From IMG/VR virus record IMGVR_UViG_3300025083_000004, positions 1 to 36,109 of that record: a DNA stretch of 36,109 nt. One strand, given 5' to 3'. Both the position numbers and the translations under genes were made by a program. The notes beneath the pieces are model-generated. The model was not told the origin of the DNA and did no database searches. It saw nothing but the letters and a program-made list of their open reading frames with translations. Below are positions 1-36,109 of the stretch, in pieces (position 1 is the first letter of the stretch; each line of letters opens with the position of its first letter). The stretch is from a virus.

Positions 1-127
1 CCAGATGTGAAACACACCTTGTTGGATTTTTTCTTTAATATCACTTAAATTATACATATCTTGATGCTCTAATGCACGTTTAATATGATGCTCTAAACGA
101 TCAAACTCTATCTCCCAACGCTTTTTA
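1..127. repeat. Left copy of the 127-bp exact terminal overlap
   Basis: Bases 1-127 are identical to bases 35983-36109. The repeat lies inside coding sequence in the middle of the late operon, which is unusual for a true direct terminal repeat. A length of 127 is a common maximum k-mer in de Bruijn assemblers. I read it as the overlap of a circular contig, giving a unique length of 35,982 bp. Confidence 0.9.
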
Positions 128-189
128 AACTGTTGCTGTGGCGGAGATTGTTCCGTTGTCTGCGATACTAAGTTTATATTTTGTTCCAT
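1..189 (-). CDS. N-terminal part of the junction-spanning GNAT-like protein
   Basis: Once the circle is closed, the minus-strand frame that ends at 35746 continues past the contig end. It runs back to an ATG at 187-189 whose first residues are MEQNINLV. This adds 44 residues to the 97 visible at the right end, giving about 141 aa. The start overlaps the last 65 bases of the upstream 75-aa gene. The added segment is charged and helical, with a Gln/Pro-rich stretch. It belongs to the protein annotated at 35746-36109. Confidence 0.7.
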   Translation of the reverse strand, partial: MEQNINLVSQTTEQSPPQQQFKKRWEIEFDRLEHHIKRALEHQDMYNLSDIKEKIQQGVFHIW

Positions 190-352
190 TTGGACTCACT
201 AATACGAGTTCAGTAGCATCTACACCACTAACCTCTATTCTTTCACCTTTCTTAAATGCTAACCCGTCTCTGTACTCTATTTCAGAAATCAGATAGTTTT
301 GATAATCTGCATCTAATACTGGCCCTGGTCTTCTTAATGCCTTTCGTGCCAT
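125..352 (-). CDS. Small conserved-looking late protein of unknown function (75 aa)
   Basis: I do not recognise this protein with certainty. It has a basic N-terminus (MARKALRRPG), then a region with alternating hydrophobic residues that could form a small beta-barrel. There is no signal peptide or membrane segment. Its ATG overlaps the stop of the upstream gp10-like gene as TAATG, and its 3' end overlaps the start of the GNAT-like gene. It is therefore tightly embedded in the tail and ejection part of the late operon, and a small virion or assembly protein is the likeliest role. That role is inferred from position only. Confidence 0.75.
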   Translation of the reverse strand: MARKALRRPGPVLDADYQNYLISEIEYRDGLAFKKGERIEVSGVDATELVLVSPNGTKYKLSIADNGTISATATV

Positions 353-1851
353 TACCTACGACCTCTTTTTTTAACATCTAGTCGTATATTACCAACTTTA
401 AATAACTGGTCTGTGTCGCCTGTTACTTTCATCTTAACTTGTCTTGCTGTAAATCTTGCGTCTGTGTAGCCATCAGTTTCAAAAGTAAAGCTACCAAAAT
501 CTGTCTCTGCACCAAGTGGTGTAAATCTGCCTGTAAAACTTAATACAACTCCAGGTAAAGTGTTTGCTTCTTCGTCTGGAATAATCTGATTGCATTGTAC
601 ATAGTTATCACCAACGCCTATCTCAATAGGCCCTGACGTTGCGTAGGGTACTGCTGAACCTAAGTTCTCTGAGTTAGTTAATGTTGTGCTGTCGTGTTCG
701 TAAACAAAACCAGCGTTATCACATGCTGTTGGAAAGTCTAATACGCCTTGGTCTAACCAACATCCTCTATCCATTGAGCCAATACTCCATACGTTCTCTA
801 TGTAGTTCCAGATAACATATTTGTTTGGTGTTAATTGGTCTGTGCCAACGGGAAAGAAAAACCACATCTCATTAAAGTTAGAGTTGTGACCACCACATGA
901 TGTTTTTCTATATGGATTATTTATATTGTTATAAACAAAATCATGCACTTCGCATTTTATTTCTTTAACTGCTCCATCAAATACAAAGAATGAGTTTTCA
1001 CCCATCCAGCATAAGAATGAATCAGCAGCTATAACTGTTCTCGGACTGATTGCTTTACAGTTAGTACCAGCGTCTTGTATGCCATAGATAAAAGGAGAAC
1101 CCGTGTAATACAATCTAGCTACGCCAGTATCAGTAAAGATAATAACGTCTGTTTGCCATTTAACTGCACTTAGCACTCTACCACCTGTAGGTATTTGTAA
1201 ATCACCAGCAGTATTGGTTGATGCTGCAGTCCATGTTGTTAGTGTTTCTCTTGATGACCATTGTATCTTTCTAGGATCGCCACCTGCGCCTAAAGCTACA
1301 ACATGTCTTTCGTTAGTAACTAATACACCAGCACAGTTAGTTGGCGCACCTGAAACGGGTGTTGCTATTGTGCTAGGCGTGTTTGGATTCCATTGAAATA
1401 TTCTTCCGTCTGATGGACAACAAAAAAGTAATATCTCGCCAAAGTTGTCAAAAGAAAAAGAGTTAGTGTTAAATAATAAACCAGATTGTGAACGTGCATC
1501 ACCATAGTCTTCAACGTCATAGTGATATGCACCATATCCTAAAGGATCAAAGGATGCGTCTGTAACAAAACCTGATGGCGTGATGTTATACCAAGTATCA
1601 TCTATTAAAACATTAATTGTTTTTCTTGTTCCAACTACTAATACTTTTTTACCACCATTGGTTATGTAGGAGAACATACCAGTAGGAGTACCAGTAAGAG
1701 CTGATGTGTTGAGTTTTGTCCATCCACCGATTGGTCTTAGATATCCGTTTTCAAAACGTACTAAGTCACCATCTGTCCATCTTCCTTTGTTGGCATAATC
1801 AGTACCGTTAGTGACAATGCCAGGTGGAGGAGTCACTTGTATTAATGGCAT
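352..1851 (-). CDS. P22 gp10-like tail hub / DNA-stabilisation protein (499 aa)
   Basis: The 499-aa protein starts MPLIQVTPPPGI and has repeated blade-like segments rich in Trp, Gly and aromatic residues, such as the stretch around KVLVVGTRKTINVLIDDTWY and later KYVIWNYIENVWSIGSMDRG. This matches the beta-propeller of P22 gp10-type packaged-DNA stabilisation and tail proteins, often found with SU10/P22-like heads. It would close the portal channel and connect neck to tail. The start ATG directly follows the TAA of the fibre gene (TAAATG), and its stop overlaps the next start (TAATG). The gp10-like call rests on sequence style and position. Confidence 0.75.
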   Translation of the reverse strand: MPLIQVTPPPGIVTNGTDYANKGRWTDGDLVRFENGYLRPIGGWTKLNTSALTGTPTGMFSYITNGGKKVLVVGTRKTINVLIDDTWYNITPSGFVTDASFDPLGYGAYHYDVEDYGDARSQSGLLFNTNSFSFDNFGEILLFCCPSDGRIFQWNPNTPSTIATPVSGAPTNCAGVLVTNERHVVALGAGGDPRKIQWSSRETLTTWTAASTNTAGDLQIPTGGRVLSAVKWQTDVIIFTDTGVARLYYTGSPFIYGIQDAGTNCKAISPRTVIAADSFLCWMGENSFFVFDGAVKEIKCEVHDFVYNNINNPYRKTSCGGHNSNFNEMWFFFPVGTDQLTPNKYVIWNYIENVWSIGSMDRGCWLDQGVLDFPTACDNAGFVYEHDSTTLTNSENLGSAVPYATSGPIEIGVGDNYVQCNQIIPDEEANTLPGVVLSFTGRFTPLGAETDFGSFTFETDGYTDARFTARQVKMKVTGDTDQLFKVGNIRLDVKKRGRR

Positions 1852-3069
1852 TTAATTCTCCAATGCTTCTAATCTTGTTGTTAATTCTTGAACTGCTGCG
1901 ACCAAGAGAGGAACAAGTTTTGCTTGGTCTATGCCCTGCATTTCTTCTCCATCTTTTTCACCCACTACTGCTTCTGGCACTACTTCTTGTACTTCATGTG
2001 CAAAGAACCCATCAAGGGTATTATCTGGATTATCTATAAAATTAAATGTGTATGGCTTTAATTGTTTCAATCTATTAATGCCATTTGACATAGGTGCTTC
2101 ATTTTCTTTTAATCTGTAATCAGATGAAGTGGCATAAGTAGTTACGCTTCCATTGCTGGAATTATTAATTGAACCACATGCATTGCCATCTGTTTTTAAG
2201 AAACTAATAAAAGTACCATTAGCTGATGATCTCCAAACAGTTAAGGCTTCTTCTCCTCCAGCAGTTGTTTTAAAAAATGCACAATCTGATGTGGATGTTA
2301 TATTTAAAACTTCAGAAGATATTTGTTGAGAATTAGCTCCTAGCAACACATCTCCATCACTATTGATAGTCATCCTACCAGTACCACTAGTAATGAAGTT
2401 CATTTTATTATCAGTATGACTATAAGTAATACCACCAATGTTAGAGTTACCTGAGTCACCAAATCTAATCATACCAGTATTAGATGCACCAGATAATATT
2501 GTCATTCCTGAATTAGCACTACCCTCTATAACTAATTCATCAGCACTAGTTAAAACAGATGAAGCTCCGCTATCACCAGTTTTAATGTGTAAGCCAACTC
2601 CTAGGTCTTTGTTTGATAATCCAGATGATGCAAAGTAACTATCTACCGCAACTGTTGGTGTGCCGAACTGTAAAGTTGCGACATTGTTAGTTATGTTTGT
2701 AGCAATTAAAGCTGGGCCACTACTACCAGATGTGTTTAACGTGTCGGGTAAAACCAATGTTATGTTTGTATCGTTTAAATCTGCTGGTGCTTTTAGTCCA
2801 ACCGAGAAACCATTTTCATCTACAAACTTTAATGCGTTTTGTGTTCCATTTCCATTTAAAAACACATCAGCACTTGCTGTTAATGTACCATGTACTTTTA
2901 AATTTTTACCAGTTCCTATATGTAGGCCAACACTTGTTCCTGCTCCATTTGCCGAGAAGACTGCATCTACCTGGTCTAGGTCTACGTTAAGTTTAGTACC
3001 CCAAGTATTAGTAGAACTCCCTACCTCTGGTTTTCTTAGTTGTAAGTTAGTTGTATAAGTATCAGCCAT
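1852..3069 (-). CDS. Short tail fibre with C-terminal S74 chaperone domain (405 aa)
   Basis: The protein begins [17 protein letters not shown], which closely matches the N-terminus of the 1869-aa fibre at 3442-9051. Both probably share a virion-attachment domain over roughly residues 1-70. The middle is beta-rich and Ser/Gly/Thr/Asn-rich. The C-terminus is an intramolecular chaperone of endosialidase (Peptidase_S74). It has the Ser-Lys pair S316/K321 in [10 protein letters not shown]358 in FFAHEVQ, and a final coiled coil ending TTRLEALEN. In this family the domain drives trimerisation and then cleaves itself off at the serine. It is likely a receptor-binding fibre or spike. Confidence 0.85.
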
Positions 3070-3075
3070 AATATT

Positions 3076-3432
3076 TTACTCGCCTATAGTTTTTGTTTCA
3101 GTAGTAGGTGTTATCTCTTCAGTAATCTTAGAGTCTAAAGAAGTTTTTAAATTAGCTACTTCCTCTTCACCCATATTACCTTCAACCCAACCAGTAACTA
3201 TTTCATTAGTTAATTCGTCAAAAGGTTTAAAGTCTGTACCGACATCTTCTAATGATAATGATTGAGTGCCATAAACACTAGCTGTATATGGTACTTCTTG
3301 ACCATCTACTTCGTGTGTTTCACTGCTTGTTGCGTTAAGTCTCCAGTGGACGTTATAAACTGTGTCTGTGTGATCCTCGTATTCTGGGTACACGTCTACT
3401 GTTTTACAGTCCCATTCGTATGTATTTGCCAT
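3076..3432 (-). CDS. Small fibre-associated protein between the two fibre genes (118 aa)
   Basis: This 118-aa acidic protein starts MANTYEWDCKTVDVYPEY and includes NEIVTGWVEGNMGEEEVANL. I recall similar proteins beside fibre genes in marine phages (a DUF7936-like family), but that link is from memory. It has no signal peptide or membrane segment. It sits between two S74 fibres and is separated from each by only 6-9 bases. The upstream leader has an AGGAGAAC-type ribosome site. It may be a fibre chaperone or a small structural component; the function is not established. Confidence 0.75.
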   Translation of the reverse strand: MANTYEWDCKTVDVYPEYEDHTDTVYNVHWRLNATSSETHEVDGQEVPYTASVYGTQSLSLEDVGTDFKPFDELTNEIVTGWVEGNMGEEEVANLKTSLDSKITEEITPTTETKTIGE

Positions 3433-3441
3433 CTTGTTCTC

Positions 3442-6400
3442 CTATAAAGTTGTTATTATGAAAGCTAGGAGTTCATTATACCTTACTCCGAGCCTAGTTT
3501 GCTCTACTCCGTCATCATCTTCCCAGGTCTGTGATATAAACATACCATAGTCACCTGCATCAAGGCCTTCTGCTGTAAATGCATCTTGTAAGTCTTGGGC
3601 TATAACTCCGAAGTGTAATCTAGCATCATCCCCTTTTTCTGCTACTGCATCTTTCCATCTAAATCTTCTTATTAAACCTTTACATGCTGTAGCAACTTTT
3701 TGCTCTGCATCTGTTAATGCTTGTATGTCTTGCTTTTCGTTTTCATCAGAAGTTTGTATAGTTCCGTTAGTTGCATAGATGTCATCAAACCTTGCACCTG
3801 AGTAACCAAGGTCTATAGCGTTGTCTCTATACGCTCCAGCACCACTACAGGGTGCTATTCTTGCGGTATTTATGTAATCCCAAAAAGCTAGACCGACACT
3901 GCTAGTCCCAGTACCATTAGCAATATAAAGCTCCTCTGCGTTATCTTGCGGTTCTTGTATTCCTATAACTCCGCCAACCGCATTATCTTTTCTTAGTTCT
4001 AATAAAGTACCATCGCTAGTTTTTCTATTTAAAAGTAATGCTCTAGTTCCATTAGAAGTATGAGCTGCATAGTCACCCTGACCATCAGATAGGAATTGAT
4101 GCCCTACTGTACCAATATCTGCAGCAGTCTTACCCACCAACAGATTTCCTGATGAATCCAGTCTCATGCGTTCTGATGTAGATTGTTTAAATATAATAGG
4201 ATGTGTTGCAGATATAGCTGTTAGGGTACAATCCCCATTACTTGAATTATATCCAGCAGTAAAACCTTCTGTAGTTGAACTATCTCTACCAATAGTAATG
4301 TAAGAGCTTGTGGCATTAGGTGATGTAAATCTAGCTATTTCGCCACTTGAACCATGACTTACATCAAGTTTTGAATCAGGCGAACTTGTACCGATTCCAA
4401 CACGTCCTGATGAGTCTATTCTCATGCGTTCAGCGTTGTTAGTACCAAAAAGTATGTTTTCGTTTTCGTGATTCCAAATTAATCCATCTTCACTTGCACT
4501 TATACCAACAACTAAACCATCTGCTGCACCTGTGCCTGTTGTTGAATTAGTAAATGCATGATAGTTTGCACCTGAATCAGTCACATGTTGATGTAATCTT
4601 TGTCTTATTGTAGCTGTACCAATTCCAACAAGACCTGCGGATGTAACGCTTAACCTGCTTACATCATTGGTTTTATCAAATATTTGGAATACACCATTTG
4701 CATTATTTACCGCATAATCTGAGTTGTTATTAGTATCAACAAGATTAAGACTTGGTGTGGTTGCATTAATAGTAAGATCATCATTGATCGTTGTTTCTTC
4801 TTCTATTGTTACCAAGCCTTCAGGATTAATGGTTAGTGCTGTATTGGTTGTTTTTAGTCTTAGGGTGCTAGAATCAACCCCTGCTTTAATAGTTAAGTCT
4901 TTATTATCTGCTGATGCAATAAGGAAGTTGTCATCAACAGAACTTACATCACCAATAGTATGACTTGCACCAACAGTTATAGTGCCAGTTATTTTAGTGT
5001 TACCAAGAACATGGAGCTTTTCACTTGGCGAACTTGTCCCAATTCCAACGTTACCACCATAAGTAAACCTAGCGGTCTCGCTTCCCGCTGTTTCAGACCT
5101 AATAATCAAATCATTAGCATCAACGCCAATAGAATGTTGATTACCACCAGAGGCTTGATATATTGTTTTTGATGATAGGTAGAGGTTTTTGAATTTAGCA
5201 CCAGGGTCTCCTAAAGTCGTAACCCCGTTTTGGCTAGGATATATTTCATCAAATGCATCTGCAAATATAAGGTTTGTGCCAGAGCTGCCCCCCACACCCA
5301 TCATTAACTTGCCACTTGAAACAGTACCAATACTTCCAACTATTCCACCATCTTTATAGAACCTAAGTATTTCTCCCTCTACACCAGTTTGGTTAAGAAT
5401 TAAAACTGGGTCAGCATTATCAACACCTTGTTTAGCTATTTGTGTGAACCCATTTGAGCTAACAGAAAAACCACCACCTGATGTATTGTTAAGCAAAGTT
5501 GTATCAGTAGTTCCCACTAACAGATTACCTGATGAGTCTATTCTCATGCGTTCTGTATCGTTACCACTAGATACACCAGCAGTATGAAAAGACATATATG
5601 TAGTAGCACCTGATGAGCTTCCATATTTGTATCTAATACTTCCCTTTACACCTGAACCTGCTCCTGAACCATCTCCACTATAAAATTCTAAACCAGCTAT
5701 ATCGTGACCAATAGTATGTGACGAACCTGCATTGCTCGTGCCTAATCTTAAGTATGCTGAATTAGCTGTACTTGTCTTACCCTCAATTAAAACTGAAGGA
5801 GAACTTGTGCCGATTCCAACTTTTCCTGATGTATCAAAAGTAGCTACATTTGTAGTACCTTTCCTAATATGCATCTTATCGGCATCTGTAGTACCATCCA
5901 TGTAAAGGTTGTATTTTAAAGCTCCATAAAAATCAAAACCAATAGTTCTCGTGTTACCATCTCCGTCTGCAACAATGTCTCCAGCTACATTTAACTTATA
6001 GCTTGGCGAAGTTGTACCTATACCAACTTTGCCATCATAATTTATACGCATACGTTCAGCTAGAGTTGTATTACTACCGCCTGTATTTGTAGAAAATGCT
6101 ATATCTATATTATTTCCCTGACCTGGAACATCTCTAATGGCATCAATAGAAGCACCAATACTGGAATTTGTATTCCATCTTATTCTACCTAAACTATGCT
6201 CATTATTTACATTACCACCTGAACCTGTATTACTAATTGTAATAGCTTCATTTACAGCAGTTCCCCAAGCTGTAGACGTTTTTATTTCAAGTTTGCCATT
6301 AGGCGAAGTTGTACCAATTCCAACTGAACCAGTAAAGTTTGCAGTACCGCCTGAAGTTATACTAAATACTTTTGATCCTAAATTACTGGTGCTTGTTGTG

Positions 6401-9051
6401 CTAGTCCAAAATTGGAAAGCATCTGTTGTTGATACCGTTTCACCTGAACCAAACTTAATGGTTTCGTCTGCTCTGGACATCATTAAGAGTCCATCAAAAA
6501 TATCAGTACCTAGATAGTGATAGCCAGAACCATCAACATTCCATTTAAAAGCACCACCAGTTGATTGTATGTTTCCAGATGATGTTACGCTAACGACATT
6601 ATCTACTGCTCTTGCACTAGATATAACGGTATTTGTACCAACTTTAAAGTCACCGCCATCTGTAATTATATTACCCTGAACGGTTATAGCACCGCCAAAT
6701 GTGGATGTGCCAGAACCAGTGATGTTTATAGCACCGACATTAGCTGTGCCTGAAAGGTTAAGGTCTTTGAAGCGATTACCTGAATTTCCTAAGGAGATAG
6801 TTCCGTCTTGCGTAGTATTTCCTGTACCTCGTGGATAAATTAAGTTTGTCGCAAACTGCAACCCTGAAGTTGTATTTAATCCAATATTAAATTGACCACC
6901 AGCAGTACCAATACTTCCAACTTGTGTAGTATCTTTATAAAACACAGCAATCTCACCATCACTTGTTTTACGACTAAGGGCTAAAGGACTTCCACCATCT
7001 CTAGTAATCTGAACTTTTCCTGCTGTTCCGCCTGAAGCTAACTCAACACCTGCTGTGCTAAAAGAACTGCTAGTCTTACCCACCAACAGATTACCTGATG
7101 TATCAAACCTAGCTGACTCTCCAAAACTTGCTTTGTTTCTAAAGACTATTCCTTGTGCTGGTGTTGCACCACCTACAAATAAAGTTGTGCCTGATTGTGA
7201 AATACTACCATCATAACCATGTGCTGTATCAGTATCGTTAAAGAATAAGTAAGGTGTAGTAGAACTAATTTTTATACCATTATTAGCTGATGCTGATACT
7301 TCTAATGTATTACTTGGCGAATCAGTTCCTATGCCAACTGAGCCATCTGCTGATATTCTTAAACTTTCTTGTAAAGCACCTGTAGTACCAGTTGATGGAT
7401 GTGTAAAAAATGCTAGTCCGTTTTTATCTGCATCAGCACCTTCTTGTACAGCTGCAATACCTGCAACCCTAGAACTGTTAGCAACAGTTCTTGAGAAACT
7501 TATACCTGCTGTATATTCTCCATCTGCAACAGTACCATTGGTTTGTATATATAATCCATCACCTGAAAAATCATTGTGGGTTGTGCTAAAGTTTCCGCTT
7601 ACATAGCTTTCTAGCTTAGCGTTTGGCGAAGTTGTACCTAGTCCCAATCTCTCAGCACTAGCATCCCAAAATAAACCTTGAGTTGAGCCTGTGTCGTCAT
7701 AGAATGAGATGTCTCCGTTGTTGGCTATTCTTAGACGTTTCCTATCAGATGTTTGTAAATCAAGAGGTAAATAACTACCGCTTGAGCCGTAAGATGTGCC
7801 TAAAGTGGCAGAAGAACCTGTGTTACCTATGTAAGTAAAGGAATCTGTAGATGATGCTCTAGAGACAATTCCATAGTTTCCTGTCTCAGTTTGTGCTGAC
7901 CACAACGCTCCTGCCGTTGCAGGTACGCCAGCAGGACGAGCCGTTAAATTTACAAACGCAGTCCCCGCTGAAACAAGCCCATCACTTGTAACTGTTCCTG
8001 TTACGTCTATAGCACCTGAATTGATAGTGCCAACAGTTATATTTGGAGTACCTGATAAGCCTATAGCAGTTATACCTAATGCATTTATTTCAGCTTGAGT
8101 TTGATCTGTGGTTGCACCTGCTTCTATACCATCTAGCTTAGTTCCATCAGTTGCTATGTCTCTACCATCAACCGTGCCTGTAACGCCTATGTTTCCCGAC
8201 ACATTTATCCCAGAGCTAGTAGTTGCGATTTTAGCTGAACCATTGTTGTATAGGGTTACTGCACCGCCATTGATAGCTTGTAAATAATTTTGTGTGCCAT
8301 TTGGAATCTGCATTTCAATATTGGCTGCTTGGATTTTTAAGTTACCTGTGCCTGTTTCTTTTATGACACTATCGTTGTTTCCAGAGTGGTAAATCTGTAA
8401 ATCTGCATCAGCACCAAACTCTACTTTTTGACTGTCTGGAATTCTTATAGTGTGTGAAAAATCAAAATTATCAAAATTAGTATTCCAAAGAATAGTTGCA
8501 TCATTACCTGCACTTACAGCATCTTGAATGGTAATACCTGCACCATTAGCTGAAGCAGATGAATCACCTGTTGAATAGTTAAGGGTAATGTTTTTGTCTT
8601 TTACGTTTAGATCATCTGTGTTTACAGTTGTAGTAGTTCCTTGAACTGTTAGATCCCCAGTAACAACCAGGTTGGCCATTTGTGAATTACCAGTAGAGGT
8701 AATTGCACCAGAGCTGATAGTACCTAAAGTGACATCATCACTATTTTCTATTTTTGTGCCTAGTTGTGTTTGTATGCTACCTGTTACACCGTCTACATAA
8801 TTTAATTCAGTAGCAGTTGCGGTAATTGCTGTACCGCCTAAAGAAAATGTACCAGTAACATTTAGCGTTCCACCAACTGCTAAAGTTTTTCCTGATCCAA
8901 CATTAAGGCCAATGCTACTACCAGTACCATCTGCTTTGAAGATTGCATCAAGAGAATCTAAGTCAGCATTAAGCGAAATACCCCAGGTATCTTCTGCTGC
9001 ACCTGGTTCTGGTTTTGTTAAGTTTAGATTGGTTGTATATGTATCTGCCAT
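3442..9051 (-). CDS. Giant tail fibre with repeated VGIGT modules and S74 domain (1869 aa)
   Basis: This is the largest gene. The N-terminus ([17 protein letters not shown]) is paralogous to that of the 405-aa fibre. The long shaft carries eight G(I/L)GT motifs, mostly VGIGT(S/T)SP, and repeated ERMRIDSSG-type segments, as in beta-structured fibres. The C-terminus is a Peptidase_S74 chaperone, with S1768 and K1773 in TSDENEK and a downstream LHFGVIAQ histidine. The chain stops at YNELLAFIITTL, so it lacks the long terminal coiled coil seen in its neighbour. Its ATG directly follows the upstream stop (TAAATG). It probably binds the host surface. Confidence 0.9.
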   Translation of the reverse strand: MADTYTTNLNLTKPEPGAAEDTWGISLNADLDSLDAIFKADGTGSSIGLNVGSGKTLAVGGTLNVTGTFSLGGTAITATATELNYVDGVTGSIQTQLGTKIENSDDVTLGTISSGAITSTGNSQMANLVVTGDLTVQGTTTTVNTDDLNVKDKNITLNYSTGDSSASANGAGITIQDAVSAGNDATILWNTNFDNFDFSHTIRIPDSQKVEFGADADLQIYHSGNNDSVIKETGTGNLKIQAANIEMQIPNGTQNYLQAINGGAVTLYNNGSAKIATTSSGINVSGNIGVTGTVDGRDIATDGTKLDGIEAGATTDQTQAEINALGITAIGLSGTPNITVGTINSGAIDVTGTVTSDGLVSAGTAFVNLTARPAGVPATAGALWSAQTETGNYGIVSRASSTDSFTYIGNTGSSATLGTSYGSSGSYLPLDLQTSDRKRLRIANNGDISFYDDTGSTQGLFWDASAERLGLGTTSPNAKLESYVSGNFSTTHNDFSGDGLYIQTNGTVADGEYTAGISFSRTVANSSRVAGIAAVQEGADADKNGLAFFTHPSTGTTGALQESLRISADGSVGIGTDSPSNTLEVSASANNGIKISSTTPYLFFNDTDTAHGYDGSISQSGTTLFVGGATPAQGIVFRNKASFGESARFDTSGNLLVGKTSSSFSTAGVELASGGTAGKVQITRDGGSPLALSRKTSDGEIAVFYKDTTQVGSIGTAGGQFNIGLNTTSGLQFATNLIYPRGTGNTTQDGTISLGNSGNRFKDLNLSGTANVGAINITGSGTSTFGGAITVQGNIITDGGDFKVGTNTVISSARAVDNVVSVTSSGNIQSTGGAFKWNVDGSGYHYLGTDIFDGLLMMSRADETIKFGSGETVSTTDAFQFWTSTTSTSNLGSKVFSITSGGTANFTGSVGIGTTSPNGKLEIKTSTAWGTAVNEAITISNTGSGGNVNNEHSLGRIRWNTNSSIGASIDAIRDVPGQGNNIDIAFSTNTGGSNTTLAERMRINYDGKVGIGTTSPSYKLNVAGDIVADGDGNTRTIGFDFYGALKYNLYMDGTTDADKMHIRKGTTNVATFDTSGKVGIGTSSPSVLIEGKTSTANSAYLRLGTSNAGSSHTIGHDIAGLEFYSGDGSGAGSGVKGSIRYKYGSSSGATTYMSFHTAGVSSGNDTERMRIDSSGNLLVGTTDTTLLNNTSGGGFSVSSNGFTQIAKQGVDNADPVLILNQTGVEGEILRFYKDGGIVGSIGTVSSGKLMMGVGGSSGTNLIFADAFDEIYPSQNGVTTLGDPGAKFKNLYLSSKTIYQASGGNQHSIGVDANDLIIRSETAGSETARFTYGGNVGIGTSSPSEKLHVLGNTKITGTITVGASHTIGDVSSVDDNFLIASADNKDLTIKAGVDSSTLRLKTTNTALTINPEGLVTIEEETTINDDLTINATTPSLNLVDTNNNSDYAVNNANGVFQIFDKTNDVSRLSVTSAGLVGIGTATIRQRLHQHVTDSGANYHAFTNSTTGTGAADGLVVGISASEDGLIWNHENENILFGTNNAERMRIDSSGRVGIGTSSPDSKLDVSHGSSGEIARFTSPNATSSYITIGRDSSTTEGFTAGYNSSNGDCTLTAISATHPIIFKQSTSERMRLDSSGNLLVGKTAADIGTVGHQFLSDGQGDYAAHTSNGTRALLLNRKTSDGTLLELRKDNAVGGVIGIQEPQDNAEELYIANGTGTSSVGLAFWDYINTARIAPCSGAGAYRDNAIDLGYSGARFDDIYATNGTIQTSDENEKQDIQALTDAEQKVATACKGLIRRFRWKDAVAEKGDDARLHFGVIAQDLQDAFTAEGLDAGDYGMFISQTWEDDDGVEQTRLGVRYNELLAFIITTL

Positions 9052-9768
9052 TTAAGCTGCCTCTTGTTTGTCAAGTGTTTCCCAGTTCGTAGATGGATTG
9101 GTTGCGTCTGTCCAAGTATTGCTAGGAGCTGTATTTTCTGTCCATGTTGCTGATGATACAACTATCTCTTGCCAATTCTCACTACCAACAACTTGGTCTG
9201 TCCAGTCTTCGCCTGGAACTATTATGTCTTCCCATTTTAAACCACCGACTGCATTAAAGCCACTTGTTTGGTTGATGGTGGCTTCCATCTTCTTAAATAC
9301 TTCAGACTGTGCAGATACGTTAGATACTGCTGCGATAGTAACTTTACCCAGGTCTGTGTCTTTTGCTATCGCTATAACATTAGATGTTGCAGCTATAGTT
9401 GCAGTTGCTTGATCTATCTGTGTTCCAAGAGCATCAAAGTCTGATACAGCCTGGATAGTTGCTTGTAGCTGTTCAGCATCTTTACCAATAGCTATAACAT
9501 TTGATACTGCTGATATGGTTGCAATACCACCAACCTTTATACTACCAATACTTGTAAAGTTAGTAATTGATTGTATGGTTGCAGACTGTTGGAATTGTAT
9601 TCTGCCAAATCCTGTTGCGTTAGAATTTGCCTGTATGGTTGCTACACCTGATACAGTATTTCTAGCAGTTGCGCCAGATGTTGCGGATAAGGTTGCTTCA
9701 GCTTGAAAAGCTAAATCGTTATATTTTGACCTGGAATAATAGCCTTTGTTATAGCCTATGCTGGCCAT
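9052..9768 (-). CDS. Tail protein built from 20-residue repeats and 10-residue Trp repeats (238 aa)
   Basis: After a Tyr-rich N-terminus (residues 1-24) come eight repeats starting at about residues 25, 43, 63, 83, 103, 123, 143 and 163. All are 20 residues long except the first (18). Each begins (A/V)T(I/L) and most read like ATISAVSNVIAIGK. Residues 183-232 form five 10-residue repeats with Trp at 189, 199, 209, 219 and 229. The end is charged. This regularity suggests a solenoid or fibrous structural protein. It lies between the tail protein and the giant fibre, so it may be a fibre adaptor. No enzymatic motif is visible and the family is not recognised. Confidence 0.8.
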   Translation of the reverse strand: MASIGYNKGYYSRSKYNDLAFQAEATLSATSGATARNTVSGVATIQANSNATGFGRIQFQQSATIQSITNFTSIGSIKVGGIATISAVSNVIAIGKDAEQLQATIQAVSDFDALGTQIDQATATIAATSNVIAIAKDTDLGKVTIAAVSNVSAQSEVFKKMEATINQTSGFNAVGGLKWEDIIVPGEDWTDQVVGSENWQEIVVSSATWTENTAPSNTWTDATNPSTNWETLDKQEAA

Positions 9769-9772
9769 GACT

Positions 9773-10165
9773 TTAAGCTAATGTTACGTCTAAATCACCA
9801 GTATTGAACCTGAAAACATCTCCAGTTTCTACTGTTTTTGATGCATCTAAGTTTGCATAAGCTAATAAGTTTCCAGATGATGATGCGTCTAAAATACCAA
9901 CCGCTACTATAGTTCCTAGGTCTGCTGTAGCAGTAGGATATTCAATAGCTGATGGGTTGGTTGCTGTGGTTGGGTTTGTTCCAGAAACATTAAATGTGCT
10001 AGATCGTCTTACATAGCCACCGCCAGATACTTCAGTTCCACCACCTGTATCAGTTGGTGCTACTGTGTATAAAGCAACATATAATGTTGTGGGCGCTGTA
10101 TAAGCATTGCCACCAAAGACATGCTCTAAAACTTTGTCTTCTAAATAATCACTAAATCCTGCCAT
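9773..10165 (-). CDS. Gp80-like tail structural protein (130 aa)
   Basis: The sequence opens MAGFSDYLEDKVLEHVFGG, then TAPTTLYVALYTVAPTDTGG and a TEVSGGGYVRRSSTF segment. This pattern is widespread in phages and is usually annotated as a Gp80-like or putative tail structural protein. The predicted fold is beta-rich with no membrane segment. The ribosome site is strong (AAAGGAGAATAAG before ATG). It follows the adaptor gene and precedes the repeat protein, which fits a tail or baseplate role. The family match is by recognition only. Confidence 0.75.
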   Translation of the reverse strand: MAGFSDYLEDKVLEHVFGGNAYTAPTTLYVALYTVAPTDTGGGTEVSGGGYVRRSSTFNVSGTNPTTATNPSAIEYPTATADLGTIVAVGILDASSSGNLLAYANLDASKTVETGDVFRFNTGDLDVTLA

Positions 10166-10176
10166 CTTATTCTCCT

Positions 10177-10824
10177 TTAATTACCGTAGTAGTAATTTCT
10201 TTTTTGTTTTGTTCCGTAAGTCTTTCTTCTCATCATTAGAGAACCTTTACCAAATGCAGATTTCTCTTGAGCAAGTCTCATTTCTTCTAATGCTTTCTCA
10301 AACTGTTGTGTAAACATTGCTATTCTGTCGTCTTCCATCAAGTAGATAGAAGCGTGTTTCAATGCACCATATAAGTAAACATCTGGGTTTGATACTGATA
10401 CAAAGTTAGTTGTATTGGTATCACTCAGTGCATTTATTTTACCATAATAAGTTAGCTGTAGGGTGTAAGGAACGTCAGGAGTTGGTGCTAATTCCATAGT
10501 GCCATCAACCATTGCATAATATACTGGTTGACCTGTTGAATTGTTATTTGCTTTTCTATAAACATCTAAAGATTCTATAGACTGTTGAAATAACGGACTA
10601 AAATCATTTGATGTTATTTCTACATTGATGGCTTCTAGCCAATCATTTGGTACTGATAGGTATTGAGCATCTGCTACTGCGGTAGCTCTTACAATCATAT
10701 CTTTTGTTCTTAACTTTCTGTTAAGTTCAGCCTCTACATTATCAATAAATGTATCTATGGTAGATGTTAAATCTGATCTGTTTAGATAACCAGCTATGGC
10801 TGTTTTTAATTCTGCATATGTCAT
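10177..10824 (-). CDS. SU10-like head-tail adaptor (215 aa)
   Basis: The N-terminus MTYAELKTAIAGYLNRSD, followed by FIDNVEAELNRKLR, matches the helical start of SU10/P22 gp4-type adaptor proteins. A central beta region (YYAMVDGTMELAPTPDVPYT) and a long C-terminal helix follow. The C-terminal tail is rich in Lys, Arg and Tyr. Such proteins form a ring under the portal. Its ATG overlaps the upstream stop as ATGA, so it is probably coupled to the 99-aa gene. The length is typical for these adaptors. Confidence 0.8.
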   Translation of the reverse strand: MTYAELKTAIAGYLNRSDLTSTIDTFIDNVEAELNRKLRTKDMIVRATAVADAQYLSVPNDWLEAINVEITSNDFSPLFQQSIESLDVYRKANNNSTGQPVYYAMVDGTMELAPTPDVPYTLQLTYYGKINALSDTNTTNFVSVSNPDVYLYGALKHASIYLMEDDRIAMFTQQFEKALEEMRLAQEKSAFGKGSLMMRRKTYGTKQKRNYYYGN

Positions 10825-11120
10825 ACTTTACCTTGCCAAGTTCTAAAGACGTTATTGTCTGGATTGTTTAGCCATTGTTTCCACTTTGCGGAATCCTGTG
10901 ACCAACCTTCTCGTAATGCTTTTTGCCAAATTACCATGGGTACTTCAGCTATGTGTCGCATATCTTTTCCAGGCTTAAGTGTATTGTCTCTTAGTTTCTT
11001 AACGTGGTCAATGACAGGAGCAACATCTTGAGTTGTGTGATAGACAAACTTGTCATCCTCTGTAATGAACTCTGATTTGTAACCAGTTTTGTGGTCGGTG
11101 ATTGTACGTTTTTGTGACAT
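10821..11120 (-). CDS. Conserved-looking protein after the capsid gene (99 aa)
   Basis: I do not recognise a named domain. The protein begins MSQKRTITDHKTGYKSEF and ends in a Trp-rich segment that includes VIWQKALREGWSQDSAKW. It is charged, soluble and probably helical in its second half. It sits between the major capsid protein and the adaptor and is coupled to the adaptor by ATGA. A GC-rich hairpin lies between it and the capsid gene, so it is probably expressed at a lower level than capsid. A head-completion or assembly role is possible from position alone. Confidence 0.75.
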   Translation of the reverse strand: MSQKRTITDHKTGYKSEFITEDDKFVYHTTQDVAPVIDHVKKLRDNTLKPGKDMRHIAEVPMVIWQKALREGWSQDSAKWKQWLNNPDNNVFRTWQGKV

Positions 11121-11134
11121 ATTTAATAAAGGGT

Positions 11135-11154
11135 GGGAAGGCCGAAGCCTTCCC
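11135..11154 (-). terminator. Hairpin with cUUCGg tetraloop after the capsid gene
   Basis: On the minus strand an 8-bp perfect stem, GGGAAGGC with GCCTTCCC, closes a TTCG loop, giving the very stable C(UUCG)G form. It lies 14 bases after the capsid stop. The next bases are ACCCTTTATT, so the U-tract is short. This suggests a partial terminator or an mRNA 3'-end stabiliser that raises capsid output relative to downstream genes. Confidence 0.7.
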
Positions 11155-11168
11155 TGAGTTTAACTAAC

Positions 11169-12104
11169 TTATGAAGTTGTTAAGTCTGCGACTATACCGT
11201 GAGCAGCTTCGTTGCTCATTTCTAATCCATACTCACATAAAATCATCTTAGTTTGTGCATCTCCAACTGTTGAGATATCAACTGTTTTAAAGTCTCTTAA
11301 GTAAGATACTTTAGCGAAGTCTGGATCAACTAATAGAAGTGATCTTTCTCTACTGAAGTTAGATGGTACTATTTTTAGCTCACCAAAGTCTGATGCATAA
11401 ATAGAAACAGAAGCCTCTACTGTGTTTGCATCAATCATTTGTCTTGCTGAAGCTCTACCTGTGAAACCAGATATTTTTTGCTTGTTAACTGGGCCACAGA
11501 TTGCCATTGAAGGCTCTCCACCATTAGCAAAACAGTCTTGTAATACAGACTTTAATAATGCTTCTGTTAAAGCTCTTTGTGTTCCATCAGTTGGAGCAGC
11601 TCCACCACCAGCACCGCCGCCGCCAGTTCCTCTTGATACGTTTGATGTAATCCAAGATTCAAAACCACCAGTTACTCTTGCTGTTGTAGCATTACCAGTT
11701 GTTTTAGCGCCTTTTTGACAAAGTGCTGTTTCCATATCTCTTTTAAGAGCTTTAGACATGATCGCTAGTTGGTGAGCCATTTCTGACTTCTTACCAGCAG
11801 GATCAGATGCTTGCTGTGAACCAGTCACAGTTGCGTCTCTTGATGAGATTTGAGCAACGTTACTAACTCTTGCAGTAGCTGTAGAAGCTGATCTTGAAAG
11901 TTCAAAACCCTCTAGCTGTCCAGCACCACTTGGAGTTGGTAAGTTTTCTGTTTGCCAATCAAAAACCACGTTGTTGATTGAGTTTTTTCCTATAGCACTC
12001 AAGAACGGAGTTGTTTGAGGACTGATGTTATAGATAACATTACTTAGCTGTTCTCTATCTGAAGTCGCTGAGTAAGTATCAAATGCGTTTGTTACTTTAG
12101 CCAT
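11169..12104 (-). CDS. Major capsid protein, SU10-like HK97 fold (311 aa)
   Basis: The protein starts MAKVTNAFDTYSATSDREQL and contains SPQTTPFLSAIGK near residue 28, GFESWITSNVSRG near 147, and YEVS-type beta segments toward the end. This is the pattern of SU10-like major capsid proteins (the DUF5309 family), which have an HK97 fold. At 311 aa it has the usual length. A Gly-rich stretch at about residues 159-168 probably marks a flexible loop. The gene follows the scaffold gene and is itself followed by a strong hairpin, as expected for the most abundant virion protein. Confidence 0.88.
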   Translation of the reverse strand: MAKVTNAFDTYSATSDREQLSNVIYNISPQTTPFLSAIGKNSINNVVFDWQTENLPTPSGAGQLEGFELSRSASTATARVSNVAQISSRDATVTGSQQASDPAGKKSEMAHQLAIMSKALKRDMETALCQKGAKTTGNATTARVTGGFESWITSNVSRGTGGGGAGGGAAPTDGTQRALTEALLKSVLQDCFANGGEPSMAICGPVNKQKISGFTGRASARQMIDANTVEASVSIYASDFGELKIVPSNFSRERSLLLVDPDFAKVSYLRDFKTVDISTVGDAQTKMILCEYGLEMSNEAAHGIVADLTTS

Positions 12105-12127
12105 GATATTTTCCTATGTTTAAAAGT

Positions 12128-13129
12128 TTATATAATTTGTTCAAATAATTTAGCCGCATCCTGAACTTTGCCAGTTTTAGCTAATTTTTGATGCGCTCTT
12201 TTCGCTGGTGTTGAACTTTTAGGTACATTTGAAGTGCCAGGTCGGGCGGTTCGAGCTGCCGCTTTCTTTTCAGTTGGCTTCACTTTAGTAGCTTGTTGTG
12301 TCTTATGTTGTAACCATGCGTTTCTTAAACCAAGTAAAATTCGGTAGTCGTAAACGCTGTCCATCTCTTGAGATGAATAGCCTAAAACATTAACACCATA
12401 ATCCCGAATAGCATTTTTTTCTTTAACTGCTATTTCGTTGTCTTGCCATTCTGGAATTTGTGTTAGCAATTGTTCATTACCGTACTTGACGAACTTTTCA
12501 AGTTCCTCTTGTTGCTTTGCAGCTTGTTCCTGTTGGAGTCTAGTTGCTTCAGCTTCTGCGGCTTGTAACCTTTGCTTCTTCTCATTCCATAAGTCTTTTT
12601 CACGGACATAGGCAATAGGATCAGTATCATAAAGTGCATTCCAATCTGGCTCGTTTTCTAACTCACCTTTCAAAGTCGCTTCCAGTTTTGGTAACAACTG
12701 CGAATAAATTGCATCTTTTTGAGAAACCTCTTTTTGTTGAGCTTCAATAGCTTTACGCTGTTCAGCTAACTCTTGAGTTTTTCTCGTATAATCTCTTTGG
12801 CGACTGTACCCACTTTGGAGTTCTTCAAGCGTGACCTGGGTATCTTCACCATCTACTTTAATAGTATATAGCTGTGGTTGCTCGGACTCCTCTACTTCAA
12901 CTTGATCTTCTTGAGATTCTTCTTCATCTTCTTCAAAGTCGTCTTCTAAGTCTTCGTCTTCTTCAATGATTTCATCATCTTCAATGACTTCGTCTTCGTT
13001 GACTAATTCTTCTGATGGTTGTTCTAGTTCGTTTTCTGGTTGTTCCGATGGAGTCAAAAAACTTTTGAAAGATTGTTCTGTCTGTTCTAAATTTGTTTGT
13101 AAACCAATCGGCTTTGCGTTGTTGGTCAT
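12128..13129 (-). CDS. Capsid scaffolding protein (333 aa)
   Basis: The N-terminal third is extremely acidic (long Glu/Asp runs around residues 40-85). The protein then has a YTIKVDGEDTQVTLEELQSG segment and a long Gln/Glu/Lys/Ala coiled coil. It ends in a basic Ala/Lys-rich tail and a short amphipathic helix (AAKLFEQII). This is the usual architecture of phage scaffolds, with the basic end contacting capsid. Two ATGs are possible. AAGGA lies 6 bases before the one at 13129 but directly abuts the one at 13135, so I choose 13129. It is just upstream of the capsid gene. Confidence 0.85.
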   Translation of the reverse strand: MTNNAKPIGLQTNLEQTEQSFKSFLTPSEQPENELEQPSEELVNEDEVIEDDEIIEEDEDLEDDFEEDEEESQEDQVEVEESEQPQLYTIKVDGEDTQVTLEELQSGYSRQRDYTRKTQELAEQRKAIEAQQKEVSQKDAIYSQLLPKLEATLKGELENEPDWNALYDTDPIAYVREKDLWNEKKQRLQAAEAEATRLQQEQAAKQQEELEKFVKYGNEQLLTQIPEWQDNEIAVKEKNAIRDYGVNVLGYSSQEMDSVYDYRILLGLRNAWLQHKTQQATKVKPTEKKAAARTARPGTSNVPKSSTPAKRAHQKLAKTGKVQDAAKLFEQII

Positions 13130-13180
13130 ATTCATTCCTTAAAAATGTAAAGTAGTATTTTAACAATACTAAATTAAATT

Positions 13181-13441
13181 TTACACAACTTTATGCAATC
13201 TTCCTAGTTGTGACTTTGTGATCTTACCCTTCTCTACTATTATTCTTAAATGTTTTTCTATTTCGGGTAAAAGTTTGATTGCTTTGTGTAAATTTTCTCT
13301 TTTAGTTATATCACTGTCTTTGGTTAATAACCATAAATTTATGTAGTCATCTTTAAGATTGTTTACAGCGTGTGTGAATGTTTCTGAGTTTAGAATTAAC
13401 TCTGCTTCGTTTGAGTTTAAGATATCTTCTTGTGAGGGCAT
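13181..13441 (-). CDS. Small helical late protein of unknown function (86 aa)
   Basis: The 86-aa protein is predicted to be mostly helical, with a core around NLKDDYINLWLLTKDSDITK and a basic C-terminus. It resembles small proteins found just upstream of scaffold genes in other phages, but I cannot name the family. No clear Shine-Dalgarno precedes the ATG at 13441; the previous stop is only 10 bases upstream, so re-initiation is likely. It lies between the lysis genes and the head genes. Confidence 0.7.
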   Translation of the reverse strand: MPSQEDILNSNEAELILNSETFTHAVNNLKDDYINLWLLTKDSDITKRENLHKAIKLLPEIEKHLRIIVEKGKITKSQLGRLHKVV

Positions 13442-13450
13442 ATAAATTTT

Positions 13451-13687
13451 TTAATGTGCTATTAGTTTATCAATTTTTTCGTCTAATTTATCTAGTCTGT
13501 CAAAAATTCTTTGCATGTCTAAATGCAAGTCTTGTTTGGTAGCGTAGCGTGTAGGTATTTCTTCTCTTGTTTTATTGATCAATATTTCAACCCTTTTTAC
13601 ATCAGCAGCGTTAGTGCGAATGCTGTATATAATAGGAACATAAACGAGGGTGATAATCGCGTTCCAAAATAAAATAGGGTTGTCCAT
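13451..13687 (-). CDS. Single-pass membrane protein with coiled coil, possible spanin or antiholin (78 aa)
   Basis: The chosen start (MDNPILFWNAIITLVYVPII) gives one N-terminal transmembrane segment over about residues 4-22. A basic hinge follows, then a coiled coil ending RIFDRLDKLDEKIDKLIAH. The ATG at 13687 overlaps the endolysin TGA as TGATG; a second in-frame ATG lies at 13699. Its place right after holin and endolysin suggests a lysis accessory such as an Rz-like spanin, antiholin or pinholin. There is no partner lipoprotein, so the role stays open. Confidence 0.75.
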   Translation of the reverse strand: MDNPILFWNAIITLVYVPIIYSIRTNAADVKRVEILINKTREEIPTRYATKQDLHLDMQRIFDRLDKLDEKIDKLIAH

Positions 13688-14058
13688 CAATAACTCCAAA
13701 TATGCGGCCTTGGTCTGTCTTGTTTTTCTTCTGAGATGTCTAAGTGTATAAAACGAGCATCTCCTTTTTGATTCACACCAACGCCAGTAAATCCATAATC
13801 TTTAGCTTTTGATACTATGTTGAGTGCTTTGCTTCCTCTTACATATACATCAGCAGCCAATCCTTCTGCATGAGTACCTGGAGTTTTCTTTCTCGCTTCT
13901 ATTGGATGTTCTTCGCATCTGTAACCAGATGTAATAATAAAAGGAAAACCCAGCTCAGTTCTAAGTGATTGTAACTTATTTATTAGTTCGTGTGAAATAC
14001 CATTTTTACCACAATGTTTGCAAGAAAACTCTTCTTCTTTGAAGTTTTCCCAAGGCAT
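13687..14058 (-). CDS. Endolysin, M15-type zinc peptidase (123 aa)
   Basis: The protein from ATG 14058 begins MPWENFKEEEFSCKHCGKNG and carries the Peptidase_M15_3 signature. It has SGYRC at residues 44-48, GTHAEGLAAD with probable zinc ligands H63 and D70, and FIHLD with H105. Such enzymes cleave the peptide stems of peptidoglycan at the end of infection. There is no signal peptide, so release depends on the holin. The ATG overlaps the holin stop as TAATG. The frame is open for 63 more codons upstream, but that part is out-of-frame holin sequence. Confidence 0.9.
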   Translation of the reverse strand: MPWENFKEEEFSCKHCGKNGISHELINKLQSLRTELGFPFIITSGYRCEEHPIEARKKTPGTHAEGLAADVYVRGSKALNIVSKAKDYGFTGVGVNQKGDARFIHLDISEEKQDRPRPHIWSY

Positions 14059-14429
14059 TATTTTCCTACTCCTTTTACCCTTTCGTAAGATCGCATACCA
14101 CCAAGACCAAGCATACCCATAAGAACAGGTAGCATTGTTGATGTATCTGCTTGTGGTACGACAATACCAAAAGGTGCAGCGAGTGGACTGATAAGAAAGT
14201 TGACTGCAAAACCTGCAACACATATCCATGCTGTAGCTGGTCGCCAAGATGATTGAAACCAGTTACCTTTGGCTTCTTCTTTGTTGACTTCTATTTGTGC
14301 TTTAGCAATCTCATGAATGTGCCTTTCAGACATAGTTGCAATTTCGTGTGCAATCTTTTGCTTTTGATCTGCGTCTGGAATGACCTTATCAAGTAGCTTT
14401 GTTACGGGTTTTATTAGTTTGTCTATCAT
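14058..14429 (-). CDS. Holin, GTA/3TM-type (123 aa)
   Basis: The first 55 residues form a charged helical region (IAHEIATMSERHIHEIAKAQ). The segment FQSSWRPATAWICVAGFAVN then begins two or three hydrophobic segments, and the end GMLGLGGMRSYERVKG is typical of the GTA_holin_3TM family. It would form the inner-membrane lesion that releases the M15 endolysin encoded next, to which it is coupled by TAATG. Length and motif order both fit the family. Confidence 0.85.
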   Translation of the reverse strand: MIDKLIKPVTKLLDKVIPDADQKQKIAHEIATMSERHIHEIAKAQIEVNKEEAKGNWFQSSWRPATAWICVAGFAVNFLISPLAAPFGIVVPQADTSTMLPVLMGMLGLGGMRSYERVKGVGK

Positions 14430-14505
14430 ATATATATTTTTTGTGTAGGTTGTTTGCGTGTCGTTGGAATGACCACTCTAAAAACTTATCAAACCAACCA
14501 AACAA

Positions 14506-14637
14506 TTACTTCTTCTTTTTCTTTTTAGGGAAACCAGCTTTCATGTTAGCGTAGGCTTTTTTAGAAATAGTAGATTTCTTTTTTGGTCTACTTGTTTTAG
14601 CTTTTTTTCTTTTATTTATGTTTGCATATAATGACAT
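14506..14637 (-). CDS. Tiny lysine-rich protein (43 aa)
   Basis: An ATG at 14637, preceded by AAGGAG, opens a 43-codon frame beginning MSLYANINKRKKAK and ending in a run of six lysines. About half of the residues are Lys or Arg. I recall similar M(P/S)LYANI-type mini proteins near portal genes in marine phages. A role in DNA condensation, packaging or virion structure is possible. The frame lies between the 90-aa basic protein and the holin and fills an otherwise empty gap. Confidence 0.75.
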   Translation of the reverse strand: MSLYANINKRKKAKTSRPKKKSTISKKAYANMKAGFPKKKKKK

Positions 14638-14646
14638 AGTATCTCC

Positions 14647-14919
14647 TTACCATTTTACTTTGTTAGCCCAGTAAGCTGCGGACAACTTACCCCTTGCGAT
14701 ATTCTTGGCGTGTCTTGCCTTGAATGATTTTCTTCTTGCTTTACCTTTAGCAGTCATTGGTTTTTTACCAGCACCACTCACGCCTTGTTGACCAAAGCGA
14801 ATTAATTTTATGGTGCTACCGACTTTTGCTAAGACAGCATGTGACTTGGTTTTATGACCTGGTGTTCGTTTAGGTTTATTGTAACCAGCGAACTTTTCGC
14901 CTCTGTATGTTATTGCCAT
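14647..14919 (-). CDS. Small very basic late protein, DUF6321-like (90 aa)
   Basis: From the ATG at 14919 the protein starts MAITYRGEKFAGYNKPKRTP and is rich in Lys, Arg and Gly, ending SAAYWANKVKW. I recall near-identical sequence patterns in marine phage genomes (DUF6321-like), but the function is unknown to me. The start overlaps the stop of the upstream gene as TAATG, which favours it over an in-frame ATG at 14943. It sits in the portal-to-holin segment and may bind DNA or nucleate assembly. Confidence 0.8.
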   Translation of the reverse strand: MAITYRGEKFAGYNKPKRTPGHKTKSHAVLAKVGSTIKLIRFGQQGVSGAGKKPMTAKGKARRKSFKARHAKNIARGKLSAAYWANKVKW

Positions 14920-15101
14920 TAGTGTATCAATGTCTCCGTACATGATATAAGCTCTGAGTCTGGTGGTATTTGCAAAAACACTCTTGCGACTCTTTTGGCT
15001 TCTTCTAAGTTTTTAGCCTTTATATCCGAACCAACATAAATAAAATCTCCATCAAGAAATTCTAGATCGTATATCTTATCCGATTGGTTGGTTGTTTCCA
15101 T
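14919..15101 (-). CDS. Small protein overlapping the portal 3' end (60 aa)
   Basis: The ATG at 15101 (METTNQSDKIYDLEFLDG) has AAGGA 10 bases upstream, whereas the longer alternative at 15125 would use GTG without a clear ribosome site. The product is about 60 aa, acidic, and contains DGDFIYVGSDIKAKNLEEAK. No family is recognised. It overlaps the last 26 bases of the portal gene and is coupled to the next gene by TAATG. It is probably a small head-assembly or accessory protein. Confidence 0.7.
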   Translation of the reverse strand: METTNQSDKIYDLEFLDGDFIYVGSDIKAKNLEEAKRVARVFLQIPPDSELISCTETLIH

Positions 15102-17220
15102 TTGTAAACATTCCTTGAGATTCACTCTTTGCTACTTGTCTCATAGCCTCTCTATCTCTTTCCATGATAGCGTTGATCTCTGCTACATCTACCTGTGCGC
15201 CATACTTAGCCACCAACTCAGCAATCTTAAGTTGCATATCTGCAAGAGATTGATCTCTATTTCTATCATCTTCCATGATGATTTTCATTCTGTCTGTTTC
15301 TGCGTCTATGATAGCTTTCTGTCCAAGGTTTTGCGCTTTCTGTGCCTCTGCTTGTGCTAGTATTTCTGCTGGATCAGGCTTCTGTTGTTCGGGTTGTTGC
15401 GGTTGTTGTGGTTGAACCGTTGTGTTTATAAATGAGCTTGCATCTTTGAAACCAGCCATCTCAATCATTTTTGTCAATGTGTTAGCGTACTGCTGTAGAT
15501 TGAGTAAAGGATTGTCAGGGCCTAGTGTTTGTAAGATTTGTTCTTGTTTTTGTGATAAGGCTGTTAGCACTTGGAACTTCTCTTCGTCTGATGATTTAGA
15601 TATACCAACATTGATAACTAAGTCTTTGTCAGCATCCCAGTATCTAGGATCAATAGGTACAAACTCGTTGTTAAGTCGCATCATATCTTGACCTTCTTGG
15701 TGCTTGATGACAAGTGAGTTAACCAGTTTAAATAAATCTTTCATTCCGTCTGCAAAGTGTCTGCAAATAAGCTCTACTCTGCCTTGCGCTCCAGACATAG
15801 TTGCTGAAACAGCCTGTGAAGTAGAAGACTGAAGTGCATCAGCGTTTAGTCCAGCAGATGCTTTAGAAACTCCTGTGCGGTTCTCCTTGGCTTCGTCAAG
15901 ATAAGACAATACTGGGAAGGCTTCTTTACCAACGAAAGGCACAGCGAAAGGCTGTACCATTCCTGGCGCTCTCATTCTAATAGGTTGTCCTATGTCGGTA
16001 TTAAGGACATCATCAATATTAACTTGCCCTTCAACAATTCCCATTCTCGGGAAGATGGCGTGGCCTAGACTATCAAGGGTGTCTCTCATTATCTGAGATT
16101 TAGCCGCTTGAATAGGCATTAGGTAGTCCGCAGGACATGAACCAATGGAGGTGTGAGGTTCAGGATCGGGACAGAAGAGTGTAATAGGTAGATCGTCCCA
16201 AGGTGTTGCGTTAACAATGTTTATCCCATTGCCTACTGTGCATACCCTAATCCTTTCATCTATACCATCACCATCTAAATCATAAAAAATATAATGCTCT
16301 ACATAGAGAACATTGTTTTGGTCAGTTCTATCTACGCCAGAAAAATCAGCGTAAGGATTTCTTGCTTGTTCTTCGTCATAGCTTTCTGCATCTATAGAGT
16401 CACCAGAACCAGCATATTGCTCCATGTCTTCTTTGTTATAACCCATAGCAACTAAGTCGCTTACAGTTTTTACCATGCGGTGTGCAACATAAGGTGATGA
16501 TTCTAAGTCTCTAGCGTTTCTTGATATTAAAACTTCTTCAGGTGGTACTGCTTCTATAACCACCTGGTCTTTAGGTTTAATTCTTCTAATTTTTATGTCG
16601 TAACTTGCTGGTGTTTCTTGAGTCATTTCTTCGCCAGTCTCAGGATTTTGCAGTGTCATGCTTTGCATTTCTACAGACTCTTTGATTACCTCTACGTTAG
16701 GATCAAGTGTGAGTGCTTGGTAGGCTTCAGGAGAAATGTTTGTGTATTCGTGTGTTGATGCAGTAATGCTGTCATCCCAGTAGGCTTTTACAAAACCAGT
16801 TTTTCTAATCAGTGCGTCTTTGAAAGCATCATATAAAACTTTAAAGCCAGGGTTTTTTTGTTGTATGACATAGTTAATATAATCGGTTTGCTGTGTAGCA
16901 AGTTGTATGTCTTCAGGGCCTTTGGGTATGAACTCAACTATCTTGCTAGTACCAAAAAAGGTACGCATGATAGAGGGAAGCATAAACAGTACGCTGTCTC
17001 TAACGTCTGTTGATATAAACTCTGATTGTAGAGAAGATGTTGATCCAGGCTCTTGTCCTAAGTAGTAGTCTGTTGCGTCTGCTCTTTGTTCACCAATTTG
17101 GTCAATGAAGTCTTTAGCGTCATCCATTTCGGATTTAAGACAGCCTTGTAATTTTTGTTCGTCATAAGACTCTTGTTGTTCTTCTGTTGCTTCAACTGTA
17201 TCGTCTTTATCATATTCCAT
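15076..17220 (-). CDS. Portal protein, P22-like (714 aa)
   Basis: This 714-aa protein follows terminase and begins with a charged helical N-terminus. It includes FISTDVRDSVLFMLPSIMRT at about residues 66-85, a sequence typical of P22-family portals. Long helices toward the C-terminus (the Gln-rich PQQPQQPEQQ region and DAETDRMKIIMEDD) match the barrel or crown segment. It would form the dodecameric DNA channel at one capsid vertex and dock the terminase. The size is close to P22 gp1. It lies 6 bases after terL. Confidence 0.88.
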   Translation of the reverse strand: MEYDKDDTVEATEEQQESYDEQKLQGCLKSEMDDAKDFIDQIGEQRADATDYYLGQEPGSTSSLQSEFISTDVRDSVLFMLPSIMRTFFGTSKIVEFIPKGPEDIQLATQQTDYINYVIQQKNPGFKVLYDAFKDALIRKTGFVKAYWDDSITASTHEYTNISPEAYQALTLDPNVEVIKESVEMQSMTLQNPETGEEMTQETPASYDIKIRRIKPKDQVVIEAVPPEEVLISRNARDLESSPYVAHRMVKTVSDLVAMGYNKEDMEQYAGSGDSIDAESYDEEQARNPYADFSGVDRTDQNNVLYVEHYIFYDLDGDGIDERIRVCTVGNGINIVNATPWDDLPITLFCPDPEPHTSIGSCPADYLMPIQAAKSQIMRDTLDSLGHAIFPRMGIVEGQVNIDDVLNTDIGQPIRMRAPGMVQPFAVPFVGKEAFPVLSYLDEAKENRTGVSKASAGLNADALQSSTSQAVSATMSGAQGRVELICRHFADGMKDLFKLVNSLVIKHQEGQDMMRLNNEFVPIDPRYWDADKDLVINVGISKSSDEEKFQVLTALSQKQEQILQTLGPDNPLLNLQQYANTLTKMIEMAGFKDASSFINTTVQPQQPQQPEQQKPDPAEILAQAEAQKAQNLGQKAIIDAETDRMKIIMEDDRNRDQSLADMQLKIAELVAKYGAQVDVAEINAIMERDREAMRQVAKSESQGMFTNGNNQPIG

Positions 17221-17226
17221 AAATTT

Positions 17227-18759
17227 TTATCCCACTCGTATTATTCTTGATGTCAATGGTTTCTTGAAATTATACCCTAAAAAGTTCTCTCCTCCACTAA
17301 AACTTGCAGCCGAGGATGCCATGGTCAATGCAAGTGCATCTGCTTTGTCGGGTGACTTAATTCCTCTTTTTTTCATTTCATCTTTAGACTCTATTTTTAT
17401 TTTTCCTGTTGATGTATATTTGTAAGAAGGCGCTGCCAATTCTGATACAAGCTCATCATCATTAGGAAGTCGGCAATTACGCAGCGCCAACCAATCCTTA
17501 ATAGCAAACCATAACTCAGCTCGTAGGTTGAGATAGTTTTTCTTTGATGATGGTGACTCGGCTACGTTGATACCTCTTACTGGTAAATTTTGTTCCGCTA
17601 GTCTATCTACAACTCCCGCACCAAGACCAATAACATCAACAAGTATTTCTTCTGGTCTTTCTATGACTGTGCAATCATCAAACTTATTTTTAATTGCACC
17701 GCATAATTGCATTAAATCCATAGATTTGTAAGTATTAATTTCAAAAACTGTGTTGCCTTGTCGGACGCAAAGTGCTGAGTTGTCTCCGCCAAAACGTGCT
17801 ACGTCCAATCCCCAAACAATAGGTGCTTTTGCAGTTAGTGATACATCTCTATTAATTGCGTTTCTAGCAAGTTCCATTGGTATGACTGAGTCGTCATCAG
17901 AGTTTGGAAACTCTCCGAGTACCTCTACTCTTGCAACGGTAGAATCTTCACCGTACTGCTCTAACATAGTTTGGAAAAGTTTTTGGTCAGTACCTTCTAC
18001 AGTTCGTGAGTCTATTTGTTTTAGATTCCAGAACTTACGTTTAGATGTAAAGCTGTCGTAGAAAGGGCCTGAGTTTCTTCGTGGGTTAGAGAAGGTAAAC
18101 CAGTAACGGTTTTCAGTTGGCTCGGAGAAGAAACCCTCGGAGACAGAATAGATGGGTGCTGGAATACCTGATGCTTCATCCATAATCAAACAAACTCCGT
18201 AGGAGGAGTGAATACCAGCAAACGCGTCTGGGTTTTCTTCGCTCCATAATTGTGCTTGGGCGTAGTAGTAACCAGTGTCTATTTTTAGATCTCTTTTTAG
18301 TGCTTCTTCAAACCAACCTTCTGGTTTAATCGTGGTGGCTGTTTTAGAGTACCAATGATTGTTTATTGCTAGGGTTAGCCACTTACCTAGCTCCGCCCAT
18401 GTTCTTGATCTGAGCTGTTGTTCGGTGTTAGCAGTTACGATTATGGTTGAGCCTAGTCGTGTAGATAGCATCCACAAGATTAGCCAAGAGACAAGTGCAG
18501 ACTTTCCAATACCACGACCTGATGCTACAGCTAATCTAAACATTTCGGGATCAACACGTCCTTGGTTACGTTGGATGTGGACTGTCATTTTTTTTAAAAT
18601 TTCTTCTTGCCACTTCCTTGGGCCTTCAAAGTCTTCAAGGGGGGTGTCCTTCTCTCCCCAGGGAAAGATAAACTTAACAAAGTTGTATGGATCGTCTTTT
18701 ATGTAGGGCGACCATATTTCGGTCATCAATTCCTTTTCTTGTTCTGCTCCGTATTTCAT
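17227..18759 (-). CDS. terL: Terminase large subunit (510 aa)
   Basis: This is the two-domain packaging motor. The ATPase has Walker A GRGIGKS at residues 81-87, Walker B CLIMDEA at 190-196, and a coupling motif in FTFSNPRR near 222. The RNase H-like nuclease shows WGLDVARFGGDNS (D319), ILVDVIG (D375) and SPDKADAL (D474). It pumps DNA into the prohead through the portal and cuts concatemers. The length is normal. Its ATG overlaps the stop of a 29-codon membrane peptide as ATGA. The nuclease acidic residues appear intact. Confidence 0.95.
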   Translation of the reverse strand: MKYGAEQEKELMTEIWSPYIKDDPYNFVKFIFPWGEKDTPLEDFEGPRKWQEEILKKMTVHIQRNQGRVDPEMFRLAVASGRGIGKSALVSWLILWMLSTRLGSTIIVTANTEQQLRSRTWAELGKWLTLAINNHWYSKTATTIKPEGWFEEALKRDLKIDTGYYYAQAQLWSEENPDAFAGIHSSYGVCLIMDEASGIPAPIYSVSEGFFSEPTENRYWFTFSNPRRNSGPFYDSFTSKRKFWNLKQIDSRTVEGTDQKLFQTMLEQYGEDSTVARVEVLGEFPNSDDDSVIPMELARNAINRDVSLTAKAPIVWGLDVARFGGDNSALCVRQGNTVFEINTYKSMDLMQLCGAIKNKFDDCTVIERPEEILVDVIGLGAGVVDRLAEQNLPVRGINVAESPSSKKNYLNLRAELWFAIKDWLALRNCRLPNDDELVSELAAPSYKYTSTGKIKIESKDEMKKRGIKSPDKADALALTMASSAASFSGGENFLGYNFKKPLTSRIIRVG

Positions 18760-18845
18760 ATATGTACCAGTATTAAAAATATTGCAATGTTGCCTAAAGC
18801 ACCAATGCTAAGTATTGCTAAGATTTCCTGTATTGCCTCTTTCAT
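18756..18845 (-). CDS. Membrane micropeptide coupled to terL (29 aa)
   Basis: A TTTGGAG ribosome site precedes an ATG at 18845. The frame begins MKEAIQEILAILSIGALG, continues into a hydrophobic segment, and stops with TGA inside the ATGA that starts terL. It encodes an amphipathic N-terminus and one transmembrane helix. It could be a leader that sets terL translation or a small membrane protein. The spacing and overlap make translation likely; the function is unknown. Confidence 0.6.
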   Translation of the reverse strand: MKEAIQEILAILSIGALGNIAIFLILVHI

Positions 18846-19032
18846 ATTTTGCTCCAAAAAAAATTCAAAAAAATTAAAAAAAAATTATCGCAACAGTTAC
18901 ACGTAATATACCCCGTGCGAAAAAATCAAGGGGGGGTATAAGCATCATATTTGTTGGAGCATCTAACAAATCTCTACTTATTGGCGAACCCTTGAACGTT
19001 GCCGCCATGAGGAGGAGCAACAACCGCCATTA
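18846..19032 (-). other. Intergenic region before terL with G-run, A-tracts and possible packaging signal
   Basis: This spacer between terS and the micropeptide holds long A-tracts on the plus strand (about 18857-18888), a seven-G run at 18930-18936, and a 7-bp inverted pair (ATACCCC and GGGGTAT on the minus strand). It also has a GC-rich patch with CCGCCAT twice (19007-19030). Composition differs from the flanks. Its position beside the terminase genes makes it a candidate pac or cos region, but this cannot be shown from sequence alone. Confidence 0.35.
18974..19030 (-). CDS. Possible 18-residue peptide after terS
   Basis: The terS stop is followed by TAATG, opening an 18-codon frame that reads MAVVAPPHGGNVQGFANK. 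A weak AGAAG ribosome site lies just upstream. The peptide is too short for family assignment, and the same bases form the GC-rich direct-repeat patch. It may be real or chance. I list it because the TAATAATG junction resembles the coupled junctions elsewhere in this operon. Confidence 0.25.
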   Translation of the reverse strand: MAVVAPPHGGNVQGFANK

Positions 19033-19530
19033 TTACTTCTTTTTCTTGTTAGTCTGATTAATTACCAGGCTTTCCTTCTCCTTAGATGTTGTAGGTAAAG
19101 GGTTTATTTCCTTAGCCTTTAATCTATCCGTGTTATATCCGTGCAATCTATCCTTTGCACCGCTTAGAACATCATTAAGGTTTATAGTCGCGTGGACATT
19201 TTCGACTCGATCCTTCCATGTCTTTGCATCTTGGTTCTTTAAATAGAATATCTGGGCGGTAACATTGCCATCAGTGGCGGAAGTGAACAGGGAATTTGTA
19301 ACTTGGGCAAGTCCACGAGCTTTCCCCCTTTTATAAGCATCTTCAAAATCTACACTACGCTTTCTATTTCTATCAATAGTATTCCATGAAACGCCTAAAG
19401 CACGGGCTATCTGGGTAGTTCCTAGCCCTCTTGCCGCTAAGTTCTCCACTTGCTCTAAATCAATATTAATCTTCTTTCTACCGCCCTTTTTAAGAGATTT
19501 ATTGTCTTTTTTGGGTGTTTTTTGCTCCAT
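19033..19530 (-). CDS. terS: Terminase small subunit (165 aa)
   Basis: Residues about 20-60 form a helix-turn-helix (IDLEQVENLAARGLGTTQIA followed by LGVSWNTIDRNRK). The motif TAQIFYLKNQDAKTWKDR, common in phage small terminases, follows near residue 90. The C-terminus is a flexible Lys-rich tail. It would recognise the packaging site and load TerL. It is the first gene of the late operon, divergent from the plus-strand array. The nearest clear AAGGAG is 18 bases before the ATG, so the start is reasonable but not strongly marked. Confidence 0.85.
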   Translation of the reverse strand: MEQKTPKKDNKSLKKGGRKKINIDLEQVENLAARGLGTTQIARALGVSWNTIDRNRKRSVDFEDAYKRGKARGLAQVTNSLFTSATDGNVTAQIFYLKNQDAKTWKDRVENVHATINLNDVLSGAKDRLHGYNTDRLKAKEINPLPTTSKEKESLVINQTNKKKK

Positions 19531-19657
19531 AACTGATTCTTTCTATTGCTCCTTAAACCCCTATATTACAGCATTCTTTACATAAAACCTATGTTTTTTA
19601 CTGTAAGTGTTTGATATATAAGTATATTTGTGTAACAATTCATACAGTTGAGAACAA
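19531..19657. promoter_or_regulatory. Divergent control region between terS and the plus-strand array
   Basis: This spacer must hold the late promoter (minus) and the array promoter (plus). It contains the 5-bp inverted pair ACATA/TATGT at 19580-19594 and AT-rich stretches. A plus-strand promoter candidate is listed separately. No convincing -35/-10 pair was found for terS. Confidence 0.5.
19611..19639 (+). promoter_or_regulatory. Candidate sigma70 promoter of the micro-gene array
   Basis: TTGATA (19611-19616) is followed after 17 bases by AACAAT (19634-19639), with TGT directly before it as an extended -10. The expected start near 19646 leaves a short leader before the AGGAGG at 19669. The match is moderate. 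Confidence 0.35.
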
Positions 19658-19686
19658 TTAATTACTTTAGGAGGTAACAAACATGG
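19658..19686 (+). repeat. First copy of 29-bp translation-start repeat
   Basis: This 29-bp segment includes TTTAGGAGGTAACAAACATG and the first codons of the 82-aa gene. The identical 29 bases recur at 19996-20024 before the next gene. The core is a near-perfect Shine-Dalgarno, so this is a duplicated initiation cassette. Confidence 0.9.
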
Positions 19687-19931
19687 CAAACTTAACATCA
19701 TATTTATCTGGCGGTGTTGAAAAACATGCTGATGGATCATTTACTATGTATGGATATATAGAAAACAAAAAAGGCGAAGAGGTAGCAATGCATAAAATGA
19801 CATATTATGGCTATCCAATTAATCGTGCTAGAAAAATGTTTAAGATTGATCTTAATGATTTAACAAAGTTATTAGAGGAAAACAACATCTTAACCAATGA
19901 CTCATACATAAGATACGGTCATACTATATGA
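19683..19931 (+). CDS. First gene of the micro-gene array, unknown (82 aa)
   Basis: The product begins MANLTSYLSGGVEKHADGSF and looks like a small alpha/beta protein with no membrane segment. It is not recognised. It has its own strong ribosome site within a 29-bp repeat and is followed by a good terminator hairpin at 19947-19981. It could therefore be expressed alone as a promoter-gene-terminator unit. It is probably an early or accessory host-interaction protein, by analogy with small phage genes. Confidence 0.8.
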   Translation: MANLTSYLSGGVEKHADGSFTMYGYIENKKGEEVAMHKMTYYGYPINRARKMFKIDLNDLTKLLEENNILTNDSYIRYGHTI

Positions 19932-19946
19932 TTTAACCAACCCCCA

Positions 19947-19981
19947 ACCCAAACAAGCCCGCTTATGTGGGCTTTTTGGGT
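19947..19981 (+). terminator. Intrinsic terminator after the 82-aa gene
   Basis: AAGCCCGC pairs with GTGGGCTT around a TTAT loop (19955-19974), followed by TTT. An outer stem, ACCCAA with TTGGGT, can extend it to 19981. The structure lies 15 bases past the stop and would limit read-through into the rest of the array. Confidence 0.8.
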
Positions 19982-19995
19982 GCAAGTCATATAAT

Positions 19996-20024
19996 TTAAT
20001 TACTTTAGGAGGTAACAAACATGG
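19996..20024 (+). repeat. Second copy of 29-bp translation-start repeat
   Basis: It is identical to 19658-19686 and ends in the ATGG of the 113-aa gene. A perfect TATAAT (19990-19995) abuts it on the left, but no good -35 is present. Confidence 0.9.
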
Positions 20025-20362
20025 ACTACAAAAGAAAAGAAATAGAACAATATTTTTTAGATTATCTAAATGATAACCTTGATTATCACAAGGAGCATGA
20101 GGCGGACACATGGACAGAAGATCTGCATCATAATTGCTTTAATGCTGATTATTTTATCATTGGATCCAATCAAGCTAAACAGTGGCTAGGCGATAAAGCG
20201 TTTGATGTCATTGGCTTTGTAAAAGATTATGAGAATTGGCACTTTGGCGAAGTTCATACAAACTTATCGAACCCCGAAGCGGTTGTTAACATGTATGCCT
20301 ACATCATAGGCGAAGAGATTGTTAATGATTATCTTTATATGAATAATCAAGGAGTAGCTTAA
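20021..20362 (+). CDS. Array protein of unknown function, DUF7222-like (113 aa)
   Basis: The product contains CFNADYFIIGSNQAKQWLG and later FGEVHTNLSNPEAVVNMYAY. I recall this pattern in small proteins of marine and cyanobacterial phages (possibly DUF7222), but no function is known to me. It is acidic, soluble and probably alpha/beta. The ribosome site is the second copy of the 29-bp repeat. It lies downstream of a terminator, so it depends on read-through or on its own promoter. Confidence 0.8.
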   Translation: MDYKRKEIEQYFLDYLNDNLDYHKEHEADTWTEDLHHNCFNADYFIIGSNQAKQWLGDKAFDVIGFVKDYENWHFGEVHTNLSNPEAVVNMYAYIIGEEIVNDYLYMNNQGVA

Positions 20363-20364
20363 CC

Positions 20365-20463
20365 ATGACATTTAAACAACTAATAACCAAACTAATAGAG
20401 AAGCCACGTAATAAAAAAGCGTGGCATGGCTCATACCTTATTAACCATTTCTTAAAAAACTAG
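20365..20463 (+). CDS. Basic micro-protein of the array (32 aa)
   Basis: An ATG at 20365, preceded by AAGGAG, opens a 32-codon frame starting MTFKQLITKLIEKPRNKKAW. It is basic and helical. Its TAG stop forms part of the AGGAG ribosome site of the next gene. The spacing on both sides is what one expects of a real gene in this compact array. Unknown function. Confidence 0.55.
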   Translation: MTFKQLITKLIEKPRNKKAWHGSYLINHFLKN

Positions 20464-20474
20464 GAGTAAACACA

Positions 20475-20702
20475 ATGAGTAACACAAACAAAACAATAAA
20501 TATAAGTCATAAAGACTTACATGCATATTTTATAAATTACACAGAAACTATGACAGATTTTGTTACAGAAAATCAAGAGCATTTTTTTAATAAAGAATAT
20601 GTAGATGGAATGAAACACAGTCTGCAAATGTTTACAGAACTTTTAGATAATGATTTTAAAGACAATGTGATCCTAGAATCATTAACTAGGGGGGAATTAT
20701 GA
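20475..20702 (+). CDS. Array protein, unknown (75 aa)
   Basis: The protein begins MSNTNKTINISHKDLHAYF and is acidic and helical, with GMKHSLQMFTELLDNDFK near its C-terminus. There is no membrane segment or recognised motif. AGGAG lies 9 bases before the ATG. The TGA overlaps the ATG of the next frame as ATGA. Confidence 0.75.
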   Translation: MSNTNKTINISHKDLHAYFINYTETMTDFVTENQEHFFNKEYVDGMKHSLQMFTELLDNDFKDNVILESLTRGEL

Positions 20703-20755
20703 ACACATACACAATTAAAGACATTTTAAGAGTGGCAACTAGAGGAGGTATCTAA
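20699..20755 (+). CDS. Leader-like micropeptide of the array (18 aa)
   Basis: The frame reads MNTYTIKDILRVATRGGI and is coupled at both ends: ATGA with the gene before it and TAATG with the gene after. Its last codons carry the AGAGGAGG that serves as ribosome site for the 46-aa gene. It may be a true peptide or a translational leader that delivers ribosomes to the next start. Confidence 0.45.
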   Translation: MNTYTIKDILRVATRGGI

Positions 20756-20895
20756 TGCCTAATTACAAATACGTTGTATGGGTTGGTGGTTGTGATGACT
20801 ACTACACTACATACGAAAAAGCAAAAGAACACTATGATAAATGGATTGAGCAAGGATATGATGATGTCCACTTGCAGGAGGTTCAAGACAAATGA
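20755..20895 (+). CDS. Array micro-protein with Trp/Tyr-rich core (46 aa)
   Basis: The product begins MPNYKYVVWVGGCDDYYTTY and ends EVQDK. It resembles small phage proteins with a (V/I)WVGG..DYY pattern, function unknown. The AGGAGG site 7 bases upstream is among the strongest in the window. The 3' end contains the first copy of the 18-bp junction element, which also starts the next gene. Confidence 0.7.
   Translation: MPNYKYVVWVGGCDDYYTTYEKAKEHYDKWIEQGYDDVHLQEVQDK
20878..20895 (+). repeat. Junction element copy A
   Basis: GAGGTTCAAGACAAATGA is the first of three copies of GAGGNNCAAGACAAATGA. It encodes the C-terminal QDK of one gene, a Shine-Dalgarno, and the ATGA overlap that starts the next. 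Confidence 0.85.
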
Positions 20896-21062
20896 ACATT
20901 TATACCGCAGAAATAACTATTACAACACACGACATAGGCAGAGAGGCAAACTCTAAAAAAGAATATATTGAAAGTGTAAAGATGCAGTTTTTGGAAGAGA
21001 ACAATATTGAGCTTAGAGATGATGAAATAACTATATTAGATGAGGTGCAGCCAAATGATTAA
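20892..21062 (+). CDS. Array protein, unknown (56 aa)
   Basis: The product starts MNIYTAEITITTHDIGREAN, a likely beta strand followed by helix. It is acidic toward the end (LRDDEITILDEVQPND). The ATG lies in the ATGA of junction copy A. The 3' end overlaps the next gene by 8 bases. No family is recognised, and it has no cysteines or membrane segment. Confidence 0.7.
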   Translation: MNIYTAEITITTHDIGREANSKKEYIESVKMQFLEENNIELRDDEITILDEVQPND

Positions 21063-21153
21063 CTGTATACAGGTTTTAATCGTGCTTTCATTCATGGTCT
21101 TTTGCCTACATGGAGCATATTTAATAATTACCAAGGAGGAGCAAGACAAATGA
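21055..21153 (+). CDS. Single-pass membrane micropeptide of the array (32 aa)
   Basis: The frame begins MINCIQVLIVLSFMVFCLHG, a hydrophobic segment over about residues 3-25, and ends in the charged TKEEQDK. It could be a toxin-like, exclusion or inhibitor peptide of the inner membrane, but only the topology is supported. It overlaps both neighbours and contains junction copy B at its end. Confidence 0.6.
   Translation: MINCIQVLIVLSFMVFCLHGAYLIITKEEQDK
21136..21153 (+). repeat. Junction element copy B
   Basis: GAGGAGCAAGACAAATGA is the second copy. It ends the 32-aa membrane gene and starts the 49-aa cysteine-rich gene. Confidence 0.85.
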
Positions 21154-21299
21154 GTAAAGGGTGTTGTAATGAGTGTGGTTATAAAGCTGATTATATTATT
21201 GATAACAATAATTATGCAGATAATGGCTACAAAGATTTAAACCAAGTGCCAACAGATAAAATGCTATGTGGCGTATGTTATGAGGACCAAGACAAATGA
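21150..21299 (+). CDS. Four-cysteine zinc-ribbon-like micro-protein (49 aa)
   Basis: The start at 21150 is set by junction copy B (GAGG 10 bases upstream); the longer open frame from 21102 has no such site. Cysteine pairs appear as CCNEC near residue 5 and CGVC near residue 40, separated by a polar Asn/Tyr-rich loop. This resembles a small zinc ribbon and suggests nucleic-acid or protein binding. It ends EDQDK in junction copy C. Confidence 0.7.
   Translation: MSKGCCNECGYKADYIIDNNNYADNGYKDLNQVPTDKMLCGVCYEDQDK
21282..21299 (+). repeat. Junction element copy C
   Basis: GAGGACCAAGACAAATGA is the third copy, followed by GTAAA as in copy B. It ends the zinc-ribbon-like gene and starts the 72-aa gene. 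Confidence 0.85.
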
Positions 21300-21514
21300 G
21301 TAAAAACGAATACAAACTATTAAATAAAACCATTAACGAGGTAGAGGAATCAATAGAACAATATGAAACCTTAAATGATCATTGGATAAATACTTTATAT
21401 GAAGACAAAGATTACACGCTGCTAGTAAGTGCATTAATACCATTGGCAAACTTGCAGACAATTAACGAGAACTTACAACAACTTAGCGCAATGAATAATA
21501 AAGGGGGTAACTAA
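21296..21514 (+). CDS. Acidic helical array protein (72 aa)
   Basis: The product begins MSKNEYKLLNKTINEVEESI and looks wholly helical, probably a coiled coil or small helical bundle, with ANLQTINENLQQLSAM near the end. No family is recognised. It starts within junction copy C and is followed by GGGGGTAA and two stops before the next ATG. Confidence 0.75.
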   Translation: MSKNEYKLLNKTINEVEESIEQYETLNDHWINTLYEDKDYTLLVSALIPLANLQTINENLQQLSAMNNKGGN

Positions 21515-21516
21515 TA

Positions 21517-21759
21517 ATGAGTCTTGACTATTTAACAGTAACAATAAAGGCAACAACTGATGATGACTTTCCAGACAATGTTAAGCAAATAACTCATGCG
21601 GACATAAGATTTTATGTGCCATGTAATAAAACTAAAGAAAAGAAGTTTGAAAAAGCAAAAGATAATCTATTAAAGGCGGTTAGAGATGTTTACTCTTTAG
21701 AGGACCAACACCGAGTAGATGTAACAATTCAGTATGAATATTTTGGAGTGAATGAATGA
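21517..21759 (+). CDS. Array protein, unknown (80 aa)
   Basis: The product begins MSLDYLTVTIKATTDDDFPD and ends with a strand-rich RVDVTIQYEYFGVNE. It is probably a small alpha/beta protein. A GGGGG ribosome site lies upstream, and the end overlaps the next gene as ATGA. Function unknown. Confidence 0.75.
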   Translation: MSLDYLTVTIKATTDDDFPDNVKQITHADIRFYVPCNKTKEKKFEKAKDNLLKAVRDVYSLEDQHRVDVTIQYEYFGVNE

Positions 21760-21851
21760 AAATAGATAGAAGGCGAATACCAAAGCATTTAAGAGGTCTA
21801 AGAAATGACCAGATACAATTATTAATATTACTATTCACGGAAAGACTATGA
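21756..21851 (+). CDS. Basic micropeptide of the array (31 aa)
   Basis: The frame begins MKIDRRRIPKHLRGLRNDQI and ends in a hydrophobic LLILLFTERL. It combines a very basic N-terminus with a short hydrophobic helix, so it could be membrane-active or nucleic-acid binding. It is coupled by ATGA at both ends. There is no independent ribosome site of note. Confidence 0.5.
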   Translation: MKIDRRRIPKHLRGLRNDQIQLLILLFTERL

Positions 21852-22009
21852 AGCAAGACATGAAATACCTAAAACGAAAGTACCCAGAACTTTCAAGAAT
21901 CACCGCTAAGTTTAGCAATGATAAAAAAGATAATATGCGAAGGGTTGAAATCATGATGACTAGAAAAGACCATGACCTTTATGTAAAATTAATTAAACAG
22001 GAACTTTAA
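21848..22009 (+). CDS. Last array gene, basic protein (53 aa)
   Basis: The protein begins MKQDMKYLKRKYPELSRITA and is rich in Lys, Arg and Met, with MTRKDHDLYVKLIKQEL at the end. It may bind nucleic acid; no motif is clear. Its ATG overlaps the previous stop. A long imperfect palindrome begins 8 bases after its stop. Confidence 0.6.
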   Translation: MKQDMKYLKRKYPELSRITAKFSNDKKDNMRRVEIMMTRKDHDLYVKLIKQEL

Positions 22010-22016
22010 CCGATCA

Positions 22017-22076
22017 GAAAGCCTTGGAGGGTGACATTATCAACTCCCCCTAAAGTAGTTACCCTTCTTGGCTTTC
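22017..22076. terminator. Long imperfect palindrome at the convergent operon ends
   Basis: Two 19-base arms (22017-22035 and 22058-22076) can pair with only two T-T mismatches and two G-U pairs on the plus strand, around a 22-base loop. The right arm covers the last codons of the minus-strand winged-helix gene. There is no U-tract on either side, so it may be a bidirectional RNA end or stabiliser rather than a classical terminator. Confidence 0.6.
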
Positions 22077-22493
22077 CTCTAACATCACACCCAAACCAAC
22101 AAACAAAAAATGCTTATGCTGCACTCCACGTTTTAGGCTTCGCAATACTTTTTTCTCCCCATCAATAGCACACCAAATAATATCTAAATCCATCAAATTC
22201 TGAATTCCTTTACTAACGGTCTTTCTGTTCATACCAATCATTAACGCCAAGTAGCTAACCGCATCATGGCTAGAATAGTCTTGTGCTGAGTACCTTTCAC
22301 AAAGTGCATACAATACTACCTTCTCCCTACTCTTAATATCAGTTCTCCCCAACTGCTTCTTATACCACTTCCAGACAACCTGTTTAAGCTTAGAATAGCT
22401 TTTATACTTCATGGCTACCCCAAACTTTATTAACCCACTCTTCTCTGGCTTCTCAATTGCTTCTATGACCAACCACCATTTTTGCTCTTTCAA
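22059..22493 (-). CDS. Winged-helix DNA-binding protein, HTH_36-like (144 or 117 aa)
   Basis: The core (SREKVVLYALCERYS, then DAVSYLALMIGMNRKTVSKG and a LMDLDII wing approach) matches helix-turn-helix domains of the type found in replication initiators and regulators. Starting at 22493 requires TTG right after the upstream stop. An internal ATG at 22412 (MKYKSYSKLKQ) has a GGGG-rich leader and gives 117 aa. It lies at the end of the early operon, close to a 23-bp repeat array, so a role in replication initiation or control is plausible. Confidence 0.7.
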   Translation of the reverse strand: MKEQKWWLVIEAIEKPEKSGLIKFGVAMKYKSYSKLKQVVWKWYKKQLGRTDIKSREKVVLYALCERYSAQDYSSHDAVSYLALMIGMNRKTVSKGIQNLMDLDIIWCAIDGEKKVLRSLKRGVQHKHFLFVGLGVMLEESQEG

Positions 22494-22859
22494 CTAACTA
22501 ACCGCCTTAAGACTGAAATCCCTATTTGTATAATACTGATTAACCAACAACATTGGCTCTTTGCAAATCCTGTATACTCGTTTCCTTTTATCCTTCCCCT
22601 TCTCCTTGCACATATATTCCCTTGCCACAAAGTCATCTAATACTGTTGCTATCGTTGACCTACTCCCCATACTTCCTGGCAATAGTTTCACTATTGCTTC
22701 AAAGTTAATGCTTTTGCTACTCGCGTTAGCAATAGCAACCTCTAAAACTAAAACATAATGTAAAGGATCAGACCACCAGAAAGACATAAATCCTCTTTTC
22801 CTTCTATTCCTATGGAATTCATCTCTTGCTTCTATCATTCTTGCTTCTAACTGCTTCAT
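22494..22859 (-). CDS. Winged-helix DNA-binding protein (121 aa)
   Basis: The region FEAIVKLLPGSMGSRSTIAT, followed by a basic wing (KEKGKDKRKRVYRI), indicates a MarR-like winged helix. An in-frame ATG exists at 22880, but AAGGAA lies 8 bases before the ATG at 22859, which I choose. It is the first gene after the 23-bp repeat array and a GC-rich hairpin. It could be the protein that binds those repeats, as repressor or initiator. This is inference from adjacency. Confidence 0.7.
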   Translation of the reverse strand: MKQLEARMIEARDEFHRNRRKRGFMSFWWSDPLHYVLVLEVAIANASSKSINFEAIVKLLPGSMGSRSTIATVLDDFVAREYMCKEKGKDKRKRVYRICKEPMLLVNQYYTNRDFSLKAVS

Positions 22860-22950
22860 GTATGTTTCCTTTTGTTGCATTGCATTTAAGTATTAACCTA
22901 ACAATTACAACCCAACTTTATGAGTAAATATTACTGATACTTTTTTCCTG

Positions 22951-22979
22951 GAGAGATGAGCCTAAAGGCTCACTCTCTC
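22951..22979. other. Stem-loop upstream of the winged-helix genes
   Basis: GAGAGATGAGCC pairs with GGCTCACTCTCTC around TAAA, leaving one bulged base. A run of T precedes it on the plus strand, and no T-run follows on the minus strand. It sits between the 23-bp repeats and the winged-helix start and may be an attenuator, an mRNA 5' structure, or part of an origin. Confidence 0.55.
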
Positions 22980-23000
22980 TACTAGATTAGTTTAGGATAT

Positions 23001-23069
23001 TTGACCATACGGGTACCCAATCATTGACCATACGTATACCCTTGTATTGACCATACGGGTACCCAATCA
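23001..23069. repeat. Three tandem 23-bp repeats, iteron-like
   Basis: Units at 23001-23023, 23024-23046 and 23047-23069 all begin TTGACCATACG and share TACCC at positions 14-18. Units one and three are identical and carry the palindrome GGGTACCC; unit two has GTATAC instead. The spacing is exact, with no gap. They lie between the primase-helicase operon and two winged-helix genes, so they are either origin iterons or a regulator's operators. Confidence 0.9.
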
Positions 23070-23198
23070 CTTTTGCTTTGGTTTATCTTTTTTAGGTTCT
23101 TTTTTCTCTTTTCTTTTACCAAATATCCTATCCCAATTATCCTCAAATACTTTTTTATCAATTTGTCTTGGTCGTTGATCACTACCTTTTCCATTCAT
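23067..23198 (-). CDS. Tiny basic protein after the primase-helicase (43 aa)
   Basis: The product begins MNGKGSDQRPRQIDKKVF and continues DNWDRIFGKRKEKKEPKK. This MxGKGs..R...(Y/F)(E/D)xNWDRIFGK pattern is one I associate with small conserved phage proteins of unknown role. TGAGGAG overlaps the helicase stop and gives a good ribosome site. The TGA stop falls in the last bases of the third 23-bp repeat. Confidence 0.75.
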   Translation of the reverse strand: MNGKGSDQRPRQIDKKVFEDNWDRIFGKRKEKKEPKKDKPKQK

Positions 23199-23211
23199 TA
23201 TTATTTACTCC

Positions 23212-25074
23212 TCAGTCCCATTCAAAAGACTTTTTATTTTCATCTAAAATTTCTAAAACTGCTCCCTTCCTAAAAAGAGTCTTAATGCTTGTGTCACATT
23301 TAAAGTTGCTCTTTACAACCGCACCCTTAACAACCTTCATTGGATCATAGTCTTCACCTTGCTCAAAACAAACCTTTTCAGCTTCATCTTTACCTGCATT
23401 GAAGACAACGATTCCTTGTCTGCTTCCATCAATTATGCTTGAAGCTCCCCTAATATTTTGTCTCATTTTGGTTAATGATTGGTCTTCTCCATCATTTAGT
23501 GCTTGTTTGCTCATATGGTGCATAGAAATACAGGTAACTCCAAGTTGTGCAGATATACCCGCAGTAAATGTTGACCACAATTGACCTGCTTCATTAGAAC
23601 TACTGATTGGCATTGATGATCCAATAAATGCCTGGATAGGATCAAAGATAACCAACTTCAAATTCTTTAAGGATTTTAATTCTTCAATCAATTCGTTTGC
23701 ACGTTGGGAAAGTTCATCATCTTTTAATAGTATTAATGGTTTACCACTGTCGGCAACTGTATAGATAAATACATCATACAAAGAATCAAATCGCCTACCC
23801 GTTTTATCTATCTCAGATATCCTTCTCCAAACTTCGCTGTGACTGTCTTCCGCAGAAATAATAAGTGCATCACCTCTGCCAAGAACTGTCTTACCTAACC
23901 AACTGCCACCATTGGCCACTTTCATAGCTAAATCAATACCAAGAAATGATTTACCAATACCACCTACACCTGCCAATACTGAATTAATGCCAAGAGGAAT
24001 TAAATCATCAACTAACCATTCAATAGGTGGCGGACTTCCAACCAAGTTACGAATTGCATAATTTCTTAAGCCGAAAGCATGTTCAGTTAATTCAGTTTTA
24101 ACTTGATCTAATCCTTTAGATAAATGCAGATCATTAAAATCACCTGTAATACTTGGTAGTCTGGAAACACAATTACTAACTGCATTAACTACCTCGTTAG
24201 CATTTTTCTCACCAATACCAGAGGTATCGTTATCAAGTGCAATAACAAACTTAGCACCCGTTACCTTACGCAACCTAACACTCGCTGTTAAACAGAAATT
24301 TGCAGAGAAGACCACCGCAACAGGTAATCCTGTAGCTTCAAATATAGAGCTTCCTGTAGCATATCCCTCGCATAAAATTAGGGTATCAAGAAAGGGCAAT
24401 TCAGTTGCTTCACAACCAATTAAAAATACATTGCCTTTAATCTCGCCACCACCGACAAACTTTTTACTGCCATCTGGAAAGATATATTGGAGGGACTTTA
24501 TATCGTTTACTAATATACCGTTATCACTTTTGGTGATAGAATGCACGGGAATCAATAGGTTTCCATTGATTGTTTTTAAACCATAGCTTTTAACCTTTTT
24601 ATCATTTAAATAATTATGATCCGTAACTTCATTCGCACTAGCAAACTTTTCTTTGGCATATATGGAAACCTCTTCTTGCTTCTTTGCCTTAGCTTCCTCT
24701 CGCCTTTTTTGACTTTCCTCCAACTTAGTCTGCATTAATCGTTTTTGTTCAGCAGACATTTCGTTAGGATTATAAGAAGTAAACTTCCACTCCTGGGATG
24801 TTCTCCAATTACCGTAAATGCAGACAAAGTTATTGTCTAATTGATTGTAGGCATAGTAACCAGATCGTTCATTTGATTTATCTGGTCTTGAATTTGCAGT
24901 TGCACTAACGCTAACTCTAACCAAATTGCCTGTAGTATCTAAAAAATCTACAAGCAACCCATTAGAACGCATCTCACTTATAAGATCACCATTAGATTTA
25001 CTGGTACTTGTAAAAGCAAAGTTCTTGTCTATTACTAAACCTTGCTCACCATAAAATTGTGTTAAATCAGTCAT
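23212..25074 (-). CDS. Primase-helicase, TOPRIM plus RepA-type ATPase (620 aa)
   Basis: Residues 1-100 form a primase-like N-terminal region with the IYGNWRTSQEW pattern. A charged linker follows at 105-140. The TOPRIM domain has LILCEGYATG (E236) and ALDNDTSG (D281, D283). The RepA-type hexameric helicase has Walker A GVGGIGKS at 369-376, AED at 408-410, Walker B LVIFDP at 474-479 and MHHMSK near 520. It would unwind DNA and synthesise primers. It lacks a CxxC zinc finger, which the 123-aa gene overlapping it upstream may supply. It is the main replication gene; no polymerase is present. Confidence 0.9.
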   Translation of the reverse strand: MTDLTQFYGEQGLVIDKNFAFTSTSKSNGDLISEMRSNGLLVDFLDTTGNLVRVSVSATANSRPDKSNERSGYYAYNQLDNNFVCIYGNWRTSQEWKFTSYNPNEMSAEQKRLMQTKLEESQKRREEAKAKKQEEVSIYAKEKFASANEVTDHNYLNDKKVKSYGLKTINGNLLIPVHSITKSDNGILVNDIKSLQYIFPDGSKKFVGGGEIKGNVFLIGCEATELPFLDTLILCEGYATGSSIFEATGLPVAVVFSANFCLTASVRLRKVTGAKFVIALDNDTSGIGEKNANEVVNAVSNCVSRLPSITGDFNDLHLSKGLDQVKTELTEHAFGLRNYAIRNLVGSPPPIEWLVDDLIPLGINSVLAGVGGIGKSFLGIDLAMKVANGGSWLGKTVLGRGDALIISAEDSHSEVWRRISEIDKTGRRFDSLYDVFIYTVADSGKPLILLKDDELSQRANELIEELKSLKNLKLVIFDPIQAFIGSSMPISSSNEAGQLWSTFTAGISAQLGVTCISMHHMSKQALNDGEDQSLTKMRQNIRGASSIIDGSRQGIVVFNAGKDEAEKVCFEQGEDYDPMKVVKGAVVKSNFKCDTSIKTLFRKGAVLEILDENKKSFEWD

Positions 25075-25438
25075 CAGCCTGTGCCTTAGAATTGTTTAAA
25101 TAGCTAGACACAAGCCTTCGGACAAAATTTATTCTGTCTTCCTTACTCCACTCATGCAGAACGTAAGATTTATTTTTTTTGGAAGCCTCTATGTATTTAG
25201 ATTTGCTTTCCGATAATGCGACAGATAACAACTCCTCGTTGATCTGTGCAAAGTTTTTGATATGCTCCATTTTCTTGTTTTCCCCGATAAGTTTAAGATG
25301 TTTGTAACTACAAGCTGCTTTAATCTTGCCATTACGAATATGAAGTAAAGGAGAAGCCAAGCCATGACAGTATGAACATAAGCTCGGCCTCCGATACATG
25401 AGATCATCTTGCTTAAAAAGGAAGGTCGTCTTCGTCAT
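25067..25438 (-). CDS. Candidate zinc-binding partner of the primase (123 aa)
   Basis: Residues 21-47 read C-x2-C-x18-C-x3-H (CSYCHG near residue 21, CSYKH near 43), which could be a zinc finger. The rest is helical and charged. The gene overlaps the SSB-like gene before it by 26 bases and the primase-helicase after it by 8 bases. An alternative start lies at 25402 (MYRRPSL), still before the cysteines. Since the primase lacks an N-terminal zinc domain, this may be that domain on a separate chain. The idea is an inference. Confidence 0.6.
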   Translation of the reverse strand: MTKTTFLFKQDDLMYRRPSLCSYCHGLASPLLHIRNGKIKAACSYKHLKLIGENKKMEHIKNFAQINEELLSVALSESKSKYIEASKKNKSYVLHEWSKEDRINFVRRLVSSYLNNSKAQADD

Positions 25439-25901
25439 CTACGCCACTTGGAAACATCTCTTCTTTTGGTAGTTCCTCTTTAGGATTTAAGTTGTTAGCA
25501 CTCGCTCCAACTGGCATCCAAGTCTTACCAAAGTTATCGTTTATTTCTAAGTAACCTTTCTCACCAACAATAAGTTCTGCTTCTACTTTTTTACCAAGTA
25601 GTTCATCAGTATTTTTCATTGATCCGACACCCATTGCATTGAGCATAAGAGACAATGATTGTCTTCCTATCTCAACAGGCTTTTCGTTATTGTGAGCCAT
25701 AGTGAAAGCATGATTGACAGATATGATTTCGCCTTCAACATCAAATAAAATCTTTAATGCTTTCCAACCATTCCTACCCTCAACCATATCTGAACCAGAA
25801 TACTTTAAATTGTATCTGCCAGGTTTCACTCTTGCTTGTTCACCACCAGAACTCTCAGCTCCAGCTTCAAACTTATCCATACCAAATTGTGTTAAATCCA
25901 T
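25413..25901 (-). CDS. SSB-like protein, DUF669 type (162 aa)
   Basis: The N-terminus MDLTQFGMDKFEAGAE leads to a single beta-rich domain (VKPGRYNLKYSGSDMVEGRN near residue 26), as in DUF669 proteins. The end is an acidic tail, VDDEDDLPF, like the C-terminal tip of bacterial SSB that recruits partners. It would coat single-stranded DNA. It lies two genes after a Sak4-like recombinase, a pairing typical of phage single-strand annealing or exchange. The ribosome site GGAGG is 8 bases upstream. Confidence 0.82.
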   Translation of the reverse strand: MDLTQFGMDKFEAGAESSGGEQARVKPGRYNLKYSGSDMVEGRNGWKALKILFDVEGEIISVNHAFTMAHNNEKPVEIGRQSLSLMLNAMGVGSMKNTDELLGKKVEAELIVGEKGYLEINDNFGKTWMPVGASANNLNPKEELPKEEMFPSGVDDEDDLPF

Positions 25902-25938
25902 GTTCGTTACCTCCGTAAAAAAATTTAACTATTAATGT

Positions 25939-26133
25939 TTAACCAGGATCATACTCTTCGTAATCACTGGCTCTATCAATCTCTTCTTTAAGGGCATCAA
26001 CAACATCAACTAAGACTCTGTTTGCACCTAACGGTAGAATATGATCATCATCACCGTTACTTTCGCTCACCTCTTCAACTAAAATTTTAGCTTTAGTTAA
26101 ATAGTAGATTGCTTTTTCTTGGTCAGTAATCAT
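25939..26133 (-). CDS. Small acidic protein of the recombination operon (64 aa)
   Basis: The product begins MITDQEKAIYYLTKAKILVE and is rich in Asp and Glu, with DRASDYEEYDPG at the end. It is probably helical. No family is recognised. Its start overlaps the stop of the Sak4-like gene as ATGA, and it precedes the SSB-like gene by 37 bases. It may modulate recombination or replication. Confidence 0.75.
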   Translation of the reverse strand: MITDQEKAIYYLTKAKILVEEVSESNGDDDHILPLGANRVLVDVVDALKEEIDRASDYEEYDPG

Positions 26134-26915
26134 TTCTTAGCGATTAGCTTTCCAATTTCAGCCCAAGTTTTCTCAGCTCTAACAATAAAGTCATCACCTT
26201 CATCAACCACTTGTATCTCTTCAGGTAAACCGTACCTGTTTTTAGCTACACATGCAGGTGACTCAGTAGTTACTAAGACTCTTCCAGACTGAACAGTTTT
26301 ACTTGTTAATCCTTTATTGCCTTGTACTTTTACCGTTCCCTTTTTGTAGTTTAAAAACAAACACATATCACTTGCTTCTAACACTAAGGCTGAAGCTGCT
26401 TTATGTAGCTTTAGTTCATGCCTGTCGTAAGACTCTGTGCTTGGATCGTGAAACGCTTTGATTTGGTTATGAGCTATCAACACTACTCGCATTTTCTTTT
26501 CGTTTCTTAATCTATTAACTAGATCAAGGACTTCTCTAAAATACTTAAGTGCCTCATTGTAGCCACGACCATAACCAAAACTTTCTATTGAAGGTTGCTT
26601 ATGTGCTTCGCAGGTCTTTTGATGTATCAATGGCTCTAACCAATCTAATGAATCAATAACCAATGTGTTGTATTCAAGTTCATCTGCATCAACAAGTGAT
26701 CTAAGATAACCAATAAAAGTATCGTAATCTTTTGCTAATGGAAAATGAGCTATATCCCTGTTGTTAGTAAGAATACCCAGTCCCTCTTCAGTTTGAATTA
26801 CGACTGGGTTTTTGCTACCAACAGCAAGTGTTGTTTTACCTAGACCAGAAGGGCCATAGATAATTGTTATTGACGCTTTAGCTTTACTTTTCTTTTGTAT
26901 TGCTGCTAACGACAT
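26130..26915 (-). CDS. Sak4-like RecA-fold ATPase, AAA_24 type (261 aa)
   Basis: Walker A GPSGLGKT is at residues 21-28 and Walker B TLVIDS near 84-89, with RVVLIAHNQIKAF as a sensor-like strand. Length and order match phage Sak4 recombinases (AAA_24), which promote strand annealing or exchange together with an SSB. The nearby DUF669 protein fits that partner. The gene overlaps the upstream 98-aa gene by one base. It is likely needed for recombination-linked replication. Confidence 0.88.
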   Translation of the reverse strand: MSLAAIQKKSKAKASITIIYGPSGLGKTTLAVGSKNPVVIQTEEGLGILTNNRDIAHFPLAKDYDTFIGYLRSLVDADELEYNTLVIDSLDWLEPLIHQKTCEAHKQPSIESFGYGRGYNEALKYFREVLDLVNRLRNEKKMRVVLIAHNQIKAFHDPSTESYDRHELKLHKAASALVLEASDMCLFLNYKKGTVKVQGNKGLTSKTVQSGRVLVTTESPACVAKNRYGLPEEIQVVDEGDDFIVRAEKTWAEIGKLIAKK

Positions 26916-27211
26916 TATTTACCTACCTTGTCAGCACCTTCAATTACAATTGGTTTCTTGTAAGGTGGTAAAACATCTTCTAGCTTTTCAATTGTATTAG
27001 CGATATTTCTTCTAACACTTTCCATGTGATGAACAGTTTTAGTTGCTAATTGAAACGCCTCTTCAAGTTGTTGTTGCGCTCCCAGGTCTTGACTAATCTG
27101 TTGAATTAAAGGTCTATTCAAATCAGTTAAGTCTTTTTCAAATATCTCTCTTGGGTTTCCATCTTTATCTTGGAAACTTAAAAGAGGTTGCTCTTTTTTA
27201 TTATCTACCAT
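26915..27211 (-). CDS. Helical protein before the Sak4-like gene (98 aa)
   Basis: The first part is polar (SFQDKDGNPREIFEKDL); the middle is a long amphipathic coiled coil of Gln, Glu and Leu (ISQDLGAQQQLEEAFQLA), and the end is basic. It is not recognised. A GGAGG site lies 9 bases upstream, overlapping the end of the exonuclease gene. It may be an accessory to the exonuclease or recombinase encoded on either side. Confidence 0.75.
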   Translation of the reverse strand: MVDNKKEQPLLSFQDKDGNPREIFEKDLTDLNRPLIQQISQDLGAQQQLEEAFQLATKTVHHMESVRRNIANTIEKLEDVLPPYKKPIVIEGADKVGK

Positions 27212-27213
27212 TA

Positions 27214-27948
27214 TTAATCCTCCTTTGGATTGTTATATGTTTCGCAAACTTCTTTGTGTGAACAGAATTTGCACCAATTACCAGCATTAAAGCTAGGCTC
27301 ATCACCCATTGCTTCATCACAAGCTGGTTTCAGAATATTCAAACCCCAATCTGCAAGATCGACAGCTTGAATATCCCAAGTTCTTATTTGCCCATCTTTA
27401 TGAAAGGCTCTTTTGTTTGGTTGTATGATTGTCATTTCAATCACAGTATCTTCGTTTCCCCATCTTGTCAGACAGGCTAGTGAGTAAGTCATTAACTGCT
27501 CATTCATCACTACATCTACAGGCCATGCACCAGACTTTAAATCTGCTACTACCATTCTATTACTCTCACCCAAGATGACTGCATCAGCAGTTCCCCATAG
27601 ATCATCACTAATCTCTGGAGCATTAACTTTTTCTTCTATTAATAATTTACCGTTAAGTTCTTCTGTGCGTTGATTAATATAATCAACATAGATTTCAGCT
27701 ATAGCAATATCATCTTTAGTAATGTCAAAACTAAAACCATCTACATCAACATTTCTACCAAGGTAGTAATCAGCTAATGTAATACCATCTAATCTATTTT
27801 TAAGTAGAGCTTCACACATTTCGTGAACCGCAGTACCTCTAGCCGCAGCTATACTTCCTCTTCGTTCCGCTACAGCATTTATCTTAGCTGAAGCAGGACA
27901 TCTTATAATTCTGTTTATGCTACTCGGTGATAATATCGCGTGTGCCAA
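27214..27948 (-). CDS. DUF2800 / Cas4-like RecB-family exonuclease (244 aa)
   Basis: The protein starts at TTG 27948 (GGAG 7 bases upstream) and reads MAHAILSPSSINRIIRCPAS. Its nuclease motifs are RGTAVHE at 38-44, TADAV (D122) and VADLK (D136, K138), and a Gln in EQLMTYSLA. Cysteines C17, C226, C229 and C235 could hold an iron-sulfur cluster, as in Cas4/AddB-type nucleases. It would resect DNA ends to feed the Sak4/SSB annealing system. It overlaps the upstream resolvase-like gene by 29 bases. Confidence 0.85.
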   Translation of the reverse strand: MAHAILSPSSINRIIRCPASAKINAVAERRGSIAAARGTAVHEMCEALLKNRLDGITLADYYLGRNVDVDGFSFDITKDDIAIAEIYVDYINQRTEELNGKLLIEEKVNAPEISDDLWGTADAVILGESNRMVVADLKSGAWPVDVVMNEQLMTYSLACLTRWGNEDTVIEMTIIQPNKRAFHKDGQIRTWDIQAVDLADWGLNILKPACDEAMGDEPSFNAGNWCKFCSHKEVCETYNNPKED

Positions 27949-28342
27949 TGTTGTACTCCTCTCTTGCTATTGCCGCCCAAAGTTCTGGGCTGATGATTGA
28001 TGCAATGTTTACATCTTCAACTGGAAAAAAATTTTTCTCGCTAGAATATGGACATGGTATTGCTACCTTCCAATCTGCTCTGTCTTGTCTAAACCAAAGA
28101 CATGGTAATAAATCCACTTTGTTTGCTTGTCTTACAGACTGATCCCACCAGTTTTTAATATCTGATTGTGTGATTGCTTTACGTCTTTTGACTTCTATTG
28201 CATAACCTGGCATTCCTAGTAGGTCGTGACCGCCACCAAAAGTCTGAGCATAATTAACTTCTAGCTCTATGCCTAAAAGTTCTTTAATTGCGTCAATAAC
28301 TTCGCGTTCACCTCTACGCCCTTTGTTTCGTGCGTTGACCAA
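27920..28342 (-). CDS. PD-(D/E)XK nuclease, Holliday-junction resolvase-like (140 aa)
   Basis: Conserved residues appear in order: E12 in RRGEREV, D40 in GGGHDLLG, and E50-x-K52 in AIEVKRRK. A Trp-rich helix (IKNWWDQSVRQA) follows. This is the layout of small archaeal-type or phage resolvases and related nucleases. It would resolve branched DNA before packaging or during recombination. It lies directly behind the excisionase-like gene and overlaps the exonuclease gene. Confidence 0.82.
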   Translation of the reverse strand: MVNARNKGRRGEREVIDAIKELLGIELEVNYAQTFGGGHDLLGMPGYAIEVKRRKAITQSDIKNWWDQSVRQANKVDLLPCLWFRQDRADWKVAIPCPYSSEKNFFPVEDVNIASIISPELWAAIAREEYNIGTRDIITE

Positions 28343-28343
28343 A

Positions 28344-28529
28344 CTACTCTCCAGATACGTCTGATTTATTTTCTATTTCTTCTATGTCGCTAAGACGATA
28401 TAAAACTTTACCACCAATCTTTTGATATGTTGGGCCAGTTCCTTTTGTTCTCCAGTTCTCTAATGTTCTAGGAGAACGTAACCATCTTTTTGCTAGTTCG
28501 TTCTGATCTAAAAATATTTTTTCTTCCAT
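28344..28529 (-). CDS. Excisionase-like HTH_17 protein (61 aa)
   Basis: The protein EEKIFLDQNELAKRWLRSPR, followed by TLENWRTKGTGPTYQKIGGK and VLYRLSDIEE, is a MerR-like HTH_17 domain typical of Xis proteins and small regulators. It is the first gene of the early operon and lies close to the integrase. It would direct integrase toward excision or regulate early transcription. The ribosome site is AGGTAA and a promoter candidate lies upstream. Confidence 0.82.
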   Translation of the reverse strand: MEEKIFLDQNELAKRWLRSPRTLENWRTKGTGPTYQKIGGKVLYRLSDIEEIENKSDVSGE

Positions 28530-28558
28530 GTTGTTACCTATTACTTCGTGATTATGTT

Positions 28559-28588
28559 ATTCTACTCTAAGTAAATTTAATAAAGCAA
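28559..28588 (-). promoter_or_regulatory. Candidate early promoter
   Basis: On the minus strand, TTGCTT (28588-28583) and TAGAAT (28564-28559) are 18 bases apart. The predicted start near 28552 gives a short leader to the excisionase-like gene. The -10 is a 5/6 match and the -35 is weak. Confidence 0.4.
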
Positions 28589-28601
28589 GTCACTGACAAG
28601 A

Positions 28602-28619
28602 AATAATAGAAATATTATT
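28602..28619. promoter_or_regulatory. Operator-like inverted repeat in the divergent region
   Basis: AATAATA and TATTATT form a perfect 7-bp inverted repeat around GAAA. It lies between the divergent excisionase-like and DUF3310 genes, upstream of the early promoter candidate. It could be a regulator site, but AT-rich DNA can give such pairs by chance. Confidence 0.4.
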
Positions 28620-28677
28620 CAGAAAAAATTTACAGAAAATTTATCAATAACATTTACGCATTAATAAGGAGGTAAAA

Positions 28678-28959
28678 ATGAGTATAGATAAAGTTACAAG
28701 AGAGGAGTGGGATAAATTGGAAGAATTAAAAAAAACCAACAAGGTAGATTTAGTTAACAAACCACCGCATTACCAAGGCAAGATAGAATGTATAGACCTG
28801 ATAAAAGATAGAGTTGGTTCTAATAACTTTCCAGCTTACTTAGAGGGTAACATCTGGAAATATTTATATAGACATAAGGATAAGGACAGCAACATCCAAT
28901 GCTTGGAGAAAGCACAATGGTATTTAAACGCTTTAATTAAACACTACGAAGAACTTTAA
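28678..28959 (+). CDS. DUF3310 protein (93 aa)
   Basis: After a charged N-terminus, residues 27-93 carry the DUF3310 signature: NKPPHYQGKIECIDLIK, then YLEGNIWKYLYRHKDK and CLEKAQWYLNALIKHYEEL. The family is widespread in phages and often mislabelled as a nucleotide kinase; its role is unknown. AAGGAGG lies 5 bases before ATG. It is transcribed away from the early operon, and its stop overlaps the integrase stop by three bases. Confidence 0.9.
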   Translation: MSIDKVTREEWDKLEELKKTNKVDLVNKPPHYQGKIECIDLIKDRVGSNNFPAYLEGNIWKYLYRHKDKDSNIQCLEKAQWYLNALIKHYEEL

Positions 28960-30047
28960 TTAGACATCATTATCTTCTGCATATAGTTACCAACATTTTG
29001 CATTTCTTCGGTGGCTATATGCTCTCTAGTCTTACGGTAACGCTCAGTAGCCTTAATGCTTTTATGTCCCATAAGAGTCTTCACATCTTCAATCTTCATT
29101 TGCTCACCTGCCATAGTACCAAAGTTATGTCTTAGATCGTGGAACGTCACATCTGGACATCCCGCAGCTTTTCTAATTTTGTTCCAAGTGTGGTAAGGAT
29201 ATTTAACACCAAGTATTGTTTCGCTGTTTCTATCGCAAGAGTTAATAATTGCCATAGCCTGATTGTTTAAATGTATTACTCTTGGCTTACCCTGGTAGTC
29301 TGTCTTATGTTCTTGCAAGACTAATTTATTACCATCAAGATCAGACCACTTAGCACCACCAATCTCGCTAACACATCTGCCACCAGTCAAGATACATAGC
29401 CTTATATACTTGATTGAATTTAAGTGTCGCTCGTGTGTTTGTGACTCTATTATATTGATCTGCTTATTTATTTCAGCGAACTCTTTATCTGTTAAAGGTC
29501 TATCACGTTGCATCTCAGGGTTCTTTTTAACGTACTTTGCAGGGTTATACTTAACTAAAGACAATCTAATGCTGTTCTCAAACACAGAACTAATCAATTG
29601 CACCACCCTATTAGCTTGATACTTAGCTCTCTTACTTACCGCAATATGTAGCTTAGTTATATCACCAGTCTCAACGCTCTCTAGTTTCATCTTACCTAAA
29701 GTATTCTTGACATCTCTATCCCACATACGTCTTGGCTCACCATCTATCTTGCCATCCTGCATCTCAACACACTTCTTGTTATTGTTAAACAAGTCTTCTA
29801 GCTTTAACTCAAACGCCTGGTTCAAGGTATAAGCATCAGCATCTATTCTTTTAGCTTCTAATGGATCAATACCTTGTGCTACTTCACCAAGTATCTTTTG
29901 TGCTTTGTTTCTTGCAACACCAATCAAGACATCTTTACTTGCTATCTTCATCTCTCTGGTCTTCTTGTTGTACCTATAATGTAGATAATAACCTGTCTTA
30001 TATATCTTTAATGCGCTCACTTGTTTATCAGTCTGGTATCTTGCCAT
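28956..30047 (-). CDS. int: Tyrosine integrase (363 aa)
   Basis: The catalytic residues are all visible: R224 in TGGRCVSEIGG, K248 in EHKTD, H303 and R306 in FHDLRH, H328 in LMGHKS, and nucleophile Y337 in TERYRKT. The N-terminus has an arm-binding-type region (GYYLHYRYNKKTREMKIA) and a central core-binding region. It would insert the phage at a tRNA gene. GAGGAG lies 8 bases before ATG, and a promoter with perfect TATAAT lies upstream. It converges on the DUF3310 gene with overlapping stops. Confidence 0.95.
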   Translation of the reverse strand: MARYQTDKQVSALKIYKTGYYLHYRYNKKTREMKIASKDVLIGVARNKAQKILGEVAQGIDPLEAKRIDADAYTLNQAFELKLEDLFNNNKKCVEMQDGKIDGEPRRMWDRDVKNTLGKMKLESVETGDITKLHIAVSKRAKYQANRVVQLISSVFENSIRLSLVKYNPAKYVKKNPEMQRDRPLTDKEFAEINKQINIIESQTHERHLNSIKYIRLCILTGGRCVSEIGGAKWSDLDGNKLVLQEHKTDYQGKPRVIHLNNQAMAIINSCDRNSETILGVKYPYHTWNKIRKAAGCPDVTFHDLRHNFGTMAGEQMKIEDVKTLMGHKSIKATERYRKTREHIATEEMQNVGNYMQKIMMSN

Positions 30048-30129
30048 GCTTTGCTCCTCGTTTATCCATCCGTGTTTTATCCGTCTTTTGACTGCGGATT
30101 GATGTGTATTTCTGTTACCTATTCAGTAG
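30048..30129 (-). other. Integrase leader with short repeated ATCC motifs
   Basis: The untranslated leader contains three related ATCC(A/G)T-type words (plus strand 30062-30083). They could be arm-type sites for integrase or excisionase. No convincing terminator or riboswitch is seen. Confidence 0.3.
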
Positions 30130-30159
30130 ATTATAAATTGAATCTTGTAAAGAAAACAA
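30130..30159 (-). promoter_or_regulatory. Integrase promoter
   Basis: On the minus strand a perfect TATAAT (30135-30130) lies 18 bases after TTGTTT (30159-30154). It sits between the attachment-site candidate and int, so int would keep its promoter after integration. Confidence 0.6.
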
Positions 30160-30207
30160 GGGTTTTTAGTAATAAAAAGTAATGATGTGAAATTGTGTGA
30201 TGGCTTT

Positions 30208-30243
30208 AAAACATAGTGCGCTACCAGGCTGCGCTACTCCCCG
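30208..30243 (-). other. Candidate attP core: 5' half of a tRNA-Pro
   Basis: Read on the minus strand from 30243, the bases follow a tRNA-Pro from position 1 to the anticodon loop: acceptor CGGGGAG, TA, D-stem GCGC, loop AGCCTGGTA, GCGC, A, then anticodon stem CTATG and TTT. After that the sequence diverges and no 3' half (no CATAG, T-arm or CCA) follows. This is therefore a truncated tRNA, as expected for an integrase crossover core. The 5' rather than the 3' half is unusual. Confidence 0.8.
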
Positions 30244-30248
30244 AACAG

Positions 30249-30728
30249 TTAAATAACCGCTAATTTCTGGGGTTTTTCAAGAGGTATGTCATGGACTGAT
30301 ATGCCTATCCGTCTATCATCCGTGCTATTTATTGCATCCATAGCCTCTCTAAAACTCTCTATTGAATTAACAGCTTTCATGGGTTCGTCATGTACAGAAT
30401 ATTGTAGGTATTTGCAATTGTTAAAAGGTAGGAAGTAAACATTCTGATACTTAAGATTAACCAAGGCAAATATATCAATGGTGTTTTCTTTGTACTCTCT
30501 TGACTTGCTGTGTGATCCTTTTCGTAAATCAAACCGCCAACTGTTTCTAGCTTTTTCTATATGGGTAACTGTCTTGACTTGACAGCGATACATTTTGTTT
30601 TGCCATTCAAAAATTATGTCAGCGTTAGCACCATGAGGCATAACTGTTACAGTATCGGTTTCTCTTGCTATCACCGAGCAAGTTAGGTATTCGCCACTCC
30701 TACCTATTCTCTCCGTTGCTCTTGTCAT
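30249..30728 (-). CDS. PD-(D/E)XK nuclease-like protein next to attP (159 aa)
   Basis: Residues include E13 in GRSGEYLT, D37 in ANADIIFEW, and Q50-x-K52 in RCQVKTVT. This D...QxK spacing resembles PDDEXK_5/group-I-intron-type endonucleases. The C-terminal half is not recognised. It is the last late gene, 12 bases after the ejection-protein gene, and ends beside the tRNA half. A terminal position at a prophage edge suggests an accessory (moron) role, for example defence or host-DNA attack. The nuclease call is moderate. Confidence 0.7.
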   Translation of the reverse strand: MTRATERIGRSGEYLTCSVIARETDTVTVMPHGANADIIFEWQNKMYRCQVKTVTHIEKARNSWRFDLRKGSHSKSREYKENTIDIFALVNLKYQNVYFLPFNNCKYLQYSVHDEPMKAVNSIESFREAMDAINSTDDRRIGISVHDIPLEKPQKLAVI

Positions 30729-30739
30729 GTTGGGACATG

Positions 30740-33523
30740 TTAGTTAGGTAAATCTTCACCCTCTATTAGTTCTGGGTAATTATTTAACATATAAGTTCTT
30801 GCAGCTATTTGATTTTGTTTTGTATCAGCCTTTAACATAATAAGAGCAAATTCAGGATCAAGCATAGCTTTTGTAAGTAATTTTTCTCCTACCTCTTGAG
30901 AAGTACCACCCCTTATTATATCTCCAAACCAATTACTAATTGCAAAAACACCCCTTCCTTTAACTATACCGTAAACTGATGCTAGAACTGTTTTTATTCT
31001 TTTTGAGTCTTGTTGTAATGGATTGGTGCTACTACCAGTAGTTGTTTGTATGTTAATTCTATCTAGCTCTGTAACTCTTTGTCTTACTCTATTTAAAGAG
31101 TCCATCTCAGATTTGTTAAAAATACCGCTTAAGACTTTTTGGAATTTTGGTTGGGTTAATAGTTTGTTTAATTTTGCTAGAGATGCTACTTGTATTTCTT
31201 CACCTGTAGAAGTCACTCCTTTGGTATTTATAACCCTGTTATAAATTTCATCTCTTAAACCAGCTTTAAGACCAAGTTGCGCTTCTGGATTTTTACTAAT
31301 AATATTTTTTAGTTTAGCTAACTCTACTGTAGGGTTTTGACTTGATAGTATTTTACTTACAGCGTCTTCTGGTTGCAATTCTGTAAAGTATTTAAAAACA
31401 GACTTGTCTGCATCAGATTGTGTTTGTTTTAAATTATTTTTTGCTTTTACTACAGCTTTAGCAAGTCCAGTTGTTTTGTCTGCGCTTCCTTTAAGTGTAG
31501 TTCTAAGATTTACAATTTCTGATTTTAAAGATGGAAACTGATCTAATATTGAGTCATATCTTTTCATAAACTCATATATTTGTTTAGGTGCAACCTCTCC
31601 CTTACCCTTAAATGCTCTTTGTGCTAATTCACCAATCATAAATTCTCTAACTTGAGCTTCCATTACTTCAGGGTTTTGTGCATTGTTTATAATGTTTCTA
31701 AGTTGTTCAGCACCCTCTGTTGGGCCTAATAAAAACTTCTGTGCTGTTTGTGTTTGTAGGCTTTTATTACTAACAGTATCGTCCGCCCATTTACCACCAA
31801 GACCATCTTTAAACTTAGGTGCATAAATGTTTTTATAAAAATCATTAGCCTTAACTGCTGCTTCAGCCGCATCAGATGGTATTGTTGTAAATCCTTCGGG
31901 AACTATTTTTTGACCTTGATTAAAACTTGCCAAGTTCTCTGTATATTTATCAATTATTCCTCTGATTTTTTCTAAACTTTTTGCCGCGACTGCTGAGTCG
32001 TTTTTGTATGCTTGGTTAATAGCATCATTAACATTTGCTCTTAAATCTATTAATTCTTTGTAAGAGCTTTTATTACCTTTTGCCTGTGCTTCTATAGCAT
32101 TGTCTATAGCTTTAAATATTCCTCCACCATACGTTTGTACAGCGTCTGCTTCTGCTGTTTTTAATGGTGCTTTCGGTTTTCTTATAAAATCTGCTGCTTT
32201 TTTAAGAAGTGAAAGATCAACCTCTAAAGTACCGTTTGGATCAATAGCATCATATAAGTCTTTTTTCTGTTTATTTAAAACAAGTAGTTCGTTTTGTAAT
32301 TGATCGTCTAAAGTCCTAGATGCAGACTCTTGGCTAGACCTTGTTGAGTTATTGTATTTTGCAATTTGTGAATCAAGTTCACTCTTTGCAACTTCATAAT
32401 TTTGTTCAGCTTTAAAAACATTAGAATCTGCTGTGCTTACGTTTGTCTGCCTTACTTCTTTTACTGCTGAAGCAGTATCAGCAATGTCACCAGTAGACGA
32501 ACTTATATTTTTTGTTTCATCACCAATCGCACCAACATTTCTTATCATTCTTTCAACCATTTCTGGTCTGCTTGATATGGCTCTTTCTGTAGCTATACCC
32601 ATTGCATCCCCACTAGCCACTCCTGTGGTTGGATTATATCCAGGTATCTCACTTCTGTTTACTACATTCTCAAGTTCGGCTGTTGCTTTTTTAGGATCAA
32701 GAAAAACATTACCAGGAGTCTGTAACAGCTCTGGTATTTCTCTTTCTATATTTTTTTTAGTTGGTAATTTTGATCCTAAAAATCTAAATGGGGATAGAAC
32801 CGTATCAACTGCTGGCCCTGCGGCTAAAACTTCACTACCTACTTTTAATCTTTGTGTAAGAGCATCATCAGTTGGTTGGATTGCTGTAGGGCCTCCTATA
32901 AGGTTTCCTAATGAAGTTGTTTCACCTGGAACTGAAACAGCAACATCTGAAGCTGCCGATCCTAATAAACCAGATGCGTAATTTACTGCTTTAGGAGCAT
33001 TAGCAAATTGCGCTGCTTTAAATGCAGCCATTCCAGGAACTGCATATTGTCCTATAGCTCCAACGGTATCTGTTCCATATAAGCCACCCTCTACTGTAGG
33101 AATTGTTTTTCTTATCGTGTCTGCTATGTCAGCAGAACCTTCTGCACCAGGCAATCCTGTCTTTGCATATAAATCAAAAGGCAATGAGCCAACGCCTCTT
33201 GCAATGCCACTACCAGCCTTCATTAATACTTGTCTTGGAAAACTGGATGTAAAACGGTTATCTGAAAGATTTATAACATTCTGACCTTGGTCATCTTTTT
33301 GTATGTTTTGGATTCCTGCAGAAGCTAATGCAACGTCTTTAAAACTTGGCTGTTTATCAACAACCTCTTCAGCAGTAGTATCGCTTACTTGTTGTAAAGA
33401 TTTTTTTTCATCTGCAAGTATTTTAATTTTTTGTAAATTTTCTTCAGATGGATTGCCATTACCATATAAAAGTACAATAGCTTTATCAATTTTATCTATT
33501 TTTGCTTGATTGGCATTTGCCAT
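30740..33523 (-). CDS. Large internal virion / DNA-ejection protein (927 aa)
   Basis: The N-terminus is coiled coil. Residues 100-230 are Gly/Ala-rich, with hydrophobic stretches (GAIGQYAVPGMAAFKAAQFA, YASGLLGSAASDVAVSVPG). Long helical and Gln/Lys-rich segments fill the rest. This architecture, with size and position after two other large structural genes and before attP, fits podoviral ejection proteins that enter the cell with DNA. No lytic transglycosylase motif is evident. The name is based on context and composition. Confidence 0.7.
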   Translation of the reverse strand: MANANQAKIDKIDKAIVLLYGNGNPSEENLQKIKILADEKKSLQQVSDTTAEEVVDKQPSFKDVALASAGIQNIQKDDQGQNVINLSDNRFTSSFPRQVLMKAGSGIARGVGSLPFDLYAKTGLPGAEGSADIADTIRKTIPTVEGGLYGTDTVGAIGQYAVPGMAAFKAAQFANAPKAVNYASGLLGSAASDVAVSVPGETTSLGNLIGGPTAIQPTDDALTQRLKVGSEVLAAGPAVDTVLSPFRFLGSKLPTKKNIEREIPELLQTPGNVFLDPKKATAELENVVNRSEIPGYNPTTGVASGDAMGIATERAISSRPEMVERMIRNVGAIGDETKNISSSTGDIADTASAVKEVRQTNVSTADSNVFKAEQNYEVAKSELDSQIAKYNNSTRSSQESASRTLDDQLQNELLVLNKQKKDLYDAIDPNGTLEVDLSLLKKAADFIRKPKAPLKTAEADAVQTYGGGIFKAIDNAIEAQAKGNKSSYKELIDLRANVNDAINQAYKNDSAVAAKSLEKIRGIIDKYTENLASFNQGQKIVPEGFTTIPSDAAEAAVKANDFYKNIYAPKFKDGLGGKWADDTVSNKSLQTQTAQKFLLGPTEGAEQLRNIINNAQNPEVMEAQVREFMIGELAQRAFKGKGEVAPKQIYEFMKRYDSILDQFPSLKSEIVNLRTTLKGSADKTTGLAKAVVKAKNNLKQTQSDADKSVFKYFTELQPEDAVSKILSSQNPTVELAKLKNIISKNPEAQLGLKAGLRDEIYNRVINTKGVTSTGEEIQVASLAKLNKLLTQPKFQKVLSGIFNKSEMDSLNRVRQRVTELDRINIQTTTGSSTNPLQQDSKRIKTVLASVYGIVKGRGVFAISNWFGDIIRGGTSQEVGEKLLTKAMLDPEFALIMLKADTKQNQIAARTYMLNNYPELIEGEDLPN

Positions 33524-33524
33524 T

Positions 33525-34907
33525 TTATAACCCTAAACTATCTAATATGTCATCTGCTGATACTGGTACATTGCTGTACGGACTTTTATACACGCCCAGC
33601 GATCCTCTTAATCTTTCAAAACGGTCTGTGTTAGCATCTAAAGGCAAGTTATCAATTTCAAAATCAAGATCGTTGATAGCCTCACCGTACATTCTTTCTG
33701 CTACATCTTCTAATACTGCTATCTTACCTTCAGCACCAGCACCACCGCTTACAATGGTTAAGGCATTTTCATAATCTTTATCAGAAAGACCTCTTCCCTC
33801 TTGTCCTCTAGATGCTGCAAATAAATATGCCAAATCTCTTATTCTTGATTGAGATATACCTGTGTTTACTGATACTTCTTTTAGCACAGAAGAATAATCT
33901 TTTCCATTTCGGGAAACAAAACCTTTTTCTTGCATGGTTTTATAATTATCTCCAGAAAGTATGCTTCCAGTAGCGTCTATGTTTTGTATGACTTTGTCTA
34001 TAAATTTAATACCACCACCTATTGCAAGAGCAGAATTTGGGTTTTTAGCGAACTGTTCTGACATGTTGCTTAAACTGTCAATTAATTTATTTGTTCCTTT
34101 AAATTGACCTTTTAAAGCATTATACGTTGAATCATCCTGTAAACCTTTTCCTCTGTCTGAAGGTGTTGGTAATTTATTTAAAAAATAATTATCTTTATTA
34201 AGGTTTTGTATATCTTCTATTGTTGGATTAACAACAGTATTTATTCTTGTTCCGTTTGCGTCTGAAACACTAAAATACTCTAATTTTTCTGGGTTTTCAT
34301 TTTGCAGAGTTTTTGATCTTATTTGACCTAGTGTTCGATTAGGATCGTTTTCTATCTCATTAATTCTTTGAGAATCTGCTTTGTTTACACTGCCAATAAG
34401 CTCACCTGTGGCATCATAAACTCCAAATCTTTCAAAAGTGTTATTAGCACCTGATTGACTGAAAACATTTTTTAAAGCCATGTCTGGAAATGCTAATGCT
34501 ATTTCTTTTAATGAATCTGGTATAGCGTCTGAATTTTGTACTATATTTTGCAATTTGGCTTGTCTTTCTGCTCTTTCTCTTTGAGCATCAAACCCAGCTT
34601 GTCTTTGTGTAAAACCAGCAGTTGCATCTTTGCCTTGTAGTAAGTCACCTAAAGCCATAAACATATTTGCTTTTTTTTGTTTTTTTAATAAATCTTCGTT
34701 TGCTGTGTTAGGAACTGGAATAGGCTGTTTTGGTATATTTAATGAACCAATGAGATTGTTTGTGTCTTGTATTTGATTTTCTAGTGCTACTGTTTTATTT
34801 AATAAACCAGCATTTTTAAAACCTTGCATTTGATCTGATGTAATTGCACCAGCTTGAGGTTTGTAACCACCTTGTAGCATTAACATATATTTTTGTAGTT
34901 CATTCAT
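33525..34907 (-). CDS. Internal virion / ejection protein (460 aa)
   Basis: The protein starts MNELQKYMLMLQGGYKPQAG and is Asn/Gln/Asp-rich with long polar helices. It includes FMALGDLLQGKDATAGFTQR near residue 82 and a C-terminal GVYKSPYSNVPVSADDILD. It is not assigned to a named family. It lies between the 276-aa and 927-aa genes, a three-gene set of the kind found for ejection proteins in P22-like podoviruses. AAGGAG precedes the ATG and overlaps the upstream stop. Confidence 0.7.
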   Translation of the reverse strand: MNELQKYMLMLQGGYKPQAGAITSDQMQGFKNAGLLNKTVALENQIQDTNNLIGSLNIPKQPIPVPNTANEDLLKKQKKANMFMALGDLLQGKDATAGFTQRQAGFDAQRERAERQAKLQNIVQNSDAIPDSLKEIALAFPDMALKNVFSQSGANNTFERFGVYDATGELIGSVNKADSQRINEIENDPNRTLGQIRSKTLQNENPEKLEYFSVSDANGTRINTVVNPTIEDIQNLNKDNYFLNKLPTPSDRGKGLQDDSTYNALKGQFKGTNKLIDSLSNMSEQFAKNPNSALAIGGGIKFIDKVIQNIDATGSILSGDNYKTMQEKGFVSRNGKDYSSVLKEVSVNTGISQSRIRDLAYLFAASRGQEGRGLSDKDYENALTIVSGGAGAEGKIAVLEDVAERMYGEAINDLDFEIDNLPLDANTDRFERLRGSLGVYKSPYSNVPVSADDILDSLGL

Positions 34908-34918
34908 TATAAAGCTCC

Positions 34919-35749
34919 TTAACTGCCACCGAGTAAAGACATACCATATAAATTAGCAGCACCACCCAATATGTCACCGAGTCCAGTTTTCTTTCTGCTT
35001 GTTGTAGTTTGATTAACTGGTATTCCAGATAACGCACCTGTAAGTGCAGCAAGTCTTTTGTACGGATCGTCTTGCTGTCTTAAGAACTCGTTAAAGTTAA
35101 AGTCATTTCCAGCTTGGTTAAGCATTTGTTGTTGATTGCCGATACCAGATAATAAACCAAAGTTTTGGTATTGATCTGCTAATTGATTGCCGAATAGACC
35201 AGCCTGGAACTGTCTGTTTTGCATGTCTCTACCAATGTCCTGACTTGCTAAACTAGTTGCTCTGTCAAATCCTTGTAGGTTTAATTTTGATGCAATATCA
35301 CCAGCTCTATCTGCAAAGTTTCTATTTGTTTCTGATTCAAGTAATGCTGAACGAGAACCACCAAAAGCACCTCTGCCTATTGCTGCATCTTGATCGCTTT
35401 GTAATTGTATTTGTCTTGCTCTATCAAGATCACCGAGTGTGTTATCTATTACTTGTTGTCTAAAAGGATTTTGATACGCTTCTAAATCTGCTGATAACAA
35501 ACTTGGTGCATCTTGTGATGCTAAATTATTTAATTGTTGTCTTGGGTTTAAACCAAAAGATTCATCAAACATGCCTCTTGCTTGGTCTTGGATAAATAGT
35601 TGATCTGGTGTAAATCCAGCAACCCCTTCACCTGTGAATGGTGTAAAAGGTGTGTTAAATATTGATTTACCTTTACCGTATAAATCCTCAAACATTGCCA
35701 TTTGTTTTGGATCAACTGCTGTACTTGAAGTAGTTTTGCCTTTACTCAT
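34919..35749 (-). CDS. Internal virion / ejection-type protein (276 aa)
   Basis: The product begins MSKGKTTSSTAVDPKQMAMF and is Gln/Asn/Ala-rich, with a helical centre (AAIGRGAFGGSRSALLESET and neighbours) and a Gly-rich hydrophobic end (GLGDILGGAANLYGMSLLGG) that could associate with membrane. Similar short Gln-rich proteins beside large ejection genes occur in marine podoviruses. It overlaps the GNAT-like gene by 4 bases (ATGA). Confidence 0.7.
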   Translation of the reverse strand: MSKGKTTSSTAVDPKQMAMFEDLYGKGKSIFNTPFTPFTGEGVAGFTPDQLFIQDQARGMFDESFGLNPRQQLNNLASQDAPSLLSADLEAYQNPFRQQVIDNTLGDLDRARQIQLQSDQDAAIGRGAFGGSRSALLESETNRNFADRAGDIASKLNLQGFDRATSLASQDIGRDMQNRQFQAGLFGNQLADQYQNFGLLSGIGNQQQMLNQAGNDFNFNEFLRQQDDPYKRLAALTGALSGIPVNQTTTSRKKTGLGDILGGAANLYGMSLLGGS

Positions 35750-36109
35750 AATTCTTTTCTAACCATGTATTCTTGTTCAAAGCCAAGAGGTTTAATTTTG
35801 CGAAGCCAGCCTTTTCTGCCTCCACCGTAAATTCTTTTGCATCCAAAGTGTTTTGCAAATTGTTCAAAGCTAGGTAACATTTCTTCTAGCTCTCTGTAGT
35901 CTCCTCCACAAAACAATAAATTTAAAACTTTAACTTGTGGGAATTCTACAATCTCGGTTATCATCACCGAGTTCTTTCCACCCCAGATGTGAAACACACC
36001 TTGTTGGATTTTTTCTTTAATATCACTTAAATTATACATATCTTGATGCTCTAATGCACGTTTAATATGATGCTCTAAACGATCAAACTCTATCTCCCAA
36101 CGCTTTTTA
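35746..36109 (-). CDS. GNAT-like protein, C-terminal part of a junction-spanning gene (141 aa in total)
   Basis: The visible 97 residues from an internal Met include VFHIWGGKNSVMITEIVEF, a central Gly-rich FCGGDYRELEE, and GRKGWLRKIKPLGFEQEYM at the end. The last resembles the C-terminal core of GNAT-fold proteins, including T7 gp13-like virion-associated ones. The true start lies at base 189 in the other end of the contig, so the gene is split only by linearisation. An acyltransferase activity is not proven; the fold may have a structural role. Confidence 0.7.
   Translation of the reverse strand, partial: KKRWEIEFDRLEHHIKRALEHQDMYNLSDIKEKIQQGVFHIWGGKNSVMITEIVEFPQVKVLNLLFCGGDYRELEEMLPSFEQFAKHFGCKRIYGGGRKGWLRKIKPLGFEQEYMVRKEL
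35983..36109. repeat. Right copy of the 127-bp exact terminal overlap
   Basis: Identical to bases 1-127. The junction joins 35982 to 1 without disrupting any gene, which supports circular closure. Confidence 0.9.

Follow-up and report, generated by a model that had tools for sequence, protein, structure and literature searches.

Organization of the locus

The window, that is, the whole 36,109-base IMG/VR contig analysed here (IMGVR_UViG_3300025083_000004), is podovirus-like and carries portal, terminase, capsid, scaffold, tail-fibre, primase/helicase and exonuclease genes. Its portal and terminase were less than 50% identical to those of named phages, and the hosts of these phages varied, so the host could not be read from such relatives. 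On the minus strand, a gene for a PD-(D/E)XK endonuclease-like protein is separated from a tyrosine integrase gene (int) by a short region that contains a tRNA-derived segment:

30249..30728, minus strand: PD-(D/E)XK endonuclease-like protein, 159 aa (PF11645, 25.6 bits, cut-off 26.1; phrog_5018)
30217..30243, minus strand: candidate attP core, tRNA-Pro nt 1-27 (tRNA positions 1-26: 5' strand of the acceptor stem, D-arm), matching the starts of complete tRNA-Pro genes
30208..30216, minus strand: CTATGTTTT, phage DNA, taken as part of the tRNA piece in the initial annotation
30183..30201, minus strand: putative arm-type integrase sites, ATCACACAATTTCACATCA (ATCACACA...CACATCA), 15 nt from the core
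30130..30159, minus strand: putative int promoter, TTGTTT-18-TATAAT, kept in all aligned relatives
28956..30047, minus strand: tyrosine integrase, 363 aa (PF00589, 52.6 bits; Arm-DNA-bind_3, 27.3 bits; phrog_1)

The integrase scored above the cut-off for PF00589, at the cut-off for Arm-DNA-bind_3 and slightly below it for Phage_int_M. Residues R224, HDLRH and Y337 were invariant in the alignment of relatives, and the protein has the arm-binding, core-binding and catalytic domains and the R..HxxR..Y signature of a lambda-type tyrosine integrase. A DUF3310 gene (28678-28959, plus strand) is convergent with int, and the 3' ends of the two genes, including the DUF3310 stop codon, share 4 nt.

The core lies 5 nt past the stop codon of the PD-(D/E)XK-like ORF and 169 nt ahead of the integrase start (30047). 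A palindrome, CTTGTTTTCTTTACAAG (30144-30160, CTTGT/ACAAG), overlaps the putative int promoter, and the two together likely form a regulated promoter. The presumed arm sites, whose spacing is shared by the two main types of attP described below, would be the targets of the Arm-DNA-bind_3 domain. A conserved core with putative arm sites and an int promoter at fixed spacing amounts to an attP-like layout, and judging from sequence, the element between the PD-(D/E)XK-like gene and the integrase is very probably attP. No complete tRNA was found in the window by ARAGORN, and an Rfam scan of the window gave no match. We saw no convincing sigma-70 promoter for a tRNA beside the core; the sigma-70 scan gave 3 hits against 9.2 expected from shuffled sequences and was uninformative.

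The core is the first 27 nucleotides of tRNA-Pro

Read on the minus strand from 30243 to 30217, the core is CGGGGAGTAGCGCAGCCTGGTAGCGCA. Complete tRNA-Pro genes begin with these same 27 nt if CC, CT, TC or TT is allowed in the D-loop. With these four variants, the 27-mer occurred in 9 of 398 Pseudomonadota genomes, in every case at the very start of a complete tRNA-Pro gene. An exact match of 27 bases within 36 kb far exceeds chance. Since the core reaches tRNA nt 1, it is an exact tRNA piece that extends to one end of the gene, and the phage belongs with those whose attP carries a 5' part of the tRNA, as the initial annotation had claimed.

The same annotation had drawn the tRNA-Pro piece out to 36 bp, ending at the first anticodon base. 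The piece itself is real, and its extent is 27 bp. A 31-mer consisting of the core and CTATG, GGGGAGTAGCGCAGCCTGGTAGCGCACTATG, had no occurrence in 84,980 bacterial and archaeal genomes. Among relatives of the phage, the bases after nt 27 were mutually unrelated (CTATG, GAATA, AATTA, GATGA, ACATA, TCATA and GGCAG), and genuine tRNA-Pro genes continue with TCTGG, TCTGC, ACTGG or CTACA. The absence of the 31-mer and the replacement of these bases in relatives identify 30208-30216 as phage DNA; its likeness to an anticodon stem would then be chance or a relic. The lack of any bacterial tRNA-Pro matching all 36 bases had been named in advance as grounds for giving up the proposal. At 36 bases this was literally the outcome, yet the 27-bp core does match tRNA-Pro genes. 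Thus, the suggested search of bacterial genomes for such a tRNA start succeeded for the 27-mer and failed for the longer sequence, and it found no lysogen of the window's phage group.

tRNA pieces in relatives of the integrase

To collect relatives, we searched viral contigs solely with the integrase sequence and not with the tRNA piece, with the caveat that one query alignment of this search included members first met through the tRNA piece. Among the 79 loci collected, 66 had an integrase of at least 44% identity together with enough upstream DNA and were counted. A 5' tRNA piece was present upstream of int in 64 of these 66 loci and corresponded to tRNA-Pro nt 1-27 (47 loci, hereafter Pro-27), tRNA-Glu nt 1-38 (15 loci, Glu-38) or tRNA-Pro nt 1-39 (2 loci, Pro-39); the other two had no tRNA piece. 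The piece was always located just upstream of int in a constant orientation, and in most relatives tested, a relative of the PD-(D/E)XK-like gene was found on its far side.

In the 47 Pro-27 loci, the 27 nt were fixed apart from two D-loop pyrimidines, at which genuine tRNA-Pro genes likewise have C or T. This invariance spanned integrases of 60-100% identity, and the flanks varied. In the sister phages of the Glu-38 type, the integrase was 51% identical, and annotated tRNA-Glu genes matched nt 7-37 of their piece at 96.8%. The Pro-39 relatives, L214 and L215, had integrases of 44-45% identity. One locus, L201 (the same as L152; IMGVR_UViG_3300046170_000088), combined an integrase of the Glu type (98-100% identity by domain) with a Pro-27 attP. 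It may be a natural recombinant, a case of flexible specificity or an assembly chimera; it blurs the pairing of int and attP and was not used as proof of shared specificity. In L207 and L217, the attP segment with the tRNA piece was absent just upstream of int, and the integrase frame of L217 was truncated (288 aa).

Searches of cellular genomes yielded no host or lysogen of the window's phage family in the genomes covered. A profile search of the 84,980 bacterial and archaeal genomes gave 62 pattern stretches and no relative of the integrase, and 217 genomes of one order contained only generic integrases (at most 172 bits) and no lysogen. The 27-mer was absent from 297 genomes of the order of G360, an order of possible Pelagibacterales affinity (0.7-1.5 Mb, ∼31% GC around its tRNA-Glu). 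The tRNA-Glu piece was not present in 200 and 385 genomes in searches of Pseudomonadota and of the class of G284.

The lack of lysogens in all genomes searched, as well as the loci without a tRNA piece and the truncated integrase of L217, would suit a different explanation, in which the piece is left over from an earlier integration or imitates a tRNA for regulatory purposes, and integration into tRNA-Pro has been lost. This is quite improbable given that the 27 nt stay constant, but for the two D-loop positions, across integrases of 60-100% identity amid variable flanks. In addition, the integrase is intact, with both arm-binding and catalytic domains, and the arm-like sites and the promoter are conserved.

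A fixed attP frame and the probable position of strand exchange

In every Pro-27 and Glu-38 attP measured, the tRNA piece ended on its right side 55 nt from CCTTGTTTT, an element of the integrase promoter. On the other side, a left marker, TGGCTGATTT, was located 57 nt from the piece end in L192 and L201 (Pro) as well as in L197, L198, L200 and L202 (Glu). These fixed spacings indicate that the right end of the piece is the fixed point of the attP frame; the piece lengths of 27 and 38 nt would merely reflect different distances to the 5' end of the tRNA. Unprompted, MAFFT aligned CTGGT of the tRNA-Pro D-loop with CTGGT of the tRNA-Glu anticodon stem and introduced no gap across the core between L192/L201 and L197/L200. 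A YYTGG motif was found exactly 7 nt ahead of the piece end in all three types of attP (YYTGG-TAGCGCA in Pro-27, CCTGG-TTTTCAT in Glu-38 and CCTGG-TTTGGGA in Pro-39). Among the distinct tRNAs of the collected loci, only 5 of 77 had YYTGG at the anticodon 5' stem. Two additional features could thus be placed in the window:

30224..30228, minus strand: putative left core-binding half-site, CCTGG (tRNA-Pro D-loop)
30217..30223, minus strand: putative 7-bp overlap (crossover), TAGCGCA (3' side of the D-loop and D-stem), at the place in the frame taken by the anticodon loop TTTTCAT in tRNA-Glu

As the simplest reading, we infer that the integrase binds YYTGG and that strand exchange occurs in the next 7 bp. 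The exchange site would then be the anticodon loop for tRNA-Glu and the 3' side of the D-arm for tRNA-Pro, because Pro-27 and Glu-38 attPs share both the frame spacing and the position of YYTGG. The core stops at tRNA position 26, ahead of the anticodon arm, and includes none of the known sublocations (anticodon loop, T-loop and 3' end). On balance, we favor the view that this clade of marine phage integrases uses the D-arm as a fourth tRNA sublocation, with the same attP frame refitted to another loop or tRNA and the point of exchange unmoved. A core site YYTGGT, present in the tRNA-Pro D-loop and in the anticodon stem of tRNA-Glu and tRNA-Pro, is part of this view and carries the same degree of confidence. 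One observation against a D-arm crossover is that the right half-site in the tRNA-Pro attB would differ from the inverted CCAGG of the anticodon stem. The variation of the two D-loop pyrimidines was also considered as proof of overlap exchange with the host and was dropped, because these positions lie in the putative left half-site and are free to be C or T in tRNA-Pro.

Two other positions of the crossover were weighed. An ordinary anticodon-loop crossover with a 5' half would require a host with an unsampled tRNA-Pro whose anticodon arm matches 30208-30216. The Pro-39 relatives and the unrelated phages described below do reach through the anticodon loop, and the TTT that follows the stem-like bases looks like a tRNA loop. 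However, the phage has TTTTAAA where tRNA-Pro has TTTGGGA, nt 27 is followed by at least seven distinct sequences among relatives, the 31-mer is missing from all 84,980 genomes, and an exchange at this point would break the fixed 55-nt frame; we regard such a crossover as unlikely. It is also doubtful that exchange takes place at the center of the D-loop (nt 15-21) with the GCGC repeats of the D-stem as symmetric half-sites. These repeats lie on either side of the D-loop, an arrangement like that of the stems around the anticodon and T loops of known sites, but the exchange would be displaced by ∼6 nt from the anticodon-loop position of an otherwise identical Glu frame.

Proposed integration into tRNA-Pro

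The core (with its extent and conservation) and the fixed frame are direct observations, and from them we infer that the phage integrates, where cleavage takes place and that phage DNA directs expression of the tRNA, as follows. The phage would be marine, podovirus-like and temperate, or at least able to integrate, and its integrase would recombine the 27-bp core with an identical stretch at the beginning of a tRNA-Pro gene in the host. Strand exchange would probably occur in the D-arm, where the identity ends on its right side (nt ∼21-27, TAGCGCA), so that the phage contributes nt 1-20 and all upstream DNA and the host contributes the remainder of the tRNA. One junction (attR) would consist of the end of the PD-(D/E)XK gene, which is on the side expected upstream of the rebuilt tRNA, and CGGGGAGTAGCGCAGYYTGGTAGCGCA, followed by the tRNA-Pro anticodon arm, and would thus contain an intact tRNA-Pro. 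In the lysogen, this tRNA would be read from the PD-(D/E)XK side, either by a phage promoter or by read-through. At the other junction, the host tRNA promoter would read across the 27-nt tRNA fragment toward int. The Glu-38 sister phages would employ the same attP frame with exchange in the anticodon loop, and the recognition feature common to Pro and Glu attPs would be YYTGGT immediately to the left of the exchange. We estimate the probability of this explanation as a whole (an attP of a marine phage with a 27-bp core that recombines with the start of a host tRNA-Pro gene through exchange in the D-arm) at roughly 0.7.

Relation to known integration systems

The initial annotation implied that use of the 5' half is rare, which was overstated. 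It is a known minority mode and not new: Islander contains 5' fragments in 159 of 3,919 mapped tRNA islands (PMC4383910), and further examples are found in T7-like cyanophages and in archaeal pTN3. According to the accessible part of the cyanophage report, the 39-bp attP motifs of P-SSP7 and S-TIP37 match the first half of tRNA-Leu, these phages integrate, and integration and the need for int and attP were shown by PCR and deletions (PMC8776855). They differ from the window in tRNA (tRNA-Leu versus tRNA-Pro) and in length (39 versus 27 bp), and that part of the report mentions no D-arm crossover. For pTN3-type archaeal integrases, attB is the 5' half of a tRNA, the rebuilt tRNA is parted from its own promoter, and such placement of a tRNA on a new promoter was described as seldom met in bacteria (PMC8371274, PMC5495485). 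In contrast to the window, these elements are archaeal, have a 41-bp identity around the anticodon, and carry att within the integrase gene itself, and integration splits this gene.

Two phages also resemble the window in having a short core within a tRNA gene. In the mycobacteriophage Fionnbharth, the tRNA is not rebuilt and the phage has a full tRNA, whereas the window has no tRNA gene and its 27-bp core would rebuild the tRNA (PMC10865867). CRP-810, a phage of Roseobacter CHUG, is also marine and uses as its core 13 bp from the central part of a tRNA gene, but its target is tRNA-Thr, it carries its own tRNA-Thr, its genome is 57.7 kb, and it was described as a different family (PMC11288001). 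tRNA-dependent lysogeny in the sense of Fionnbharth was rejected for the window, as ARAGORN detected no complete tRNA of the target isotype there; with no tRNA in the phage, a spare-tRNA strategy is disfavored.

What looks new is the proposed location of the crossover in the D-arm, outside the three known sublocations. The three-sublocation scheme of Williams, as relayed by later papers, is the standard account of tRNA use by integrases (PMC4383910, PMC8371274). The Islander classification of crossovers comprises anticodon and T-loop/junction types and lacks a D-arm type (PMC4383910), and we found no description of D-arm strand exchange in the literature searched. If true, the use of both the anticodon loop and the D-arm with a shared frame would represent a natural experiment on site acquisition by integrases. 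Such integrases would read YYTGGT and the spacing to the arm sites and would ignore the overlap sequence, the identity of the tRNA and the right half-site. In the predicted lysogens, transcription of an essential host tRNA would depend on the phage, and int would be driven by the host tRNA promoter. In databases, 5' cores of only 27 bp are easily overlooked or over-extended.

Unrelated phages with 5'-half tRNA-Pro attP sites

We also identified phages with a 5' part of tRNA-Pro at attP whose integrases had 25-36% identity to that of the window, over short stretches only. Their cores extend through the anticodon stem, suggesting that they are anticodon-loop users carrying the 5' half, and IMG/VR contains attP, attL and attR versions of them. 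For example, L148 (attP) and L138 (complete tRNA-Pro) were 99.9% identical over 4,756 nt up to tRNA nt 43 and then diverged. In IMGVR_UViG_3300034072_001363 (L118, L131), a complete tRNA-Pro was found near one end of the sequence, and near the opposite end was a displaced 5' tRNA-Pro fragment that follows the apparent tail of another tRNA gene. Intact tRNAs preceded by phage DNA therefore exist in nature, and this type of product supports the initial proposal that recombination in the window's phage would leave an intact tRNA preceded by DNA from the PD-(D/E)XK side. Finally, the cultured Rhizobium phage RHph_I3_18 (L253) has an unannotated 5' tRNA-Pro piece at 2501-2540 that runs into the anticodon loop and adjoins the integrase.
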